Shown one piece after another: positions 1 through 64,000 of a DNA stretch of 64,000 nucleotides (position 1 is the stretch's first letter; the number at the start of each line of letters is the position of its first letter). A model generated the notes under the pieces. It was not told the origin of the DNA. It searched no databases and worked only from the letters and a program-made list of their open reading frames with translations. Origin of the DNA: a virus; IMG/VR virus record IMGVR_UViG_3300042934_000594, positions 124,001 through 188,000 of that record, one strand, 5' to 3'. Position numbers and translations under genes: made by a program.

Positions 1-435
1 GGCAGTCGTGACAAGGTCTTTGCCAGCTACGGGGGCGATGCGTTCTTCACCGTCCACCCGCCGTCGGCGCACAGCCTCGGCAAAGCGAAGAAAGACGCCC
101 CGGCCACGTACGAGGTGCCTGTAGGGACCCCAGCAGAGGTGCAGAAGCGCGCTGCCGACCTGTTGAAGATCATCAACGCTTTGGCCCAAAGCCGCAGCTT
201 TAAGGTGGATCTGACGCGGGAGTTGGATGACCTGGCCAGTGCTGCTGAAGCTTTGATCAAACGGGCTGAAGCCACCCATACGCCGGCCATTGCCATGGTG
301 CGTCAATTCACCAATGGTTGCGCCGCCGTGTCGCGTACGGGGTTGGGTAACTTCAACCAGGTGTACTACTACCTGGTCCGTGTACTCAAGACCAACCTGT
401 CGATCCTGCGGCGCGAGATCGAGATGTACCAATAA
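1..435 (+). CDS. Inner-head-like virion protein, C-terminal part (5' end outside window)
   Basis: The frame is open from the first base to the TAA at 433-435, so this is the last 144 residues of a gene that begins upstream of the window. I see no catalytic motif. The mainly helical C-terminal region has the same layout as the ends of the proteins at 482-1621, 1689-3020, 14751-15932 and the minus-strand gene at the right edge: a V-x-P/VGT segment, a helix, then a final helix pair ending shortly after GLGNFNQVYYYL. In phiKZ-like phages such paralogue sets are inner-head (inner body) proteins packaged with the DNA. That assignment is inference. Any methionine inside the window (for example a GTG at 115) is not the real start. 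Confidence 0.6.
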   Translation, partial: GSRDKVFASYGGDAFFTVHPPSAHSLGKAKKDAPATYEVPVGTPAEVQKRAADLLKIINALAQSRSFKVDLTRELDDLASAAEALIKRAEATHTPAIAMVRQFTNGCAAVSRTGLGNFNQVYYYLVRVLKTNLSILRREIEMYQ

Positions 436-443
436 CGGCATAC

Positions 444-469
444 GGCGGGGTCACCCCCCGCCTCTTTTT
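444..469 (+). terminator. Rho-independent terminator
   Basis: A 7-bp perfect stem (GGCGGGG / CCCCGCC, 444-450 and 456-462) with a 5-base loop is followed by TCTTTTT. It sits between the first two inner-head-like genes, and the SD of the next gene overlaps its tail. The 5' flank carries ACGGCATA, the mirror of the TATGCCGT tail seen at other terminators in the window. Confidence 0.8.
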
Positions 470-481
470 AGGAGCATCACA

Positions 482-1621
482 ATGGTGGGTATCAAATCGT
501 ACTTCGCCCCGCCACCGGGTGAACAAGGGGTTGCCCAGGCGGTGGATGGGGACGGCGAGCTGATCGAAGCCAACCCGGCGCAGTTGGCACGTCTGTTGGA
601 AGCGGATGACGAATCAGCCCGTCGGGTACTGGCCTACGTGGACAGCGTGGAGGCCTGGAAAGAACGCGTCAGCACCTACCAGGACCTGCTTCCCTTTCTG
701 GGGGTGGAAGGTTTCGGCGAAACGGTGTTGGAGTGGCTTAAGCAATTGATTTTGGCCATGGGGGATTTGATCAAAGAGTTCATGGAAGAACTCACTGCCG
801 GTGAGATGACCGCGCAGTGGATGATCATTGAAGCCCAGAACCTGATGACCATGTCGCGTGATCGGCGTTCCCTTAAGCAGGTCCCGTTCACCGTCTCGAC
901 GCGGGTGGCTAACCTGTCGATCCGCTACAAGCCCTGCAAGGACATCGCCGGACTGATCAACGGCTTGCGCGCCAACGAGCAGTTGTGCAATGCCTACTAC
1001 AATTACTGTGACCACACGCTAGGTCCAGGCATTGGTGGGGTACTGGCCGTGGCGCGTAACCACGGCAGTGCCAAGGAACTGGCTGACGCCATGCTTCAGA
1101 AATCCCCTCGGGCTATGATTGGCAGTGTGCTCAAGCCGATGACAGACCGTAACGGTGTGGGCTCAGGTCACATTCTGGGTAACGCCCGACTGGTCTTGAG
1201 CAGCCCTGAGTCAGAAGACCCGGTGCAAACCGTGCGTCAAACCCGACTGCGGGTCATGCCTTCTGACCCCAACCCACCGCCAATGCCTACCCAGGCGGTG
1301 TTTACCCCGTTTAACCTCAGTGCGTCGGATCAGTGCTTGAAGCAGGTGATCAGTTTGGCCACCTTACTCAAGAACCACAACACCAGCAGCGTGCGGGCAC
1401 GCCGTCGGGATCGTCTGGCGGAGATCACTCGGGTCATGACCCAGGTCACCAGCCAGATCCAAAACGCCACTGACGATGAAATCATCCGCGGCTATAAACA
1501 GGTGGTCGAATTACTCGATCAACTGAGCGACTGGCTGTCTGATCCCTTTATGGAATTATATAGCTTGACGTGCCGCAATATGCGAGCAGCCATCAACGTC
1601 TGCAACCTGAACGCGCGGTAA
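482..1621 (+). CDS. Inner-head-like virion protein (379 aa)
   Basis: The start is ATG 482, preceded by AGGAGC at the right distance. An in-frame methionine at 290 lies inside the previous gene and has no SD. The protein is mostly helical and has no TM segment or signal peptide. A central LGNARLVLSSP segment aligns with LPGNYALLFIHP in the right-edge gene, and the C-terminal helices match the other members of this family in the window. By analogy with phiKZ-type phages I read it as one of several paralogous proteins packed inside the head and probably trimmed or injected. Function is inferred from the family layout and its neighbours, not from an active site. Confidence 0.6.
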   Translation: MVGIKSYFAPPPGEQGVAQAVDGDGELIEANPAQLARLLEADDESARRVLAYVDSVEAWKERVSTYQDLLPFLGVEGFGETVLEWLKQLILAMGDLIKEFMEELTAGEMTAQWMIIEAQNLMTMSRDRRSLKQVPFTVSTRVANLSIRYKPCKDIAGLINGLRANEQLCNAYYNYCDHTLGPGIGGVLAVARNHGSAKELADAMLQKSPRAMIGSVLKPMTDRNGVGSGHILGNARLVLSSPESEDPVQTVRQTRLRVMPSDPNPPPMPTQAVFTPFNLSASDQCLKQVISLATLLKNHNTSSVRARRRDRLAEITRVMTQVTSQIQNATDDEIIRGYKQVVELLDQLSDWLSDPFMELYSLTCRNMRAAINVCNLNAR

Positions 1622-1627
1622 TCTACG

Positions 1628-1659
1628 GCCCTGCTGCGCGAGCAGGGCTTCTCTTTTTA
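1628..1659 (+). terminator. Rho-independent terminator
   Basis: GCCCTGCT / AGCAGGGC form a perfect 8-bp stem (1628-1635 and 1641-1648) with loop GCGCG, followed by TTCTCTTTTT. It ends the 482-1621 transcript. Confidence 0.85.
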
Positions 1660-1688
1660 GGTCCACGACCACCCTGTACAAGGTACTC

Positions 1689-3020
1689 ATGATGAGCAAG
1701 TCGTCTCTGATGCAATACATCTCTAAAGAAGAGTTCGAAGGCGAACAGCCTGACGAAGTCGTTCAGGAAATGGGGCTGGAAATCCCCGAAGTACAACCGG
1801 ATGTCACGGAAGAAGTCGTGGCTGAAGCGGTGGAAGACGCCGAGTTCGAAGGCGAAGAAGAAGCCGAGCTGGCTGACGGCATCGACGAAGCCGGTGCTGC
1901 TTTGACCGAAGCCAACGACGAAGTTGCGGCCATCGAGCACTTCACCACCCTGCTCGAGCACGGCCTCAAGCACAAGCAGTTCAACCCACAGTTCGCGGTT
2001 CTGTGCCAGGAGAAAATGGGCAGCCTGAGCGAGAAGCTGGGTGTTGCACCGAAAGTTTCTCTGGAGCACTACGGTGCCAAGGACCTGGAAGCGTTCTACA
2101 CCGCCTCCCTGGAAACCTTCACCGGCCTGGGCAAGCGCATCGGCGACATCGGTCGTCGTGTGAACGAAGCCATCGACAGCGGCATCAACAACGCCCTGTT
2201 CACCAGCGGTCGTAAGAAGGCTGTCAAGGCCATCAACGCGCAGGCGGATGCCCTGATCACCGAACTGGGCAATGCCACGTTCGAAGGCACTGTCGAAGTC
2301 AGTGCCAAAGGTGTGGCCAAAGACCTCGCCGTCGGCAAGCAGTTCCCAAGCAACCTGGTGGGTGCCGTCAGCACTGACCAGAAGTTGACCAGCACGGCTG
2401 CCACCGCAGGCTTCAACGCGGTGACCAAGTACATGAACGATCTGTCTGGCTGCATCGACGGTGCCACCACCGCAGGCGGTCCAGGTAAAACCGGTGAGTG
2501 GGCCAAGAAGGCTGCTGGCCTGGCGACCCCATTCAAGGCGTTCCCAAGCGACCTGTACAGCGAAGGCTTGATGGGTGGCCTGGTACTGGAAGGCGACGAG
2601 AAGGGCAACAGCGGCGATACCCGCAGCGACATCCGCAGTATCGGCAAGAAAGCGCTGCCGACGGTGGGTAGCAATCGCGGCGCCTCGGGCGCTTCGACCG
2701 TGTCGTTGACCAAAGCGGACGTGACCAAGCTGATCCAATCGGCCAAAGTCTACGGCGCCATGGCTGACAAGCTGGTGACCACCGGCAACAACAACCTGCT
2801 GGCCAACCTGCGCAAGAACACCGAGAAGTACCAGCGCTGGGCCACCAGCGGCGACACGGCCACCTGGAGCGAGTCCAAGGACATCGGCTACATCGTGGAC
2901 CAGATGCCGACTGTGATCTGGCGCCACTTCCAGATCTACCGTGCACTGACCAACCACTGCATCGATACTGCTGAGGCGCTGCTCAAGCTCGCCAAGCAGG
3001 CAGTCAAGGCCGCCAAGTAA
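1689..3020 (+). CDS. Inner-head-like virion protein with acidic N-terminal region (443 aa)
   Basis: Two adjacent ATGs (1689, 1692) follow AAGG; either can be the start. Residues 12-80 are very rich in Glu and Asp, like a propeptide or packaging tag. The rest is helical with Lys/Arg pairs and an AIEHF-type segment also found in the 14751-15932 protein (ALENF), so the two are paralogues. Known phiKZ inner-body proteins carry N-terminal propeptides removed by the prohead protease after S/A-x-E motifs. Here SLE and ASLE tripeptides occur around residues 125-140, but cleavage is inference. It shares its downstream neighbourhood with the virion operon at 3100. Codon use is strongly biased to C/G-ending codons, as expected for an abundant protein. 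Confidence 0.6.
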   Translation: MMSKSSLMQYISKEEFEGEQPDEVVQEMGLEIPEVQPDVTEEVVAEAVEDAEFEGEEEAELADGIDEAGAALTEANDEVAAIEHFTTLLEHGLKHKQFNPQFAVLCQEKMGSLSEKLGVAPKVSLEHYGAKDLEAFYTASLETFTGLGKRIGDIGRRVNEAIDSGINNALFTSGRKKAVKAINAQADALITELGNATFEGTVEVSAKGVAKDLAVGKQFPSNLVGAVSTDQKLTSTAATAGFNAVTKYMNDLSGCIDGATTAGGPGKTGEWAKKAAGLATPFKAFPSDLYSEGLMGGLVLEGDEKGNSGDTRSDIRSIGKKALPTVGSNRGASGASTVSLTKADVTKLIQSAKVYGAMADKLVTTGNNNLLANLRKNTEKYQRWATSGDTATWSESKDIGYIVDQMPTVIWRHFQIYRALTNHCIDTAEALLKLAKQAVKAAK

Positions 3021-3027
3021 GCTTAGT

Positions 3028-3060
3028 CGGGGTGCCTGCGGGCGCCCCGCTATGCCGTCT
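3028..3060 (+). terminator. Terminator hairpin with TATGCCGTC tail
   Basis: CGGGGTGCC / GGCGCCCCG give a 9-bp stem with one wobble (3028-3036 and 3041-3049), followed by CTATGCCGTCT. There is no long U-tract; the tail is the phage-wide TATGCCGTC sequence discussed in the findings. Confidence 0.7.
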
Positions 3061-3099
3061 GTGCGATCTTATGAATGAACCCTTCCCTTGGAGCTTTCC

Positions 3100-4809
3100 A
3101 TGCCTCATGCCCGAATTCCCTTGCCGGATGTTTACGAATCCGTCATTCGACGCGTGGCGGTGGACGTCACCGCACAGTTGGCCCGTGTGATGAACCTGCC
3201 GGAGGAAACCCAAGTCTTCCTACCCGGTAACACCGATGTCGTCCCCATGAACGGTGGTACCTTTGGTGAGTGCTGCGTCAACCCTGTCAAGATGTCTTCC
3301 ACTGAACGGTTGAAAGTGACGTACCGTGAAGAGGCGGACGAATCGTTCACCCTGACCACCAACGTGAACAACAAGGAAATGCCCCCGTTGTTCATCGACC
3401 GGAACCTGGGGATTGACGTCCGGCAGATTGATCGCTTCGTGACCCTGACGGCTACGTTTGAATACACCGCCCCCAGCATTGTGATCGCCCAGCGCTGGAT
3501 CGATGACATGCGTAACCGGATCTCGATTGGTGGGGCTGAGCTGTACCAGACCTTGCATTACAACTACGCCATCCCCAAGCCATTGATGGTTTTACTCAAA
3601 GCGCTCTATGAGACGCAGGAGCGCTCGGCCTGGCCGACGGGTGCCACGTATGAGGAGTGGATCGCGGCACGCTTTACCGTACCGACGACCGTTCTGGCCA
3701 CCTTGGGCAATACCGACCAGACCCTGGCTGTACCCCAGCACCAGGAAGAGGTCCTGGGGTGGTTTGACTTTACGTCCACCCCAGAAGAGCCCGTCAAGGA
3801 CAGTGAAGGTACGGGGACCTACACCACCTCGTTCTCCTACCAACTGCGCTACGGGCGCCCCAACCAGGTGTATGTGCGGTTTCCCATGTTGGTGCACCAA
3901 CGCCCGATTCCGCGGTTGTTCCGGGACAAGGAACCGTATCAGACGTACATGGCCAAGACCCGTAAGGTCTCCACGACTAAAGGTAGCTTTGATCGGATGA
4001 TGGCCCTGATGCGGGCTAACGTCTTGCCGTACGTGCATTATCCCAACACCGATGACTTTGTAACGGATCGCATCCCGGCAGGGCGCTTGACGTTCTTCAC
4101 CGGGTTGATGATGCTCAAGCCTGATGACCTGCGCTCGGTGTGTGATTTGTCCAACCTGGGCGAGTACCGGTTTAACCCGTACTTCCTGGAGTACTTCTAC
4201 CACATGGGGGACAAGCTGTTTCGTCAGGACCAGTCCATCATTGAGTTTCGGCTCTATGAGAATGAAACCCTGCGCAGTGACATCCCTTTAACCATTATGC
4301 CCGGTACGGTACGGGTGGTGGCCAAAGTGGACTTGGACCCTACCAAGGTGTACCACGTGCAGATTTCATTGATCCGTAACTGGATGACCCTGACCCGTGA
4401 CACGTTGCAGTGCCTACGCCGCTACCCACATGTTCTCTACCACACCCTCAAAGCCTTGAACGTGAACTTAGGGGGTGCCGACGTCTACGGCAACCTTAAG
4501 CTGCTGGGTAAAGACAACCCCCGGCCGTACTCACCGGTCTGCCCGGGTGAAGGTTGGACCGTGGGTCCTTACGTCCCCGATCACCCTATCGGGGGACCGG
4601 GTCATGGTGGTGTGGTCGTGCCGGGGCAACCGTGGACCAACTTGGACAAACCCACCCGGGAAACGTTTGACAATTCCGGGGTGGTTAAAATCATTGACAT
4701 CGACAAGGCCGTTAAGGACACCGATGGGGTCGCACGCAGTGGTTGGCGCGCTGCACCTCTGACGGTCATGTACCTGGGCATCGTCACCTACATTCACAAA
4801 GAGGCCTGA
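3100..4809 (+). CDS. Virion structural protein, first gene of a possible baseplate operon (569 aa)
   Basis: The start is ATG 3100 with GGAG six bases upstream; the TTG at 3088 overlaps this SD and is rejected. I do not recognise a named family. The protein is soluble, rich in aromatic residues and beta-prone, and lacks a signal peptide or TM helix. It has a Gly/Pro-rich stretch near residues 480-515 (HPIGGPGHGG). It is followed after one base by 4811-6223, then 6227, 6820 and 8228, all on the same strand with overlaps or gaps of a few bases, which makes a single operon likely. The gene sizes and the hub-like neighbour at 6820 suggest a baseplate or tail component, by inference. Confidence 0.5.
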   Translation: MPHARIPLPDVYESVIRRVAVDVTAQLARVMNLPEETQVFLPGNTDVVPMNGGTFGECCVNPVKMSSTERLKVTYREEADESFTLTTNVNNKEMPPLFIDRNLGIDVRQIDRFVTLTATFEYTAPSIVIAQRWIDDMRNRISIGGAELYQTLHYNYAIPKPLMVLLKALYETQERSAWPTGATYEEWIAARFTVPTTVLATLGNTDQTLAVPQHQEEVLGWFDFTSTPEEPVKDSEGTGTYTTSFSYQLRYGRPNQVYVRFPMLVHQRPIPRLFRDKEPYQTYMAKTRKVSTTKGSFDRMMALMRANVLPYVHYPNTDDFVTDRIPAGRLTFFTGLMMLKPDDLRSVCDLSNLGEYRFNPYFLEYFYHMGDKLFRQDQSIIEFRLYENETLRSDIPLTIMPGTVRVVAKVDLDPTKVYHVQISLIRNWMTLTRDTLQCLRRYPHVLYHTLKALNVNLGGADVYGNLKLLGKDNPRPYSPVCPGEGWTVGPYVPDHPIGGPGHGGVVVPGQPWTNLDKPTRETFDNSGVVKIIDIDKAVKDTDGVARSGWRAAPLTVMYLGIVTYIHKEA

Positions 4810-4810
4810 G

Positions 4811-6223
4811 ATGGACAACCCCCTGTTTGAAGAGATTGAAGACCTGCCGGCCCCACCGCCGCAGGAACAGATCAAGGTACACGCCTCACCCCCGGCGTAC
4901 CGGGGCATCACCATCGACACCAAGTACGTCCCGTCTTCGGCACTGTTGACTTGGATCGAAGGGTCGAACTGGACGGTGGACTACTACCAACAGTTGTTGA
5001 ACCGCGACACGGAGCCCACGCCTCAAGCGCTGCACCGGGACCCGATCCACCAGCAGTACCGCCTGCTGAAGAAGCTGAGCCTTAAGGTCACCAGCCCGTT
5101 GTCGTTCTCCCAAGACCCTCAAACGCGCCTGATGACTGCCACCGGTGCCGGGGTCACGTACCCTTTCATGGTGGCCAACGAAGGGGACATGTTCATCGCG
5201 GACATCGGCGATGGCCGTCCGGGTATCTTCACAATCACCCGCTCCACCCGGGCCACGTTGTTGATGGACTCGGTGTACAACGTGGAATGGACCATGGTGT
5301 GCCCATGGGACCAAGCCCGTCAGGACGACCTGGACCGCAAGACGCAGGAGAAGTACCACTACTCCGCGCAGTCTTTGTCCAGTGGGTGTGGTCCGTTCAT
5401 CACCGATCAAGACGTCAAGCGTCACGAAGACTACGGCAAGTTCTACAGCGAGATCATCAAGCGCTACTTCACGGACTTCTTCAGTCAGGAGCACAGCACG
5501 CTGTTGATGCCGGATCAATTGGTCAAGACCTACGATCACTTCGTCACCAAGGCTGTGCACCAGCTGTTCGACCTGAAGGACGATCTGCGTGTGCGCCGGA
5601 CACGGGTGCTTAACTGTGACGGTGAGAACGTCATGCAGCAGCCTACCGTGTGGGACGCCATCCTGCGCCGTGACCCTGCGCGTCTGTATGGATGTACGCA
5701 GAAGGCTAATCTTGTGTCGACCAACTATTTCAAAGGTCGCCCCACGTTACAAGCCATGGGTTACACCGGGATCTCGCGCATTGCGTACCCGGAAGACGCC
5801 CCGACGGACGTGGACAGCCAGTACGACCGGGAGAACACGCACCTGCCCATTGGCATCCCGTACCGTGAAGGCTTGCCCCGTCGTCCCCTGCCAGGGCCGT
5901 ACATGACCCAAGCCGAGCGCAGCCTACCGTTCTTTCGCCGGCTGCCTGATGACCTGTCTTCGGACATCCCGGCCTGGAAACTACCCCCGACGATTAAGCC
6001 GGTGGTCGTGGACAGCTACTACATGTTCAGTGAGGCCTTCTACACCCAGCAGCGACACCTGATGTCCAAGTTGGAGTTGTTGACCACCTCGCTGATCCTC
6101 AAAGAAGAAATGAACTACAGTCAGCTCGATGCCGTACTCGACAGTGTGTACGACTGGGATAACTTGGAACGTTTCTATTACCACCCTGTTGTTATTGCGC
6201 TGCTTAAGGCGGCGGTGAGGTAA
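4811..6223 (+). CDS. Virion structural protein, baseplate-like (470 aa)
   Basis: ATG 4811 follows the previous stop by one base. I recognise no catalytic motif. The N-terminal 30 residues are acidic and proline-rich. The middle has Gly-rich turns (TATGAGVTYPF, IADIGDGRPGIF) typical of beta-structured virion proteins, and the C-terminal 100 residues are helical. The size and its place between the 3100 and 6820 genes suggest a baseplate wedge or tail-terminator role, but this is context only. Confidence 0.45.
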   Translation: MDNPLFEEIEDLPAPPPQEQIKVHASPPAYRGITIDTKYVPSSALLTWIEGSNWTVDYYQQLLNRDTEPTPQALHRDPIHQQYRLLKKLSLKVTSPLSFSQDPQTRLMTATGAGVTYPFMVANEGDMFIADIGDGRPGIFTITRSTRATLLMDSVYNVEWTMVCPWDQARQDDLDRKTQEKYHYSAQSLSSGCGPFITDQDVKRHEDYGKFYSEIIKRYFTDFFSQEHSTLLMPDQLVKTYDHFVTKAVHQLFDLKDDLRVRRTRVLNCDGENVMQQPTVWDAILRRDPARLYGCTQKANLVSTNYFKGRPTLQAMGYTGISRIAYPEDAPTDVDSQYDRENTHLPIGIPYREGLPRRPLPGPYMTQAERSLPFFRRLPDDLSSDIPAWKLPPTIKPVVVDSYYMFSEAFYTQQRHLMSKLELLTTSLILKEEMNYSQLDAVLDSVYDWDNLERFYYHPVVIALLKAAVR

Positions 6224-6226
6224 GGC

Positions 6227-6817
6227 ATGAAAACTCCACCTGAGGTCGACCGCAAGACGGCGGCCTACCGGCTGTTTCACTGGAAGTACCAAGTGCGTAT
6301 TCCCCGTTCATTGATGGAGTCTTCGGAATACATCAATAACGTGGGCTATCACGTCAGCGGTGATGCCCGGGTGGATGCCATGCAGTCCACCTCGGTGTTG
6401 GTCATGAACCAAACGGCCGCCGGGATTGCGATTCTGCATTCCCAGGGAGCACCGGTCGATGATTTCCTGTTCTTGAAGAAGTCAGATGCTGCCGACGTCT
6501 ACACCGATATCCAAGAGCACCTGCAAGATTGGAAGCGGGTGACCTACCAGGGCATTCACCCCAATGACTGCCCGCCCATCGAAGACTTCCGGATGTTTGA
6601 GGCAGTGGCGATGGCGTTGTACCGCACGGCTAAGTTCTACGAGCCGGACGAGGCCAGTGGTAACGAATTGCGTGACCGGATCATGATGTTGCACCGCAGT
6701 CGTAACCCGGTGGGAACCGATCGCTACCTGCGCAACAAGATCACGGACGACAAAGGGCAACTGCGCGGCTACGAGTCGATTGTGGACGCTATCGAATCTC
6801 AAATGCTTGAGGGCTGA
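6227..6817 (+). CDS. Unknown virion-operon protein (196 aa)
   Basis: ATG 6227 lies three bases after the stop of 4811-6223 with a GGTAAGG-like SD. The protein is helical, charged and without TM segments; no family is recognised. It contains a HPNDCPPIEDFRMFE segment and a C-terminal RYLRNKITDDKG segment with no known assignment. Tight packing with the flanking structural genes suggests it is a small virion or assembly protein. Confidence 0.45.
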   Translation: MKTPPEVDRKTAAYRLFHWKYQVRIPRSLMESSEYINNVGYHVSGDARVDAMQSTSVLVMNQTAAGIAILHSQGAPVDDFLFLKKSDAADVYTDIQEHLQDWKRVTYQGIHPNDCPPIEDFRMFEAVAMALYRTAKFYEPDEASGNELRDRIMMLHRSRNPVGTDRYLRNKITDDKGQLRGYESIVDAIESQMLEG

Positions 6818-6819
6818 GC

Positions 6820-8187
6820 ATGTCTACCGACGCTACGTTAATGTACAAGGAAGCCGACGCCATCCGTTTGGAAGGCGAGTCACGGGCTAACTATGGCATG
6901 TCCTGTCAACTGTTGGTCAAAGGGCAGTGGCTGAAACCCTACCGCCTGGACCTGTGGCACTTGCACCGCGATTACGTCAAAGGCTTTGGTGATGCGGTGG
7001 TCATCGAGATGATGATGGGCATGGGCACCTACACCTACCAGCTGATCCCCAACCGGGATGACTTGCAGGTGGAGTTGGTGTTTACTCCCATGGCGGAGAA
7101 CAGTGACAAGCAGCGTACCGACACCCGGGTGACGACAGTCCGCTTGCGGGCGATCCTGATGGAGCAGGACAACCAAGCGTTGGTTGGGCGGCACTCACAG
7201 GCCACTGACGAGGAAACGTTGAACCTGGCGAACTACAAGCAGGTGCAACTGCAACTGGTCAGTGAAGCCACGTATAAAGCTCGACTGCAATCGGTGGGTC
7301 GTGGGTTTCGTAAGATGTCCCCTATGGACGTCCTGCGTACGCTGCTGACTGAGTCGGTGGCCATGTTTGGGGGTAAAGATGCGGATCGAATCCAGGGCAT
7401 TGCCAGCATCTCCCCAGGGTTTAATACTGAGGTGCGCAATCAAATAGAAATCCCGCATGGCACGCGCCTGCCGGGCGTATGCGATTTACTTCAGAACAAG
7501 GAAGGCGGGTTGTACCCCACTGGGGCCGGTGCCTACCTTCAGGATAACTTCTGGTACATCTACTCGCTGTATGACACCGCGCAGTTCAAGAAGGCCAAGA
7601 AGACCCTGACCGTGCTCAACGTACCCAAGAACCGGTACTACGGCACAGAGCGTACGTACCGAGTGCAAGGGGATGCGTTGACGATCCTGGTAGCGGGTGA
7701 CGCCTCTGCCTTGGACACCTCGTTCATGGCCAAACTTAATGCCGGTAACGGCTTTCGAGTGGCAGACGCCCGTAAGCTCTTTGACTTTGGGATTGTCAAA
7801 GACAACAAGATGTTGATTGATCGGGCCACCAACGTGTTTGAGGTGGTGACTGACCAGATGAAGAATGGACTCAACAACGTTGCCTGGAGCGCTGATCGGG
7901 CCACCAGTAACCCGTACAAGCACTACACCGACCAGGCCGCCCGACAGGGACAGCAGGTTAAGGTGGAGTGGCAGCACGGGGACAGTGACTTGATTCTGCC
8001 CGGGATGCCAGTGAAGTTTCTGACCACGGACAAAGACCAACTGCGCACCTACTATGGGCGCGTCCACGAGGTTGATGAGCAGCGTGCTCCAGCGGAAGCC
8101 GGGGCCAATGCGTCACGCTACCCCGGTATGGTGACCCTGTCTCTGTTCCTGACCCCAAGTCAGGATCCGTTGGATCAGCCGACATAA
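6820..8187 (+). CDS. Candidate baseplate hub protein, gpD/gp27-like (455 aa)
   Basis: ATG 6820 starts two bases after the previous stop, SD GAGGG. The N-terminal half is beta-rich (QLLVKGQWLKPYRLDLWHL...). A helical insert follows (MSPMDVLRTLLTES), then a segment reading HGTRLPGVCDLLQNKEGGLYP and GAYLQDNFWYIYSL. This alternation of beta-barrel, helical resolvase-like insert and a second barrel, plus the phrase about a display of a script line and an aromatic strand, resembles late-control gpD / Mu gp44 / T4 gp27 hub proteins. I cannot align it by eye across its length, so this is a structural guess. An alternative is another baseplate protein of unknown fold. The spike that would sit on a hub is at 61645-62409. 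Confidence 0.4.
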   Translation: MSTDATLMYKEADAIRLEGESRANYGMSCQLLVKGQWLKPYRLDLWHLHRDYVKGFGDAVVIEMMMGMGTYTYQLIPNRDDLQVELVFTPMAENSDKQRTDTRVTTVRLRAILMEQDNQALVGRHSQATDEETLNLANYKQVQLQLVSEATYKARLQSVGRGFRKMSPMDVLRTLLTESVAMFGGKDADRIQGIASISPGFNTEVRNQIEIPHGTRLPGVCDLLQNKEGGLYPTGAGAYLQDNFWYIYSLYDTAQFKKAKKTLTVLNVPKNRYYGTERTYRVQGDALTILVAGDASALDTSFMAKLNAGNGFRVADARKLFDFGIVKDNKMLIDRATNVFEVVTDQMKNGLNNVAWSADRATSNPYKHYTDQAARQGQQVKVEWQHGDSDLILPGMPVKFLTTDKDQLRTYYGRVHEVDEQRAPAEAGANASRYPGMVTLSLFLTPSQDPLDQPT

Positions 8188-8190
8188 ACG

Positions 8191-8217
8191 ACGCCCTTCG
8201 GGGCGTCCTCTATTTCT
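8191..8217 (+). terminator. Rho-independent terminator
   Basis: ACGCCC-TTCG-GGGCGT (8191-8206) is a UUCG-type tetraloop hairpin followed by CCTCTATTTCTT. It ends the virion operon before the small gene at 8228. Confidence 0.7.
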
Positions 8218-8227
8218 TAAGGTAGAT

Positions 8228-8626
8228 ATGAGCATTAGCCAAAATGTCTACCTGCCGGTAGATCCTTTGTGGGCGTACAACTTCATTGGGGCCGTGGAAG
8301 AGCACGGGCTCTTGGAGACGGACCAGATACGGGTGTGCTTGAGCCATGCCATGCAGTATTTGCAAGTGCGCCATAACTTCATCAGCGGTGCACAACGCGG
8401 TCAGAATGACCCAGTGACGTTTAACAACGCCATGCAGACGCTACAAAAGAAAGCCAGCTTCTTAGGGGAAGTACCCTTTGCCACATTTCAGTATTACTGG
8501 GAGGCCCTGTACCGCAGCCTACGGGTTCCCTTAAGCCATCTGCCGTATCCAATCATTGACACCCACGTGGTAGCCGATGAGAACGCAGACCTGAAAGGGA
8601 CTGTGGTGGAAGTGCGATTGCAGTGA
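8228..8626 (+). CDS. Unknown small protein (132 aa)
   Basis: ATG 8228 is preceded by TAAGGTAGAT. The protein is soluble and mixed helical/beta with no recognised motif (begins MSISQNVYLPVDPLWAYNFI). It follows the virion operon after a terminator and precedes the first promoter-like element at 8629, so it may be transcribed by readthrough. No function is proposed. Confidence 0.45.
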   Translation: MSISQNVYLPVDPLWAYNFIGAVEEHGLLETDQIRVCLSHAMQYLQVRHNFISGAQRGQNDPVTFNNAMQTLQKKASFLGEVPFATFQYYWEALYRSLRVPLSHLPYPIIDTHVVADENADLKGTVVEVRLQ

Positions 8627-8628
8627 AC

Positions 8629-8652
8629 TTGACACCTACATTACTGAGGTGA
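8629..8652 (+). promoter_or_regulatory. Promoter-like motif, copy 1
   Basis: TTGA at 8629, CTACAT at 8636 and GTGA at 8649 match the spacing TTGA-N3-CTAYAT-N7-GTGA found at three other intergenic sites in the window. The core reads TACATTAC, one mismatch from the phiKZ early-promoter consensus TATATTAC as I recall it. It lies just after the stop of the previous gene and upstream of the 40-residue gene at 8671. Confidence 0.6.
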
Positions 8653-8670
8653 CTAACCTGGAGCTTGAAC

Positions 8671-8793
8671 ATGGACTTGAACCAACGTAACCCCATTCCC
8701 AAGTACCCCGCACCCTGGTGGAACGAAAAGCACCTGGCTGTGGTTTTTCTCATTGCACTGGTGGCTAGCGGCTGTCAGTTCGGCTGGACGTAG
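8671..8793 (+). CDS. Small lipoprotein-like membrane peptide (40 aa)
   Basis: ATG 8671 follows CTGGAGC by a normal spacing and the gene ends at TAG 8791-8793. The peptide has a polar, proline-rich N-terminus (MDLNQRNPIPKYPAPWW), a hydrophobic core (AVVFLIALVAS) and then GCQFGWT. LVASGC is a possible lipobox with Cys near position 35, so it may be a mini-lipoprotein or a single TM peptide. It is not a spanin partner here; the spanins are at 46.6-47.4 kb. The next gene's SD overlaps its stop (TAGGAGG), which shows coupling. Confidence 0.55.
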   Translation: MDLNQRNPIPKYPAPWWNEKHLAVVFLIALVASGCQFGWT

Positions 8794-8801
8794 GAGGCTG
8801 T

Positions 8802-9182
8802 ATGGGTATTGCCTTTGGTGTGGTGTTGTTTATGATCTTCTGTGTGGGGATTGTGGCGCTGTATAAGCGCGCCTGCAACGTGTTAGAGCGCGCAGGCACC
8901 CTGAACCCGCTCAAGCGTAAAGAAGGGCAGCTAGCGCCTCTGGTGCGCTCGCTGGAACGAGAAGGGTTCTTTGCCGTCCCCTCCCGGGGTGGTCAAGGCC
9001 TGGTGTTGGTCACCAATGACTTCCTGTCAGAGATGGTGACCTTGGCGGCCAAAGAAAAGCGCTTCGCTTGGGAACTACCCCGCTACGAATTGGTGGTGCG
9101 AGAATTCCCTGAGTCGTCCACGTACAGCCATCAACTGTGTTCGCGCTCTCATGCGATTGGTTTTAACTGGCAGCATAACTGA
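8802..9182 (+). CDS. Single-pass membrane protein (126 aa)
   Basis: ATG 8802 has a strong AGGAGG SD that overlaps the stop of the 8671 gene. Residues 3-20 form one TM helix (GIAFGVVLFMIFCVGIVALY), followed by a positively charged segment and a roughly 95-residue soluble, likely cytoplasmic domain. No family is recognised. It forms a two-gene unit with the 40-residue peptide, ended by the hairpin at 9183. Confidence 0.55.
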   Translation: MGIAFGVVLFMIFCVGIVALYKRACNVLERAGTLNPLKRKEGQLAPLVRSLEREGFFAVPSRGGQGLVLVTNDFLSEMVTLAAKEKRFAWELPRYELVVREFPESSTYSHQLCSRSHAIGFNWQHN

Positions 9183-9208
9183 CGCTCCCCTGTGGGAGCG
9201 TTTATGCC
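9183..9208 (+). terminator. Terminator hairpin with TTTATGCCG tail
   Basis: CGCTCCC / GGGAGCG stem (9183-9189 and 9194-9200), loop CTGT, then TTTATGCCGC. Confidence 0.8.
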
Positions 9209-9231
9209 GCATTTAGTTGATTCCAAAATAT

Positions 9232-9255
9232 TTGAGACCTATATAGCTAGGGTGA
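9232..9255 (+). promoter_or_regulatory. Promoter-like motif, copy 2
   Basis: TTGA at 9232, CTATAT at 9239 and GTGA at 9252, the same spacing as the copies at 8629, 11130 and 12370. It stands alone between a terminator and the small-gene run that starts at 9301. Confidence 0.7.
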
Positions 9256-9300
9256 GAAGGAACAATGATGTTCCACTACACCATCCCTTTAGGAGGGAAT

Positions 9301-9486
9301 ATGTTTAGCTTTCTGACCATCAACAGCAACACTAGCAAAACTGAAGCCCTCCGTAAGGAGCGCATGCACACTGAACGCCTGTTCGCCCAGGCCATGCGCA
9401 TGTACGGCGTCAGCTCGTCCCAGGCTAAAAAGCACGACGAACACCTGACCAAACTGGAACGTCAGCTAGAAGCCCTCGCGGCCTAA
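9301..9486 (+). CDS. Small helical protein (61 aa)
   Basis: The start is ATG 9301, with TAGGAGGGA directly upstream; an in-frame ATG at 9265 has no comparable SD and is less likely. The protein is highly charged and helical (RKERMHTERLFAQAMRMYG, then a heptad-like HLTKLERQLEALAA). It has no TM segment. It is the first gene after promoter copy 2. Confidence 0.55.
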   Translation: MFSFLTINSNTSKTEALRKERMHTERLFAQAMRMYGVSSSQAKKHDEHLTKLERQLEALAA

Positions 9487-9494
9487 GGAATCCC

Positions 9495-9653
9495 ATGCAA
9501 CTGTGCGACGAAATGAAAGACCAGATCAACGCCGACATCCAGCAAGCACAGGAAGAACACGGCGTCTTTACGGCGCTGGACGCACTGGCTGACAGCTTGG
9601 TCGATTTTTACACCCAGGGGCATACCAGCCCTACCGTACCTAATCAGGAGTAA
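9495..9653 (+). CDS. Small acidic protein (52 aa)
   Basis: ATG 9495 follows TAAGGAATCCC and the gene ends at TAA 9651-9653. It is acidic and helical (MQLCDEMKDQINADIQQAQE) and has no TM segment. It has consistent spacing to its neighbours (8 bases before, 4 after). No family recognised. Confidence 0.5.
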   Translation: MQLCDEMKDQINADIQQAQEEHGVFTALDALADSLVDFYTQGHTSPTVPNQE

Positions 9654-9657
9654 CACC

Positions 9658-9816
9658 ATGAACACTGAAAACGAAAAGCCGGAAGTGGACCAAGAAACCC
9701 AGGAAATGTTCGAAGCGATTGGCCATGGTCTCGCCTTGGGCGTGGCCTGCGCTGTACTGACCGTCGTCGGCCTGGTGGTCGGCGGTAAAATCAACGATGC
9801 AGTCCTGGGGCGCTAA
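9658..9816 (+). CDS. Single-pass small membrane protein (52 aa)
   Basis: ATG 9658 has SD AGGAG in the preceding gene end. The first 20 residues are acidic (NTENEKPEVDQETQEMFE); residues 24-43 form one TM helix with small-residue packing (LALGVACAVLTVVGLVVGG). It is the first of three consecutive tiny one-TM proteins (9658, 9819, 9966). Confidence 0.55.
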   Translation: MNTENEKPEVDQETQEMFEAIGHGLALGVACAVLTVVGLVVGGKINDAVLGR

Positions 9817-9818
9817 TC

Positions 9819-9953
9819 ATGCAAGACGCAAAAGAAATCGCACTTGAGCTGGCTAAGTCAGCTGCCACCAACGCCGCTGCTGGCGTAGTCCTGGGCGCCG
9901 TTTGCGGCGTCTTCGTATTCACCTTCACCCTCATCGCCAACACTGGCAAGTAA
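9819..9953 (+). CDS. Single-pass small membrane protein (44 aa)
   Basis: ATG 9819 starts two bases after the previous stop. A short polar N-terminus (MQDAKEIALELAKSAATN) leads into one TM helix with Gly/Ala packing faces (AAAGVVLGAVCGVFVFTF). Ends ANTGK. Layout matches the neighbours at 9658 and 9966. Confidence 0.5.
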   Translation: MQDAKEIALELAKSAATNAAAGVVLGAVCGVFVFTFTLIANTGK

Positions 9954-9965
9954 CACGGAGCTCTC

Positions 9966-10115
9966 ATGAACGACGACCAAAAGAAAGCAGAAAGCGAGCA
10001 ACACTGGGCGACTCACCTGACCTCCGCGTTCGTCGGCGGTGTGGTATTTGCCATCGGCTTCGGCCTGACGGTAGCGGCCTGCAAAGCAGCGGCGAACGCC
10101 ATCAACGGGAAATAA
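9966..10115 (+). CDS. Single-pass small membrane protein (49 aa)
   Basis: ATG 9966 follows CGGAGCTCTC. Polar, charged N-terminus (MNDDQKKAESEQHWATHL), one TM helix with GG and GxG motifs (FVGGVVFAIGFGLTVAACK), and a short tail. It resembles the two genes before it and may have arisen by local duplication, although identity is too low to be sure by eye. Confidence 0.5.
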   Translation: MNDDQKKAESEQHWATHLTSAFVGGVVFAIGFGLTVAACKAAANAINGK

Positions 10116-10140
10116 ACTCCCGTGACCAATAGTACAAGTC

Positions 10141-10178
10141 GAGCTCCTTCGGGAGCTTGGCTGACTATTTCTTTTTTG
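10141..10178 (+). terminator. Rho-independent terminator
   Basis: GAGCTCC-TTCG-GGAGCTT (10141-10158) is followed by a T-rich stretch, CTATTTCTTTTTT. It ends the small-gene run. Confidence 0.75.
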
Positions 10179-10190
10179 GTGGGAGGTGCT

Positions 10191-10661
10191 ATGAGCAGTA
10201 CTGAAGTGAGCGACCGTACGGTGCTGATGGCCAATCGGCTATTGGGTTACAGTTGGCAAAAAGTCAATGACATCCCCAATGAGTTCCCACCGCTGGAGCA
10301 ATGGCTCCACCAGCTGTCTGAGTACCGCTACCCAGGCGCCGAGATCCTGGCGTGGCTGCAAGCCCTGGAACAACACAGTGTGGTTCTGGCCCAGCACTAC
10401 AAGGATCATATCCTGACCTTGCCCGATTACGACCAGCACACGGACTACCTCTGGACGATGACAGAGTTCTGTGAACAACAACCCGGTTTGCTGGATCTGC
10501 TAGGACAGCCCGACGTGGCTGCCCGATCCGACCTCTTCAAGCAATTGCTCACTCACCAGTACACCTACTCTGATCTGACGGTTGCTCAACTCGATTACGA
10601 GATCGGTGCTTTGACAGGCTGGCTGCATTACCTGCACCGTACAGACCTGCCCAAGGAGTAA
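10191..10661 (+). CDS. Unknown helical protein upstream of the macrodomain gene (156 aa)
   Basis: The start is ATG 10191 with GGGAGG; an in-frame ATG-like start at 10122 would read through the terminator stem and is rejected. The protein is all-helical and acidic, rich in Leu, Gln and His (LEQWLHQLSEYRYPGAEILA), with no TM segment. Its stop is four bases from the GTG of the macrodomain gene and the SD of that gene lies inside it, so the two are co-translated. It may be a partner of the macrodomain protein, but nothing in its sequence shows this. Confidence 0.5.
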   Translation: MSSTEVSDRTVLMANRLLGYSWQKVNDIPNEFPPLEQWLHQLSEYRYPGAEILAWLQALEQHSVVLAQHYKDHILTLPDYDQHTDYLWTMTEFCEQQPGLLDLLGQPDVAARSDLFKQLLTHQYTYSDLTVAQLDYEIGALTGWLHYLHRTDLPKE

Positions 10662-10664
10662 GCC

Positions 10665-11144
10665 GTGACTGATTTCGTAGAGGGTTACAACATCTTCGGT
10701 GTAGAGGGTGACCTCTACGTCATCACGGTGAACCTGGTGGGTGTCATGGGCACGGGTGTGGCAGAAGCCTTTCGTGACCGTTACCGCGATCTGTACAACC
10801 TGTACCGCAAGGATTGTCGCAGTCGGGCACTGAAGATCGGACGCCCCCTGGTGTACCAGGCTGACGATGGTAAGCGCTTTATGATGTTCCCCACCAAGGA
10901 CAACTGGCGTAACCCCTCGCAGCTGCTATGGGTGTCACAGGGCCTTGAATGGATGGTGGACAACGCAGGCTCTGAATTTCCGGAGACTGACCACATTGTC
11001 ATGCCTCCATTGGGGTGCGGTAACGGTAAGTTGCATTGGCCGGTGGTCAAAGAAGCCATCCGTGAAGCCATGGACTGCCTGCCCAACCCGGTTACAGTGG
11101 TGGTACCCCCATGGTTGATTGAACAGGAATTGACGTCTATATAA
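10665..11144 (+). CDS. DarG-like macrodomain (ADP-ribosyl-hydrolase family) protein (159 aa)
   Basis: GTG start with AAGGAG six bases upstream. The whole protein is one macrodomain: an N-terminal strand ending in Asn23 (ITVNLVGVMGTGVAEAF, the ADP-ribose-binding loop), a helix with YNLYRKDC, the FPTKDNWRNPS segment with Lys78, and the second loop PPLGCGNGKLHW (114-125). These are the hallmarks of the DarG/Poa1p branch, where the lysine of the PTK-x-x-WR motif is the catalytic residue that removes ADP-ribose from thymidine in DNA. DarG is the antitoxin of DarTG, a known anti-phage system. A phage copy without DarT would plausibly reverse host DNA or RNA ADP-ribosylation. Alternatives are ADP-ribose-1''-phosphate processing in NAD or tRNA-splicing metabolism. 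Family assignment is firm; the substrate is inference. Confidence 0.8.
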   Translation: MTDFVEGYNIFGVEGDLYVITVNLVGVMGTGVAEAFRDRYRDLYNLYRKDCRSRALKIGRPLVYQADDGKRFMMFPTKDNWRNPSQLLWVSQGLEWMVDNAGSEFPETDHIVMPPLGCGNGKLHWPVVKEAIREAMDCLPNPVTVVVPPWLIEQELTSI

Positions 11145-11153
11145 CTGCGGTGA
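11130..11153 (+). promoter_or_regulatory. Promoter-like motif, copy 3
   Basis: TTGA at 11130, CTATAT at 11137 and GTGA at 11150. It overlaps the last codons of the macrodomain gene and continues GTGATCAATACC, very close to copy 4 (GTGAGCAATACC). It precedes 11182. Confidence 0.7.
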
Positions 11154-11181
11154 TCAATACCAGACCCTAAGGAGGTCCGCA

Positions 11182-11379
11182 GTGTCTAACGTGGTACAGT
11201 TTCCAGTGCTCAAACGTCTCGTCGGTCCTGAGACCGAAGTTTTCTTGGTAAGTCTGGCACGCTCCAGCGGCTTGCCGATCACCGCCCGCCAGTTACGCAC
11301 CATGGCGGAGAACTTCATTCGCGTCAACCAAGATTTGGCAGCCAGTGGCTTGCCAGCCCTGTTCGACCCCCGCGCGTAA
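11182..11379 (+). CDS. Small unknown protein (65 aa)
   Basis: GTG start at 11182 with a strong AAGGAGG SD. Basic N-terminus (MSNVVQFPVLKRLV), one helix-turn-like segment (PITARQLRTMAENFIRVNQ) and a short tail. No TM segment. It could be a small regulator or adaptor, but there is no recognised domain. First gene after promoter copy 3. Confidence 0.5.
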   Translation: MSNVVQFPVLKRLVGPETEVFLVSLARSSGLPITARQLRTMAENFIRVNQDLAASGLPALFDPRA

Positions 11380-11423
11380 GCGTGGGGTGCTATGCCCTTT
11401 TATACCCATTGAGGAGTAAGACC

Positions 11424-11717
11424 ATGCAAGACGATTATCGCCGTCGTTGGGAACAGGCCCAGGCCACCAAGCGTGAAGACGCCCGTAAAACCCGTGAGGC
11501 CATCGCCACAGTAAAACGTAAGTCAGCCGAGGTCGTTGACCCTGAGCTCATTGCTGAGCTGGAAGATTACGCGGTGTTCCTGTACGAGCTGACCATGCTG
11601 TACATGGCCCTGGCTAAAATCAATTCCACGATGCGGTTGTTCGCGGCAGCGTATGCCGTGCTGACCAAAGGCTCGTTCCTGTTACTTGAAGAGGCGTACA
11701 CCCATGTCCAACGGTAA
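11424..11717 (+). CDS. Unknown helical protein (97 aa)
   Basis: ATG 11424 has a GAGGAG SD; an upstream in-frame start at 11382 lies on the previous gene's end and is rejected. N-terminus rich in Arg/Glu (MQDDYRRRWEQAQATKRED), then a hydrophobic helix (YELTMLYMALAKINSTM). The leader TATACCCATTGAGGAGTAAG is shared in form with 12418 and 14198. Overlaps the next gene by 14 bases. Confidence 0.5.
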   Translation: MQDDYRRRWEQAQATKREDARKTREAIATVKRKSAEVVDPELIAELEDYAVFLYELTMLYMALAKINSTMRLFAAAYAVLTKGSFLLLEEAYTHVQR

Positions 11718-12309
11718 AGAATACACCTTCAATGAGTTCTTCGGCCTCGACGAGGATACGCGTTTCGAGATCGTCCCTGAATCGAACGTGCTCGAAGGGG
11801 AACTGCTAGACCCCACTCCCATTGACCGCATGCATGAACACCTCAAGCGTTACCACAAGGGTAAACGCCTGAGTCCAAATGCCACGCTGATCACCTTCGA
11901 TTCGATCTCCCAACTCGACATCGAAGGTGAGGTCGTCTCACCCAAGGCAATGTTGGAAGGGGGTCCTATCGAGGATCTGATATTTCCCTTGTGTGGTCCC
12001 GAAGCCTTGGCGCGGGTGCCTCGCCTGATAGCCATCCTGGGTGCCGGTGGCATGCAGTACCACAGGCCTAAAGTACGTTCTGGTGAAGGGGCGATCCCAC
12101 TCAATTTCGACCCTCATGGGATAACCCGAAACAACCTGTGTCCAGAGATCCCCGAGGAGAATCTTCAGGAGATAAGGCACGCGTACAAACTCACCGACCA
12201 GCACGGTGGGATGGGTGTGGCTGTAGAAGTCAAGCCTGATCCTCAACCGATTCGCCCGGTGTCGCTAGGGGATATCCTGCGTAAACTCACAGACCGCCCC
12301 AAGTCGTAA
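11704..12309 (+). CDS. Unknown protein (201 aa)
   Basis: ATG 11704 lies inside the end of the previous gene; a preceding in-frame ATG at 11686 has a weaker context. The protein is soluble with mixed composition (starts MSNGKEYTFNEFFGLDEDTR) and a run of beta-prone hydrophobic segments around residues 90-125 (ARVPRLIAILGAGGMQYH). The LGAGG turn is Gly-rich but is not a clear nucleotide-binding loop. No family recognised. It is closed by a terminator at 12315. Confidence 0.45.
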   Translation: MSNGKEYTFNEFFGLDEDTRFEIVPESNVLEGELLDPTPIDRMHEHLKRYHKGKRLSPNATLITFDSISQLDIEGEVVSPKAMLEGGPIEDLIFPLCGPEALARVPRLIAILGAGGMQYHRPKVRSGEGAIPLNFDPHGITRNNLCPEIPEENLQEIRHAYKLTDQHGGMGVAVEVKPDPQPIRPVSLGDILRKLTDRPKS

Positions 12310-12314
12310 TAAAG

Positions 12315-12347
12315 CCCCTCCCTTCGGGGAGGGGTGTTATGCCTTTT
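12315..12347 (+). terminator. Terminator hairpin with TTATGCC tail
   Basis: CCCCTCCC-TTCG-GGGAGGGG (12315-12334), then TGTTATGCCTTTTTC. Has both the recurrent TTATGCC tail and a clear T-run. Confidence 0.85.
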
Positions 12348-12369
12348 TCTTTCGTTGATCCCACTGAAT

Positions 12370-12393
12370 TTGAAACCTATATGACACAAGTGA
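12370..12393 (+). promoter_or_regulatory. Promoter-like motif, copy 4
   Basis: TTGA at 12370, CTATAT at 12377 and GTGA at 12390, exactly the spacing of the other copies. It is in the intergenic region upstream of 12440, after a terminator. Confidence 0.7.
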
Positions 12394-12439
12394 GCAATAC
12401 CAATCCTGGTTTGCCATTATACCCAAAAGGGGCAACAAC

Positions 12440-12790
12440 ATGAACAAAGACTTCAAAGATCTGGTCGTAGGCACTGTGGTGGGTTTGGTCGTCGTCGGTG
12501 GCCTGGTGGCAATCGCTACCTGGTCGGAAAACAAGATCGCTGATGAGCGTATCGACATCGCCATGGCCAAGTTGGAAAACATCATCGCCAACGTCAAGTC
12601 CCGTCAACCTTCCCCGGGTGACGTCGGTTCTTTGATGACTTGGAGAACCCAAGCTGAAATGGCCGGCATGAAGATCTATCTGGACGTGGTTCTGGGGGTC
12701 CCTTCGCACAAGGCTGAAGAGTTCCGCAGTCGCTGGACTCGCCGCTTGGATGAACTGGCTGCTGAACAGAAAGCGGCGCAAGCGGCGTGA
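12440..12790 (+). CDS. Single-pass membrane protein (116 aa)
   Basis: ATG 12440 follows CAAAAGGGGC. One TM helix lies near residues 8-28 (LVVGTVVGLVVVGGLVAIAT); the rest is a soluble helical domain with coiled-coil character and an Ala-rich end. No family recognised. It overlaps the next gene by four bases (GTGA). Confidence 0.5.
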   Translation: MNKDFKDLVVGTVVGLVVVGGLVAIATWSENKIADERIDIAMAKLENIIANVKSRQPSPGDVGSLMTWRTQAEMAGMKIYLDVVLGVPSHKAEEFRSRWTRRLDELAAEQKAAQAA

Positions 12791-13056
12791 TCCTGGTATT
12801 TCTCGGGAGCATGCTTGCCACCTTCCTGCTCTCCTTTGTCAAAGCGTTCCAGACGATGAACTTTATCAAGCGTCATCGTCTGTCGGCCGTCATCACCTCC
12901 TGGGGGATTAGCACCCTGGAGATCTCCACCGTCACTTTCACAGTGATGGGTGGGTGGGCCATGATCATCCCCGCCGGTATCGGTGGGTCTGTCGGCGTCC
13001 TGGTGGCCATGACCTTTCATGACCGCGTCTTTAAACCTTCTGCAACTAAGCCCTAA
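12787..13056 (+). CDS. Multi-pass membrane protein (89 aa)
   Basis: GTG start overlapping the previous stop. It has about three hydrophobic helices (residues 1-17, 32-50 and 54-78) with a short polar C-terminus. The segment SFVKAFQTMNFIKRH followed by a transmembrane pair resembles small membrane proteins of unknown function that I have seen in other phages. Function unknown. A holin-like role is possible by size, but lysis genes are elsewhere (44.3-47.4 kb). Confidence 0.5.
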   Translation: MILVFLGSMLATFLLSFVKAFQTMNFIKRHRLSAVITSWGISTLEISTVTFTVMGGWAMIIPAGIGGSVGVLVAMTFHDRVFKPSATKP

Positions 13057-13068
13057 CGGAGCACACCC

Positions 13069-13236
13069 ATGAATTCGAAGAACCTGAAAACTGTACTCGT
13101 TGGCCTGATCATGGGTGCCTCCCTGGCAGCTGTGGCGTCCAACCACGAAACCCCACGCACCGAATCGCACGAACCGGTGGTCATCGGTCACCGCGTGACC
13201 CCGCAAGGCGATTTCCAACTGGTCTATTCCAAGTAA
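13069..13236 (+). CDS. Small exported protein with signal peptide (55 aa)
   Basis: ATG 13069 follows CGGAGC. Residues 1-24 are a classic signal peptide: basic start (MNSKNLK), hydrophobic core (TVLVGLIMGASLAA) and a VAS cleavage site. The mature part of about 31 residues (NHETPRTESHEPVVIGHRV...) is polar and likely periplasmic. No family recognised. It may modify the host envelope, but this is only inferred from export. Confidence 0.5.
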   Translation: MNSKNLKTVLVGLIMGASLAAVASNHETPRTESHEPVVIGHRVTPQGDFQLVYSK

Positions 13237-13247
13237 GGGAATACTCC

Positions 13248-13304
13248 ATGCGCATATATATGCAGGCATTCGTCCTGAAGGCCTGCTTTACTGCCAAGGA
13301 GTAA
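13248..13304 (+). CDS. Possible 18-codon mini-gene
   Basis: ATG 13248 follows AAGGGAATACTCC and ends TAA 13302-13304 (MRIYMQAFVLKACFTAKE). A GCAGGC / GCCTGC hairpin lies inside it, with arms near 13262 and 13281. The spacing and SD match neighbouring genes, yet 18 codons is too short for certainty. It might equally be a leader or terminator-like element before 13309. Confidence 0.25.
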   Translation: MRIYMQAFVLKACFTAKE

Positions 13305-13308
13305 TACA

Positions 13309-13737
13309 ATGGCCGATCCCGAAAACACCCAGCCAGCTGTAGATTCCCGCCCAACGCCAGAAGAGACCGGTGCGCATATTCCTGAGAATACGCCTGCCAC
13401 TCATGAAGACCCTGCTGCTGTACCAGCAGGTCATCCGAAACACTCGCGTGAGTTGGAGCCGAATGTGGCCCCAGCTGATCAGGTAACCCAAGCCCCAGGC
13501 GTCGGTCCGATTCCGAATGCTCCGGGCAACCCTGACGAGCCACTGCGCCGTGAAGACCGTGAAGCAATTCCCGGTACTGACGTCGGTGGTCTTGAAGACA
13601 ACGGTGCGACCGTTGACGGCAATGACAACCTCGACCAAGAGCGCCGTGAAGACGTTCTGGAAGAAGATGCCCGCCGTGAACGCGAAGGCGAACCTGAAGA
13701 TCCAACGGCACCAGCCGCCGCTGATCGCCAGGTGTAA
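13309..13737 (+). CDS. Acidic proline-rich disordered protein (142 aa)
   Basis: ATG 13309 with AAGGAG eight bases upstream. The whole chain is composed of Pro, Asp, Glu, Ala, Gly and Arg with almost no aromatic or long hydrophobic residues, so it is probably intrinsically disordered. The C-terminal half alternates acidic and basic residues (RREDVLEEDARREREGE). No TM segment or signal peptide. It may be a linker, nucleic-acid mimic or packaging protein, but no family is recognised. Confidence 0.5.
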   Translation: MADPENTQPAVDSRPTPEETGAHIPENTPATHEDPAAVPAGHPKHSRELEPNVAPADQVTQAPGVGPIPNAPGNPDEPLRREDREAIPGTDVGGLEDNGATVDGNDNLDQERREDVLEEDARREREGEPEDPTAPAAADRQV

Positions 13738-13748
13738 GCAGTAAATGA

Positions 13749-13775
13749 GCGGTCCCTTCGGGGACCGCTTTTATG
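13749..13775 (+). terminator. Terminator hairpin with TTTTATGCC tail
   Basis: GCGGTCCC-TTCG-GGGACCGC (13749-13768) followed by TTTTATGCCC. Confidence 0.85.
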
Positions 13776-13792
13776 CCCTCACGAGGTTAACC

Positions 13793-13867
13793 ATGAAAAA
13801 TATCTTAATTGGTGCTGCCGTGGTGGCAGCGCTTATGCTCTTGGCCCAATACCTGGAAGAAAACTGA
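13793..13867 (+). CDS. 24-residue single-TM micropeptide
   Basis: ATG 13793, preceded by CGAGGTTAACC, ends at TGA 13865-13867. The peptide MKNILIGAAVVAALMLLAQY plus LEEN is one short TM helix with a basic start and acidic end. The TGA is followed immediately by the ATG of 13869 (TGATATG), so translation is coupled. A peptide of this size is easily overlooked but has good start, stop and SD features. Confidence 0.45.
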   Translation: MKNILIGAAVVAALMLLAQYLEEN

Positions 13868-13868
13868 T

Positions 13869-14186
13869 ATGACCCCCCTCCGTCGTCAAGCCCATGTGGC
13901 ATCCCCTCTGCTCAAAGAAAACTTTCGCAGCCTGGTGTGTGAGGCCTTCCGGGGTTTCATGCACCTGTGGAGAACCCAAGACCCGGTGACCACCACCGTG
14001 GTGTTGCCTCTCACCCTGGCTGAATTCCAGGAGCTGGGACTGCCGTACATCGCCAATGTCATCAGCGGTCATGTCGAACGTAACCGGGAAGGCCGGATGC
14101 GCTTTGCCTGGAAGATCCAGTGGCCCCATGCAAAGACCACTGCTGACCCGGCTTACAAGCTGGTGTTTAAAATCGAGTTGATCTAA
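13869..14186 (+). CDS. Unknown protein (105 aa)
   Basis: ATG 13869 is one base after the stop of the micropeptide. An in-frame start at 13809 would overlap that peptide and is rejected. Soluble, mixed-charge protein with beta-like segments (PVTTTVVLPLTLAEFQELGL) and no recognised domain. The segment VCEAFRGFMHLWRTQDP may be amphipathic. Confidence 0.45.
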   Translation: MTPLRRQAHVASPLLKENFRSLVCEAFRGFMHLWRTQDPVTTTVVLPLTLAEFQELGLPYIANVISGHVERNREGRMRFAWKIQWPHAKTTADPAYKLVFKIELI

Positions 14187-14220
14187 CTCACCCCCCTCAT
14201 ACCCAAAGTGGAGTAACACC

Positions 14221-14340
14221 ATGTCTGATTTCCTGAAAGAAGTAGCCATCCGCGTCACTGTTACCTTGGTCGTCACCGCTGTTGTGATCGGCACCATGGA
14301 ATACATCAACCGTCCTAAAGAAGAGAAGCGCCATGCGTAA
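14221..14340 (+). CDS. Single-pass small membrane protein (39 aa)
   Basis: ATG 14221 with GGAGTAACACC; the leader CATACCCAAAGTGGAGTAAC repeats that of 11424 and 12440 in form. Sequence MSDFLKEVAIRVTVTLVVTA then VVIGTMEYINRPKEEKR is one TM helix followed by a basic tail. Overlaps the next gene by eight bases. Confidence 0.5.
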   Translation: MSDFLKEVAIRVTVTLVVTAVVIGTMEYINRPKEEKRHA

Positions 14341-14650
14341 GCAAAAGTTCTACTTCGGGCAGCGTCGCCTCAAGCACAACGACGGTCACAGTCGGGCCAC
14401 CTACCAATGGGTGGTTCCACGGATTCTGCGCCCGTACTTCGAACGCCAGATCCGTCGTCAGATGGAAAACGTCAGTCTCAAACTGGCTATGAATAGCAGC
14501 TGGGGTGCTCGAGGCGCGCACAACCCCAACGCGGTCTATGGCTCGATGCAGCCTGAGCGTCCGCAGATCACCATCACCCAAGACTTCCTGCAAGAGCAAT
14601 TGCAGAAACGTCGCGACATCAAACAGCACTACCGTTCTGGTAAGTGGTAA
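14333..14650 (+). CDS. Unknown basic protein (105 aa)
   Basis: ATG 14333 lies inside the end of the 14221 gene. The N-terminus is Lys/Arg-rich (MRKQKFYFGQRRLKHNDG). The protein is overall strongly basic and without a TM segment (VVPRILRPYFERQIRRQMEN). A nucleic-acid-binding role is possible but only from charge. The terminator at 14657 ends the small-gene block. Confidence 0.45.
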   Translation: MRKQKFYFGQRRLKHNDGHSRATYQWVVPRILRPYFERQIRRQMENVSLKLAMNSSWGARGAHNPNAVYGSMQPERPQITITQDFLQEQLQKRRDIKQHYRSGKW

Positions 14651-14656
14651 ACATGA

Positions 14657-14690
14657 CCCGCCCTTCGGGGCGGGATCATATGCATTCTTT
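14657..14690 (+). terminator. Terminator hairpin with CATATGC tail
   Basis: CCCGCCC-TTCG-GGGCGGG (14657-14674) followed by ATCATATGCATTCTTTTTTG. Confidence 0.8.
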
Positions 14691-14750
14691 TTTGTTTGAA
14701 TGATGATATAGCAACATCAAATAACCCCGCCAACATTAGAGTACACCGGC

Positions 14751-15932
14751 ATGTCGAAAGTAGAACAGCATCTGCGTGCGTCGCAAGAAGAGCACCAGGA
14801 AGAAGCAGTAGAAGGCGAAGTGGTCCAGAACGAATGGATCGAGTTGCCCCAGGACACCATGGCCGACGTTTACGAAGGCGAGCAGACCAAGGAAGCGCTG
14901 GACCAGTTGGCGGACAAAGTCGATGCCGGTGACGACAAGGTGGTTGACCAGGTAGCCCTGGAAAACTTCAACTGGACGTTCAAGACCCTGACCCGTCTGA
15001 CCAACCTGACGCCGAAAACCTTCCCGGCGCTGGAAGACTACACCCACGACGCCCCGTTGCAGCGTAAAGTCCTGAGTGGTGCGATCCGCGCTCACTCTGA
15101 CCGTCTGGCCCGTGCCATCAATTTCGGCCTGGAAGACTACACCGAGTCGTTCGGCAACAACCTGCAACAGCTGGTTGAGAGCATGAAGAGCTCCCAGGCT
15201 GATCTGAATCGTTCGCTCGGTCGCATCAACGGTCTGCCCAGCAAAACCGTCAAAGTCAACCATGCCAAAATCTGGGCGATGCTGCACGTCAATGGTCGTT
15301 TCGTCAAAGACCTGGACGGGGCGATCACCGATGAGCAACGTCACCTGCGCGAACTGCTGACCGTGGCCAAAAATGCTGCGGCTGAAGTTGCCAAGATGGC
15401 CAAAGAAACTGAAGCGCCTTCAGCTGAAGGCGTGGAAGCGGCGATGAACCGTGGCGGTGACGTTGAACTGATGTTCAACACCAGCGTGTCGTTTTCCGGT
15501 GGTCAGGTTGACTTCCAGCGTAACTCCCCACCTTCCCCGAAAACCGAGAAGGTAGGCAGCGACTACCTGCGTGGCGCAGCGTGGGGCACCCTGTTCGGCT
15601 TCCTGCTGCTGGGCCCTGCGTTCCTGTTGGGTACTGTGATCGGCGCCGTGGGTTCCTCGGCCACTGGCAGCACCTCGGCCAGCAAGCGTGACGTGGACGG
15701 CGTGAAGAGCTTCCTGCAAGACCTGGGCGGCTTTGCCAAACTGGCGGCTGATATCGAAAGCATTGCTGAATCGCTGAACGATTCCGTCAAAGCCTCGACG
15801 GCTCACGGCGCTGTTGTCAAGCGTGCAGCGGCCCCAGTGATGGAACTGATGTCTGGCATCGCCAAGCACGTAGCCGAACTGTGCTATGGTGGCGCCAACA
15901 TGGCTTCGGCCCTGTCGACTGCTTCCAAGTAA
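14751..15932 (+). CDS. Inner-head-like virion protein (393 aa)
   Basis: ATG 14751 is the first good start after an AT-rich leader; the SD is weak. The acidic N-terminal 60 residues (EEAVEGEVVQNEW...) and the VALENF segment near residue 68 match the protein at 1689-3020, and the helical body (AIRAHSDRLARAINFGLED) has the same layout. Near residue 270 a hydrophobic Gly/Ala/Leu stretch (GTLFGFLLLGPAFLLGTVIG) resembles one TM helix or an injected membrane-active segment. That is notable, because proteins expelled with the DNA often carry such stretches. I interpret it as a member of the inner-head paralogue group; ejection is inference. Confidence 0.55.
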   Translation: MSKVEQHLRASQEEHQEEAVEGEVVQNEWIELPQDTMADVYEGEQTKEALDQLADKVDAGDDKVVDQVALENFNWTFKTLTRLTNLTPKTFPALEDYTHDAPLQRKVLSGAIRAHSDRLARAINFGLEDYTESFGNNLQQLVESMKSSQADLNRSLGRINGLPSKTVKVNHAKIWAMLHVNGRFVKDLDGAITDEQRHLRELLTVAKNAAAEVAKMAKETEAPSAEGVEAAMNRGGDVELMFNTSVSFSGGQVDFQRNSPPSPKTEKVGSDYLRGAAWGTLFGFLLLGPAFLLGTVIGAVGSSATGSTSASKRDVDGVKSFLQDLGGFAKLAADIESIAESLNDSVKASTAHGAVVKRAAAPVMELMSGIAKHVAELCYGGANMASALSTASK

Positions 15933-15939
15933 ACCGTAC

Positions 15940-15970
15940 GCCCTCCCTTCGGGGAGGGCTGTATGCCGTT
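15940..15970 (+). terminator. Terminator hairpin with GTATGCCG tail
   Basis: GCCCTCCC-TTCG-GGGAGGGC (15940-15959) then TGTATGCCGTTCTTTC. Confidence 0.85.
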
Positions 15971-16013
15971 CTTTCTTTTTGGCATGGTATGCACCACCAC
16001 TGAGGACTGTACA

Positions 16014-16334
16014 ATGTCCATCAAGCTCTCCCCTGTCCTGCGTCAGATGAACGAGTACACTGTGTACTTCTGGTGCCCGGCGTGTTTGATGATTCACCCC
16101 GTCTATCTCGATCTTCCGAAAAACCCACGTCCCTATAAGAACGACCGTTGGATGTGGAATGGTGACGCAGCAAGCCCTACGTTCAGTCCTAGCCTCGTTG
16201 TACAGGGACCCCGTGGCTTATGTCACAGTTACGTGCGAAACGGCCAGATGGAGTTCCTAGGCGATTGTGGGCATCCTCTTAAGGGGCAAACGGTCCTGAT
16301 CCCTGACTTCCCCGAAGATGAGGACCTGTTCTAG
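16014..16334 (+). CDS. DUF6527-like protein with Cys/His pattern (106 aa)
   Basis: ATG 16014 with GAGGA at a normal distance; an in-frame start at 15963 lies in the terminator tail and is rejected. The pattern FWCPACLMIHPV, then RWMWNGDAASPTFSPS, then CHSYVRNGQMEFLGDCGH, matches a small phage family of unknown function (DUF6527-type, as I recall). The Cys and His pairs suggest bound zinc. No pathway is known to me. It sits just before the convergent terminator with the helicase gene. Confidence 0.6.
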   Translation: MSIKLSPVLRQMNEYTVYFWCPACLMIHPVYLDLPKNPRPYKNDRWMWNGDAASPTFSPSLVVQGPRGLCHSYVRNGQMEFLGDCGHPLKGQTVLIPDFPEDEDLF

Positions 16335-16343
16335 ACGACATAA

Positions 16344-16372
16344 GCCCCTCCCTTCGGGGAGGGGCACTATGC
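16344..16372. terminator. Bidirectional terminator between converging genes
   Basis: GCCCCTCCC-TTCG-GGGAGGGGC (16344-16365) flanked by ACGACATAA on the left and CTATGCCC on the right. It lies between the plus gene at 16014 and the minus helicase gene, so it can serve both. Confidence 0.75.
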
Positions 16373-16374
16373 CC

Positions 16375-17943
16375 TTAGGCTGCTTGTTTCATGGCACCGC
16401 CGCCCCACCAAGCGTCACCGCCTTCATCATCGTCATCGCCCAGTTGTCCACCCCCAACAGACGCCAGGGTGAATTCCTCTTCTTTGTCGATGTCCCACTG
16501 CAAGAAGCCCACCGGCCAGAACGGCAGGATAACGCCTTGGTCTTTCTCAGCAGTGATGGTGTTACGGTGTTTACCGCGTTGCATGGTCAGGTAAGCTTTG
16601 CCATTGATGCGCACAATGTGCAGGAAGATTTCCAGGTCCGGTTCTTGACCCAGTCGTTTACAGCCGTCGTAGTAACCTTTGTTGGCGACAACCTTCACAA
16701 AGTCTTCAACGTTGTCACGGGTCAGCTGCATGGCCTCAGAGGACAGCTGATGGGGAGTAATACAGGTGATACCCCGTGGAGAGGTGTAGTTACGGATACG
16801 GCGGAACAGCAGGCGAATGTCATCGCCAGCAATCTTGGCGTCGATACCGGTCTTGCTCAACATGTTGAGGTAGTCGATCAACAGCGCTTGGATCTCGTAA
16901 CCTTCGGCACGCAAACCGTCCAGGAACTGCGTGAAGCCCGCCGCGGTAAACTCAGTCGGGTCAAAGCGTTCCATCTTGACTTCAAAGCCCGACTCACGCA
17001 GACGTGCAGAGACGTAGGCCGATGCTTCGTTGATATCGATGTCACCGGCTACTACAGGTTGACCGGTCTCGGACTCTTTAAGGTAGGTGTAGAGCCACAA
17101 GAGGTTATCGGGGATCTCGTTCTCAAACGTCACGAACAAAATCAAGGGTGTTAGGGTCTTGTCACGCAGCCAGGGTTTGTTGAACAAACAGAACTGTGCA
17201 AGCAGAGAGAGCATAAAGCCCGATTTAAAGTGGTGCTGAAGTGCGGAGATCAAAACGAACTCGCCGCGCTTGAACGCCCCCACCTTACCCAACATTCGGT
17301 TCAGGCCTTTCCACCCCGAACGCAACGCACCCTCTGTCGAGAGTAGGGTTTTAACGTCAGTGAAGTACTGGCCGACTTCGTCAGTGTTGCCAAAGTCAAC
17401 ACTGCCCATCATCGCCGGGTGCTTACTGCGGCTCTTGGCAGCGATCAGAGGTTGGAGCTTTTCACCCATATCGGTAATAAAGCCCACCACGTCTGTGATG
17501 GCGCCTCGCTTAAAGGCCAGTTGGTGACTGTATTCTTTGATGATGTTCGCAATCGACTGATCGGTCAGGTACTGCTGCATGTTGCCGCGGTAGCTGTGGA
17601 TCAGTTTGATGACGTCTTTGATCTCAGGCATTGGGGTGAGCAACACCGACGCCACCGACTCGTACAGAAACGATTCTTCCCGGCAGCTGATCTGAAGCAG
17701 TTGCATCAACTCAGGCTCACTGGGGAAACCGTCTTCGTGACGGGAGTTCAACCACAGTGCAGACTTGCGCAATTCTAAGAAGGTTTGACGACCATGGTCA
17801 AAGTCGACAGTGCCTTCAGGCAACGGTAAGGATTCAATGATCTGAGCGATCAGCTCATTAGAAGGAGAAGTGGCCACCCCCGGGCGGTGTTCCAAACACA
17901 GTAATGTGATGCAGTTAATAAGAAGCTGCTTGGGTGAAAACAT
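16375..17943 (-). CDS. DnaB-like replicative helicase (522 aa)
   Basis: Start ATG 17943 on the minus strand. The RecA-like C-terminal half carries the P-loop region VLISALQHHFKSGFML with Lys240-Ser241, an ENE acidic motif (FVTFENE, Glu274), Walker B QALLIDYLNML (Asp357) and the downstream FRRIRNY and CITPHQLS strands of DnaB. Unlike DnaB (GxxxxGKT), the P-loop has HHFKSG, a variant known in large phages. The N-terminal about 200 residues would be the phage-specific collar or primase-interaction region. The C-terminus is an acidic tail (GGGQLGDDDDEGGD) reminiscent of SSB tips. It would unwind DNA at the phage replication fork; the primase is not in this window. Confidence 0.8.
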   Translation of the reverse strand: MFSPKQLLINCITLLCLEHRPGVATSPSNELIAQIIESLPLPEGTVDFDHGRQTFLELRKSALWLNSRHEDGFPSEPELMQLLQISCREESFLYESVASVLLTPMPEIKDVIKLIHSYRGNMQQYLTDQSIANIIKEYSHQLAFKRGAITDVVGFITDMGEKLQPLIAAKSRSKHPAMMGSVDFGNTDEVGQYFTDVKTLLSTEGALRSGWKGLNRMLGKVGAFKRGEFVLISALQHHFKSGFMLSLLAQFCLFNKPWLRDKTLTPLILFVTFENEIPDNLLWLYTYLKESETGQPVVAGDIDINEASAYVSARLRESGFEVKMERFDPTEFTAAGFTQFLDGLRAEGYEIQALLIDYLNMLSKTGIDAKIAGDDIRLLFRRIRNYTSPRGITCITPHQLSSEAMQLTRDNVEDFVKVVANKGYYDGCKRLGQEPDLEIFLHIVRINGKAYLTMQRGKHRNTITAEKDQGVILPFWPVGFLQWDIDKEEEFTLASVGGGQLGDDDDEGGDAWWGGGAMKQAA

Positions 17944-18001
17944 CGTGGGTGTTCCTAATGTGAGGTTCCTAGAACTGTATGATTCCAGCAGTCAGTAGTT
18001 T

Positions 18002-18054
18002 TTCATATGTCTATTCATATGACATTGACGCTGACGTCCCCATCACTCTATAGG
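18002..18054 (+). promoter_or_regulatory. AT-rich divergent control region with TTCATATG direct repeats
   Basis: Two TTCATATG repeats (18002-18009 and 18014-18021) lie between the minus helicase start (17943) and the plus gene at 18062. A TTGACG at 18025 and TATAGG at 18049 could be a sigma70-like pair with an 18-base spacer, but this places the start only a few bases from the ATG, so the elements may be an operator instead. Confidence 0.3.
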
Positions 18055-18061
18055 TGTCACC

Positions 18062-18574
18062 ATGCCTGTGCTAATGGTAATTCCTCATGATGTAGCGGTC
18101 ATGATGAAGGAAGAGGGGATTTCGTTTTCGCGGCTCGGTGACATCAACTATATAGCGGAACATCTGTCCGCTGTAGATATCGCTGATATTCACCAGGCGC
18201 TGAGCGATTTCCCGTTTGCGTTCTCTCCAGAACTGGGGATTACGCTGGCTGATTCACCTCTGGCGGCGCTTGCCGCAGAAGAATCATTGCAAGATTTGCA
18301 CTATCGTGTGAATGGACGTATTGAGACGAACTCAATGCGGCGTGGATCTGACGCGGAGAAACTACCGCACGTTTTTACGCTTAATCCTGTGGAAGAGAAT
18401 CTTTGGGTCGCAGTGCAGCAGAGGTTGCACAAAGAACCAGGCGATCCTAGTCGGCTCTTGCTGAAGTCCAATCGAGGCTTTTTCGACAGCTTGATTGGCC
18501 AAGCATTGCACACCATGCCCTTCGAGCGCATGTGTTCTACCAATCTTTTCACCTATTATTTAGGTTCACTGTGA
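18062..18574 (+). CDS. Unknown protein (170 aa)
   Basis: ATG 18062 with TAGGTGTCACC just upstream. Soluble, acidic, helical; no motif recognised (starts MPVLMVIPHDVAVMMKEEG). Codon use has more A/T-ending codons than the neighbouring virion genes, which may indicate early or regulatory expression or recent acquisition. It is in the divergent unit with the helicase. Confidence 0.45.
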   Translation: MPVLMVIPHDVAVMMKEEGISFSRLGDINYIAEHLSAVDIADIHQALSDFPFAFSPELGITLADSPLAALAAEESLQDLHYRVNGRIETNSMRRGSDAEKLPHVFTLNPVEENLWVAVQQRLHKEPGDPSRLLLKSNRGFFDSLIGQALHTMPFERMCSTNLFTYYLGSL

Positions 18575-18641
18575 CCCGGTCTCAGTGTTTCTAAGTGACT
18601 GCTTAGCGGCATTGAACAACTCCTACGTAGGAACACCATCC

Positions 18642-20852
18642 ATGGATAAGCTGAAGCAACTCTTTCTGGGCCGTAAGAATGGCGCCGTAGCCGCCAACTT
18701 CTCGGTTCAGGCATTCGTCAAAACTCTGAACGACCAAGGCACTGCCGTTGGTAGCGTTCTGGCGGTAAACCCGGGTCTGACGCAGTCGATTGGTACCGAA
18801 GCATTCGGCGACATCGGTGGCGAAGAAGCAAACGCAGTTGCCGACCTGTACAGCGGTATCAGCGACACCATTCGCGACCTGGGCTTTGAAGCCTTCGCAA
18901 CCCAGCACAAGATCCCTGCCCGCGTTCAGGAAAACCAAATCCTGGCCGCTTCCATGGCTGCGATCGCTGCTGGCGACGAACAGCGCTACAAGAAAGCGCT
19001 GCGCGGCATGGGCAATGCCAAGGCTCTGGGCGCCAACCAGTTCGCTGGTAACCCACAGCTGGCCGGTCCTTTCGGTTCGATCGAAGTCTTCAAGGATTCG
19101 ACCGGTCTGGAAAACTACAACGAGAAGTCGCAGCGCGATTTCCGTGTGGTCACCATCGGCTACAACCTGACCGCTGTTCGCCAAGACCCCTTCGGCGAAG
19201 CGATCTACCCAACTTCCGTCGTTAACCCGACTGAAGGCGGCGTTGTTCAGATCCTGCCATACGCAGTGGTCATGAAAGACGTGTTCCACGCAGTCACTGG
19301 CCAGCGTCTGGCCAACGAAGAAATCAACATGGTTGAAGCCTTCCGTGATCCTTCGATCCTGGAAGACGTGTCCACTTCGCTGACTCCAGTAGTCGACGAG
19401 AAAGGCACCAACCTGAACGTCTTCGTTCCGGCTACTCTGATCGCGCCGAAGCCGGTTGAAACCGACCACGGCGGCACGCTGATGACGGCTCCGCTGAAAA
19501 TCGGCGCCAAGTTCGACCTGATCGGCGTTTCGAACCGCAACCAGCTGGTAGCTGGCAACGTTCTGGACGTGACCGACACCATCGACCCAGCTCTGAAGCT
19601 GAAGTCGATCATCGTCACCATCCAGGGCAAAGCTCACCGCTTCCAGACTGACCGCATCCCAACTGCGGTGTTCCAGCCTGCGCTGATCGGCGACACCCGT
19701 ACTGCCCAGCTTCACTTCACCAGTGAAGACCTGGTTCTGAACGGCGACATCCGCGCTGTCGACGGCTCCACCGTCACTGGCATCACCGAGTTCGCCAACC
19801 GCAAGTGGACTGCTCGCCTGAGCGTTTCCCTCAGCGGTTCGATCAGCACCTCCAAAGGCGACTGCTGGATCACTGCGACCCCGGTCATCGTTGAGAAGCT
19901 GTTCGACGAAACCGGCGACAAGCTGGACCAGACTGCTGGCGACGCTGAAACCGTCCTGGAAACTCTGGGCGAGATCGTTGTAGTTGGTTACGAGCTCGAC
20001 GCTCGCTTCACCAACACCAACCGTCGTGAGCGCGGTCACCTGCTGCAAACTCGTGCGCTGCAATTCCGCTACTCGATCCCGATGCACGCTCCGATCACCC
20101 TGCCGCTGTCCACCATGGACGACGAAGGTCCGGGCGAAGTCGTGAAGGCGCTGACTGTTGCCACCAACATCCGCAACTCCAACAACGCGGTCACCCGCGT
20201 GCTGAACTACACCGCACAGCTGAAAGAAGTTGTCGGTAACGGTTTCGACCGTCCGAAGTTCGGCGCTGTTGAAGGCGCGCTGTCGGCACTGATGCGTCCG
20301 ACCTACCGCTACAAGAAGCTGGATCTGGTCCAGGCACTTGACACCATCCGTTCGAGCGATCGTTGGGATGACGTTACTTGCGCGATCATGAACTGCATCA
20401 AGTCGATGCTGTTCCCAGCGTACCGCGATTCGAACATCGAAGCGGTGTTCCGCACCGTGACCGGTAACCAAGACGAGCGTCCGAAGTTCATTCTGGCGAC
20501 CGACAAGGAAATCGCGAACTACCTGATGACGTCGGGCGACGACCGTACCATCGGTCCGTACCTCAAGTACGACATCGTGTCCACCAACAACATCCGTTTC
20601 GACGGTAAGTTGCTGGTCCTGCCAACTCGCGAGAACCCATCCGAAAACGACATCCTGTCCTTCGGTCAGTTCTACTACGTGCCGACCATCGTTGCTGACC
20701 TCAACATCAGCCGCAACGGTCAGGTATCGCGCGAGATCGCTGCCGTGCCGTTCAACCTGCACGTGAACAACATCCCATTCGTTCTGGAAATCGACATCGT
20801 CGGTCTGAAAGAAGTCATGGGCTCTTCGTTGTACAACAGCAAGCTGGGCTGA
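18642..20852 (+). CDS. Major capsid protein, phiKZ-like HK97-fold type (736 aa)
   Basis: Start ATG 18642 (MDKLKQLFLG); an in-frame ATG at 18585 would run through the intergenic region and is rejected. Length is close to that of phiKZ gp120 (747 aa, as I recall). The C-terminal part has HK97-fold features: a P-domain helix (DVTCAIMNCIKSMLFPAYRD), an A-domain segment (ILATDKEIANYLMTS), and the final strand (FGQFYYVPTIVADLN, then AAVPFNLHVNNIPF). The N-terminal about 150 residues look like a removable delta domain; an S-x-E candidate cleavage site (SIE, residues 146-148) precedes the ordered core. Codon use is unusually uniform and C-rich, as expected for the most abundant virion protein. A tail-sheath identity was considered and rejected. 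Terminated at 20935. Confidence 0.8.
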   Translation: MDKLKQLFLGRKNGAVAANFSVQAFVKTLNDQGTAVGSVLAVNPGLTQSIGTEAFGDIGGEEANAVADLYSGISDTIRDLGFEAFATQHKIPARVQENQILAASMAAIAAGDEQRYKKALRGMGNAKALGANQFAGNPQLAGPFGSIEVFKDSTGLENYNEKSQRDFRVVTIGYNLTAVRQDPFGEAIYPTSVVNPTEGGVVQILPYAVVMKDVFHAVTGQRLANEEINMVEAFRDPSILEDVSTSLTPVVDEKGTNLNVFVPATLIAPKPVETDHGGTLMTAPLKIGAKFDLIGVSNRNQLVAGNVLDVTDTIDPALKLKSIIVTIQGKAHRFQTDRIPTAVFQPALIGDTRTAQLHFTSEDLVLNGDIRAVDGSTVTGITEFANRKWTARLSVSLSGSISTSKGDCWITATPVIVEKLFDETGDKLDQTAGDAETVLETLGEIVVVGYELDARFTNTNRRERGHLLQTRALQFRYSIPMHAPITLPLSTMDDEGPGEVVKALTVATNIRNSNNAVTRVLNYTAQLKEVVGNGFDRPKFGAVEGALSALMRPTYRYKKLDLVQALDTIRSSDRWDDVTCAIMNCIKSMLFPAYRDSNIEAVFRTVTGNQDERPKFILATDKEIANYLMTSGDDRTIGPYLKYDIVSTNNIRFDGKLLVLPTRENPSENDILSFGQFYYVPTIVADLNISRNGQVSREIAAVPFNLHVNNIPFVLEIDIVGLKEVMGSSLYNSKLG

Positions 20853-20934
20853 AAAAGTACCGCCCGGTTACTTGAGTCCGGGGCAACTCGGACTCTTGAG
20901 GATGGGCGTGTGCGCCTACTCGAGTGACCATAAT

Positions 20935-20967
20935 AAAAGCCCGGCTTCGGCCGGGCTTTTATGCCGT
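20935..20967 (+). terminator. Strong terminator after the capsid gene
   Basis: AAAAGCCCGGC-TTCG-GCCGGGCTTTT (20935-20960), an 11-bp stem including the A/T ends, followed by ATGCCGTC. An additional hairpin GAGTCCG / CGGACTC lies upstream near 20875-20895. Confidence 0.9.
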
Positions 20968-20982
20968 CTCAATGTATTTAAA

Positions 20983-21006
20983 ATGAGGTCTATATCATTC
21001 TTGAGA
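20983..21006 (+). promoter_or_regulatory. Variant promoter-like motif, copy 5
   Basis: ATGA at 20983, CTATAT at 20990 and GAGA at 21003: the same spacing as the four canonical copies but with one mismatch in each outer box. It lies between the capsid terminator and the gene at 21032. Confidence 0.5.
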
Positions 21007-21031
21007 GCATTGACCCAATAGGAGCACACTC

Positions 21032-21511
21032 ATGGGTTATTTATCCGAACTCGGACGACGCTTCCTCGCACAAGAGGAAAACTCCGAGTCACCCAGCGCC
21101 ACATTTGCAAGCGATGGCCCATCACCATCACCCCCCTCTAACGAACCCACTCCAGTAGAAATTCCCATCGCTGAAGAAAATACTCCACCGCTCAATACTA
21201 CAGGTGTCAGTCCTGCCGTTATGTCCGGTTCTGGAACAGCAACCCATGTTCGCCCACCGGGTGGGCGTGCGGTCCCTGCTGGTCAAGAGCGAGATGCGTT
21301 AATCGCGCGTCTTGAGGAGGCCAACTTCGGAAAATCTACTAGGCGAGGAACAGGCTCAACCCAAGCCCACTTCTGCTCCTCGCCTCAAACCCAGTGGCAA
21401 GAAAATACTGCATCGCACCGGAACGAAGGCAGGGCGCAACTTCCGCCCGACCTGAGTATCGCGCAACGGCAGTCCACTTTCTTCTCAGTGACAGCGGACG
21501 GACACCGATGA
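21032..21511 (+). CDS. Disordered-type protein with probable frameshift in its 3' half (159 aa as read)
   Basis: ATG 21032 with GGAGC upstream. The first about 95 residues are Pro/Ser/Glu-rich and flexible and the reading frame is normal, ending LIARLEEANFG near 21333. After that the annotated frame becomes rich in AGG, CGA and GGA codons, unlike the rest of the phage. The +1 frame over the same bases reads ENLLGEEQAQPKPTSAPRLK, then SGKKILHRTGTKAGRNF and ends TGA 21453-21455, which looks more natural. Either a single-base indel (or sequencing error) or a +1 programmed shift at TTC GGA AAA is implied. The annotated frame, however, ends exactly where the next gene starts. Coordinates given are for the annotated frame. 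Confidence 0.4.
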   Translation: MGYLSELGRRFLAQEENSESPSATFASDGPSPSPPSNEPTPVEIPIAEENTPPLNTTGVSPAVMSGSGTATHVRPPGGRAVPAGQERDALIARLEEANFGKSTRRGTGSTQAHFCSSPQTQWQENTASHRNEGRAQLPPDLSIAQRQSTFFSVTADGHR

Positions 21512-22729
21512 ATGAGTAGAGACATCAAACACCTGTTTGCGTCTCGCGTCTCTGACAACCTACTCGCTTATAAAGGAACATCCGGGCTGACCGTGACCAG
21601 CACACGGTTCGAGATTGTCTCCACGATGCGTGCAGCCATCTTCTGGCGTAACTCCCTAGGCTTAACGGTGATCGAAGCCCCAGCGGCTTCACCGAGCGCC
21701 GCAGAGGGGTTTTACGTCAACATCACCTACGAGTTCGAACAGGGTGTGAAGATTGATGCGCGGGAGCTGATCAACGAACTGCGGGTACCGGAGAACAGCG
21801 CGGTACGCAAAGAACTTTATGCCGCCTTGCAGAACCTGGAAAGCAAACCAGCCTGGGGGGTGCAGCGTAATTTCAAATACACATTAGGCATCTCCAGACA
21901 AGAGCTGGATGACGCCAACGGTGTTGTGTACTTGCGTGACCTGGATTTGGTTGTTGGCTACGAACGATATTGCGCAGAGGCGTTACACCCGTACACCAAT
22001 GCTGGGGTACTCAGCATGCTCAGCGACACCGTGGACCGCTCTGAGAAGGGCTTCTTCCAACGGTACTTGCTGGTCGACAACAACCAACGTGGTGGTTCAC
22101 GTTGGATCAACACCTGGTTTGGGGTTTACGAGCTCAAGCCAATCAGCGATCCACAATTAGAAGATGGCGTGTACGTCATCGTCAAAGATCAATCCCACGC
22201 CGAACCTCAGACGACTCATCTGAAGATGGAGGACGCGGTTCAGCAACTGGGCTTGTACGTAAGCCGACTCGAGGCGGAGACGTTTGGTCGCCCCGACAAG
22301 CTGTTTGAAGCGGAGCTTAAGCAACACGAACGGGAATTGCTTCAAGAGAAGGCGGACTTCGCACAACTCAAGCAGACGCTGGAGCGTGAGAAGCATGACT
22401 TGCAAATGGATCGTGAACGGCATGACTCAGCGGTAAAAGCCGAAGAGCACCGCATGCGCATGGAGCGGGATCGATTTGATGAGCAGGTCAAGCGACAAGA
22501 AGACCGAGCAGCTCGAGAGCGTGACCAGTGGAAGGCCGAGCAAGATACATTTACATTCGAAAGGAAGCGCCGGTTCGAGCGCGAGCAATACGACTACGAA
22601 GACCGTTCTCGAGAACGGAAAGAAGAGTCGGAGTACGTTAAGGCTGGTTTAGACATTGCGAAAGCAGTGTTGGGGATACTCACTGTTAGTCTGTCTATCT
22701 ACGCAGTAATGCAGAAGAGCAAAAAGTAG
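21512..22729 (+). CDS. Coiled-coil protein with C-terminal membrane anchor (405 aa)
   Basis: ATG 21512 directly follows the stop of the annotated 21032 frame. Residues 1-250 form a mixed globular domain; about 255-370 is a long charged coiled coil (EREKHDLQMDRERHDSAV..., Arg/Glu-rich heptads); residues about 380-399 are a TM helix (AVLGILTVSLSIYAV) followed by MQKSKK. The layout is a tail-anchored protein with its coiled coil in the cytoplasm. This is unusual for a capsid-adjacent gene; it may tether head assembly or host envelope machinery. Function unknown. Confidence 0.5.
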   Translation: MSRDIKHLFASRVSDNLLAYKGTSGLTVTSTRFEIVSTMRAAIFWRNSLGLTVIEAPAASPSAAEGFYVNITYEFEQGVKIDARELINELRVPENSAVRKELYAALQNLESKPAWGVQRNFKYTLGISRQELDDANGVVYLRDLDLVVGYERYCAEALHPYTNAGVLSMLSDTVDRSEKGFFQRYLLVDNNQRGGSRWINTWFGVYELKPISDPQLEDGVYVIVKDQSHAEPQTTHLKMEDAVQQLGLYVSRLEAETFGRPDKLFEAELKQHERELLQEKADFAQLKQTLEREKHDLQMDRERHDSAVKAEEHRMRMERDRFDEQVKRQEDRAARERDQWKAEQDTFTFERKRRFEREQYDYEDRSRERKEESEYVKAGLDIAKAVLGILTVSLSIYAVMQKSKK

Positions 22730-22750
22730 TAGTTCACCTTGGAGCATGAC

Positions 22751-24376
22751 ATGGATCCTGAACTTATCAAGCGGATATTGGCGAGCACACCCGCCTTCAA
22801 CCAATCCATCGCCGATGGCTTAGCAGTGGAACACATGATGCGCGTCGATCCCGATTCCGGGAAGAACAGCACCATGGCATTTGTTGACCGCCTGATTCAC
22901 ATCAACAAAGCGTTGTTCCCCGAAGGGCTTCGTTACGAGGGCAGCGAAATCTGTTCCCCGTACAAGCACTTCGAGGAGATCACACGTGAGTACCAATCAA
23001 AGCGTGTGGCCAACATCGCCAAAGCTGATGTGTACCTCTCCAAGTACGAGTTCAGCTATTTCGGAGAAAAACTGTTCCCACGGTACGTCCTCCTGCCGTT
23101 TGTACGGCCAGGTGGGTTGACCAACCTCAACGGGGCGTTGTACAACATCGCCCCAGTGTTGACTGATGTGGGTTACTCGGTTTTACGGGGCAGCATCTTT
23201 ATTCCGTTCCGCCGGACTAAGCTGACGTTCAACCGTACGGACCACCACTTCTTCACAGACGGTCGTCGCACGATCATCTACGTGATCTGGAGTATGGTTC
23301 ACAACGAGATGGGCAACCGCACTAAACGTGACCTGAACAACCGGCGCAAGATTGAGTCGTGCTTGGCGCACTACTTCTTCTGCGAGTTCGGTGTGATTGG
23401 TGCGTTTAAGCAATGGGCAAAAACCGATCTGATGATTGGGCTGCGGGAGAACTTCAACGAAGCCAACTACCCGCGTGCACAGTGGACGATCTATGAATCG
23501 GTAGGGCTGAAGGGCCGTCATCCAGCAGGTGACATCTGCTTGGTGATTCCTAAAGACCAAGAGACCGAGTTTGTGAAGATGTTGGTGGGCGGGTTCTTCT
23601 ACGTCGCTGACACCTTCCCGGACATGTTCACTAACCCTGAACATATCGACAACCCCAAACTGTGGCAGGGTATCCTGGGCCACATGGTCTTTGGGGATTT
23701 CGAACACGCCGGTAAAGTGCTGGAGAACATCGAGACTCACCTGCATGGCTTTAACAACTCGCTGGACGAAATGACCATCGAGGAGTTGGGCAGCGCTGGT
23801 GTGCACGTGAACACGATCTGGGAATTGCTGTACGAGATCATGACATCGCTCTCGCACAACTTCTACCAGTCCAGCCATGAAGAAACATCCATGTACAACA
23901 AGCGCCTGGTGGTGCTGCGTTACGTCATGGAGGAATTCAACTACGCGATCAGTCTGTTTGCGTACGGATTCCAAAGCCGTCGGGATCGCCAGTGGACGGT
24001 GAATGAGATCAACGAAGCGCTCAAGCGCACGTTCAAGCTCAATACCTGCATCCGTAAGCTCACCTCTGAGCACGGTGAGTTGGATACGGTGAACTACCCT
24101 GGGGACAACAAGATGCTACGTATCACCAGCATGTTGGTGCCTCAAGACCGCGCTCGTAAATCCCGTGGTCACAACAAAGGGCTGATTGGCGACACCAGCC
24201 GCCTGCTCCATGCATCCATTGCTGAAGTAGGTCAGTACAAGAACCAACCCAAGAACAACCCTGACGGTCGAGCCCGCCTGAACCCACACGCACAAGTGGG
24301 ACTGGATGGCATGATTGAACGACGTCCAGAGGTTGCTGCACTTATCGACAAGACGCAAAGACGTCTCAGCCGCTAA
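22751..24376 (+). CDS. Unknown large protein, capsid-region (541 aa)
   Basis: The start is ATG 22751 (MDPELIKRILASTPAF) with GGAG seven bases upstream; the in-frame TTG at 22739 overlaps this SD. Soluble, helical, with conserved-looking aromatic and His residues; no Walker, nuclease or TM motif is seen. A segment GGLTNLNGALYNIAPVLTDV near residue 120 and GHNKGLIGDTSRLLH near 475 may be turn regions. Probably a virion or assembly protein judged by position between the capsid gene and 24397. Confidence 0.45.
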   Translation: MDPELIKRILASTPAFNQSIADGLAVEHMMRVDPDSGKNSTMAFVDRLIHINKALFPEGLRYEGSEICSPYKHFEEITREYQSKRVANIAKADVYLSKYEFSYFGEKLFPRYVLLPFVRPGGLTNLNGALYNIAPVLTDVGYSVLRGSIFIPFRRTKLTFNRTDHHFFTDGRRTIIYVIWSMVHNEMGNRTKRDLNNRRKIESCLAHYFFCEFGVIGAFKQWAKTDLMIGLRENFNEANYPRAQWTIYESVGLKGRHPAGDICLVIPKDQETEFVKMLVGGFFYVADTFPDMFTNPEHIDNPKLWQGILGHMVFGDFEHAGKVLENIETHLHGFNNSLDEMTIEELGSAGVHVNTIWELLYEIMTSLSHNFYQSSHEETSMYNKRLVVLRYVMEEFNYAISLFAYGFQSRRDRQWTVNEINEALKRTFKLNTCIRKLTSEHGELDTVNYPGDNKMLRITSMLVPQDRARKSRGHNKGLIGDTSRLLHASIAEVGQYKNQPKNNPDGRARLNPHAQVGLDGMIERRPEVAALIDKTQRRLSR

Positions 24377-24396
24377 TACCACATGTAGAGGTACTT

Positions 24397-26445
24397 ATGT
24401 ACGCCCAGACACAACCGATGCTTCCAGTAAACCCAGAACAAATCGATCAGTCCTGCATCAACCAGAACCTGCCCAATGGCAACGACATCTGGCCGCAGCT
24501 CCAGCGGATGCCGACTGGTATCGATGGGCAGACCATCCAGATGGCGGTCTCGTACTTCCGCTTCTTTGCACAGTCGCGTGCCGGCAAGAGCCGCCTGCAC
24601 ATCTTCGGTTACAACCTGCTGTCGCAGAACCGCTTCCAGAACCCCACCATGGTTCAGTGGTGCCAGCAAGCAGTGGACTTCACCGAGTTCTTGGTGCGAG
24701 CGCAGAACAACCCACCTCAGCAAGCAGCCGAGAAAGCCGCTGGCAAGATCTACATGGGTTATCTGTACAGCCTGGCAGCCACGCCACAGTTCGCCGTGCT
24801 GCAACAGTTCCCAGACGTCCAGCAACTGGCACAGGGTCTGAATGCCGCAGGTCAAGAGCTACAGGCCATCACCGCGGACGTGCAGAACTTCCAGCGTCAG
24901 ATGAGCGGCATGGGTAACAGCCCTTACGCATCGGTGAACGTCGGGGGTAGCAACCAGCTGCCTCCTATCGGTGGTGGGGGTTACAATAACGGGGCGCCCA
25001 ACATGCATGCCCAGCTCAGTGCTTACACCGTGTCTCAGCCGCAGGCCAGTGCCCCAGGTTCGTCCACGGCGCATCTGATGCCCACACCGACCACCGCCGG
25101 TGCTGCCAACAACGGCGCCACCAACGGCCGTTATCTGGACAACTCGCAGCAGTCGTGGGGCAGCAATGCACCACAAGCCAGTGCCCAGCCACCGGTCACC
25201 GTGGTCACCCAGACTCAACCCGCACAGCCCGTGCAGGATGAGCCGATCCCAACCGACCTGACACAGATCGTGGTCGATCCAGCGATGAATGCCCGCTTAG
25301 GGTTTGAAGTCAACCCGGACCGTCCATACGACCTGATCCACAACGCGGGCGGTATTGAAATCCGTCCAGCGTATCAATCCAAGTGGAAGCGCACGGTCGG
25401 TGATGACCAACCGTATGCAATGTTGGTTGACCCTGCACGTTGGATCATCTTCCATGTGAAGTGGCCTGATGGCGTGGTCAAGGAACTTCCTGTTGAGGTC
25501 GAGTCTGAAATGGAATACCTGTGTCACGAAATCAATGATCGACTGCGTGCCCAAGCGCGCAAGCCCGGCGGCAAGCAGGTCATGAGCACCCGCAACATCG
25601 TGGAATACAACGCGGTCCCCGAACCGATTCAGGAAGTGGACCAGCGTCAAGACCGCGAACTGGACGAGATCACGCCGGTGATTCTCGAGAACCTGTTCAC
25701 CTGCTCCACCGATCTGGAAAACGAGCGTGAAGCCCGTAACACCGTGATCGAGTTGCAAAAGCTCAACCCTGATGATCCGTTACCGGCGCATCAGTACACC
25801 AGTGTCAAGTGGCACAGTCTGGATGTGAGCAGTGAGTGCAGTGCAGAACTGATCGCCATCGCCAAGATGGACGATTGGGAAAAGGCCAACATGGCGCTGG
25901 ACAAACTGTCCCGCACCGGACTGTTACCTCTGCGTTACTTCCGGTTCATCAACGAGCGTCTGACCAATGCGGTCAATCGCTTCTTGGCTGACGCACTGTC
26001 GATCTCCACGATTCGCATCAGTGACTTCTCTGAAGACATTGTTGCGCTGGGTCCACACCTGGCGAAGAAACGTGGCCTGGAAGTGCAGCAGGTCTTTGAG
26101 CGTGAAGCATCGGCCATCCTCAAGCGGTGGTTGTGCTCAGGCTTTGAAGGTGACGACGATGCAGAAACCTTCGGCATCATGGACCAGTACATCAACTTGC
26201 AGTTGAGCTGGAGCCAGGATGAGATTGCCTCGCTGGCAATTGAGAACGAAGCGGTCCTGGTCAGCTCGGCCAGTCACCCGATGGTTCTCACCGTGATCCG
26301 GGATCTGCTGACACGCGTCAGTGCCAACTCCGATGATCTGCTCAAGCACACCCTGCGACTGATCACAGCCGACGGTTGCTACTACGAAATCATCCGTGGG
26401 CGCTTGATTGCTAACGCGATCTTGCTCAAACGCGAGCGGTTGTAA
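24397..26445 (+). CDS. Structural protein with Pro/Gln/Asn-rich linker (682 aa)
   Basis: ATG 24397 with AGAGG upstream. Residues 1-165 form a helical domain (PEQIDQSCINQNLPNGNDI...); about 170-290 are a low-complexity Pro/Ser/Gln/Asn/Gly linker; from about 300 a globular region and a helical C-terminal domain follow. The linker separates two folded parts, as in some head-decoration and scaffold-like proteins. No family is recognised. Confidence 0.45.
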   Translation: MYAQTQPMLPVNPEQIDQSCINQNLPNGNDIWPQLQRMPTGIDGQTIQMAVSYFRFFAQSRAGKSRLHIFGYNLLSQNRFQNPTMVQWCQQAVDFTEFLVRAQNNPPQQAAEKAAGKIYMGYLYSLAATPQFAVLQQFPDVQQLAQGLNAAGQELQAITADVQNFQRQMSGMGNSPYASVNVGGSNQLPPIGGGGYNNGAPNMHAQLSAYTVSQPQASAPGSSTAHLMPTPTTAGAANNGATNGRYLDNSQQSWGSNAPQASAQPPVTVVTQTQPAQPVQDEPIPTDLTQIVVDPAMNARLGFEVNPDRPYDLIHNAGGIEIRPAYQSKWKRTVGDDQPYAMLVDPARWIIFHVKWPDGVVKELPVEVESEMEYLCHEINDRLRAQARKPGGKQVMSTRNIVEYNAVPEPIQEVDQRQDRELDEITPVILENLFTCSTDLENEREARNTVIELQKLNPDDPLPAHQYTSVKWHSLDVSSECSAELIAIAKMDDWEKANMALDKLSRTGLLPLRYFRFINERLTNAVNRFLADALSISTIRISDFSEDIVALGPHLAKKRGLEVQQVFEREASAILKRWLCSGFEGDDDAETFGIMDQYINLQLSWSQDEIASLAIENEAVLVSSASHPMVLTVIRDLLTRVSANSDDLLKHTLRLITADGCYYEIIRGRLIANAILLKRERL

Positions 26446-26507
26446 CCTCTTCGGGGGTAGCTCGTGTCTGGGATGCCCCCGGACTTAGCTGATACTTGCA
26501 GCACGCG

Positions 26508-26540
26508 GCCTCCCGTTGGGGAGGCTGCTATTTTGCCGTC
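26508..26540 (+). terminator. Terminator hairpin with TTTTGCCGTC tail
   Basis: GCCTCCC-GTTG-GGGAGGC (26508-26525) then TGCTATTTTGCCGTC. An extra GGGGGTA/TGCCCCC pairing upstream (26456-26480) is possible. Confidence 0.75.
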
Positions 26541-26569
26541 AATCTCATACCACTTTTTAGGGCTCAATC

Positions 26570-27214
26570 ATGAACGTTATTAATGCACTGCGTAACCTCT
26601 GGAACAAACCCACCAATTTCGCTCCTGTGCGTGCAGCATTCGCTGTGGTGCAGGACTATTTGCCCGCAGCGACCTACGATGCCAACGGTCGTCTGCAACT
26701 CGCTGAAAGGCCGCGTGTCACGCTTAACGACCCAACCGCTACCTATCTTAGCGGTAACGAGCGTTTGGTGCTACAGGCGCATCTGAGGGCCTTAGAGATG
26801 GACCTGGACAGGCTGGCTCGTGACTACGACGCCAAAGTCTACTCGGATGCCCTCATGGCCTACTATAAAGGCAAGGTTCATGTCCTCACTGGCCTGTGCG
26901 CCAAGGAGTTCTTCAGCCTGCTGCCCACGGAACGACGCACCCGCTTTATGCACCTGCCTGAAGCGGCCAAAGTCATCACCATCCTGGAACGGGGTGAGCA
27001 ACAGCGTGCCACCGGTTTTGGTGGTCACGTCAACGAGTACATCACCGGCAACCACAAAGCTCTGATGCGTCAATTGCACAAAACCTTCTTCCCCGGCCGT
27101 AAACCCAACTGGGACAAGATCAGTGTGCTGGAAGACAACGGCGTACACGTGTTCAGCGATCGCCAAGAACCGGGTGCACGTCTGACCTTCCGTAACCACC
27201 ACTTCAGCGTCTAA
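26570..27214 (+). CDS. Unknown protein (214 aa)
   Basis: ATG 26570 follows TTAGGGCTCAATC. Soluble and helical, with basic residues near the C-terminus (FFPGRKPNWDKISVLEDNG). No named domain. It is the last gene of this plus-strand section, ended by the convergent terminator at 27225. Confidence 0.45.
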   Translation: MNVINALRNLWNKPTNFAPVRAAFAVVQDYLPAATYDANGRLQLAERPRVTLNDPTATYLSGNERLVLQAHLRALEMDLDRLARDYDAKVYSDALMAYYKGKVHVLTGLCAKEFFSLLPTERRTRFMHLPEAAKVITILERGEQQRATGFGGHVNEYITGNHKALMRQLHKTFFPGRKPNWDKISVLEDNGVHVFSDRQEPGARLTFRNHHFSV

Positions 27215-27224
27215 ACGACATAGA

Positions 27225-27250
27225 GCCCTCCCATTGCGGGAGGGCTTATG
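27225..27250. terminator. Bidirectional terminator between converging genes
   Basis: GCCCTCCC-ATTGC-GGGAGGGC (27225-27245) with TTATGCCGCC after it and ACGACATAG before it. Serves the plus gene at 26570 and the minus genes ending at 27268. Confidence 0.8.
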
Positions 27251-27267
27251 CCGCCTTTCTTTTTTCT

Positions 27268-27699
27268 TTACCCAATGAACGGCACGGTGGCCGGGTACTG
27301 GGGAAAGAACCCAATGCAGTCGTTGCGCGGTTGCAGGGTAACGGTGGTGCCGGAGAGCGGGAACTGCTCGCTGATGTCTGAGTCATCAAAGGGTAAGCCG
27401 TACAGCGCACTCATGGCCTTAGCAGCCGCTTTGGTCCCTGAGTAGTCCCCTGGTTTGCCCGGCATCTTTAACCCAAGCAAGTACTCACTCAAGCGCAGCC
27501 GGTTGTAGAACACGTACCGGGACCCGGTGCTGTGGACACTGTCCGGTTTGGCAGTGAGCAGCACCCGGGAGTTGCAGAGGTTTTGCAGGAACACCTCAGG
27601 CACCCCGAAAGTGACATCGTCCACGGTGAGTGGGGCGGTAAAGACATTGGTGCGGTTAAGCTCATCCACCAGCTGTTGGCGGGCGTGTGTGAAGTACAT
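27268..27699 (-). CDS. Small virion-type protein, relative of the next gene (143 aa)
   Basis: Start ATG 27699. N-terminal segment MYFTHARQQLVDELNRTNVF and the following strand region resemble the beginning of the protein at 27709-28590 (an alpha-helical start, then Val/Asn beta turns and an FYNRL segment), so the two look like a duplicated module with the longer copy carrying an additional C-terminal domain. Virion structural role inferred. Confidence 0.45.
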   Translation of the reverse strand: MYFTHARQQLVDELNRTNVFTAPLTVDDVTFGVPEVFLQNLCNSRVLLTAKPDSVHSTGSRYVFYNRLRLSEYLLGLKMPGKPGDYSGTKAAAKAMSALYGLPFDDSDISEQFPLSGTTVTLQPRNDCIGFFPQYPATVPFIG

Positions 27700-27708
27700 A
27701 GACCCTCC

Positions 27709-28590
27709 TCAGTTATAGTGCATCAGCAAAGTGCCTTGAATGCCCGTGCTCAATGCAGCGTTCAACTCCAAGACCAACACGTTATTAAACGCCCCCACCC
27801 GGTGAGTGAACCGCTCCTTGGCAGGGCCGTTGTAAGCCACTTTGTAGGTGAGTTCTCCGCCATCGGTAGCAAAGGCCAAGTTAAAGGCGCTCGCCCCAGG
27901 AAGGAAGCGCCAGGCGTCTCCTGTGACCTTTGCCAGTATCCCCGCCAGGCGTTTACCCGAGATCGCGTAATTGTGGATACCGATCAGCTTTAGATCGTCG
28001 CGGTATGGGGTAAAATCAAAGGGCATGCCGTAGAACACCCCTTGGATTACCCCTGCCTTCCCAGCTGGGTAGACCAGCGCGTTAGGCACCTCGTTGACCT
28101 TGATCACCGTGTCCAGTTTCTCGCGCACGGTGTTGATCAGACGCAAACGCAACGACCCTGTCCAGCGCAGCGACCGAGGGTTGGCCTCCAGGGTGAGTTC
28201 CTGGTAGGGGTTATACTCAGTCAGACGCTGGTGCTGAAAGTCGTCCACATCAAACACGATGTTGTTGCGCGCACCGATGTCATTCATGATGTCAATGGTG
28301 GAGACCGGCAAGCGGTAACCATTGAGGTTTGCCGCCACCTGTTGCTTGAACTCCGTCTCCAAATCCAGTCGATCGTAACGAAAGACTTTCTCGGAGAACG
28401 CCGGTAGGATGTTCACGTTACTGGTTGAGCGCACCGCGGCTAAGGTAACTTGAACTTCTCGCCCAGCCAGTGGCTTGAACTCTTTGAGGGTGGTGGTGTT
28501 ACGGTCCAGCTGTAGGTACAGGCGGTCATTGACCATCTGTACCAAAGCCTCCCACGGGGGGAGGGTTAAATAGTCACGGGTGGTGAACAT
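27709..28590 (-). CDS. Virion-type structural protein (293 aa)
   Basis: Start ATG 28590 (MFTTRDYLTLPPWEALVQMV) with GAGG upstream; the in-frame ATG at 28617 lies in a poor context. The N-terminal about 75 residues look related to the shorter gene 27268-27699. The remaining part is beta-rich (SGKRLAGILAKVTGDAWRF). Overlapping spacing with its neighbours shows one minus-strand unit of three virion proteins ending at 27268. Confidence 0.45.
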   Translation of the reverse strand: MFTTRDYLTLPPWEALVQMVNDRLYLQLDRNTTTLKEFKPLAGREVQVTLAAVRSTSNVNILPAFSEKVFRYDRLDLETEFKQQVAANLNGYRLPVSTIDIMNDIGARNNIVFDVDDFQHQRLTEYNPYQELTLEANPRSLRWTGSLRLRLINTVREKLDTVIKVNEVPNALVYPAGKAGVIQGVFYGMPFDFTPYRDDLKLIGIHNYAISGKRLAGILAKVTGDAWRFLPGASAFNLAFATDGGELTYKVAYNGPAKERFTHRVGAFNNVLVLELNAALSTGIQGTLLMHYN

Positions 28591-28601
28591 GGCAAGCCTC
28601 G

Positions 28602-30770
28602 TTAGAGTTTCGGCCAAGCAGGATCGGTAGACGGTTCATAGTACGGCAGATCCCCTGAGTCGTCCGGGGTTTGCAGAGGTTTGTACTTAAAGCGCCGGGC
28701 AGTGATGTCCAGTACGTTCAGTCGGAAGCGGCTGAAGGAATCGTTGACCAACCGGATCGGGACAGTGGCATCGATCGGAATGGTTTGCTGACTCTCACGC
28801 ACCCCCACCGAGATTTCCGGCATGATGTCTTTCTGGGTCAAGTCCACACCCTGACGGTGCAGGCCTTTGAACTTGGTCACGTCCACCAACGGGATGTTGA
28901 TGTGGTCATGCGATTTGATCATCGCCCCCAGATCACCAAAGCGGGTGGATGGAATCCCCAGGAAGTGGAAGTCACTGTAGGTGGTGTTACGCAGGAACTG
29001 CACCGAGTAGGATGACAGTTGCGACATCATCTTGAGCAGGTACTTCTGGATCGTGGAGATGCTCAAGCGGTTAAACAGGTTCGACCCGGTGGCCACGTTG
29101 ATGCAGTCCAGCATCAGTTGGTCCAAGTCCGCCATGTTCAAATCCAGGATGTCAAAGCCTGCATTCCCCAAGTAGTCTTCAAAGGACTGAACACCGTCAA
29201 CCAGCCGGCACTTGATATGCATGTAATGCCGGTCCACCAACTGCTGACCACCCCCGCGGGTGCGGTAGTGTTCCTGGAAGGAGTAAAGCATCCAGAGCTT
29301 TTTATACTCAGCATGCTGTCGTTCGCAATCAAGGTAGAATTGTTCGGTGGAGATATAGGAGTCATTGAACGGGGTGACCCGGTCCATGATGGCCTGAATC
29401 ATGCCTTTGGGAATATACGCCTGGTTCACAATCCCGGCCAACTCCGGGTACGTCGGCAGTTTCGGACGCAGGACGTCGTACGCGATGATCTGAGGGATGC
29501 TGGTCAGCTCCAACCCCCGGGTCTTTTGGAACGCGTAGAACATCACGATGAACGCGTCTTTGACCGTCATCGACATCGCCACCCCGGTCAACGGGTTGGT
29601 GACATTGATGTACGCTCGATACTTTCCTGACGCAGCCAAGTACAACCACTCGTTGATCAGGATGTGATCCAACGTGCGCATCGAGGAGTTACTGCGGTCA
29701 ATGACCTCAGAGTCCAGGATCTTAGTGGGCAAGGAGCTGTAGGCTTGCGAGCGAACGGCGTCGATGATGTCCACTTCCGCTTGCCCTTGCACCACGGAGT
29801 TTTCACGGGCGATACGCGCCTGACGTTCCAGCACCAAGGCCACCGAGGACTTCTCCTGCCCTTCCTGGATGGTCTTCATGTTGATGTCCCGGCGTTCCAG
29901 CTCCACCGTTGGGTAGAGGGACTCAGGCATGCCTTCCACGTTCTGGATCAAGGTGTACTCGAGCACCGGGATGTTGCGTGGGGTGAGGATGTTGTCCACC
30001 AGGCGGTTGAACGTTTCCTGCTTACCCACGTTGCGCTGCACCCAACGCAAGTTCCGGTACAGCCACATCAACGAACTGCGGGTCAAATACGGGATGTATT
30101 CATCCAGCCGTCCGTTAGAGGCCAGGTACTGACGGATGTGGAAACTGTGGGCCATCGACGTGCGGGCATTGCGCAGGCGCAGCAGTTTGATCGCACACAC
30201 CACGTGGTGAAACATCTGACCCCAGAAGGTTTGCAAGTACAGATCGTCGATCATCAAGTACTGCTCGTTCAGCCAGCGCACGAAGTACGCATGGATAAAG
30301 CCCTGCAAGTCATTGATGAAGGTGTCCTCGTTCTCCTCCACGTATTGTGGATCATAGTACAAAATATCCCCATTATCTGAATCGATAGCCTTTTGGATGT
30401 CGACGGGGAAGATGATGCCCTTGATCAGGTCCGCTTGAGAAGGGTATTTAGCCACCAGGAACTTGTAGTACACCGTACCCGGTTTGTAGTTACGGGCTGT
30501 GGCGCGGTGGATCTGTAAGTTCTCCAGCGTGAAGTCGATCATCTCCAGCGTATCCATGGAGCGCACCTGCATAGGCATGTCGGTGCTGTGATAGCGCCCG
30601 GCCATATTCAGGTAATATTTCCAAGTCTTGGGATCGCTTGAGTCCACGACTACGTTTCTTGACAACAGCTGTGCGTTCATGACTTGAGCGGCAAAGTCGC
30701 ACTTGATCACCAGCGAACGGCACAGGCTGATGATGTCTTTCATATAAACAGTGTAGTACATACTGCTCAT
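28602..30770 (-). CDS. Large virion structural protein (722 aa)
   Basis: Start ATG 30770 with weak SD (GGGTG); a second ATG at 30761 is also possible. Helical and soluble; it has repeated LRNARTSMAHSF-type and RRDINMKTIQEGQ segments but no catalytic motif. It is divergent from the portal-like gene across a 40-base intergenic space. Possibly a tail or baseplate assembly protein, by size and position. Confidence 0.45.
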   Translation of the reverse strand: MSSMYYTVYMKDIISLCRSLVIKCDFAAQVMNAQLLSRNVVVDSSDPKTWKYYLNMAGRYHSTDMPMQVRSMDTLEMIDFTLENLQIHRATARNYKPGTVYYKFLVAKYPSQADLIKGIIFPVDIQKAIDSDNGDILYYDPQYVEENEDTFINDLQGFIHAYFVRWLNEQYLMIDDLYLQTFWGQMFHHVVCAIKLLRLRNARTSMAHSFHIRQYLASNGRLDEYIPYLTRSSLMWLYRNLRWVQRNVGKQETFNRLVDNILTPRNIPVLEYTLIQNVEGMPESLYPTVELERRDINMKTIQEGQEKSSVALVLERQARIARENSVVQGQAEVDIIDAVRSQAYSSLPTKILDSEVIDRSNSSMRTLDHILINEWLYLAASGKYRAYINVTNPLTGVAMSMTVKDAFIVMFYAFQKTRGLELTSIPQIIAYDVLRPKLPTYPELAGIVNQAYIPKGMIQAIMDRVTPFNDSYISTEQFYLDCERQHAEYKKLWMLYSFQEHYRTRGGGQQLVDRHYMHIKCRLVDGVQSFEDYLGNAGFDILDLNMADLDQLMLDCINVATGSNLFNRLSISTIQKYLLKMMSQLSSYSVQFLRNTTYSDFHFLGIPSTRFGDLGAMIKSHDHINIPLVDVTKFKGLHRQGVDLTQKDIMPEISVGVRESQQTIPIDATVPIRLVNDSFSRFRLNVLDITARRFKYKPLQTPDDSGDLPYYEPSTDPAWPKL

Positions 30771-30810
30771 GGTTTACACCCAGCGGTTAGTAATTAGGGG
30801 AAATTAGGTA

Positions 30811-33800
30811 ATGGCTATCAATGGCGGCAAGAATGAACAAGCGTACCCTAAGCTGACGCCGGTGCGTTCAGCTGCGGCGCAAGAGATCAAAGCGCTGCAA
30901 AGCAAGCTGATCCATGATCCGACCGCACCACGTCGCTCCAGCGCAGAAGCTCGCCACTTGCCTGTCTCGCGCTGGTCGTTGGACCGGATCGCTAACAAAA
31001 CCGCGCAGAACATCATCGACTCCGATTCAATCAGTCAACTGCTGCCGGACATCGAGTTGGTGGAACAGATCCTGGTGGGTTCGATTCTATCGCCCAAGGA
31101 CATGTCCACCACAGAGATCAACTTCAAGTTGGCAGAAGGTCAGTTTGACGGGGAAATCGGCCGTCCGATGCTGGACGTCATTGAAGGCCATTTCAAGCAC
31201 GACTATAAAATAGACGATCGCCTGGACTTGGACCTGCAAGAAGCCTTGATGACCAAGGGCGCACACATCAAAGCGGTGCTGCCTGAAAACAATTTGGACA
31301 TGATCATCAACGGCAATCGCAAGCTGTCGATGGAGCAGTTCAACGTGGCCCTGTCCCGGGCCCAGGACGATAAGCAGCTGGGCTTTTTGGGACATCCCAC
31401 TCAAGCCAACATCGGCCTGGAGAACTTCAACGGCCGCACCCTGGAACAAATGCTTCAGGTCAAGGGGAAGTTCACGATCTCACTGGAAGACGGCAAGAGC
31501 CAAACCGTGGAGCACACGCTCAAAGGACTGCACGTCACTGACAACTTCAACGTTCTTAAAGGCACCAAGTTCAAGCGTCAAAAGCGTGAACGGCACGTGG
31601 CTGATAAGCTCAAGCGGTTGCGGGTGTCGGTTGAGCAAGCCACCCAGGACTTGGGTCTGGACCCTGGGGTTGACCCAGTGCAGCACGATGTCAACAAGGG
31701 CCTGACCAGCGAGCAGATCGATCAGCTGTACCGCCGCAGTCAACCGCGTTCTCAGCAGACGCAGGTCCTGGTCAGTCAGGCGTTCATGGAACGGGCCCCT
31801 GTGGGCCACCCCCTGGCGATTGACTTGCCCATGGAATCGGTCGTCCCGGTGTACACCCCAGGCAAGCCCGATGACCACGTGGGCTACTTTGTACTGCTGG
31901 ATCAGTTCGGTCGTCCGATCTGTAAATCTGATGGCCGTGACTACTACGGGGAAATGCGCACCAGCTTCAACGGCAACCAGAAGGACAACTCCTCTGAATT
32001 GCTACGCATGACGCGTGACGCCATGGGTAACGGCAAACAGGAATCGACCTTCGAGCTGGATCAGATCTACCAGACCTACGAAGGCATCCTGGAGAACGAC
32101 CTCCAGAACCGTCTGCGCAACGGCATGTACGACGAAGACATGACCATCGGTCTGAGCCAGGAGATCAAGCGGATCATGCTGTACCGCTCCTTCAAGGCAC
32201 AGAATACGCAGCTCTTGTACATTCCTGCTGAGTTGGTGACGTACATCGCGTTCAACTACAACCAGGACGGTGTGGGTGAGACGCTGCTGTCGCGCTCCAA
32301 GATCCTGGCCAACATGCGCTCGATCTTGTTGTTTGCCGAAACCATGTCGGGCGTGCGTAACGCCATCGGCCGCAAGAAGGTGCAGATCACCACAGACGTA
32401 GATGATCCGGACCCACAGCAAACGATCTCGGACGTGCAATCGTTGATCCTGGAACAGGCTCACCGTGGCTTCCCTCTGGGGGCACCGGACCCTGCCCAGT
32501 CCTTGGACTACCTCAACCGTGCCGGCTACGACTTCAGCATCGACAGCCAGCAAGACGGGTACGCCAACACCAAGGTTGAGTTCGACGACTACACCACCAA
32601 CCAGCAGGCCGGTTCACCGGACTTGCAGGATAAGCTGCGCCGGATGCATGCGTCGGGCATGGGGGTCAACCCTGACCTCGTCGACCCAACGTCATCGCCT
32701 GACTTTGCCGTCAGTGTGGTCAACAACAACCTGATCATGACCCGTCGTGTGAAGTTCTATCAAAAGATCTTCACGGGTCACTACACCAAGTTCGTGCGTT
32801 GCTACACCCGGCATAGTTCTACGCTGCTGGCAGATCTATTGGAGGTCTACGAAGACCACAAAGACATGTTGACCCCGGAACAGCAGAAGTTGACACCGGA
32901 GGAGCTGGTTGAGGAGTTCATCAACGCAGTGATCCTCCACTTGCCTGAGCCGGACAACACACAACTGGAAATCCAATCGGAGTCGTTTAGCAAGTACAAC
33001 GAGATCCTGGAATCGGCCCTGGCGGCGTACATCACCGAAGACATGTTCCCTGAGGAACTTATGGGTGAGCGTGCAAGCCTGGTACAGAAAGCCATCGCCG
33101 AGATCAAAGGGTACTTCCAACGGCAGTTCTTGGCACGCAACAACATTCTGCCGGAGCTGGATATCCTCACCCGCATGGATGGGGACAAGCCTGCCTTCAG
33201 CTTGCTTGATTCGACCTTGGCCATGGGCGAAAGCTTGGGCACTGCGTTGTTGCAGTACTTCAATGCCATGGAGGAGCGTAAAGCGAAGATGGAGGCAGCC
33301 AATCCCGCACCGGTGATCGAGGGTGCAGATGGGCAAGATGGCATGGGTGCGGGTGACGGTGGCCTTGAAACGGACACTGCTGCCTTGGGCACTGGAGTTG
33401 ACGGTGATGAGCCTGGCGATGGCCTGGGTGACCTTGGTGGTGGCGGTGGTGCTGACGATCTCGGATTCGACGCCCCTGGATTGGATGCCCCTGGAGGCGC
33501 GCCTGCCGACGCTGGAACTACCGGCGCAGAAGCCGATGACCTTGGTGGATTCGACGCCCCCTCCTTAGACGGCGGGGCTGAGACAGCACCTGAGTCGTTG
33601 GACACAGCGGCGGCACCTGAAGCGGCTGACGCAGCAGAGCCTGCTGCCGAACCTGCTGAAGACGCCCCAGTGACTGGGGAACCGGAGGCCGAGGCACTGA
33701 TGGAAACCGAAAGCTTGGACGCTCCAGAGGAACAGACTTCAGAACCGGAGCCTGTAGCCGAAGAACCGGAGGAGCCTGAGTCCGAGGAAGAACCTGAAGT

Positions 33801-34035
33801 CGAAGAGCCGGATCTCGACGCACCGCAGGGGATGGAAGCAGAATCGATTCAGGCTCGTAAAGAGCAGGAAGCGAAGGAGCGCGAAGACGCAGCCAAAGCC
33901 TTGGAAGAGGAAGAGGCTGCCAAAGGCGCCGATGGTAACTTGGAAACCCCTGACTTGGATGACAAGAAAGAGGAAGACCAACCAGACGAGGAAAAAGAGG
34001 ACGACCTCGACACTCCAGACCTGGACAAGAAGTAA
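30811..34035 (+). CDS. Probable portal protein with long acidic tail (1074 aa)
   Basis: ATG 30811 with TTAGG upstream. The central half has portal-like features: an aromatic strand with YIPAELVTYIAFNYNQDG, then GVGETLLSRSKILANMRSIL, IGRKKVQITTDVDDPDPQQT, and a long following helix (residues about 460-700). I place it as the portal at the DNA-packaging vertex with moderate confidence. From about residue 830 to the end it is almost entirely Glu/Asp/Ala/Pro/Gly (low complexity, disordered), unusual for portals and possibly cleaved or used in assembly. It is divergent from the 28602 gene and converges with the fibre-tip genes at 34073. Confidence 0.55.
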   Translation: MAINGGKNEQAYPKLTPVRSAAAQEIKALQSKLIHDPTAPRRSSAEARHLPVSRWSLDRIANKTAQNIIDSDSISQLLPDIELVEQILVGSILSPKDMSTTEINFKLAEGQFDGEIGRPMLDVIEGHFKHDYKIDDRLDLDLQEALMTKGAHIKAVLPENNLDMIINGNRKLSMEQFNVALSRAQDDKQLGFLGHPTQANIGLENFNGRTLEQMLQVKGKFTISLEDGKSQTVEHTLKGLHVTDNFNVLKGTKFKRQKRERHVADKLKRLRVSVEQATQDLGLDPGVDPVQHDVNKGLTSEQIDQLYRRSQPRSQQTQVLVSQAFMERAPVGHPLAIDLPMESVVPVYTPGKPDDHVGYFVLLDQFGRPICKSDGRDYYGEMRTSFNGNQKDNSSELLRMTRDAMGNGKQESTFELDQIYQTYEGILENDLQNRLRNGMYDEDMTIGLSQEIKRIMLYRSFKAQNTQLLYIPAELVTYIAFNYNQDGVGETLLSRSKILANMRSILLFAETMSGVRNAIGRKKVQITTDVDDPDPQQTISDVQSLILEQAHRGFPLGAPDPAQSLDYLNRAGYDFSIDSQQDGYANTKVEFDDYTTNQQAGSPDLQDKLRRMHASGMGVNPDLVDPTSSPDFAVSVVNNNLIMTRRVKFYQKIFTGHYTKFVRCYTRHSSTLLADLLEVYEDHKDMLTPEQQKLTPEELVEEFINAVILHLPEPDNTQLEIQSESFSKYNEILESALAAYITEDMFPEELMGERASLVQKAIAEIKGYFQRQFLARNNILPELDILTRMDGDKPAFSLLDSTLAMGESLGTALLQYFNAMEERKAKMEAANPAPVIEGADGQDGMGAGDGGLETDTAALGTGVDGDEPGDGLGDLGGGGGADDLGFDAPGLDAPGGAPADAGTTGAEADDLGGFDAPSLDGGAETAPESLDTAAAPEAADAAEPAAEPAEDAPVTGEPEAEALMETESLDAPEEQTSEPEPVAEEPEEPESEEEPEVEEPDLDAPQGMEAESIQARKEQEAKEREDAAKALEEEEAAKGADGNLETPDLDDKKEEDQPDEEKEDDLDTPDLDKK

Positions 34036-34041
34036 ACATAG

Positions 34042-34072
34042 GCCCCTCCCCGTAGGGAGGGGCTTTATGCCG
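34042..34072. terminator. Bidirectional terminator between converging genes
   Basis: GCCCCTCCC-CGTA-GGGAGGGGC (34042-34063) then TTTATGCCGTT, with ACATAG on the left; lies between the portal-like gene and the minus fibre-tip genes. Confidence 0.8.
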
Positions 34073-34987
34073 TTACAGAATCAATTCCAACACAGGGCGC
34101 CAACCTGTGGTGGTGTTAGCGGTGGCGTAATCGGTTTGGGAGAGTTGATCAAAAGAGCTAAACCCCCGAGCGATGTAGGTACTGTTGTTGTTCCAACTGT
34201 CGGCGCACATGAAGTACTGCCCGGCGTTGAGGTTGTCATCGAAGTTCCCCACGTTGGAGGGAATCGACGGTTGGTTGTTAAACAGTGACCGGCCGATGTA
34301 AGCAAGGCCCAACAGCTGATCCACTTCACCGGCGTACAAACCCGGTGCTGCGGTATCCAACACCGCTGGACTCAATCGGGTTAACGGCATGCGCACCACA
34401 AACTGGTGGTCACCGCGTTGCACGGTGACGCCCTGTGGAACAACCCCGTACGTGGTCTTGACGTAGCTCGGCCAATTGGCTTGAGGCTCGTTGCCGTAGA
34501 CCAACCCTGCCATGTAGAACGCGCGCCAGTTCTGGCTGGTCATCATGACCGCATCGGGGAAGAACAGGATCTTGCCTTTATAGACAAACTTACCCCAGTT
34601 GGTTGCCGTGTCCACACCCCCACCCAAACCTGGGAGGACCAGGCTGCGCAGTTCCGCTGGACTGAAGACGTCCTCGACCGCTACGCGCCCAAAGTACCCG
34701 CACTCCCAAGTGCCGCGCAGCAGCGTCTGAGGGCCCGGTCCTGTGTAAGGCATGTTGGCGATCGGGGTGTTGACCGACAGGGTTTCATCCGCACCCACCA
34801 CGACCCCTACGCGGTAGTGGTACACCTGGTTACGCAGGGCCGTGTCATCCTGGTAGAACTTGGTGCCCTTAGCGATCGTGGCCAAGGGCACCGGTAGAGC
34901 GTTGTCTAAGATCGGCGTGTCCTGACGGTACAGACGGTAGGAGTCTGCCGCGGTGTTCAGGTCGACCCATTCGACTTTAACAGGCAT
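34073..34987 (-). CDS. Fibre-tip paralogue 4 of tandem set (304 aa)
   Basis: Start ATG 34987 with AAGGAG. N-terminal fibronectin-like beta sandwich (residues about 1-85), then GPGPQTLLRGTWECGYFG, a KFVYKGKILFFPD strand (about 160) and MAGLVYG, ending GWRPVLELIL. The same signature (GPGP, GYFG, KGKI, GLVYG/GMVYG, WRPVLELI) occurs in the next three genes. Such small modular proteins at the end of the tail-fibre locus are likely receptor-binding or fibre-tip subunits. Recognised target unknown. Confidence 0.55.
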   Translation of the reverse strand: MPVKVEWVDLNTAADSYRLYRQDTPILDNALPVPLATIAKGTKFYQDDTALRNQVYHYRVGVVVGADETLSVNTPIANMPYTGPGPQTLLRGTWECGYFGRVAVEDVFSPAELRSLVLPGLGGGVDTATNWGKFVYKGKILFFPDAVMMTSQNWRAFYMAGLVYGNEPQANWPSYVKTTYGVVPQGVTVQRGDHQFVVRMPLTRLSPAVLDTAAPGLYAGEVDQLLGLAYIGRSLFNNQPSIPSNVGNFDDNLNAGQYFMCADSWNNNSTYIARGFSSFDQLSQTDYATANTTTGWRPVLELIL

Positions 34988-34996
34988 GGGAGCTCC

Positions 34997-35923
34997 TTAA
35001 AGAATCAGTTCCAGTACCGGCAGGTAATTGGTGGTGAGCGGATTGTTGAGCGTGGTGGTGATCACCCGTCCGGTGGAAGCGTCCCAGTTGTTGGCCAGAA
35101 ACTCCAGGTTGGTGCCACCGCTGGTAAAGTTCATCGACGCGAACAAGATCGTAGGTGGTGCCGTGTCGTTCCACTTGTCACTGGGGCTGATCGGTGAGGT
35201 CGTGGTCAACCCAACCCGCGTCATCAACTGGTTCCACTCCGAATCGACTTTATCGGCGTCGGAGGTCACGTACTGATCCAACGCTTTGTTGGAGTAGTTG
35301 GGCAACCGTACGCGGAAGGTGTATGCCCCAAACACCACTTGCTTGTTCTGATTGACCAAGGCAGGGACGTTGAGGTTCTGCGTGATGGGGTAGGGGGCCA
35401 CACCGGTGTTGTCCATCCCAAACACCAGTCCTGCGTTGTACAACTGTGCCCAGGACGTGTTGGTCACCACCACGTTGTTGGGGATGTACACAATCTTGCC
35501 TTTATGGATGAACTTGTGCCAACCGGTCACCCAGTCCGCCTGGGTGGTACCCAAGGATGCGGACAGGTTCAATGCAGACAGGTAACTGCTGGCACTGAAG
35601 AACTGGGCGATGGGGACAAAGCCAAAGTAGCCTAGGTTCCAATCACCGCGCAGCAGTTTCTGAGGTCCGGGACCTGAGTCCGGGTAGTGCCCGTAAATCA
35701 GTTGCGGGGACACCAACTCTTCGCTACCGCGGGTCTGGCCCACCCGGTAGTACATCACCGTGTTGCGGGCAATGGCGGTGTCGTCCCACAACTCGGCATT
35801 GCCGGCCAGGGTGGCAAACGCTGCGGGCAGGTTGTTCTCAGGGATCGGTGTGGTGGAGCGGTAGATCTTGATGCTGTCGGCCAAGGCGGCATTCACCGGT
35901 GGCCAAGTCAGTCGAACCGACAT
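34997..35923 (-). CDS. Fibre-tip paralogue 3 (308 aa)
   Basis: Start ATG 35923 with TAAGGAG. Fibronectin-like N-terminal domain (SVRLTWPPVNAALADSIKIY), then GPGPQKLLRGDWNLGYFG, a KFIHKGKIVYIPNN strand, YNAGLVFG, and end TNYLPVLELIL. Same order as the neighbours, different central sequence; adjacent paralogues with 9-base spacing. Confidence 0.55.
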   Translation of the reverse strand: MSVRLTWPPVNAALADSIKIYRSTTPIPENNLPAAFATLAGNAELWDDTAIARNTVMYYRVGQTRGSEELVSPQLIYGHYPDSGPGPQKLLRGDWNLGYFGFVPIAQFFSASSYLSALNLSASLGTTQADWVTGWHKFIHKGKIVYIPNNVVVTNTSWAQLYNAGLVFGMDNTGVAPYPITQNLNVPALVNQNKQVVFGAYTFRVRLPNYSNKALDQYVTSDADKVDSEWNQLMTRVGLTTTSPISPSDKWNDTAPPTILFASMNFTSGGTNLEFLANNWDASTGRVITTTLNNPLTTNYLPVLELIL

Positions 35924-35933
35924 GTCCTACTCC

Positions 35934-36878
35934 TTAAACCACTGGGGTTTCGATCAGTTCCAGCACCGGCCACCAGCCAACGTTGGCGGTGTTGGTGTAG
36001 GTGAACCCGTTGCGAGTTGCCACACCCGCGCGGCTGGCCGCACCTGAACCGCGCACGACGTTGACCTGGCTGCCTGCACTGATGCCTTTCTCCTGCACGT
36101 GAGCCCCTGAGGAAGGCAGACTCAGCTGGTTGGGCCCGACGGCGGCCACGTTGGCCATCCGCTGGACTGTAGGCACGTACGTCACCAATGGGTACACCAG
36201 GTCGTCCCATTCGCAGAGAAAGCTCTCAATGGGTTCGGGTACCGAGGTGTTAGCCGCGAAGGCGGTGTAGTCATCGTCGCTGTAGCCACGCATCAAACGA
36301 ACCCGGAAGGTATCCGGACCGATTTTGACCGTGACGCCCTGACCCACCGGAGCCCCGGCGTTGTAAGGACCCGGTCCGTCTACACCAAAGACCAGACCCA
36401 GGTCATACAACTGCTTCCAGGAGACAGTGGTGCTGATCACCCCTTCTGGAATGATCAGTATCTTGCCGTTACGGGCAAACTTGTGCCACTTGGGGGTGAC
36501 GTTGATCGACGTCCCCAAGGTCAACCCTACCTTGGCGCGCAGCTCATTGGCGTTGGTGAATTGCGAGGAGGCCATGCTACCAAAGTAGCCATAGTTGTAA
36601 TCGCCCTGCACCAGCACGTTACTGCCCGGCCCACGGCGCGGTACAGCGCGAATGGGGTAGTTCGGGGAGACGACCCGGTCGGTGGGGGACGTGGTTTCAA
36701 ACACGTAGTAGTACAGCTGCCCCCGGACAACCGTGGTGTCCTTGTAGGTGGTTTCACCGTTGGACAAGGTGGCGATCGGGTTGGCGAGGTTGGCGCGATC
36801 AAGCGGGGCATCACCCCGGTAGATCTTAACCGTCACCGCCACGACGTTGGGGTTTTCCCAGTTCAGTTGCGTGTACAT
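35934..36878 (-). CDS. Fibre-tip paralogue 2 (314 aa)
   Basis: Start ATG 36878 with AAGGAAC. N-terminal fibronectin-like domain (TQLNWENPNVVAVTVKIYRG), then GPGSNVLVQGDYNYGYFG, a KFARNGKILIIPEG strand, YDLGLVFG and end WWPVLELIETPVV. Note GPGS in place of GPGP and a short extension at the C-terminus. Confidence 0.55.
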   Translation of the reverse strand: MYTQLNWENPNVVAVTVKIYRGDAPLDRANLANPIATLSNGETTYKDTTVVRGQLYYYVFETTSPTDRVVSPNYPIRAVPRRGPGSNVLVQGDYNYGYFGSMASSQFTNANELRAKVGLTLGTSINVTPKWHKFARNGKILIIPEGVISTTVSWKQLYDLGLVFGVDGPGPYNAGAPVGQGVTVKIGPDTFRVRLMRGYSDDDYTAFAANTSVPEPIESFLCEWDDLVYPLVTYVPTVQRMANVAAVGPNQLSLPSSGAHVQEKGISAGSQVNVVRGSGAASRAGVATRNGFTYTNTANVGWWPVLELIETPVV

Positions 36879-36887
36879 ACAAGTTCC

Positions 36888-37922
36888 TTAAATGGTTGCG
36901 CCGCTGATGGAGAAGGCATTGAGTGGGGCGATCCGGTGCGTCACGTTAACCACGTCTGCATCCAGATCAGCCGCCTGAGCGGTAAAGGCAAAGGCGTTGA
37001 GGAACGTACCGCTGTCACCCTTCAACCGGACGGGATTGAGGACACCGTCGGGGGTTACCTTAAGCGTGGGGGCACGTGTGGGCCACAGGGTGCTCAGGTT
37101 ACGGGGATTGACAATACTGCCCGCTGGGGCTTGACGCGGAGTCACAATCGATGCCGCCATGGGCGTCACCGTCACTCCTGCAACCTCATAGGGGTCCTTC
37201 AAGTCTTTGGTCAGTATCAGCTCTAACACCGGTCGCCATTGGGCAAAGTTGCTAGTGTTGAACGACTTGGCTTGCTCACCTTTGGTGTTGAACTGCGTCC
37301 CCGAACCGCGAGTCATCGCGTTATTGATGTTGGAGGCCGACGTTTCTTGCACCCAGGTGGTGGCCACACTGGCCCAGATCACCGCACCTGCGGTGTAGGT
37401 ATCCCAGCCTCCGCCCTGCACGACGCGGGGTAGTAATTGACCAAACTCGGTGTTGAGCAGGTCATCAGCTGGGACGGTACCAGCCGGGACAGGGTCGGCC
37501 TGAAAGCCAGTCATCAACCGTGGAAAGAAGTACCAAGGTTGACCTTTCTCGTAGTAGCGCAATACTTTTCGTTGCATCACGCCTGCACCCACGGGGTAAG
37601 CACCGAAATCCTTGGTGCCGTAAACCATCCCCGCGTTGTAGATGTCATTCCAGCTGGGCAAAATGCGCAGCGGTGATTTGCTGATATAAAGGATCTTGCC
37701 CTTGTAGGCGAATTTCAACCAGGCAATCGTTGCCCCACCTTGGGTCAGATCATTCCCCGCCTCAACCAACGGTGAGATCAGGTTGGCGTTTACAAAATCA
37801 GCCGCAGGGACCTCGCCAAAGTAACCCAGTTGCATGTCGCCGGCTTTGAACACTTTAGGTCCTGGGCCGTAATCCGAACTGCCGCTGGTTCCACTGCCTG
37901 CGGTGAGTAGAGCCTCGATCAT
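36888..37922 (-). CDS. Fibre-tip paralogue 1, rearranged (344 aa)
   Basis: Start ATG 37922 with TAGGAG. Unlike the others it begins with the tip module directly (GPGPKVFKAGDMQLGYFG from residue about 20) and lacks the fibronectin-like domain at its start. After the WRPVLELIL motif (near residue 235) it adds about 105 residues (TKDLKDPYEVAGVTV...) that resemble a second beta-domain. Its AYKGKILYISKSP strand and AGMVYGT follow the family pattern. Domain shuffling is evident within this array. Confidence 0.55.
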   Translation of the reverse strand: MIEALLTAGSGTSGSSDYGPGPKVFKAGDMQLGYFGEVPAADFVNANLISPLVEAGNDLTQGGATIAWLKFAYKGKILYISKSPLRILPSWNDIYNAGMVYGTKDFGAYPVGAGVMQRKVLRYYEKGQPWYFFPRLMTGFQADPVPAGTVPADDLLNTEFGQLLPRVVQGGGWDTYTAGAVIWASVATTWVQETSASNINNAMTRGSGTQFNTKGEQAKSFNTSNFAQWRPVLELILTKDLKDPYEVAGVTVTPMAASIVTPRQAPAGSIVNPRNLSTLWPTRAPTLKVTPDGVLNPVRLKGDSGTFLNAFAFTAQAADLDADVVNVTHRIAPLNAFSISGATI

Positions 37923-37940
37923 TGCTGTGCTCCTAAAACT

Positions 37941-37969
37941 CTAACATAAGGCGAGGCCTAAGCCCCGCC
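37941..37969 (-). terminator. Terminator-like hairpin after the fibre chaperone gene
   Basis: On the minus strand GGCGGGGC-TTAG-GCCTCGCC (37950-37969) is followed by TTATGTTAGAG; the mispair seen on the plus strand becomes a wobble here. It sits after the gene that stops at 37977 and before the fibre-tip gene starting at 37922. Confidence 0.55.
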
Positions 37970-37976
37970 CTAAGGA

Positions 37977-38633
37977 TCAACTGATCAGGGTGTCCGGCAG
38001 CTCAGGCAATTCGGCCACGGTTTTAGCCGCGTCGATTTCATCCTTGAGTGCCCAGCTCAGCTCGTAGATATCGTTCATGGCCATCAACGCCCGTTCAGTC
38101 ATGGCGACCAACTGAGTAGGCGTGAGGACATGGCTTTTGTTCTCGTAGCTGCGAAACACCGTGGTGTCTTCCACACCGGCGGCGATTTGTTTCTCGCCTT
38201 TACTGTGGAGAAACATCAGGTTCACACGGTCTTCCACACGCAGCTGCACATGGAACACGTCCCCTTGCCCATCGATCTGGTAAGGGAAGCCCACCAACAG
38301 ATCCTGACGGCGCAATGCCGCCAGGTTCGCTTCCAGCTCTGCAACCTTTGCAGAGAGCTGTGTGGCGAGTTCTGTCTCATCGAAGGGGCGTGAGGTCCAG
38401 GTACGGGTCCAAACGCCGTCAACGAGCTCTGGGGTGCCTTCAGTGACCACATCGCCTTCAGGCTTGGTGTCACTTTCCTGAACCACCGCGTAACCGATCT
38501 CCTCCAGCCACTCCGAGTCTGCTTCCATGCCGAAAGAGATGTTGGTGTTGGCTTCGCGAACGTCTTGCAGATAAACCGGGTAACGCTCCGATTCAACGTG
38601 AATCAGGCGAGTACTGCCATTGACTTTTGACAT
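37977..38633 (-). CDS. Tail-fibre assembly chaperone-like protein (DUF4376-type, 218 aa)
   Basis: Start ATG 38633 (MSKVNGSTRLIHVESERYP) with AAGGA; the longer in-frame start at 38678 lies inside the intergenic hairpin and is rejected. N-terminal about 110 residues are loop-rich and include WTRTWTSRPFDETE; the C-terminal half ends in a helical domain (LVAMTERALMAMNDIYELSW, KDEIDAAKTVAEL) that matches DUF4376 of tail-fibre assembly proteins, as I remember. It directly follows the giant fibre gene, the usual place for a fibre chaperone. Confidence 0.6.
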   Translation of the reverse strand: MSKVNGSTRLIHVESERYPVYLQDVREANTNISFGMEADSEWLEEIGYAVVQESDTKPEGDVVTEGTPELVDGVWTRTWTSRPFDETELATQLSAKVAELEANLAALRRQDLLVGFPYQIDGQGDVFHVQLRVEDRVNLMFLHSKGEKQIAAGVEDTTVFRSYENKSHVLTPTQLVAMTERALMAMNDIYELSWALKDEIDAAKTVAELPELPDTLIS

Positions 38634-38653
38634 GTAATCAATTCCTTGGTGAT

Positions 38654-38675
38654 GTGGGGGACCGAAGTCCCCCAC
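38654..38675 (-). other. Perfect 9-bp hairpin between fibre gene and chaperone
   Basis: GTGGGGGAC-CGAA-GTCCCCCAC (38654-38675). There is no U-tract after it on the minus strand, so it may attenuate or partially stop transcripts or protect an mRNA end. Confidence 0.6.
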
Positions 38676-38683
38676 CACAGGCC

Positions 38684-41600
38684 TTAGTAGCTAGCGCCAG
38701 TGGAACCGATCCACTTAGCACCGTTCCAGACGAGGGTAACCACAGTGATCGTAGTACCCAGGACCGGGGCCGTGTTCTGGTTCCAGGACACGTTGGCCGG
38801 CCAGGTGATCGCACCGGTGTTACCGTTGATGAAGATGACCACCGTCATCGAACGGTCAGCCGCAGGTTGGTTCTTGAAGGTCAAGGTCCGCGCTGCGGTC
38901 TGGGTGAAGTTGAACACCTGCGCCACAGCGAAGTCCAGTTCCGAACTGGTGGCCGTTGGCAATTGCGCCAGCGCCAGGTCGTAACGGTTGAACCGTGCCC
39001 AAGCGCCGTCCTTACGCTGGTAGACCGCACCCGGTACGTCAGTCGGTGCATCAGAGATACCCGACGCAGGCGCCGTGTACTTGACCCACTGGCCGTCTTT
39101 GCGGAAGTACGCTGCACCATCGACTGGGGCTTCACCTACGGGCAAGGCCACCCACTGACCGTTCTCACGGATGTAGGGTTTGCCGTCAGTTGGAGCTTCA
39201 CCCACTGCCAGCTCGACCCAGTTCGCACCTTTACGGCCGTAGATCTTGCCGTCGTCCGAAGGGCTGTAGACGTTGCCGCCCCCGAAGTGGCCCAGGCTGG
39301 TCCAGGTGGTGGTGTTGGACTTGGTGAAGTACTCCTGCGTGAGCGTGTTGTACCAGTAGTCACCAGCCGAACCGTCCACCAGGCCAGGGTCACGGGTGTC
39401 GTTGAGCCAGAGGCTACCACGGGCACCTTTATCACCTTTATCACCCTTGTCGCCTTTGATCCCAACGCCAGGTTCACCCTTGTCGCCTTTTGGACCGGTG
39501 ATGTTACCCAGGTCCTCGTAGGCGCTACCCGTCCAACCCCAGAAGTGCGAGTTGATCAAGTAACCTTCACCCAGGATGCCGTCCGCAGGCAGGTCAGCGG
39601 TGCTGGCCAGCTTACCGAGGATCTTGACGCCTGGACCCATCAGACCTTGCTCACCCTTGAGCGAGTTCAGCCAGTCCTGTTCCAGACCTTCAAAGCCCAA
39701 CATGACCGCGATGTCGTACGCCGAAGGACCGGTGAGGTCGTTGAACGCCACCCAGGCTTCGTCGTGGAACACCGTCATTACGCCTTTGACGAAGTACACG
39801 TCGCCTTCTTCGTTGCCTTCTGGAGGCAAGTCAGACGCTTCTTGTACCGCACCTTTGAGCTTGAGCGATGCGCCCGTTGGACCAGTCAGACCGATGTCAC
39901 CTTTATCACCCTTGTCGCCCTTCACCCCTTTGAGGTTACCTGCGTTGGTGAAGCCGGTGCCGGTGTAGATGTACAGGTCACCGTTGATTTGCAGGTAGGC
40001 ATCGCCCATCTGCTGACCAGTGGTTGGCAGCTCATCGACGCTTTGGATGACGCCAGTGATTTCAAGGCCGTTACCCTGCGCCCCAGGATCACCTTTATCT
40101 CCCTGGTCACCTTTATCACCTTTGTCCCCCTTGTCACCGTCATCGCCTTTAGGGCCGACGTACGTACCACCGTCTACCCAAGCGTTGTTGATGTTGAGGT
40201 ACAGGCGCTGACCACCGATGACGGCTTCGTATGGGGCCGCAGTGGCCACATCTGGCAACTCATCGACGCTGTCGTAGACGCCCGTGATGGCCAGGTCTTT
40301 ACCTGGGTCACCCTGATCGCCTTTGATGGAGTCGCCCTGATCACCCTTATCGCCTTGGTCACCTTTATCCCCTTTCAGGGAAGCGAGCCATTCGGCCTCG
40401 GTGCCAGTGTAACCACCCGTCTTGGCTGCTTCGTACGCCGACTTACCGACCAGCGTCTTGAGGAACTCGTCCTTGGTCCCGGTGAAGCCTTCAGCCACCG
40501 CCAGTTCGTAAACGCCCTGACCGTGCAGCGAAGCCAACCATTCGGTCAGCGTGCCTTCGAAGCCTTCATCGACAGCCGCCTCGTAAGCGGACGTACCGCC
40601 CAGTGTGCCCAGGTCGATCCAACCATCGGTCGCCGAGAACACAAACAGATGACGGTTGACGTAGTACGCATCACCCGGCTGGTTATCGGTCGCTGGCAGG
40701 TCTTCGGCGGAGGGGAACTGACCCAGGATTTTGACGGAGTTTGCAGGGATACCCTGGTCACCTTTATCGCCTTTGTCACCCTTATCGCCTTGGTCACCTT
40801 TGATCGTCAGCAGCCATTCCGCTTCCGTGCCTTCGAAGCCGTTCTTGACGGCGATCTGGTAGTTGGTTTTACCAACCAACGACGCCAGCCATTCAGCTTC
40901 AGTTCCGGTGAAGCCGTTGTCCTTGGCTGTCTGGAAGGCAGTTTTACCCACCAGCGATGCCAACCACTGGGCTTGGGTACCCTGGTAGCCATTGGCTTGA
41001 GCGATGGCGAACGCCGACTTACCTTCTGGACCGACCTGACCCACCTTGGCCCATTTGGTGTTGTCCCAGACGTACATCGTCTCATTGATGATGTAGCAGT
41101 CGCCTGGCTGGTTACCCACGGTTGGCAGTTGTGCCACGTCAGGGTAAGAACCCAGGATACGCAGACCCAGGCCATCGGTACCGCGCAAGGTTTCGAACCA
41201 CTCCTCGTACGTACCTTCAAAGCCGTTCTGCTGGGCCAGCTCGTAGGCGTTCAGGCCGCGTTCACCACGGATCTGACCCACGTTGCTCCAGGCGCCTTGG
41301 TACATGGTCCACAGGTCGTCACCGATGATGTAGGACTCGCCTTCATCAACCGTTTCAACCGCCGGCAGGTCGCTTTCAGCCGCCAAGGTACCGATGATGC
41401 GAGTACCCACACCCAGGCCACCGTCGTCACCCGGTTCGCCTTTATCACCCTTGTCGCCTTTGAGCGAAGCGATCCAGTCGGCTTGGCTACCGGCAAAGCC
41501 CAGGCTCTTGGCGGTGTCGTAGGCGGACTTGCCCACCAGGCTTTCCAGCCAGGCCGACTCTTCCCCATTGAAACCGTTTTCAACCGCGATCTCAAACGCT

Positions 41601-42742
41601 GACTTACCGTCAGTGCCTTTGAGGGCGTCGAGCCACTCTTCTTCGGTGCCGCCAAAACCTGCGGCTACCGCGAGTTGGAACGCCGACTTGCCCGCAAGCG
41701 ACGCTACCCACTCAGCCTCGGTCCCGGTGAAGCCGTTGATACGAGCCACTTCGTAGGCCGAGTTACCGTTGTCACCTTTGTCCCCCTTGAGGGAGGCAGT
41801 CCAGTCAGCCTCACTGCCGGCGAAACCTGCGGCCACAGCCACTTCATACGCAGATTTGCCAATCAGGCTTTCCAACCACTGGGCTTCGGTGTCTTCAAAG
41901 CCAGCCGCTTGGGCCACTTCAAAAGCCGACTTGCCGGTCAAGCTGGCGCGCCATTCGGCTTCAGTGCCCGTGAACCCTGCATCCTTGACCAGGTCGAATG
42001 CCGACTTACCTGGATTACCCTGATCGCCCTTATCCCCTTGATCGCCTTTATCACCGACCAATGAGGTCAGCCAATCGGCCTGAGTGCCGTCGAACCCGCC
42101 GGCTTGGGCGACCTCAAAGGCACTCTTGCCCACCAGGGACTTGAGCCATTCGGCTTCAGTGCCTACAAAACCTTCGGCCTTGGCCACTTGGTAGGCGTTC
42201 TTGCCCACAAGCGAAGCCAGCCATTGTGCTTCAGTACCGGAGAACCCACCGGCAGAAGCCAATTGATACGCGGTCTTACCGATCAGCGAGTTGAGCCACT
42301 GTGCTTCGGTCCCGGCAAAGCCGTTCTCGATGGCGACTTCATAGGCGCTCGAACCGGTGACGCCTTTGAGCGATTGAATCCACTGCACTTGGGTGCCAGT
42401 GAAGCCGTTTACCACGGCCACTTCATAGGCACTGTTACCTGGATCCCCTTTGACACCTTTAAGCGACGCTACCCATTGCGCTTCGGTACCGCTGAAGCCC
42501 AACTGTACGGCAACTTGATAGGCAGACTTGCCTTTGAGGGACTCGATCCACTGGGCTTCAGTGCCCGTGTAACCGTTGGCAACAGCAACCTCATAGGCGG
42601 ACTTGCCCTCGTTACTGCGCAACTTGGTGATCGAGATTTTCTTGTTGACCAACACTCCGTCCAGGCCACGTTGGATGATTTCAACAAACTCATCGCCAGT
42701 GAACGCTGTGACGAGCTCCAACTCTGAGATCTTGCCAGTCAT
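38684..42742 (-). CDS. Giant collagen-like repeat tail fibre (1352 aa)
   Basis: Start ATG 42742 (MTGKISELELVTAFTGDEF). The N-terminal about 45 residues form a likely virion-attachment module also present at the start of 43829-44296. Then come 22 copies of a roughly 24-residue repeat of the form SAYEVAV-x-x-GF-x-GTEAEWL-x-SL, separated in places by Gly-x-y collagen-like runs (GDKGDKGD, GDQGDKGD) and by short beta modules (e.g. DLPTVGNQPGDCYIINETMY). The C-terminal about 180 residues form a globular tip with repeated WVxLxVGEAPxDG modules. A trimer with collagen rods is expected. The repeats explain the CRISPR-like periodicity of the DNA here. Confidence 0.8.
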   Translation of the reverse strand: MTGKISELELVTAFTGDEFVEIIQRGLDGVLVNKKISITKLRSNEGKSAYEVAVANGYTGTEAQWIESLKGKSAYQVAVQLGFSGTEAQWVASLKGVKGDPGNSAYEVAVVNGFTGTQVQWIQSLKGVTGSSAYEVAIENGFAGTEAQWLNSLIGKTAYQLASAGGFSGTEAQWLASLVGKNAYQVAKAEGFVGTEAEWLKSLVGKSAFEVAQAGGFDGTQADWLTSLVGDKGDQGDKGDQGNPGKSAFDLVKDAGFTGTEAEWRASLTGKSAFEVAQAAGFEDTEAQWLESLIGKSAYEVAVAAGFAGSEADWTASLKGDKGDNGNSAYEVARINGFTGTEAEWVASLAGKSAFQLAVAAGFGGTEEEWLDALKGTDGKSAFEIAVENGFNGEESAWLESLVGKSAYDTAKSLGFAGSQADWIASLKGDKGDKGEPGDDGGLGVGTRIIGTLAAESDLPAVETVDEGESYIIGDDLWTMYQGAWSNVGQIRGERGLNAYELAQQNGFEGTYEEWFETLRGTDGLGLRILGSYPDVAQLPTVGNQPGDCYIINETMYVWDNTKWAKVGQVGPEGKSAFAIAQANGYQGTQAQWLASLVGKTAFQTAKDNGFTGTEAEWLASLVGKTNYQIAVKNGFEGTEAEWLLTIKGDQGDKGDKGDKGDQGIPANSVKILGQFPSAEDLPATDNQPGDAYYVNRHLFVFSATDGWIDLGTLGGTSAYEAAVDEGFEGTLTEWLASLHGQGVYELAVAEGFTGTKDEFLKTLVGKSAYEAAKTGGYTGTEAEWLASLKGDKGDQGDKGDQGDSIKGDQGDPGKDLAITGVYDSVDELPDVATAAPYEAVIGGQRLYLNINNAWVDGGTYVGPKGDDGDKGDKGDKGDQGDKGDPGAQGNGLEITGVIQSVDELPTTGQQMGDAYLQINGDLYIYTGTGFTNAGNLKGVKGDKGDKGDIGLTGPTGASLKLKGAVQEASDLPPEGNEEGDVYFVKGVMTVFHDEAWVAFNDLTGPSAYDIAVMLGFEGLEQDWLNSLKGEQGLMGPGVKILGKLASTADLPADGILGEGYLINSHFWGWTGSAYEDLGNITGPKGDKGEPGVGIKGDKGDKGDKGARGSLWLNDTRDPGLVDGSAGDYWYNTLTQEYFTKSNTTTWTSLGHFGGGNVYSPSDDGKIYGRKGANWVELAVGEAPTDGKPYIRENGQWVALPVGEAPVDGAAYFRKDGQWVKYTAPASGISDAPTDVPGAVYQRKDGAWARFNRYDLALAQLPTATSSELDFAVAQVFNFTQTAARTLTFKNQPAADRSMTVVIFINGNTGAITWPANVSWNQNTAPVLGTTITVVTLVWNGAKWIGSTGASY
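39652..42601 (-). repeat. 22-copy SAYEVA...GTEAEWL tandem repeat inside the fibre gene
   Basis: Counted by eye from the translated fibre: 22 copies, most directly adjacent, the last ending near 39650. Copies differ mainly in the middle four residues and in whether GDKGD-type linkers follow. Two more copies of the same motif occur in the 43829-44296 protein, so the unit is mobile between fibre genes. Confidence 0.8.
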
Positions 42743-42848
42743 TTCGACTTCCCCTGCTGTGATACCCGATGGGCTTGCGCCCGTTTTACCCCGGCCGCTA
42801 CGTTGGCCGGTAATAACGTTTCAAACTCATAGATAAATGTATTTTTTC

Positions 42849-42884
42849 CCGAGACGGCATAAAAGCAGCCCCCGAAGGGACTGC
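42849..42884 (-). terminator. Terminator of the minus-strand fibre gene 42902-43759
   Basis: On the minus strand GCAGTCCC-TTCG-GGGGCTGC (42884-42865) is followed by TTTTATGCCGTCTC. Shows the recurrent tail in the reverse orientation. Confidence 0.8.
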
Positions 42885-42901
42885 CTGTTTTGCGGGACAG
42901 C

Positions 42902-43759
42902 TTACGCCAACACGCCTTCGTCCAGAGTCCAGGAACCATCCTGTTCTTTGGTGAAGCCGATGTCGGTCAGCAGCGCTTGCAGGCCTGCTGCGGTCGCGAA
43001 CTTGGCATCGTCAGTACCTTCGATCAGTTCAGCACCAGTCGCCTTGACAGGCAGAACCGGGGCTTCTGGCGCGGTGTACTTGAGTTTGCCCGTGGCCGCG
43101 TCGTATTCCAGGCCGGCGTCGGAGGCGGCATCAAGGCTGATGGCTTGCCGAGCACGTTCGTCGGTGAAGTACTTGTTGCCCGCACCTTCAGTAACCTGGT
43201 CAGTGCTACCAGGCGAGGCAACGATTTCCAGGTACTGCGTGCCAGTCCAACGGAAGGCGCCAGCGCCGTCAGCTGCCACGTAGATCTTGCCGGATTCACC
43301 TTCAGCTGGGAAGTCAGCTTCGGTTGGGAATTCCAGCACGTCATCGACGTAGGAAGGCAGGATGCCAGCTTTCAGGAAACCGGTGGTGCCTTCGAACAGG
43401 TCAGCCGTGGCGGCTTTGCCTGCAACCACGAGGGTCAGGTCATCAACAGACTGTTTGCTGGCCATGGTGGCCAACGCTTCAGACAGGGTTTCCGACAGGG
43501 CGTCGAGGTCCGAGTCATTGGCTTTGGCCAACAGGGCTTCAGTCAGACCAGGGATGTCCGACAGTTCCAGAGCACCAACCTTCTGGTCAATCAGAGCACC
43601 GATCTGGGCTTCGCTCAGACCGCCGATCAGGTGACCACCTGCGGTCACGCCATCTTGCACGTAGACCTGGTTGGTTTGAGTGTCGACCACCAGACTGCCG
43701 GCAGGACCTACATAGGCGCCGACCAGGGCGGTAGTACCGCGCTTGAGTTTAACGATCAT
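42902..43759 (-). CDS. Short tail-fibre protein with phage adhesin-type N-terminus (285 aa)
   Basis: Start ATG 43759 with GGAG; the TTG at 43771 overlaps the SD and is rejected. The first 45 residues (KLKRGTTALVGAYVGPAGSL then VVDTQTNQVYVQDG) match the N-terminal module of many phage tail fibres and adhesins. Then come helical rod segments (LSEAQIGALIDQKV, ALSETLSEALATM) and a beta tip (YVAADGAGAFRWTGTQYLEIV). Likely part of a fibre complex with the genes on either side. Confidence 0.6.
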   Translation of the reverse strand: MIVKLKRGTTALVGAYVGPAGSLVVDTQTNQVYVQDGVTAGGHLIGGLSEAQIGALIDQKVGALELSDIPGLTEALLAKANDSDLDALSETLSEALATMASKQSVDDLTLVVAGKAATADLFEGTTGFLKAGILPSYVDDVLEFPTEADFPAEGESGKIYVAADGAGAFRWTGTQYLEIVASPGSTDQVTEGAGNKYFTDERARQAISLDAASDAGLEYDAATGKLKYTAPEAPVLPVKATGAELIEGTDDAKFATAAGLQALLTDIGFTKEQDGSWTLDEGVLA

Positions 43760-43828
43760 GCTGTTCTCCAAGGTGTTGCGTGAATCGGCTTATGAGCAGT
43801 ATGCCCCAGCCTCACACAATAGGTGACT

Positions 43829-44296
43829 TTACGAACGGATGGTGAGCTCGCCTTCATCGATGACCAACTCACCGGCATCGTTTACCACAAAACCCAGTCG
43901 CTCAAGCGCTCGAACAACGGGTACATCTAGTGGGGTCCACTCCCCCACCGTATCGCCTGCAACCAACACGTGCCCTTTAACGTCTGGGGTAACGCTGTAC
44001 AGCGCCCCGAGGGCGGTGATCCAATCCGTTTGTGTCCCTGGGAAACCCTGATCGACAGCGATGTCATAGGCCGATTTCCCAACCAGCGTGGCAAGCCACT
44101 CTTCTTCAGTCCCTTCAAAGCCATGCTTGACGGCAATCTCGTACGCCGACCCGGTACTGAGTTCCAAGTCCCGCTTGATCGTCTGCAAACTGACCTGGCG
44201 GTTCTTGAACGTGCCTGCCACCTGAACCACGACTTCAAACAGCGCATCGAGGGTCAGCTTTTCAGCCGGTTGCATTTGTGAAATTTTGCCTGCCAT
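43829..44296 (-). CDS. Mini tail-fibre protein with two fibre repeats (155 aa)
   Basis: Start ATG 44296 with AAGGA. Residues 1-47 (MAGKISQMQPAEKLTLDALF) match the N-terminal attachment module of the giant fibre, followed by two SAYEIAV...GTEEEWL-type repeats and a short C-terminal domain (GHVLVAGDTVGEWTPLDVPV). A cut-down paralogue of the 38684-42742 fibre, perhaps an assembly or connector subunit. Confidence 0.65.
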   Translation of the reverse strand: MAGKISQMQPAEKLTLDALFEVVVQVAGTFKNRQVSLQTIKRDLELSTGSAYEIAVKHGFEGTEEEWLATLVGKSAYDIAVDQGFPGTQTDWITALGALYSVTPDVKGHVLVAGDTVGEWTPLDVPVVRALERLGFVVNDAGELVIDEGELTIRS

Positions 44297-44311
44297 CGCT
44301 GTGTCCTTAGG

Positions 44312-45160
44312 TTACGCTAGCAGCTTCTTGGCGCGGGTGTATTCAGCTGCCAGCTTGGTGTCGTATTGATTTTTGGCGTAGCCTGCACCGTTGTACAGGC
44401 GGGCGAAATTCACCCAGTCTTGCGTTTGGATGGCCTTGAGCAAACCGCGCTGAGACTGGATAAACTTGACGAAAGCTTCCAGCTGCATACGTTCACTGAC
44501 GTACATCGAGGCGACGAACGCATCGACGCTGGCAAAGCCCAGCAGTTCCCAGTGGAAGCCCATGATCTGGTACGCCCCCCACGAGGCCGATTCCAGCGCT
44601 GCGGCCTTATTGATGAGCTTAGCCTTCTCCAGGCGGTCGTATTCCCGTGAACCGCCGATGTAACCGCCGGACTTGGTATTCACCAGACCCGGTTGGTTGG
44701 CCATGAACGGCGCTGGCTTGATGTCGTGCTCATCGAGCATGCGGTACATGATGTGGCGTTCGAACAGAATCACGGGACGACCGTCATCAAAGAAGCCGTG
44801 ACCGCGTGATTCCACGGCGTTGACGCACATCACTGACGCAACGTCTGTGCGCAGTGCACCGGCCGCCCATACAAGGTCAGCTTGACTGAGCAGTTTCAGG
44901 CTGACAGGGCAGCAGCCCCGAAGGATCTTGATGGTCTTAGGACCCGCAATTCCATCAGCTACCAGGTTGTTCTTGGTCTGAACAGCCCGGACGAACTTTT
45001 CGGTGGTAGGGCCGAAATCGCCATCGGGTTTGAGTTGGTAACCGGCGTTGACCAGAAGCTGTTGCAGCTCCAGGACCTCGGCACCTTTATCACCACGACG
45101 CAATACGGCATCTTTCGCAACTGCGACCCGATCTTCGGCGCCCAGTGTCGACAGATCCAT
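44312..45160 (-). CDS. Endolysin: PG-binding domain plus N-acetylmuramidase (282 aa)
   Basis: Start ATG 45160 with TAGGAG (MDLSTLGAEDRVAVAKDAVL); the longer ORF upstream has no SD. Residues about 20-85 form a PG_binding_1 module (GDKGAEVLELQQLLVNAGYQ, then DGDFGPTTEKFVRAVQ). Residues about 100-282 match the N-acetylmuramidase (DUF3380-type) domain, with Glu117 in NAVESRG as the expected catalytic acid, SWGAYQIMGFHW and ARLYNGAGYAKNQYD. Cuts peptidoglycan during lysis; it lacks a signal peptide and so needs a holin or another export route. This two-domain order matches endolysins of Pseudomonas jumbo phages. Confidence 0.9.
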   Translation of the reverse strand: MDLSTLGAEDRVAVAKDAVLRRGDKGAEVLELQQLLVNAGYQLKPDGDFGPTTEKFVRAVQTKNNLVADGIAGPKTIKILRGCCPVSLKLLSQADLVWAAGALRTDVASVMCVNAVESRGHGFFDDGRPVILFERHIMYRMLDEHDIKPAPFMANQPGLVNTKSGGYIGGSREYDRLEKAKLINKAAALESASWGAYQIMGFHWELLGFASVDAFVASMYVSERMQLEAFVKFIQSQRGLLKAIQTQDWVNFARLYNGAGYAKNQYDTKLAAEYTRAKKLLA

Positions 45161-45203
45161 ATTTGTTACTCCTAGGGTGGGTGTTGCATTAAGTGAGGTT
45201 GTG

Positions 45204-45569
45204 TTATTGAGGAATGTCGCGTGCGATCTGCTCGGCCACTGCGGCTGCAACGTCAAAGCTCTCAAGCTCCTCCGATGACGACAGCCGGTGGATAATGTCA
45301 GCCACACGTTGCTCAGCACGGATGCATCGTTCCAGGTAACTTCCGACCCCATACACGTAGGTCGCAATATTGGCAGCGTTCAGTACGATCGTCTCTTTCC
45401 CACTCCACCAGTCCAGACTGGGTGGGGCATTCTCACGCATGAGAACTTGATGAGCCGACAGCAGGTTGGCGTACGTGCCCTGATTAACGTTGAGAAGATG
45501 TCCTTCAACGGTGACCGAATGGGTGAGTGCTTCGAGTTCACCCATCAGGCCGACAATGCATCTATCCAC
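45204..45569 (-). CDS. Unknown protein near the lysis genes (121 aa)
   Basis: GTG starts at 45575 and 45569 are possible; the SD AAGGAG ends directly at the first, so the second (45569) is preferred. Helical, soluble, acidic near the C-terminus (LSSSEELESFDVAAAVAEQ). No family recognised. Confidence 0.45.
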   Translation of the reverse strand: MDRCIVGLMGELEALTHSVTVEGHLLNVNQGTYANLLSAHQVLMRENAPPSLDWWSGKETIVLNAANIATYVYGVGSYLERCIRAEQRVADIIHRLSSSEELESFDVAAAVAEQIARDIPQ

Positions 45570-45578
45570 GCTCACTCC

Positions 45579-46127
45579 TTAAGCGGTTTCGAGCAAACGA
45601 ATGCTCCCGTCTTCTAACTGCCGTGGTGTGCCGTCTTCGAGCAAGCGCGCGTTCGGGTTGACGCCAGAGCTGATGACTTCAATCTGCACTTCTCCGTAAT
45701 ACACATAGGAGCTGCTCAGGATCTTCATCGTGTAGATAAACGGCTTAGCACCGTCGCTCAACGTGGTGTTGCCCCAATCCACGTCAGTCGCGTCCAAGAA
45801 ACGGTTACGCGAACGGTTGATCTCCAGGGCAATGGAGCGGGCGGTGATCGCCCCTTGCACCACGATCTTGGGTTTAAGGCCCAAGCTCTTGGCAATGTCA
45901 AGGCGCCGGAACGCCAACCAACTTTTGATGTTGGTCCACTGGTTGTCCAGCTCCACAAAGGAGCGACCAGGAATCAGCGAGGTAGGACTGTGTGTCAGGT
46001 CACCGAAGACGGCGTACTCTTCACGAACGTCCAGATGGGGCAGACCTTTCTGGATCAGTGCCACCAGGGCCTGTTTACCAGGAAGGTCGTAGGGGAAATC
46101 GTCATCAATGGGGATCAGAGTGTTCAT
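45579..46127 (-). CDS. Unknown virion-type protein (182 aa)
   Basis: Start ATG 46127 (MNTLIPIDDDFPYDLPGKQA) with GAGG; an upstream in-frame start at 46256 would lie across the terminator and is rejected. C-terminus LLEDGTPRQLEDGSIRLLET looks like a repeated short ending of tail proteins. Soluble, no TM segment. Role unknown. Confidence 0.45.
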   Translation of the reverse strand: MNTLIPIDDDFPYDLPGKQALVALIQKGLPHLDVREEYAVFGDLTHSPTSLIPGRSFVELDNQWTNIKSWLAFRRLDIAKSLGLKPKIVVQGAITARSIALEINRSRNRFLDATDVDWGNTTLSDGAKPFIYTMKILSSSYVYYGEVQIEVISSGVNPNARLLEDGTPRQLEDGSIRLLETA

Positions 46128-46182
46128 GAGGGCCTCGGGGACTGGTTTAAAAAGTGAGTCCACATAGCATATCAATTCGAGG

Positions 46183-46214
46183 CGGCATAACGCCCTTCCC
46201 GTCAGGGAGGGGCG
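46183..46214. terminator. Terminator hairpin with TTATGCCG flanks
   Basis: CGCCCTTCCC-GTCA-GGGAGGGGCG (46191-46214) with GGCGGCATAA at its left; the arms pair with one G-U wobble on the plus strand. It lies between the TM gene ending at 46223 and the 45579-46127 gene, both minus, so it probably ends minus transcripts. Confidence 0.65.
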
Positions 46215-46222
46215 TATGTCGG

Positions 46223-46648
46223 TTAAGTGTTGCCGTTGTTCTGTGCGTTGTTCCAACCTTCGATCAGTTGCCCGATCAAACCGAACGTGCCTTTGATCAT
46301 CTCCATCAGTAGATCAAAGTAGTTGTGGCTCAGTGGGGTGTCGTTAAACACTTCCGCTAAAGCGATTAAAACAAACACAACAACCAACGGGACCGCAAGG
46401 ACCAGAATGGCAGTCTGGTAGCTGTCTTTCCCACGAACAGCCCCCAAGCTCTTATTGAGCATGCGGTCTTGCTTGACCTGGTCCGGGCATTGGTACACCT
46501 GGCTCAGGACGGTACTCCCTGGCATATCAAGCGTGATAGGGGTGTCGCCACCCAATGTTGCATTTACAAAAGCCCGAATCGTTTTGGAAAATGGACTTTT
46601 AGACAATGGTTCATCCCCGAGATCAATCAGTGCCTCCTCCAGTGTCAT
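46223..46648 (-). CDS. Single-TM protein beside the spanins, candidate holin-like (141 aa)
   Basis: Start ATG 46648 with GGAG. One TM helix lies at residues 77-100 (ILVLAVPLVVVFVLIALAEV) with an acidic N-terminus and a polar C-terminus (FGLIGQLIEGWNNAQNN). It overlaps the o-spanin gene by 26 bases, as lysis partners often do. A single TM with long N-terminus is not a classical holin, so the holin idea is weak. Confidence 0.5.
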   Translation of the reverse strand: MTLEEALIDLGDEPLSKSPFSKTIRAFVNATLGGDTPITLDMPGSTVLSQVYQCPDQVKQDRMLNKSLGAVRGKDSYQTAILVLAVPLVVVFVLIALAEVFNDTPLSHNYFDLLMEMIKGTFGLIGQLIEGWNNAQNNGNT

Positions 46649-47009
46649 GGTGGTTCTCCAAAGCTGATTGCTTTTTGTCGTATAACTGCCGCAGCTTTTC
46701 TAGCTGCTTGTTACAGTTTCCGACTGCATCGGTCTGCGCGTCGGCGTAGTCCTTCATCACCAAAAATCGCGCTTCCCATTTCGTGGGCGCCTTGGGGTAG
46801 AGGCGTTGAGCGTAGATCAACTCTTCGGCCGTCGGCGGTACCGCAACGTAGCAGTTTGCGGTCAGGGTACTAGGGGGTGCAACCAGGGTTGGCTCCGGTG
46901 GCGGTGCAGTAACGTGCGTGCATCCGGTCAGCCAGGTCAGTGAGAGCAGCGATAACCAAAGGATCATCTTCATCTGCTGGAGCGGGCGAGACAGTAGGTT
47001 TGACAGCAT
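46623..47009 (-). CDS. Outer-membrane spanin (Rz1-like lipoprotein, 128 aa)
   Basis: Start ATG 47009 with AAGGA. Signal sequence with lipobox TWLTGC (Cys30), then a proline-rich stretch (TAPPPEPTLVAPPSTL) typical of Rz1, and a helical C-terminus. It overlaps the i-spanin gene by 140 bases in another frame, the usual arrangement of Rz/Rz1 pairs. It would connect to the outer membrane for the final lysis step. Confidence 0.8.
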   Translation of the reverse strand: MLSNLLSRPLQQMKMILWLSLLSLTWLTGCTHVTAPPPEPTLVAPPSTLTANCYVAVPPTAEELIYAQRLYPKAPTKWEARFLVMKDYADAQTDAVGNCNKQLEKLRQLYDKKQSALENHHDTGGGTD

Positions 47010-47436
47010 GTGGCTTTTCCTTGCGGACCGATTTTATTTGAGCTGATGTTCGAGCAGCGCTTGCAGTTGAGCGAGTCGGTACAGCAACCCGAGCAGCTGG
47101 TACAGGCTGAACATCATGAGCGCCACCAGCAGAAGGCTCAGGATGGGCCGTCGCCAGGAAGGCGGCGGAATCAGCTTGCCGACTCTTTGCTTGAAGCTCT
47201 CGGCGTTCGGTCGTCGCTTGAACATATTCAGCCACAGCCTTGTCAGCGGCTTGGTAGGTCTTGGCTTGGAAGGCGTTGGCCCGCTCCAAGCGTTGGTTGT
47301 CCACACCCAGCACAATGTTTTTGTCTTTAGCGGCCTGCCACTTGTTAAAGCTGACGTAGCCCACTACCCCTGCTACCGCAAGTACTCCGAGCAGCACCCA
47401 CTCAAACCACTTCACACCCTTGAGTAGTTGAAACAT
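46870..47436 (-). CDS. Inner-membrane spanin (Rz-like, 188 aa)
   Basis: Start ATG 47436 with GAGGA. One TM helix (WVLLGVLAVAGVVGYVSF, residues about 13-30), then a coiled-coil stretch (NQRLERANAFQAKTYQAAD), a Pro/Ala-rich linker and a C-terminal helix (VIAALTDLADRMHARY). Partner of the overlapping o-spanin. Confidence 0.8.
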   Translation of the reverse strand: MFQLLKGVKWFEWVLLGVLAVAGVVGYVSFNKWQAAKDKNIVLGVDNQRLERANAFQAKTYQAADKAVAEYVQATTERRELQAKSRQADSAAFLATAHPEPSAGGAHDVQPVPAARVAVPTRSTASAARTSAQIKSVRKEKPHAVKPTVSPAPADEDDPLVIAALTDLADRMHARYCTATGANPGCTP

Positions 47437-47453
47437 ATTGATTCCTCAGACAG

Positions 47454-48020
47454 TCACACCAAAAAGAGGAAGTAGTAAATACCGACAGCGACGGAGTCGA
47501 TGCTGTGCTCATCTAGATCGTCCGTGAGGACGTCACCCCAGTCAATGTCACGACGGCTTTGCAACGCGTGTTTCACGTCCTCCTTGGTGGATTTCTTACT
47601 AAAGGCCACACCAGCGGCTTTCTTAGCCGTGGGTGGGTCAACCAAGCACAATGGTAGAAAGGGGTCGTAACGAAAGACCATGTTGCGGATCATCACGATG
47701 CATTCAATCAGCCCGGCAAACGCTTGCGGGAAACGCCCTAGAAAAGGCGATTCCGCAATCACCGCATGGGGCCGAAATTGCAGCAGGGTGTTGAGCAGCA
47801 AATCCCCCAGGTTCATCAAGCGCGCAATCCGCTTGCCGTAGGTTTCCCCTACGGAGTCGTACAGCGGGTTATTGTCTTTGGCTTCGAGGGTAAAGCACTC
47901 CACGATGCGAAAGGCGTGTGTCCCCACGTGCCACTCCCACAGGGTAATGCCCATGGTCATTGTGCCTGGGTCAATACTGAGCAGTCGAAACGGCTCGTTT
48001 GACTCAGGCATGGTCAGCAT
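47454..48020 (-). CDS. RuvC-like crossover-junction endonuclease (188 aa)
   Basis: Start ATG 48020 with AAGGAA. RNase H-like fold: first acidic residue Asp17 in LLSIDPGTMTMGI, second Glu90 in HAVIAESPFLG, and a C-terminal EHSIDSVAVG with Asp175. These match RuvC-family resolvases that cut four-way junctions during recombination-dependent replication and packaging. Surrounded by virion genes; its own regulation is not visible. Confidence 0.75.
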   Translation of the reverse strand: MLTMPESNEPFRLLSIDPGTMTMGITLWEWHVGTHAFRIVECFTLEAKDNNPLYDSVGETYGKRIARLMNLGDLLLNTLLQFRPHAVIAESPFLGRFPQAFAGLIECIVMIRNMVFRYDPFLPLCLVDPPTAKKAAGVAFSKKSTKEDVKHALQSRRDIDWGDVLTDDLDEHSIDSVAVGIYYFLFLV

Positions 48021-48029
48021 GGGAATTCC

Positions 48030-48920
48030 TTAGCTAAGCCAAACAGCGGCGTTAGCATCATCTTCACCCAGGGTCGGTTCAACACCACCCACGTCGAAGG
48101 TGAACTCAGCGCCGTTGGACGCGTAGCCCAGCGAGTGGTTGGTGCCGATGAACACGTTCACTTGCACCGCGATCGCTTCCAGGTACGAGAAGTTAGCACC
48201 CGTGCCCGATTGACCCGGTACCGTGCGGTCCACACCCGAGCACAGCGCCAGTTCCGACAGCACCGGCGAACGCGCCGAGCCGGTACGGATTTTGTGGGCA
48301 GCCAGAATCTCGGCCACGTCTTCAGCTGTGAGGTTGGCTTTGATGATGGCCGAAGCCGAGATGGAGCGGTCCGAACCCAGAACAATACCCGAGTTGGAAA
48401 TCTCAGGACGCTTGGGGTTCAGGTCGTCAGTGGTCGGTACGTACTGGGTCACGGTCTCAACCCCGTCCACTACCTCGATCTGTTGCAGCATCGGCAACAC
48501 CCCGTCCAGGTTCAGACGACGCAGGTAGTAGGCAAAGTACTGCACGCCATTGTGCGATTCGATCCGGCGCAGGGCGTATTGCGCCCGGCGGTTGGCCGGC
48601 AGATCGTTGGACAGCTCACGCAGGACAAACGGAATCTGCCCGTACAGGCCAGCATCGTTGGAGCGGTGCGGTACGGGGATGGTTTCATCCGAACCGTCAT
48701 CCGCTTTCTGCGTGGCGTGACCCAGGTTACCAATGGCCAGGTAACGCATGTTCGGCACTTCGTTGGCGTTGGGCTTGACCTTGGCCTGAATGTTCAAACG
48801 CTCGTTCAACGTGGTGTTGGGAATCAGCGTAAACGGCAACCCCAAGGTCTTGGTGGTTTGCAGGTACACGCCGTATGCGGTACGGGTGACGCTGATGATC
48901 TCTTGGTCAATGGCGGACAT
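48030..48920 (-). CDS. Virion structural protein, tail-tube or baseplate candidate (296 aa)
   Basis: Start ATG 48920 with AGGAG. Beta-rich, no TM. Has [20 protein letters not shown] and FVGTNHS-type turns. In jumbo phages proteins of this size and position are often tail-tube or baseplate, but I recognise no specific family, so the function is inferred. Confidence 0.45.
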
Positions 48921-48931
48921 TCACAAAACTC

Positions 48932-49561
48932 CTAAGTGCCAGTTGTTGCTAAGCAAAGATGTTGATCGATAAACTGCTGAGCGCAGCGCTTGAACAATTC
49001 GGTGGGTGCCAGGGTGCTCTGACAGAACCCTGGATCAATACTGTTGTACGATAAGGTATCTACGTAGCTTTCTAGCTTTCCGCCACGGCGATAGAACACG
49101 GTGTAATCCAGCGTGCTCGGTTGTTGCTTGAGTTCGTGCGTGTCCAGATCACGCACCAGGCGTTCCACACAACGGACGCCTTGTACCTGGATGGCGGTCC
49201 CGGGGTCTATGCGCCCTTGGGTGTCGCCATCGGGCGTGGTCTCTGGGTGTTGGCGAGCAGGCCTTCCAGGAATGAGTCGTGGCAGCGGGTCTTGCCGACG
49301 TTGCAGCACTTGCGTGATGGCCAGTGCTTCCAACTCCGCCTCACTGTAGGTACGTGGCTCTAAGTCCACGTACCAACGAATCTCCCCTTCAAGCTTGTAG
49401 ACGGTGGGCAATCCTTTACACTGCGCATCAAACCACGTCCATACAGAGTAGGCCAGACTACAGCGGGGTTTAAGCCCATAGAGGATTTTCACCTCTAGCT
49501 CACTGATCAACGCGTACCGCGATGCGTCGAGTTTAAAGTACCCCTTGATTGCCGGATTCAT
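48932..49561 (-). CDS. Unknown protein (209 aa)
   Basis: Start ATG 49561 after GAGGGGTAGTAA. Mixed composition with a proline-rich middle (RLIPGRPARQHPETTPDGDT) and Cys residues; no TM segment. No family recognised; it lies between structural genes. Confidence 0.45.
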   Translation of the reverse strand: MNPAIKGYFKLDASRYALISELEVKILYGLKPRCSLAYSVWTWFDAQCKGLPTVYKLEGEIRWYVDLEPRTYSEAELEALAITQVLQRRQDPLPRLIPGRPARQHPETTPDGDTQGRIDPGTAIQVQGVRCVERLVRDLDTHELKQQPSTLDYTVFYRRGGKLESYVDTLSYNSIDPGFCQSTLAPTELFKRCAQQFIDQHLCLATTGT

Positions 49562-49591
49562 TTACTACCCCTCCCCGAGTAGGCACCCTAC

Positions 49592-50092
49592 CTAGGGCGC
49601 AGTATCAAACTGATTAGGCGCCCCACGGACCATCACGCAGGCCCACAGTTGGCCTTGCGCACTGGGTTTGATCTCATGGATCTCACTGAGGTTAAAGCCA
49701 ATGCCTTCCCCACGGTTCAGGGTGACCTCACGGTCATTGAGCAGCAGCGTCTGGCCATTTTGCATGGCGTAGGCCATGGCAGTACCGGAACCTGCCTCTT
49801 TACCCACCCAGGCTGTCATACGATCCAGAAAACCGACCTCAGGTGGGATGTACAGGAACCACCCCACGGTGGCCCGCTGGACCATCTTCTCTGGAAATTG
49901 CAATTTGAACATGTCACGCACTTGCCAACGCCAGGTGAACCAGCGGGTGGTGTAGTAGGTCGACAGGTTCTTGGCTCCGTTCTCACCCATGCGCAAGCGG
50001 TGACTGCTGGCCTGAACCAGGGAGAAGGTGTCAAACAGTTGTTTCAGGGTGTGGACGCGCGATGGCGTCAACGGTTTCAAACGAGTGATCAT
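49592..50092 (-). CDS. Cupin-like protein next to the oxygenase (166 aa)
   Basis: Start ATG 50092 with AGGAA. C-terminal half has a beta-barrel pattern (TLLLNDREVTLNRGEGIGFN, then LSEIHEIKPSAQGQLWACVM) reminiscent of cupins, with the SEIHEI His placed like a metal ligand. The N-terminal part is helical and basic. Only the paired position with the 2OG oxygenase at 50108 supports a shared role; a virion protein of unknown function is equally possible. Confidence 0.4.
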   Translation of the reverse strand: MITRLKPLTPSRVHTLKQLFDTFSLVQASSHRLRMGENGAKNLSTYYTTRWFTWRWQVRDMFKLQFPEKMVQRATVGWFLYIPPEVGFLDRMTAWVGKEAGSGTAMAYAMQNGQTLLLNDREVTLNRGEGIGFNLSEIHEIKPSAQGQLWACVMVRGAPNQFDTAP

Positions 50093-50107
50093 GCGAACAT
50101 TCCTGCG

Positions 50108-50590
50108 TCATTCGTACAGGTAGATAGCCACGTACCGGCGGTGCTTGACAGGCGGTACAGCGTGAGGGGCACTGCGGGCAGGGAAGACCAATGCTTGACC
50201 AGGAACGTCTTGGATAAACGTCCCTTCGACTGTGATGCCATCGCCGTTGTCACACAAGGCCACCACCACATTAAAGCGGTATTGGGCAATGTCCACGTGT
50301 TCGGGCATGTAACCCCCGACTTCGTAACGGTTGATGCACCACTCCGCCAGGCGCCCCCCTTCGATCACCGGTGCGAGTGATTTTAGGTACTCGCTAAAGA
50401 CCTTGTCCTGTTGCCGATCACCACAGAAGTAATAATCGCTGGTCGGGTCAGTGCCGGTGGGGATACTGTTGATCTTCTTGCGGTGGAACCAGCGGGCGGG
50501 ATGAAACCCCGCCAGCAGTTCTAACAGGTACGCACACTCATCCTTACCAAACGCTACCGCCAGCTGATGGTCGCGGGCCGTAGGCTTCAT
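50108..50590 (-). CDS. Fe(II)/2-oxoglutarate-dependent dioxygenase (160 aa)
   Basis: Start ATG 50590 (MKPTARDHQLAVAFGKDECA); the longer in-frame start at 50749 overlaps the 50544 gene and is rejected. The jelly-roll core shows the facial triad: H98-V-D100 (GGYMPEHVDIAQYRFNVVVA), the distal H143 (ARSAPHAV), and Arg151/152 for 2OG binding (KHRRYVAIY). The fold matches 2OG oxygenases (prolyl or lysyl hydroxylase type among others). It would hydroxylate a protein, nucleobase or small molecule using O2 and 2OG. Its place in the tail-fibre region and the collagen-like fibre upstream suggest a fibre-modifying enzyme, but that is inference. Confidence 0.8.
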   Translation of the reverse strand: MKPTARDHQLAVAFGKDECAYLLELLAGFHPARWFHRKKINSIPTGTDPTSDYYFCGDRQQDKVFSEYLKSLAPVIEGGRLAEWCINRYEVGGYMPEHVDIAQYRFNVVVALCDNGDGITVEGTFIQDVPGQALVFPARSAPHAVPPVKHRRYVAIYLYE

Positions 50591-51107
50591 GGACACCACC
50601 TTCAAGTCGAGCGGCCTCGGCGGCTTCTGCATCGGCAATGGAGATGTATTCATACGCTGGGTTCTCCCGGAAGCCTTGCTTGTTGTTCTCGTTGGCGAGT
50701 TTGACCTCGTTGATGTACGCCACCATTTCGACCAACTCGTCCTGGTCAACCCCCAGCTTTTCCGAGAGGGCCATGATAGCGCGACTGAGAACGTTAACCT
50801 GCTGGATCACGGGGTACGCTTTGGTGATCTTGTCACGGGCAATGGCGTCCAAGGCCGACTCGTAGATCGGCGCTGGTACCTCCTTTCGGTCAACGACTTT
50901 GTAGTCTGGGTAATTGCCCAGGACGACGTCGTTACTGAAATCCCATTGGGCGTCTTCGTAGGCGAACAGGTCCTGCCCGCCAAACGTTTCTTTGTCCCCC
51001 GTCAGGGCAGCGATGAACTGCCCTGTGATGGCATTAAATTGCAATACGGCTGGAATACGACCCGTTGGGGTTTCGTATTTCTCAGGGCTCAGGGTGGTAT
51101 CAGACAT
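50544..51107 (-). CDS. Unknown protein overlapping the oxygenase gene (187 aa)
   Basis: Start ATG 51107 with AAGGA. Helical and acidic, with a C-terminal Ala/Glu run (ADAEAAEAARLEGGVHEAYG). It overlaps the 50590 start of the oxygenase by 47 bases, so the two are co-translated. Possibly a fibre-assembly chaperone by size and place; unproven. Confidence 0.45.
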   Translation of the reverse strand: MSDTTLSPEKYETPTGRIPAVLQFNAITGQFIAALTGDKETFGGQDLFAYEDAQWDFSNDVVLGNYPDYKVVDRKEVPAPIYESALDAIARDKITKAYPVIQQVNVLSRAIMALSEKLGVDQDELVEMVAYINEVKLANENNKQGFRENPAYEYISIADAEAAEAARLEGGVHEAYGPRPSAGGSVW

Positions 51108-51117
51108 GGATCAATCC

Positions 51118-52431
51118 TTAAAGAATAACCCAGCCGCCTGTCGGCGCCAGGTAGCAGAGAACGGAATCTTGCAGCTCGCCGTTCCAGAAACCGGTATGGA
51201 GGGTGGCGATGCAGTAGGCCCCACCGTAACCGCCGTAGGCTTCGTACCCGAAGGTGGTGTCCAACCACTGCTTTAGCTGCGCAGGGTTACCGTGGTAACC
51301 GGTCCAAGCCACGTAGACGGGTCGCTTGCCGTAGGTCTCGAAGATCTCGGCAATGCTACGCCACGCACCTCCCACCAACACGTAGTTACCGTCACTGCCC
51401 CCAGGGGCGAGTTTGTTGGCAGGGAACACACCTGAGACCACGTCGGTGGCGTACAGGTTGGTGCGCGCTTGGTCGAACAGCTGGCGGTAACTGGCCCCTT
51501 GTAACAACCAGCTGTCGTAAGCCACCGCATCACGCGGTAAGCGCGAGGCTACCAACGAATCAGTCTGGTTGCGCAGGTACGCCCCGATCTGCGCAGCCGT
51601 CTCACGGTGGGGACGGTTAAAGTCACTGATGTGATTGCGCAGCGACGGCAGTGCTTCAGCTTCCAGTTGCTGATAAACCCGGGTAGGGTTCATGTAACGG
51701 TTGGTGGCCCCGGCCACGGCTTCTGGCTGTGTCGCCATGGGCCAGTTCTGCAAATTGCCCAACCCCACTTGTGTGGCCGTCACGTCGTGCGGATCATTGG
51801 TGTCGAGGTAATGCGTTTCGAATGGCTGGCTGTAGTTGGCCAGGGCCAGACGGTCCTGGGCAATCTGTGCGTCGCCGTACGCCTTGGCTTCGTCGAGCAT
51901 GCCCTTGTTACCGATCTGCACCGCCTTACCGATGCGTTTAAGCTCAGTGACCGTCCATTCCCACCCGTAGGTCTCCCACCATTCCTGCTCATGCGCCTCA
52001 GGGGCGTAGTAGCGCGGCTTGGCGATGATCGAGTCCCAGGTGAAGGGGAAGTTGTCATCGGACGCTGCCAACAGCAGTGCTTTGAGTTCATTGGCCGGTA
52101 CCCCGAACATACCGCCCACGGCGCGGTAGGACACCGTCAGGTCCGCTGGAACGTCGGGGTTGGTGATGACAATCATCCCGAACACTTCCTGGTGGGTCAG
52201 CTCTGAAAGCTCCCCGTACAGGTAAGTGGGTTTGAAATCGACGCCGCGTTTGAGGGTCGAGCCATCGGGTTTAAAAATCGTCAGTTGGGTGGTGTAGAAC
52301 CCTCCGTGACGCAACATGATCACTCGATCAGTGCGGTTAGGCAACGTGATCAAGTTGACCGGTTCCTGAACCACGCGGTTCGAGATCCGATTCCCCATTA
52401 AGTCCAGGGGTAGAAAAGTAAGCGTTGACAT
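51118..52431 (-). CDS. Tail-fibre protein with N-terminal attachment domain (437 aa)
   Basis: Start ATG 52431 after TAAGGGGG. The first about 130 residues match the start of the 52441 and 53811 proteins (pattern GFY, then LTPN-like and an EI/IVI.NP strand, and VGG near residue 110), so they share an attachment domain. The middle contains NDPHDVTATQVGLGNLQNWP, a repeat seen in all fibres of this cluster. The C-terminal about 100 residues (WRSIAEIFETYGKRPVYVAW, then TLHTGFWNG) differ and are probably the binding tip. Confidence 0.6.
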   Translation of the reverse strand: MSTLTFLPLDLMGNRISNRVVQEPVNLITLPNRTDRVIMLRHGGFYTTQLTIFKPDGSTLKRGVDFKPTYLYGELSELTHQEVFGMIVITNPDVPADLTVSYRAVGGMFGVPANELKALLLAASDDNFPFTWDSIIAKPRYYAPEAHEQEWWETYGWEWTVTELKRIGKAVQIGNKGMLDEAKAYGDAQIAQDRLALANYSQPFETHYLDTNDPHDVTATQVGLGNLQNWPMATQPEAVAGATNRYMNPTRVYQQLEAEALPSLRNHISDFNRPHRETAAQIGAYLRNQTDSLVASRLPRDAVAYDSWLLQGASYRQLFDQARTNLYATDVVSGVFPANKLAPGGSDGNYVLVGGAWRSIAEIFETYGKRPVYVAWTGYHGNPAQLKQWLDTTFGYEAYGGYGGAYCIATLHTGFWNGELQDSVLCYLAPTGGWVIL

Positions 52432-52440
52432 GTTACCCCC

Positions 52441-53796
52441 TTAAGCCACACTCCAGCCTATGCCCGGTACGCGACCACAGCTTTGAACTGTGTAATAGTT
52501 GGTGACGTACGTACCGCCGTTACCGGTGCCGTTGCGTCCCTCGGTGAGTAAGCGATAGACCACGATGGTGCCGTACGGGTACGCGTTGAGGTCGGCGTAG
52601 ACTACACGAACGTTGGCCAGTGCTTGTGCGTTGCTGGTCCAGGTGCCGCCCATGTAAACCAGTTTGGTGGACACCCGTTTGAATTGAGCAAACATACTTG
52701 GCCAATCCCGCCAAGTGTTATCGCCCATCAACGAGTAGTTGCGGTTGCGTCCACCATTACCAATGCGGTTCAGGTCAAAGCGGTACGAGGCCACCTGCCC
52801 CGGATCCAGGTTGGTGCGAGCACTGCGGTACATGTCCGGGAACAGGACGCCTTCCAAGCGATACGACCCTACGGCGGTGGCATGCAGATCCAACAGCCGC
52901 CCGATCATCAGGTTGGCCTCACTGATCGAGTACGCCCCCAGCTGCGTGTAGTTCACGTTGTGCGGGTTGTTGCGTGCTTGTAAGTGAGCGTTGAGGTGCA
53001 CCTGCCAGTTGCCGGCCATGTGCTGCTGCGTACGCAGTGGCGTCATGTAAGCGGTGGTGATCGTTTCACCTAAGGCCCGGGCCTGTGTTTCAGTGGCCAC
53101 TGGGAAGTTCTGCAAGAACTCCAACCCCACCTGCTTCTTGGTGACCTGGTGATCGTTGTTGGTGTCGGCCAAGTGCGCCATAAAGCGCGCATGCACGTAG
53201 TCCAACGAGGCGTTCATGTCCACATAAGCGGCACTGACATCACGATCCAGCACCGCAAACGCTTCCTTACTCTTGTTCAGAATACGGGTGACGATACGCT
53301 GCAAGGGAACGACCCATTCATCAAAGTCGTACAGGTCCCAGATGCCGTGCAAATGTCCGTTGACAGGAAAGCGGTCAGGGCGTCCCGTGATGTTCTTGTA
53401 CCACACATTACGGGTGCTGTTGAGCACCCCCAGGGCCATCTGTTCAATGGCGCTGCTGAGCTGACAGAACTGACCCCCCACCATCTGCGCATCAATCAGC
53501 AGCTTGGGTTTGACCTTGGGATTGGTAATCACGATCAGGGCACAGGCTTCCTTGCCCGTGAGTTTGACCACCTCAGGGTTAAGGGCAGTGACTTGATAGT
53601 CGTCATGCAAATCCAGCAGACGTCCGGTGGACTCGCGCACTTCCAGCCCTTCGACGTAGAAGTGCCCTTTGTCCATCACGATGATGCGGTACGGATTGCC
53701 AGCCTGTTGGTTCAGGTCTTTGGCTTCTGCACGCGCTCGGTTGTTCACGCTGTCCCCTTGCGGGTCGAACGGTAAAGCATAGAGCAACGGGTTCAT
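52441..53796 (-). CDS. Tail-fibre protein, paralogue (451 aa)
   Basis: Start ATG 53796 (MNPLLYALPFDPQGDSVNN) with AAGGTGG; the in-frame start at 53826 is rejected for lack of SD. N-terminal attachment domain and two NDHQVTKKQVGLEFLQN / NPHNVNYTQLGA repeats like the neighbours, then a C-terminal tip with RFDLNRIGNGG and a Gly/Asn-rich end (NGTGNGGTYVTNYY) that resembles that of 53811. Confidence 0.6.
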   Translation of the reverse strand: MNPLLYALPFDPQGDSVNNRARAEAKDLNQQAGNPYRIIVMDKGHFYVEGLEVRESTGRLLDLHDDYQVTALNPEVVKLTGKEACALIVITNPKVKPKLLIDAQMVGGQFCQLSSAIEQMALGVLNSTRNVWYKNITGRPDRFPVNGHLHGIWDLYDFDEWVVPLQRIVTRILNKSKEAFAVLDRDVSAAYVDMNASLDYVHARFMAHLADTNNDHQVTKKQVGLEFLQNFPVATETQARALGETITTAYMTPLRTQQHMAGNWQVHLNAHLQARNNPHNVNYTQLGAYSISEANLMIGRLLDLHATAVGSYRLEGVLFPDMYRSARTNLDPGQVASYRFDLNRIGNGGRNRNYSLMGDNTWRDWPSMFAQFKRVSTKLVYMGGTWTSNAQALANVRVVYADLNAYPYGTIVVYRLLTEGRNGTGNGGTYVTNYYTVQSCGRVPGIGWSVA

Positions 53797-53810
53797 GGAA
53801 AACCACCTTG

Positions 53811-55163
53811 TTAAATTTGGACCCACCCGCTACCCGTACGGTAAGCCGCACGTACGAGGGTGACGTTGTAGTAACCGCCACCGTTACCAGTGCCCGTCAG
53901 GTATTCTTCGTTGCAGCGGAACATGACAATCGACCCTACCGGGTAGGCGACCACGTTGGCGTACACCACCGAGATATTGGCCAGGGCTTGCTGTGCGTTG
54001 GACTGATCACCAATCCAGTACACCGTAGGCGGGTCATTGACGTCGAACTCGTTAAAGATCGAGCGCAGGGTGGTCCATTGCCCGTTACCCAGCAGCACGG
54101 TTTCCCATGAAGGCGTACCCCCGCCGAGCACCCACGGACTGAATACCCCGTTACCGAAGTTGGACACGTCCAGGTTGGCCCGCATGTCGTTGACCAATTC
54201 CTGAGGACTGGACCAACCGCCCGACCGATTCTGGAGCAGGTTGGCGTTATCCGCACGCCCATTCAACGGCAGCTTGTTTGCGATCATGCCGTTGATCTCG
54301 GCCTGCGAGTGCGTCCCGGCTTGACCGGGGGTCAGGCCATGTGGGTTGTCTTCTCGGGCTTTGTGGGCATTGAGAGGTTGCAGGGCCTGCACCCGGATGA
54401 CGTTCTTGGTCTGCGCTGCTGTGACGTAGGTGTCATTAGAGGTACCGGCCAAGGCCACGGCATCACTCGCCACCGGGAAGTTGGAGACGTTGCCCAGTTG
54501 CACGTGCGCGGCGTTGATTTTGTGCGGATTGTTTTTGTCATCGATGTGGCGCTTGAGCCGATCATCGAACCGTGCCACAAACGCATTGTGCAGTGCCTTG
54601 ACGTTATCGCGGTACGCCTGTAGGGCGCCTTGGTCACCCGTGGTCAGGGCCACGGCGATGCGCTCAAGCTCCAGGTTAAAAGGTTCAAACCCCATGCGCG
54701 TCCAACGCGCTTGGTTCAGTTCCCCGTCCACCCACTGTGGTCGCACCCCGATGTAGCCGCCCCACTCGGGCACTTTGCCGTTGAGGGTTTTAAGGTACGC
54801 CAACGTGTCTGCCAATTCAGTCAGACTGAATGCGTAGTCACCCCCCACCATCTGGGCAGTGATGTGCACACTGCCGGTCAGGCTTTGGTTCAGGATGACA
54901 ATGGCCCCCAGGATCTCTTCCCCCACCCGTGCCGACGCATCGGCGTAACCGTAGGTGGCGATGTAATCGACGTTGGGTGTCAACTCTTGAAAATTGCTGT
55001 CGGTGACAATCAAACCTTGCGTGTAAAAGCCACCGTTGTCCATCACGACCACGCAATAAGGCACGCCTTGGTAACGCAGCAGCAGTTGCTCTTCACCGGT
55101 GACCAGGTTGGTGCTACTGCGCCCGGTCAGGTCCACCGGGTATTTGGTCATTACTGAATTCAT
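53811..55163 (-). CDS. Tail-fibre protein, paralogue (450 aa)
   Basis: Start ATG 55163 (MNSVMTKYPVDLTGRSSTNL) with GGAG. Contains the attachment domain with LTPNVDYIATYGY and ITAQMVGGDY, then NPHKINAAHVQLGNVSNFPV and NPHGLTPGQAG repeats and a C-terminal tip with a Gly-rich end (GTGNGGGYYNVTLV). The tip is related to that of 52441; these are two diverging copies. Confidence 0.6.
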   Translation of the reverse strand: MNSVMTKYPVDLTGRSSTNLVTGEEQLLLRYQGVPYCVVVMDNGGFYTQGLIVTDSNFQELTPNVDYIATYGYADASARVGEEILGAIVILNQSLTGSVHITAQMVGGDYAFSLTELADTLAYLKTLNGKVPEWGGYIGVRPQWVDGELNQARWTRMGFEPFNLELERIAVALTTGDQGALQAYRDNVKALHNAFVARFDDRLKRHIDDKNNPHKINAAHVQLGNVSNFPVASDAVALAGTSNDTYVTAAQTKNVIRVQALQPLNAHKAREDNPHGLTPGQAGTHSQAEINGMIANKLPLNGRADNANLLQNRSGGWSSPQELVNDMRANLDVSNFGNGVFSPWVLGGGTPSWETVLLGNGQWTTLRSIFNEFDVNDPPTVYWIGDQSNAQQALANISVVYANVVAYPVGSIVMFRCNEEYLTGTGNGGGYYNVTLVRAAYRTGSGWVQI

Positions 55164-55198
55164 GAAAAACTCCGTTGCAAGCTCGGTACCTCATAACT

Positions 55199-55240
55199 AG
55201 AACAGGTGTAGTGCTTTTAATAAGCCACTACACCTGTTCT
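55199..55240. repeat. Perfect 15-bp inverted repeat
   Basis: AGAACAGGTGTAGTG (55199-55213) and its exact complement CACTACACCTGTTCT (55226-55240) with a 12-base spacer. It lies in the gap upstream of the 53811-55163 gene and after 55248-55571, on the minus strand. No U-tract follows in the transcribed direction, so it may be an operator, RNA-processing site or protein-binding site rather than a simple terminator. Confidence 0.85.
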
Positions 55241-55247
55241 GGCCAGA

Positions 55248-55571
55248 CTAGCTGTTGTTGAGGTCTTTGGTTGCGTCTTCGAAAGCTTGCGCCAGCGGGG
55301 CGTACAGTTTGTTCTCCAGTGTCTGTGCCACCCGTCGAGGTGTCATGTAACTGGAGTTGTTCACCCCGTCTTGGGCTTGCTGGAGAGTTGCCGGTGGCCA
55401 GTTCTGCACTTGGTCCAAACCGACCTGTAACGCATCGACTTCATGCGGGTTGTCCAGATCGGCTTCGTGTGCGTTCACACGGCCTACGAGGGTTTTGATC
55501 AGGGTCAGCAACGCACCATGGGCTTGCGCCAGGTACTGTTGCAGAACGATCAGCAGTGCTGGTAAGTTCAT
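55248..55571 (-). CDS. Small fibre-related protein with one NPH repeat (107 aa)
   Basis: Start ATG 55571. Helical start (MNLPALLIVLQQYLAQAHGA), then one LDNPHEVDALQVGLDQVQNW repeat like those in the larger fibres, and a helical end. Probably a small adaptor or truncated fibre module. Confidence 0.55.
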   Translation of the reverse strand: MNLPALLIVLQQYLAQAHGALLTLIKTLVGRVNAHEADLDNPHEVDALQVGLDQVQNWPPATLQQAQDGVNNSSYMTPRRVAQTLENKLYAPLAQAFEDATKDLNNS

Positions 55572-55583
55572 GGTCGCAGTCTC

Positions 55584-57698
55584 TTACACGTTCACAGGAA
55601 GCAGGGAGTTGTCAGGTGAATCACCCCAGAACATCACTTGGCGATTGGTCCCCAACGTCAGGGTAAAGTCCTTACCGCAGGCTAACGACTTGAGCGGCCC
55701 CAACTTGCGGTTGACTTCTTGTTGCCCTGCACTGTTGTCGCCGAAGAAGTAAGCTTCCCCGTCGCTGCCCAGTAGACCAAAGTGGTCGTACGCCCCACTG
55801 ATCTGTGTGAAGGTGGCAGGCCACCCAGCCGGCAACGCTTGTGACGCCAGTGTCACGGTGGTGCCCGCCACGTTGATCTTGTAGATCGCCACTTCGCCAC
55901 TTTCGAACAAGAACACCGCGTAGTCATTCCCCAACTGCACGTCCGAGATCACATTGCGGGTGGTGGTACCGGCCCACGCTGTAAACAAGGTGTTGATCGC
56001 ACTGACCCAGGAAGCGTTACCCAGTGGTTTGAACACCGCGTCGTCGTCTTCGTAGATCATCTTCTCCAAGCCCGCAGCAGCGTTGACCTGAAGCATCAGG
56101 GCCACCACGTCTGAGGCAATCACTTGCGTCATGGTGTTGGAATCCACCCACTTCATCAGTGCACCCGATTCCATCAGCGCGTAGTTACCTGCTTTGGAAG
56201 CGAACACGTGCGCGGTAGGTTTAGTTCCGTCGTACGAAACCCCTGCGCGATAGCCCAGCGGCGGTGCAATGGCAGCACTGCCGGCAGAGCCGATCGAGCC
56301 GTCAGGCAACACCCAGTAGCGCGCGTTCTCGCGGATGACAAACTTGTCCCACCCGGTACCGATCGACACCGGCATGTCTTTAAGACCTGCCGCCTGCGTG
56401 ATGGTGAACTTAAGCATCCCGTCCCCCACACCGTACCCGTCCCAACCTGCAATCAGCGCACTCGGCTTGAGCAGTTCTTTAGCCTGGATGTCCTGATTCG
56501 TGACGGGGTCTTCTGCCTTGACTTGACCGGCCTTGTTAGCCTCGTCCTGGTAGTAGGTACCCCAGGTTTCGAGCATGGTCTTGAAATCGGCAAACGCTGG
56601 CAACGAGGCACGCCATTCTTCTTCGGTTTGACCGGCGAAGCGAGGGGTGTCTGTAGCCGAGACATCCGTCAACAGCTCCCGGATCTGGGCTTCGGTCAAC
56701 GTACCGATTTGTGCAGGGGTGACGTCGTGTGGGTTGTCAAAGTCCAGCAGGTGCTTTTGCAAGTCCTGCTCGAGCTTGTCGATCCGACCCCCGTCCGATT
56801 GCGCCGACAACAGCACCGCGGCGGTGTAAGGCGTCAACAACACCGAGTTGTTGGTGATGTCAATGGCTTGCTCACGGGTCGCCACCGGCATGTTCGGGGT
56901 GAACTCCAACCCGATTTGCTTTTTAGTGACGTCGTGCGGGTTTTCTTTGTCGTCCAAGTGCGATTGCAGGGGCTTGAGCGCCTGTTCGCTGATGGCCAAC
57001 TTCACCCCACGTGGAGTGGCGTAACGGTCAGCAGCGGTACCCTGACGCATTTCATCGTCAGAGGCGATCCCGTAGTTCTGCACGAACTCCAGGCCGACTT
57101 GTTTCTTGGTAACCTTGTGCGGGTTGTTGAAGTCCGCCAAGTGATTGGCACTGGCCCCGGCAGCCGTGGCTTCCAGGATATCGGCCAACTCTTCAATCCC
57201 AGCCAGCAACTGCTTGCTACCCGTCAGGGTGTCCAGGGACTGATCGTGTTCCAACGGCGGGAAGGTCGCAGGCAATACATCAATCATGCCCCACGCCCGG
57301 ACCAGCGGGTTGTACTGCTTACTGGCCAACTCAGCCAGGATCGCACGGTCATTAAAACCCCAGTTACCGCCAATGGTGCGGTACTTGATCCCTACCTGTC
57401 CGGTGATGGTGCGTTTAAGCAGACGCACCGAACCGTACATCGGACGCCCAATACTCTTTTGAGCCTCGACGAACTGGTGACCCAGCACGTAGTCTTCGCC
57501 TTCTTTGAGCAGTGCGCCGGTGGCCTTGTTGGTCAGGGCAAAGTCGTCAACGAAAAAAGGTGCGGCATGCGGGATGAAGAAGTAGAAGTCGTCCGCACCC
57601 GGGGTCTGAAGGGTTTGTACTTCGTTCGGGATCAGGTTTTTGGGGTTGATCCCTTTCGGGTCAAACTCATATAGGCCCGTAGTGACAACGTTGGCCAT
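55584..57698 (-). CDS. Tail-fibre protein with RCC1-like C-terminal propeller (704 aa)
   Basis: Start ATG 57698. The N-terminal about 140 residues form the shared attachment domain (LKEGEDYVLGHQFVEAQKSI, VGIKYRTIGGNWGF). Residues about 190-340 carry three NPHKVTKKQVGLEF-type repeats. From about 440 the protein turns into RCC1-type blades: GNYALMESGALMKW, GNDYAVFLFESGEVAIYKIN, YDHFGLLGSDGEAYFFGDNS and ACGKDFTLTLGTNRQVMFWG, each with the RCC1 pattern (Gly, short strand, xxG-x-xxFWG). A propeller is a credible receptor or sugar-binding tip. RCC1 repeats are unusual in phage fibres. Confidence 0.65.
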   Translation of the reverse strand: MANVVTTGLYEFDPKGINPKNLIPNEVQTLQTPGADDFYFFIPHAAPFFVDDFALTNKATGALLKEGEDYVLGHQFVEAQKSIGRPMYGSVRLLKRTITGQVGIKYRTIGGNWGFNDRAILAELASKQYNPLVRAWGMIDVLPATFPPLEHDQSLDTLTGSKQLLAGIEELADILEATAAGASANHLADFNNPHKVTKKQVGLEFVQNYGIASDDEMRQGTAADRYATPRGVKLAISEQALKPLQSHLDDKENPHDVTKKQIGLEFTPNMPVATREQAIDITNNSVLLTPYTAAVLLSAQSDGGRIDKLEQDLQKHLLDFDNPHDVTPAQIGTLTEAQIRELLTDVSATDTPRFAGQTEEEWRASLPAFADFKTMLETWGTYYQDEANKAGQVKAEDPVTNQDIQAKELLKPSALIAGWDGYGVGDGMLKFTITQAAGLKDMPVSIGTGWDKFVIRENARYWVLPDGSIGSAGSAAIAPPLGYRAGVSYDGTKPTAHVFASKAGNYALMESGALMKWVDSNTMTQVIASDVVALMLQVNAAAGLEKMIYEDDDAVFKPLGNASWVSAINTLFTAWAGTTTRNVISDVQLGNDYAVFLFESGEVAIYKINVAGTTVTLASQALPAGWPATFTQISGAYDHFGLLGSDGEAYFFGDNSAGQQEVNRKLGPLKSLACGKDFTLTLGTNRQVMFWGDSPDNSLLPVNV

Positions 57699-57793
57699 CG
57701 CGCCCTCCGTTAAAGCGCTTGAGCGCGCTTGTTAGCGTTAATGATGTGAATACACATAGGATTACCTAGCCTATCCCAATCGGAGCCTGCACA
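57699..57793. other. Divergent intergenic region, 95 bases
   Basis: Holds an AAGCGC / GCGCTT palindrome (57713-57718 and 57725-57730) and an AT-rich stretch (GTTAATGATGTGAATACACAT). It contains no copy of the 8.6-kb promoter motif. Probably carries promoters for both flanking genes. Confidence 0.4.
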
Positions 57794-59038
57794 ATGTATC
57801 AATTGGTTAGCGCCAGATACCGGAAGGACCGGCGTGCCGGACGCTGGACTTCAGCTGATTTGAGCACTGCTTTGGTCACCACCTTGACCACGGTTTACGG
57901 CGATGTCTGGTTGTACATCGCATACCCGTCCCTCACTGAACCCAAAGCCTTGCGTTTTGACAAGGTGGCTGACATGGTGACCAACGTCACCCCCACCACC
58001 ACCGTCCAGCAGTGGTTGACTGCGCTGGGCAATCAATCGCTGCCCTTTGAAGAGAAGGTCCCTGACACCCGTACCCGTTACGTGACGTACGGCCATGCCT
58101 TTCATTTGGGTTACGACATCCAACCGCGTCCCCGCCTGGGGACCGTGCAGTCGAACCTGTCAAAGTTTGACATGGAGGACTTAAACGTTACCCACCCCCA
58201 GTTCACCCCCGAGTACATCAACGACTACGGGCTGTGGCAGGTCAATGGGTTGTTCCATAACAACGACTACGCCAAAGACGGTGTACGCATCGTCGACGGC
58301 AACACCACCATCCGGGGCGGTAACGATAACCAGGTGGGTGTGCTGTCGTTTGAGGCGGTGGGTAAGATCCAGCGCATTGCCATCACCCCAAATATGGTGG
58401 CGGCTCAAAACGCTGAAGCGGCGCTTAAGGACGGCGTTTACCTGACCTTGCCACCTGAGGTGGACATGACCAACAAGTCGGTGCTGTTGGTGGTAGCAGG
58501 TTACCTGCACGTGGCAGGACGGGCCTACAGTCGGGTCGGCGATCGGGTGTTTAAGGTCGAACTGCAAAACCTGATGCTGATGGAGCGGTTGATGCAGTTG
58601 CGTCCGTACTTGGAGCCTGGGCTATTGCCTTTGACCCAGTATGAAGGCAACACCTCGTTGACCGATGTGGCAGAGCTGCATTCAGATGCCTGTATCAAGG
58701 CCCTGTTGACGCTCAGTCAAACGTTCTTCGTGATTGTCGACTGCCCTACCTTCTTTCACGAACTCGAGCCTGTGGAGTACTCAGGGCTTCCTGGACGGTA
58801 CTTCAATTACAGCAAGACCAACGCCCCGTTGATGGGGGCGTACGGCCGCGCGTTGGATTACCACACCGTGCAAGAAGAAGCCGTGACAGTGTTGCACACC
58901 AGCGAGAACCTGCGCCATCACTACGACGCCAACCGACGTAAGTGGCGCACCAGTGCGGCAGTGGACAATGGGCGCTACCCGTCCAACCCATTTCGCCACA
59001 CCCACGCGTTCTTGCGTTTGATGGGTACCGAAGCCTGA
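57794..59038 (+). CDS. Unknown virion-type protein (414 aa)
   Basis: ATG 57794 with GGAG. Soluble, mixed beta/helical; no motif. Has QVNGLFHNNDYAKDGVRIV and MERLMQLRPYLEPGLLPL. Codon use is like the other virion genes. Isolated on the plus strand between two minus blocks; possibly a baseplate protein. Confidence 0.45.
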   Translation: MYQLVSARYRKDRRAGRWTSADLSTALVTTLTTVYGDVWLYIAYPSLTEPKALRFDKVADMVTNVTPTTTVQQWLTALGNQSLPFEEKVPDTRTRYVTYGHAFHLGYDIQPRPRLGTVQSNLSKFDMEDLNVTHPQFTPEYINDYGLWQVNGLFHNNDYAKDGVRIVDGNTTIRGGNDNQVGVLSFEAVGKIQRIAITPNMVAAQNAEAALKDGVYLTLPPEVDMTNKSVLLVVAGYLHVAGRAYSRVGDRVFKVELQNLMLMERLMQLRPYLEPGLLPLTQYEGNTSLTDVAELHSDACIKALLTLSQTFFVIVDCPTFFHELEPVEYSGLPGRYFNYSKTNAPLMGAYGRALDYHTVQEEAVTVLHTSENLRHHYDANRRKWRTSAAVDNGRYPSNPFRHTHAFLRLMGTEA

Positions 59039-59040
59039 GA

Positions 59041-59080
59041 CGGCATAAGCCCCTCCCACGACCGGGAGGGGCGCTATGCT
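59041..59080. terminator. Bidirectional terminator with mirrored GGCATA / TATG flanks
   Basis: GCCCCTCCC-ACGACC-GGGAGGGGC (59049-59072); left flank GACGGCATAA, right flank GCTATGCTG. It lies between converging genes and shows the TTATGCCGTC tail on the minus strand. Confidence 0.85.
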
Positions 59081-59082
59081 GT

Positions 59083-61575
59083 TTACGCCAGCACCACATG
59101 CTGGTTGTATACGGACGGTACGGTGATGTTCGTCGGATCCAACACAAACACGTCCGCCTGGTTAAACGCCCCATGCATCGTTGAGTAGTGCGAGATGAAG
59201 AACACCTGCTTGACTTGCCCCAGTTCAATCAAGCGTGCCAGGAAAGGAATCAGGTTTTCCCGGTGTTGCTCATCAAAGGTACTGCCGAACTCATCCAAGT
59301 GCAGCGGGTAGTCTTCAAAGTGCAACGCTTTCATGAACGCTAGCTTGAAAGCAAAATTGACAATATCACGCTGGCTGCTAGAACCTTTAGCGATATCCGA
59401 AGCGACCACTGCACCGCCATTAACGTCCAGTGGGAAATTGTAATCGAGCTCATCTTTATCTACCTTGCCCGGTAGCACCTCCATGGGGTAAGTCCAAATT
59501 TCATCGATGGTGGAGTTAATCAACTTCACCAGCTCTTGAATAAAGCCCAACAGGTAACGGCCAATCAAACCGTCCTTAGGGCCTAGCGCTTTCACTAGCA
59601 GTCCCAGGTCTGCATGTTCCTGCACCGCTTGTTCGTGATCACGTTCCAACTCACGCAGGGTGTGTTCACGTTGCTCCATGTTGTTCAAACGCTGGGTCTG
59701 TTGCGCCAGGGCCAGTTGCGTCACGCGGGTCTCTTCTTCAAAAGCACGCTGCACCAGATAGTGCGTATGCTTTTGAAACGCTTTCCCGTACCGCTCGAAG
59801 TCTTCCAGCAAACCCTGTAGCTGCGTCTCGGTACGGATCAGCTGCTGCGCACTGGTCTGCAACTTTAGCGTATCACGTCGGTGGTCCAGTGCTTCATGCG
59901 TGCGTGTTTCAATGTTGGCTTCCAGGTCCGCTTGCAAGCGCTGTAAGTAGCCCGCCGCATCCTGGTCAATGGCTTCCACGTATTGCAACTTGTTACGCAG
60001 CACATCCGCCCGCGTCGCTGCCAGGTCCCGATCGATCTTGGCCTGCATGGCATCACGCCAGGCTACGGCCGCATTGAGCCAAGTGCGCGGGGTGCGGAAC
60101 ATGACCTTTTCAATGCCGCAATAGTTCCAGACGTCGGTAAACTGCGGGTAGTCATCGACCAGCGTACGAAACCGGTAAACAAAGGAGGCATACACATCGT
60201 ACTCCTCCAGCCACTCACCCAGCTTTTCGATCTGTTGCGTTAATGACTCCGTCAGCGTACCTAACCGCTCCAGCTCGCTTTCCAGCTTGCTGACTTCACT
60301 GACATCCACCCCTGGCTTAAAGGTGTGCGTGCAATGGGGACACACCACTTCGGCGCACCCCCTGAGGGTGGCCAGCCGTCTGGAGTATTGCGTGATGGTG
60401 TCTTCGACACCGCGCTGCTGCTGCTTGAGGCGTTGAAGCAGTTCTTTATTGTTGCGGGCATCGAGCGTGTTCATGCGCCCGTCTTCGTTTGCGGGGAAGG
60501 CTGAGAGCAAATCCATCCAGCGATTGAACACCCCTTCCAGGCGATGGTGTGGATCACCCGAGGTGTCCAGGGGTACCAGTGGGAACGGTCCTTGGTATTG
60601 TTGCACCTGCACGTCATGCTGCTGGGAGAGCTGCACGTATTCAGCCACCTGACTGCGCAGGGTCTGGATTTCCTCGGCCGACAAGTTCGCATCCTTACTG
60701 GGGGCTTGCTTGCGGGCCTTCTCCAGCTCCTCCACCATCTGCTCGATCACCGCGGTCATCGACCGGTGTTCGCTGTTGCGCTCGTGCATCTCAGCTTCGT
60801 AGCCGGCACGGCTGTTGATCTTGGCCTGAGTGTCCAAGGCGTAGTGCGACAACAGCAAGGCCTTACCGCTGCGGATCAAGTCCTCCAGCTGCTGGTACAC
60901 TTCCTGCTCATTACGAAAGCCTGGCGTGGCACCCTGCACTCGGTTCAAGAACAGGTCGTTAAGCTTGGTGGTCAGTTGCACCACTTCTTCACGCATCCGC
61001 CCCATTTCAGCATCGTCCGGCAGGTCATGGTTCTCATCGACCATGCGCTTGGTGCTGCGCCGGATCTGCCCCACGCAATCACGGTGCTCGGTGCTGACAG
61101 CCTGGAAGCGATCAAACACGTACGTCAGATCGACCGGGATCATGTGGGTGAGCCACTTACGCCGATCGGTGGTGGACATCCCAGTGAAGGTGGTGGCCCC
61201 CGTCAGGATGTCGTGGATCTTACGGTCCAGGCCAAACTCCTGGAAACACAACTCCGTCTGCACGGCGAACGTGAAGCCTTTGTTCAGGTTCTCCCCGTCT
61301 TTAATGAACTCGTGGTGCCCGCTGCCGCCGTCGTAGGTGGACTTAAGAACATAACTGGACCCCCGATGGGTCCACTTGGTGTGTTTGTACCCACCCTTGG
61401 TGAATTCACGGTGATGACCGGGCAGAGGCGTCAGCTGGTCCATGATCGAGGACTTGCCCGACCCGTTACTGCCGATGATCAGTTGCAACACCGCCTGCGG
61501 ACGGTACTCCACGTGTTGGAGGTTGGACTTCATCAGTCGCACAAACCCGTGCAGGATCAGCTCTTCAAGTTTCAT
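59083..61575 (-). CDS. SbcC/gp46-like recombination ATPase (830 aa)
   Basis: Start ATG 61575. N-terminal Walker A IIGSNGSGKSSIMDQL (Lys41), two long coiled coils around a zinc hook with CPHC (VVCPHCTHTFKPG), and a C-terminal Walker B PLHLDEFGSTFDE with a signature-like segment (DIAKGSSSQRDIVNFAFKL). This is the organisation of T4 gp46 / SbcC / Rad50, which together with a gp47/SbcD nuclease resects DNA ends for recombination-dependent replication. No nuclease partner is in the window. Confidence 0.85.
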   Translation of the reverse strand: MKLEELILHGFVRLMKSNLQHVEYRPQAVLQLIIGSNGSGKSSIMDQLTPLPGHHREFTKGGYKHTKWTHRGSSYVLKSTYDGGSGHHEFIKDGENLNKGFTFAVQTELCFQEFGLDRKIHDILTGATTFTGMSTTDRRKWLTHMIPVDLTYVFDRFQAVSTEHRDCVGQIRRSTKRMVDENHDLPDDAEMGRMREEVVQLTTKLNDLFLNRVQGATPGFRNEQEVYQQLEDLIRSGKALLLSHYALDTQAKINSRAGYEAEMHERNSEHRSMTAVIEQMVEELEKARKQAPSKDANLSAEEIQTLRSQVAEYVQLSQQHDVQVQQYQGPFPLVPLDTSGDPHHRLEGVFNRWMDLLSAFPANEDGRMNTLDARNNKELLQRLKQQQRGVEDTITQYSRRLATLRGCAEVVCPHCTHTFKPGVDVSEVSKLESELERLGTLTESLTQQIEKLGEWLEEYDVYASFVYRFRTLVDDYPQFTDVWNYCGIEKVMFRTPRTWLNAAVAWRDAMQAKIDRDLAATRADVLRNKLQYVEAIDQDAAGYLQRLQADLEANIETRTHEALDHRRDTLKLQTSAQQLIRTETQLQGLLEDFERYGKAFQKHTHYLVQRAFEEETRVTQLALAQQTQRLNNMEQREHTLRELERDHEQAVQEHADLGLLVKALGPKDGLIGRYLLGFIQELVKLINSTIDEIWTYPMEVLPGKVDKDELDYNFPLDVNGGAVVASDIAKGSSSQRDIVNFAFKLAFMKALHFEDYPLHLDEFGSTFDEQHRENLIPFLARLIELGQVKQVFFISHYSTMHGAFNQADVFVLDPTNITVPSVYNQHVVLA

Positions 61576-61644
61576 GGTTTCCCCAAATCGGTGCAGCTAC
61601 TGTATAGGTAAAAACACGTCAGTGATTTCTTCAGCAGGTGCCCC

Positions 61645-62409
61645 ATGGCTTCGTCCTTTCAAAAGTACAGTATCGGCTACGTGGCTGAGAACAAAGCGCT
61701 GGGTTCCCGGCGTGTCAACTGCATTGCCGTTGAGAAGGCTTCGGCCATGGACGGTGAGGCTACCTTTAACCCCCTCCAGTCCACGCTCAAGGGTGTTGAC
61801 GCTGAAGGCACTGAGTATGAGGTCAAAGCCACTGAAGAGGCGTCACTGGACTGTGAGTGGCTTCCAGCGGGCAGTAACCGTGTTACGCCGCCTGACGTGC
61901 GCCGTGGTGAGTTGGTGGAGATCTACCGCCTGGCGGATACGGACCAGTACTACTGGCGCTGCATGGGCCTGCGCGACAACTTGCGGCAACTGGAAACCGT
62001 GATCTACGCATACAACGGTTCTCCAGCCGCCGGGGGTGGGATCAACTTCGCCAACTGCTACTACATCGAGATCTCCACTCACCAAGGGCACATCATTGTC
62101 GGCACCTCAAAGGCTAACGGTGAGCCTTTCCAATACACGGTGCAGATCAACACCAAGGAAGGGGCGGTGTCCATCACCGACGACATCGGTCACCTGGTCG
62201 AGATGGACTCCGGGGATCGGCGCATCCAACTGCTTAACCCCGATGCAACGATGGTCAAGCTGGAACGCAAGGTCCTGTCGTTCAATGCCGATGAGGCCAT
62301 CAACTTCACTTGCGGGGGCACGACCTTCTCGATGACGCCAAACTCCGTGTCGTGGAAGACGTCACTGTGGAAAGCCGTCGCTTCAGCAGTGAACTGGGTC
62401 AAGGGGTAA
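61645..62409 (+). CDS. Central tail-spike protein, gp5/gpV-like (254 aa)
   Basis: ATG 61645 with CAGGTG upstream. An N-terminal OB-like barrel (residues about 15-120, GSRRVNCIAVEKASAMDG and RRGELVEIYRLADTDQYYWR) followed by beta-helix-like repeats (GTSKANGEPFQYTVQINTKE, then SITDDIGHLVEMDSGDRRIQ). This is the layout of phage spikes that pierce the outer membrane below the baseplate. The adjacent PAAR gene (4-base gap) supports the call strongly. Divergent from the SbcC-like gene. Confidence 0.75.
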   Translation: MASSFQKYSIGYVAENKALGSRRVNCIAVEKASAMDGEATFNPLQSTLKGVDAEGTEYEVKATEEASLDCEWLPAGSNRVTPPDVRRGELVEIYRLADTDQYYWRCMGLRDNLRQLETVIYAYNGSPAAGGGINFANCYYIEISTHQGHIIVGTSKANGEPFQYTVQINTKEGAVSITDDIGHLVEMDSGDRRIQLLNPDATMVKLERKVLSFNADEAINFTCGGTTFSMTPNSVSWKTSLWKAVASAVNWVKG

Positions 62410-62412
62410 TGT

Positions 62413-62673
62413 ATGCCAGGAATCAGTTTGGTGGGGGTGGACACAGCCGGTGGGTTGATCACCGGGCAACTCAATACGCTCATGCAGGTGGACGGCAAGT
62501 TTGCATCGGTCGTCGGTGACGTGGTGGCACCTCACCCGGGCCACATTCGCCAAGTGATGCAGCAAGGCGCTCCGTGGTTCACCATTGACGGAATTCCGGT
62601 TTGCCATGCCGGGGATCAAGCCTCATGCGGCCACAGTGCCACCGGGCAGGCGTGGTTCGACATCAGTCCATGA
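62413..62673 (+). CDS. PAAR-domain spike-tip protein (86 aa)
   Basis: ATG 62413, four bases after the spike gene's stop. Has the PAAR-type layout: HPGHIRQVMQQGAPWFTIDG, then IPVCHAGDQASCGHSATGQ, with His and Cys residues placed for metal binding at the cone tip. It caps the gp5-like spike and sharpens it for penetration. Confidence 0.85.
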   Translation: MPGISLVGVDTAGGLITGQLNTLMQVDGKFASVVGDVVAPHPGHIRQVMQQGAPWFTIDGIPVCHAGDQASCGHSATGQAWFDISP

Positions 62674-62680
62674 CAACATA

Positions 62681-62712
62681 CAGCCTCCCCGAAGGGAGGC
62701 TGCTATGCCGCT
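62681..62712. terminator. Bidirectional terminator
   Basis: CAGCCTCCC-CGAA-GGGAGGCTG (62681-62702) then CTATGCCGC, with ACAACATA on the left; lies between the PAAR gene and the minus gene at 62726. Confidence 0.8.
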
Positions 62713-62725
62713 ACAGGGGCGAGGC

Positions 62726-63295
62726 TTATGAGTTGCTGTTTACCAACTCGTTCAGGATCGGCCAGTCGGTGGCATTGATTTCATGGAAACGCCACTCGGC
62801 AACTGTGTGTTTGTCAATGCGGTAACTGGCATGACCACTGTCCACCATGTAGCCCAACATGCGCGGTTCCGGACCTATATTGGTATCCGCACCTGGAATA
62901 CGGATCATGAACGCACCCCGGTCTTTCTCTTCGAGGCGATAATCGCGCAAGGCCCAGAAGGTGAGCTTGTCACCAAACTGTTCACGCAGAGCAGGGTAGG
63001 CGACCTTAAATGACAGGATGTCGCTCTTGACGGCCTCCCGCAACGCATGGGTTGCCAGCATGTTCGCGGTCTCGGGTAACAGCAGGTACTTCTCGCAGCG
63101 TCCGCCCGGGTGGTGATCGAAATGGATCTGATCGCTTTCTTCGATGGATCCGTTCTCGGTTAAGTAGTAACCAAGGAACAGCCCCTCGTCATCCCAACGT
63201 TCGTAAAAACGATGTTGGTTGTTATCCGGGTCCAGGACATACAGGCACATACCAGCTTTGAGTGCGTCGCTGATGTAATCTAGGTAATGGCGCAT
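62726..63295 (-). CDS. Unknown protein (189 aa)
   Basis: Start ATG 63295 with AGGAGA. Soluble; His/Asp-rich segments (SDQIHFDHHPGGRCEKYLL) and a helical C-terminus. No family recognised. The His and Asp cluster might bind metal, but there is no complete motif. Confidence 0.45.
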   Translation of the reverse strand: MRHYLDYISDALKAGMCLYVLDPDNNQHRFYERWDDEGLFLGYYLTENGSIEESDQIHFDHHPGGRCEKYLLLPETANMLATHALREAVKSDILSFKVAYPALREQFGDKLTFWALRDYRLEEKDRGAFMIRIPGADTNIGPEPRMLGYMVDSGHASYRIDKHTVAEWRFHEINATDWPILNELVNSNS

Positions 63296-63366
63296 GGGGT
63301 GTCTCCTGAGGGGCCCGAGGGAAGTTCAGGCCTTCATACTACTGCCGTGCCCAGTAATCCCTCAGA

Positions 63367-63393
63367 CGGCATAAAGGCGTCCCTAAGGACACC
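63367..63393 (-). terminator. Terminator with TTTATGCCGTC tail (minus strand)
   Basis: On the minus strand GGTGTCC-TTAG-GGACGCC (63393-63376) is followed by TTTATGCCGTCTG. Ends the transcript of the inner-head-like gene at 63401. Confidence 0.8.
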
Positions 63394-63400
63394 CTCATGG

Positions 63401-64000
63401 TTACACGCCTTCTGCTTCGTAGTGGTTCAAACAGTGACCGATAAACGTCAGGTACACGTTGAGCTCCACCGCCAACCAATGAGTGAAGTTACCCATCGGT
63501 TCAGCCAGTTTCTGCGAGATGGCCCCCAGCATGTGCATCAGCGCATTGCCGGAGTTGTTGGCTTCCTGACCAATTCGTTCGGAACGGTCAGCGATGGTGC
63601 GAATGGCATCATCGACCACGCTCTTCACGGTCTGGAAATCTTTCATGCCGGCTTCACCGGATTCACCGATTTCCAAGATGGCCGAGATCTTCTCCACCAG
63701 AGCGCTCAGTGTCTTGATCGACGGAACATCGATGGTACGCGCCGAACGATCGGCTGTATTCATCTGAAGCTCTGTGAACTTGACCGCAAACGACTGTTGA
63801 ATCAGTTGGCCATACCGCTCAGTGCCGACTTCCTTGCCCAGGTCCGCCACGTGGCCTGGGTGGATGAACAGCAGCGCGTAGTTGCCGGGTAGAACAGCGG
63901 AGTGGTACCAGTGACCATTGTCCTTGACACCGCTCGGTAACTGCCCTGCCGGGGCTTGCACAGTCCCGTGTGGGACTTTCATGTGACGCTCCAGCGACTT
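63401..64000 (-). CDS. Inner-head-like virion protein, 5' end outside window
   Basis: The minus frame is open from the window edge (64000) to the stop at 63401-63403; an ATG at 63982 is internal (KSLERH precedes it), so the true start is beyond the window. The LPGNYALLFIHPG segment, the VPSIKTLSALVEKISAIL helix and the NFTHWLAVELNVYLTFIG end match the proteins at 1-435, 482-1621 and 1689-3020. Another member of the paralogue set, here on the minus strand. Confidence 0.55.
   Translation of the reverse strand, partial: KSLERHMKVPHGTVQAPAGQLPSGVKDNGHWYHSAVLPGNYALLFIHPGHVADLGKEVGTERYGQLIQQSFAVKFTELQMNTADRSARTIDVPSIKTLSALVEKISAILEIGESGEAGMKDFQTVKSVVDDAIRTIADRSERIGQEANNSGNALMHMLGAISQKLAEPMGNFTHWLAVELNVYLTFIGHCLNHYEAEGV

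Follow-up and report, generated by a model that had tools for sequence, protein, structure and literature searches.

DarG macrodomains and known counters to DarT

DarTG has been confirmed as a defence against phages. Bacterial DarG removes ADP-ribose from DNA and neutralises DarT. The macrodomain of Thermus aquaticus DarG (TaqDarG) alone rescues DarT toxicity, which the inactive K80A mutant does not, and the K29E substitution impairs its activity (PMC5179494). TaqDarG also acts on RNA, where it strips ADP-ribose from uracil with a lower efficiency than TARG1 (PMC13036486), a macrodomain enzyme with a Lys/Asp catalytic dyad in which the second residue is Asp125 (PMC9411070). Phage-encoded counters to DarT have been described in ICP1 (AdfB) and RB69 (AdfA); AdfB is a 77-aa DarT binder with no macrodomain (PMC11481870), and the literature searched yielded no enzyme of the DarG macrodomain type with a counter-defence role. 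A survey of jumbo phages reported macro domains in 56% of them (PMC9503650); in existing annotations phiKZ gp104 is a macro-domain protein, and 201phi2-1 gp167 is given an ADP-ribose-binding domain. What is new here is that such a protein is placed in the DarG class, that DarT-paired and toxin-less forms separate cleanly, and that the phage nucleus raises a question about them.

A DarG-type macrodomain gene in a phiKZ-type virus

The window (the whole 64,000-nt stretch analysed, part of a 269,430-base virus record) carries a real open reading frame of 159 aa (10665-11144, + strand) with a GTG start and a Shine-Dalgarno sequence, AAGGAG, 6 nt 5' of it (10653-10658, +). The earlier note had called the product a DarG-type macrodomain, and it is one: searches with NCBIfam, PADLOC and PDB sequences and the predicted structure all agree, with a similarity far above chance. 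Specifically, the NCBIfam DarG model NF048014 matches with 134.6 bits (E=4.6e-39; the model for generic bacterial macrodomains gives 0.15), a score under the equivalog cut-off of 250 from a match that spans only positions 7-147 of the 338 in the profile, and the PADLOC DarG model gives 2.3e-38. Conversely, the Pfam Macro model reaches only 9.4e-4, under its cut-off, so that the protein would be missed if judged by that model alone. In phmmer searches against PDB sequences, the best scores are those of TaqDarG (7.2e-25), M. tuberculosis DarG (MtbDarG, 1.2e-22) and the DarTG fusion 7omu (1.2e-19), with TARG1 at about 0.005; identity over the fold is 40% to the Thermus and 34% to the M. tuberculosis protein. 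The structural comparison with DarG that had been proposed as a check points the same way, since the AlphaFold model (pLDDT 95, pTM 0.90) retrieves TaqDarG with bound ADP-ribose (5m3e) as the best Foldseek match (5.5e-17, TM 0.85/0.89, 1.7 A), with MtbDarG at 5.9e-16 and TARG1 at 5.4e-10. Judged by its sequence, the gene product would be a stand-alone ADP-ribosyl hydrolase made of the DarG-type macrodomain only.

The active site and the ligand loops were compared with TaqDarG using the residue roles given in PMC5179494. Asn9, Thr21, Asn23, Val32, Thr77, Lys78, Trp81, Gly117, Gly119, Asn120 and Gly121 are kept, and three positions are changed (Lys29 to Thr30, Gln34 to Ala35, His82 to Asn80); at the Lys29 position, most of the phiKZ-type clade has Ala or Leu, and Ala also occurs in 6 of 21 DarG forms. 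Lys78 (codon 10896-10898, +), in the motif PTKDNWR, corresponds to the catalytic Lys80 of TaqDarG and to Lys84 of TARG1, Asn23 (10731-10733, +) to TaqDarG Asn22, which mutant data show to be needed for activity (PMC5179494), and Trp81 (10905-10907, +) to TaqDarG Trp83, an alanine in TARG1. The DarG-type loops and the catalytic-type lysine recognised in the earlier reading are thus borne out by the match of the ligand-loop residues to TaqDarG and by the alignment of 53 sequences, in which Asn23, Thr77, Lys78, Trp81, Gly117 and Gly121 are invariant. The ADP-ribose-grasping loop GCGNG (Gly117-Gly121, 11013-11027, +) has Gly at the equivalent of TARG1 Asp125, as in DarG, and the TARG1-type Lys/Asp dyad is therefore not present. 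The likeness to the DarG proteins of T. aquaticus and M. tuberculosis consequently extends to the fold, the three residue pairs Lys78/Lys80, Asn23/Asn22 and Trp81/Trp83, and the lack of a second catalytic Asp, whereas that to TARG1 and ALC1-like macrodomains comprises the fold and the Lys at the catalytic place (a Gln in SCO6735), with 22% identity to TARG1, Gly for Asp125 and Trp for Ala90.

Unlike the DarG of DarTG, the window form stands without DarT and without the C-terminal DarT-binding half, and it is acidic overall. Whole-record searches for DarT, NADAR, sirtuin and KptA, carried out family by family, all came back empty over the 269,430 bases, which confirms the earlier remark that no DarT lies beside the gene and rules out both a phage-borne DarTG and NADAR, KptA or sirtuin partners. 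The C-terminal half is absent from the protein, as the profile match ends at 147/338, and is not encoded next door: no neighbour matches DarG, an ART or a known partner, and a split DarG is thereby ruled out as well. A protein lacking this half would be expected to act by repair only, with no restraint of a toxin by binding.

Relatives and evolution of the stand-alone forms

Matches were found in 257 phage records, with full-length relatives at about 50% identity in phiKZ, 201phi2-1, PhiPA3, PA1C, Phabio, Psa21 and others. The window form and the other phiKZ-type sequences, to which it is sister, make up a 14-member clade (support 100/99). It resembles phiKZ gp104 (PHIKZ104), 201phi2-1 gp167 and PhiPA3 gp108 (about 48-52% identity), which belong to the same clade and occupy the same place after gp99-gp101; the order gp99-gp100-gp101-...-gp104 is common to the window and the phiKZ-type phages, with the orthologues of gp99, gp100 and gp101 (virion region; 4811-8187, +) as the syntenic anchor. 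Sequence, tree and synteny agree that the gene is orthologous to phiKZ gp104 and 201phi2-1 gp167. At three positions, Asn9, Gly119 and Asn120, the window form agrees with TaqDarG, whereas Asp, Ala or His is found in much of the clade; in all other respects it is the same thing as its three named counterparts. A further member, on phage contig L016 (4224-5471), has a macrodomain frame that continues, with no stop between, from a sequence that by eye resembles a GIY-YIG homing endonuclease, which looks like a recent insertion or fusion.

The pairing with DarT was surveyed in 168 loci, of which 80 are on viral contigs, 80 on genome contigs, 7 in named phages or the present record, and 1 on a plasmid that served as control. 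They were taken as the best matches to the query and not as a random draw, with a few near-identical records counted twice. Forms with at least 100 residues beyond the macrodomain were classed as long, and the rest as short or stand-alone. DarT adjoins 109 of the 117 long forms and 1 of the 51 stand-alone ones, and this single exception (L032) is a fragment cut by the contig end. Long DarTG forms account for 79 of the 80 genome loci, including those of Pseudomonas (L112, L122, L139, L145, L166). The tree requires 11-12 switches between the short and the long form, of which well-supported branches force at least 4-5, and the AU test rejects a single clade of stand-alone forms, and with it their single origin in phages (p=2e-41). 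The direction of these changes is unproven because the root is uncertain; phages nevertheless seem to have gained the enzyme half of DarG repeatedly, as would be expected of a counter-defence function, although this is not proof of one.

In close phiKZ-type pairs, dN/dS is 0.03-0.12, a range that is rough because synonymous sites are near saturation in many pairs and that indicates strong purifying selection on the macrodomain. Mean pI and charge are 5.4 and -5.2 in the phiKZ-type clade (L002-L004, L010-L020) and 5.4 and -3.5 in the window protein, compared with 7.7 and +1.0 in DarG macrodomains and 8.3 and +2.1 in the other phage stand-alone forms; most neighbour proteins in the window are likewise acidic.

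Genomic context and expression

The macrodomain unit begins after a terminator-like hairpin (10137-10162, +) and includes a 156-aa gene (10191-10661, +) that matches no known family and has no counterpart in the phiKZ-type regions compared. Downstream lies a small gene of 65 aa (11182-11379, +), for which the family search returned none, and the unit is closed by a hairpin followed by TATGCC (11370-11396, +), terminator-like and late-promoter-like with the TATG consensus of PMC4666361. No sigma-70 promoter was found 5' of the macrodomain gene. The block of small genes noticed earlier is real and also adjoins phiKZ gp104; inside it, a 393-aa protein (14751-15932) has a weak ZorA match (PADLOC 5e-4).

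The element composed of a GC hairpin and TATGCC has about 16 intergenic copies in the window, with TATGCC(G/C) at 3051, 9203, 11391, 12338, 13772, 15962, 16368, 20960, 27247, 34066 and 62704 on the + strand and at 63373, 59047, 46189, 42861 and 442 on the - strand. It resembles a terminator fused to a late promoter of the phiKZ type, in which the motif is TATG and the G is the start site (PMC4666361), TATG by itself being insufficient to define one. This element is probably the promoter-like motif that the earlier note had linked to host takeover, a link that does not hold: the motif fits the phiKZ late TATG, the gene comes after the virion genes gp97-gp101, and the nearest copies flank it at 9203 and 11391, with none directly in front. 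Since the gene lies between two TATG elements and after virion genes, its context is no argument for early takeover; gene order and motif instead suggest late rather than immediate-early expression, and no report of gp104 expression timing was found in the literature searched. The repeat GATAAAGG was dropped as a promoter candidate, as it is probably coding (by eye, a Gly-rich collagen-like repeat). A collagen-like Gly-X-X repeat (GDKGDKG...) in an apparently coding frame occupies about 39400-45100 on the - strand.

Proposed role and alternatives

By analogy with DarG, the macrodomain is somewhat more probably than otherwise an eraser that reverses base-linked ADP-ribose damage caused by the DarT of the host or by another base-modifying ART toxin related to it. 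Lys78 would attack the C1'' atom of an ADP-ribose attached to a base of the nucleic acid, at N3 of thymine on the DarG model and possibly also on uracil, and release it, the damage coming from a toxin set free by infection. A counter to DarT or to another ADP-ribosylating defence is a plausible role, with indirect support from the DarTG loci present in the genomes of Pseudomonas, the host of the named phage relatives, and from toxin-less DarG macrodomains turning up in phages repeatedly and independently. Antisense knock-down of PHIKZ104 in PAO1 slightly lowers ChmA and leaves PFU and CFU unchanged, and its authors suggested that genes of this type matter in more competitive conditions or in hosts with other defences (PMC12571901). 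This outcome, the rescue by TaqDarG and its activity on uracil fit a conditional counter-defence without proving it. Against a counter-DarT function count the presence of chmA, the acidity of the clade, the change of Lys29 to Thr and the likely late expression; moreover, purifying selection this strong is more in keeping with a housekeeping enzyme than with a rapid arms race. If the proposed role is correct, the repair half of a bacterial antitoxin has been taken up by phages several times over, an idea that can be put to the test directly in the phiKZ family.

A general clean-up of ADP-ribose for RNA repair or NAD metabolism, acting on ADP-ribose-1''-phosphate, O-acetyl-ADP-ribose or protein Glu-ADPr and not against DarT, is rather unlikely. 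TARG1, of the same macrodomain class, handles several linkages (PMC9411070), many phage macrodomains have been argued to serve small molecules or RNA repair (PMC9503650), several phage records name the protein phosphatase or Appr-1-p processing, and the low dN/dS agrees with such a task; however, DarG is by far the best match, over the generic macrodomain, Lys78 and Trp81 are retained, and KptA, sirtuin and NADAR are missing from the record. The absence of sirtuin, KptA and DarT, together with neighbours that match no ART, also makes it highly improbable that the protein reverses the phage's own ADP-ribosylation as half of a phage-encoded pair, even though ART-macro and sirtuin-macro pairs exist in phages (PMC9503650). 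Binding or destruction of ADP-ribose-derived immune signals of the Thoeris type would not involve a nucleic-acid substrate; ThsA effectors carry macro domains as signal-binding parts (PMC11204291) and phages degrade or sequester such signals (PMC13232231), but sequence and structure group the protein with hydrolases of base-linked ADP-ribose, and this function is improbable. The position after virion genes and the ChmA decrease upon knock-down (PMC12571901) could be accounted for if the protein were a pseudo-enzyme, or a reader of ADP-ribose, that takes part in assembling the virion or the nucleus. This is nonetheless very unlikely, as all catalytic residues are kept and the protein is not among the mass-spectrometry virion proteins of the 201phi2-1 annotation.

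The target of the proposed eraser is complicated by the nuclear-shell gene chmA, which the virus record carries (G000:77541-79292; 43% identity, E=2.7e-140) and which places it among the nucleus-forming jumbo phages (Chimalliviridae). The virus should therefore form a phage nucleus and thereby conceal its DNA from host enzymes, which raises the question of why a phage that hides its DNA would encode an eraser of base-linked ADP-ribose. The shell of Chimalliviridae keeps DNA-targeting defences from phage DNA and leaves transcripts exposed (PMC13282480), so that direct shielding of phage DNA by the macrodomain is doubtful, and, given the acidic make-up of the phiKZ-type clade, ssDNA is less obvious as a substrate. 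Exposed transcripts, shielded DNA and an acidic clade are the reasons for retaining, as an unlikely alternative, an enzyme turned to RNA, which would strip ADP-ribose from uracil or other bases of phage mRNA exported to the cytoplasm and so counter an undescribed RNA-modifying ART defence.
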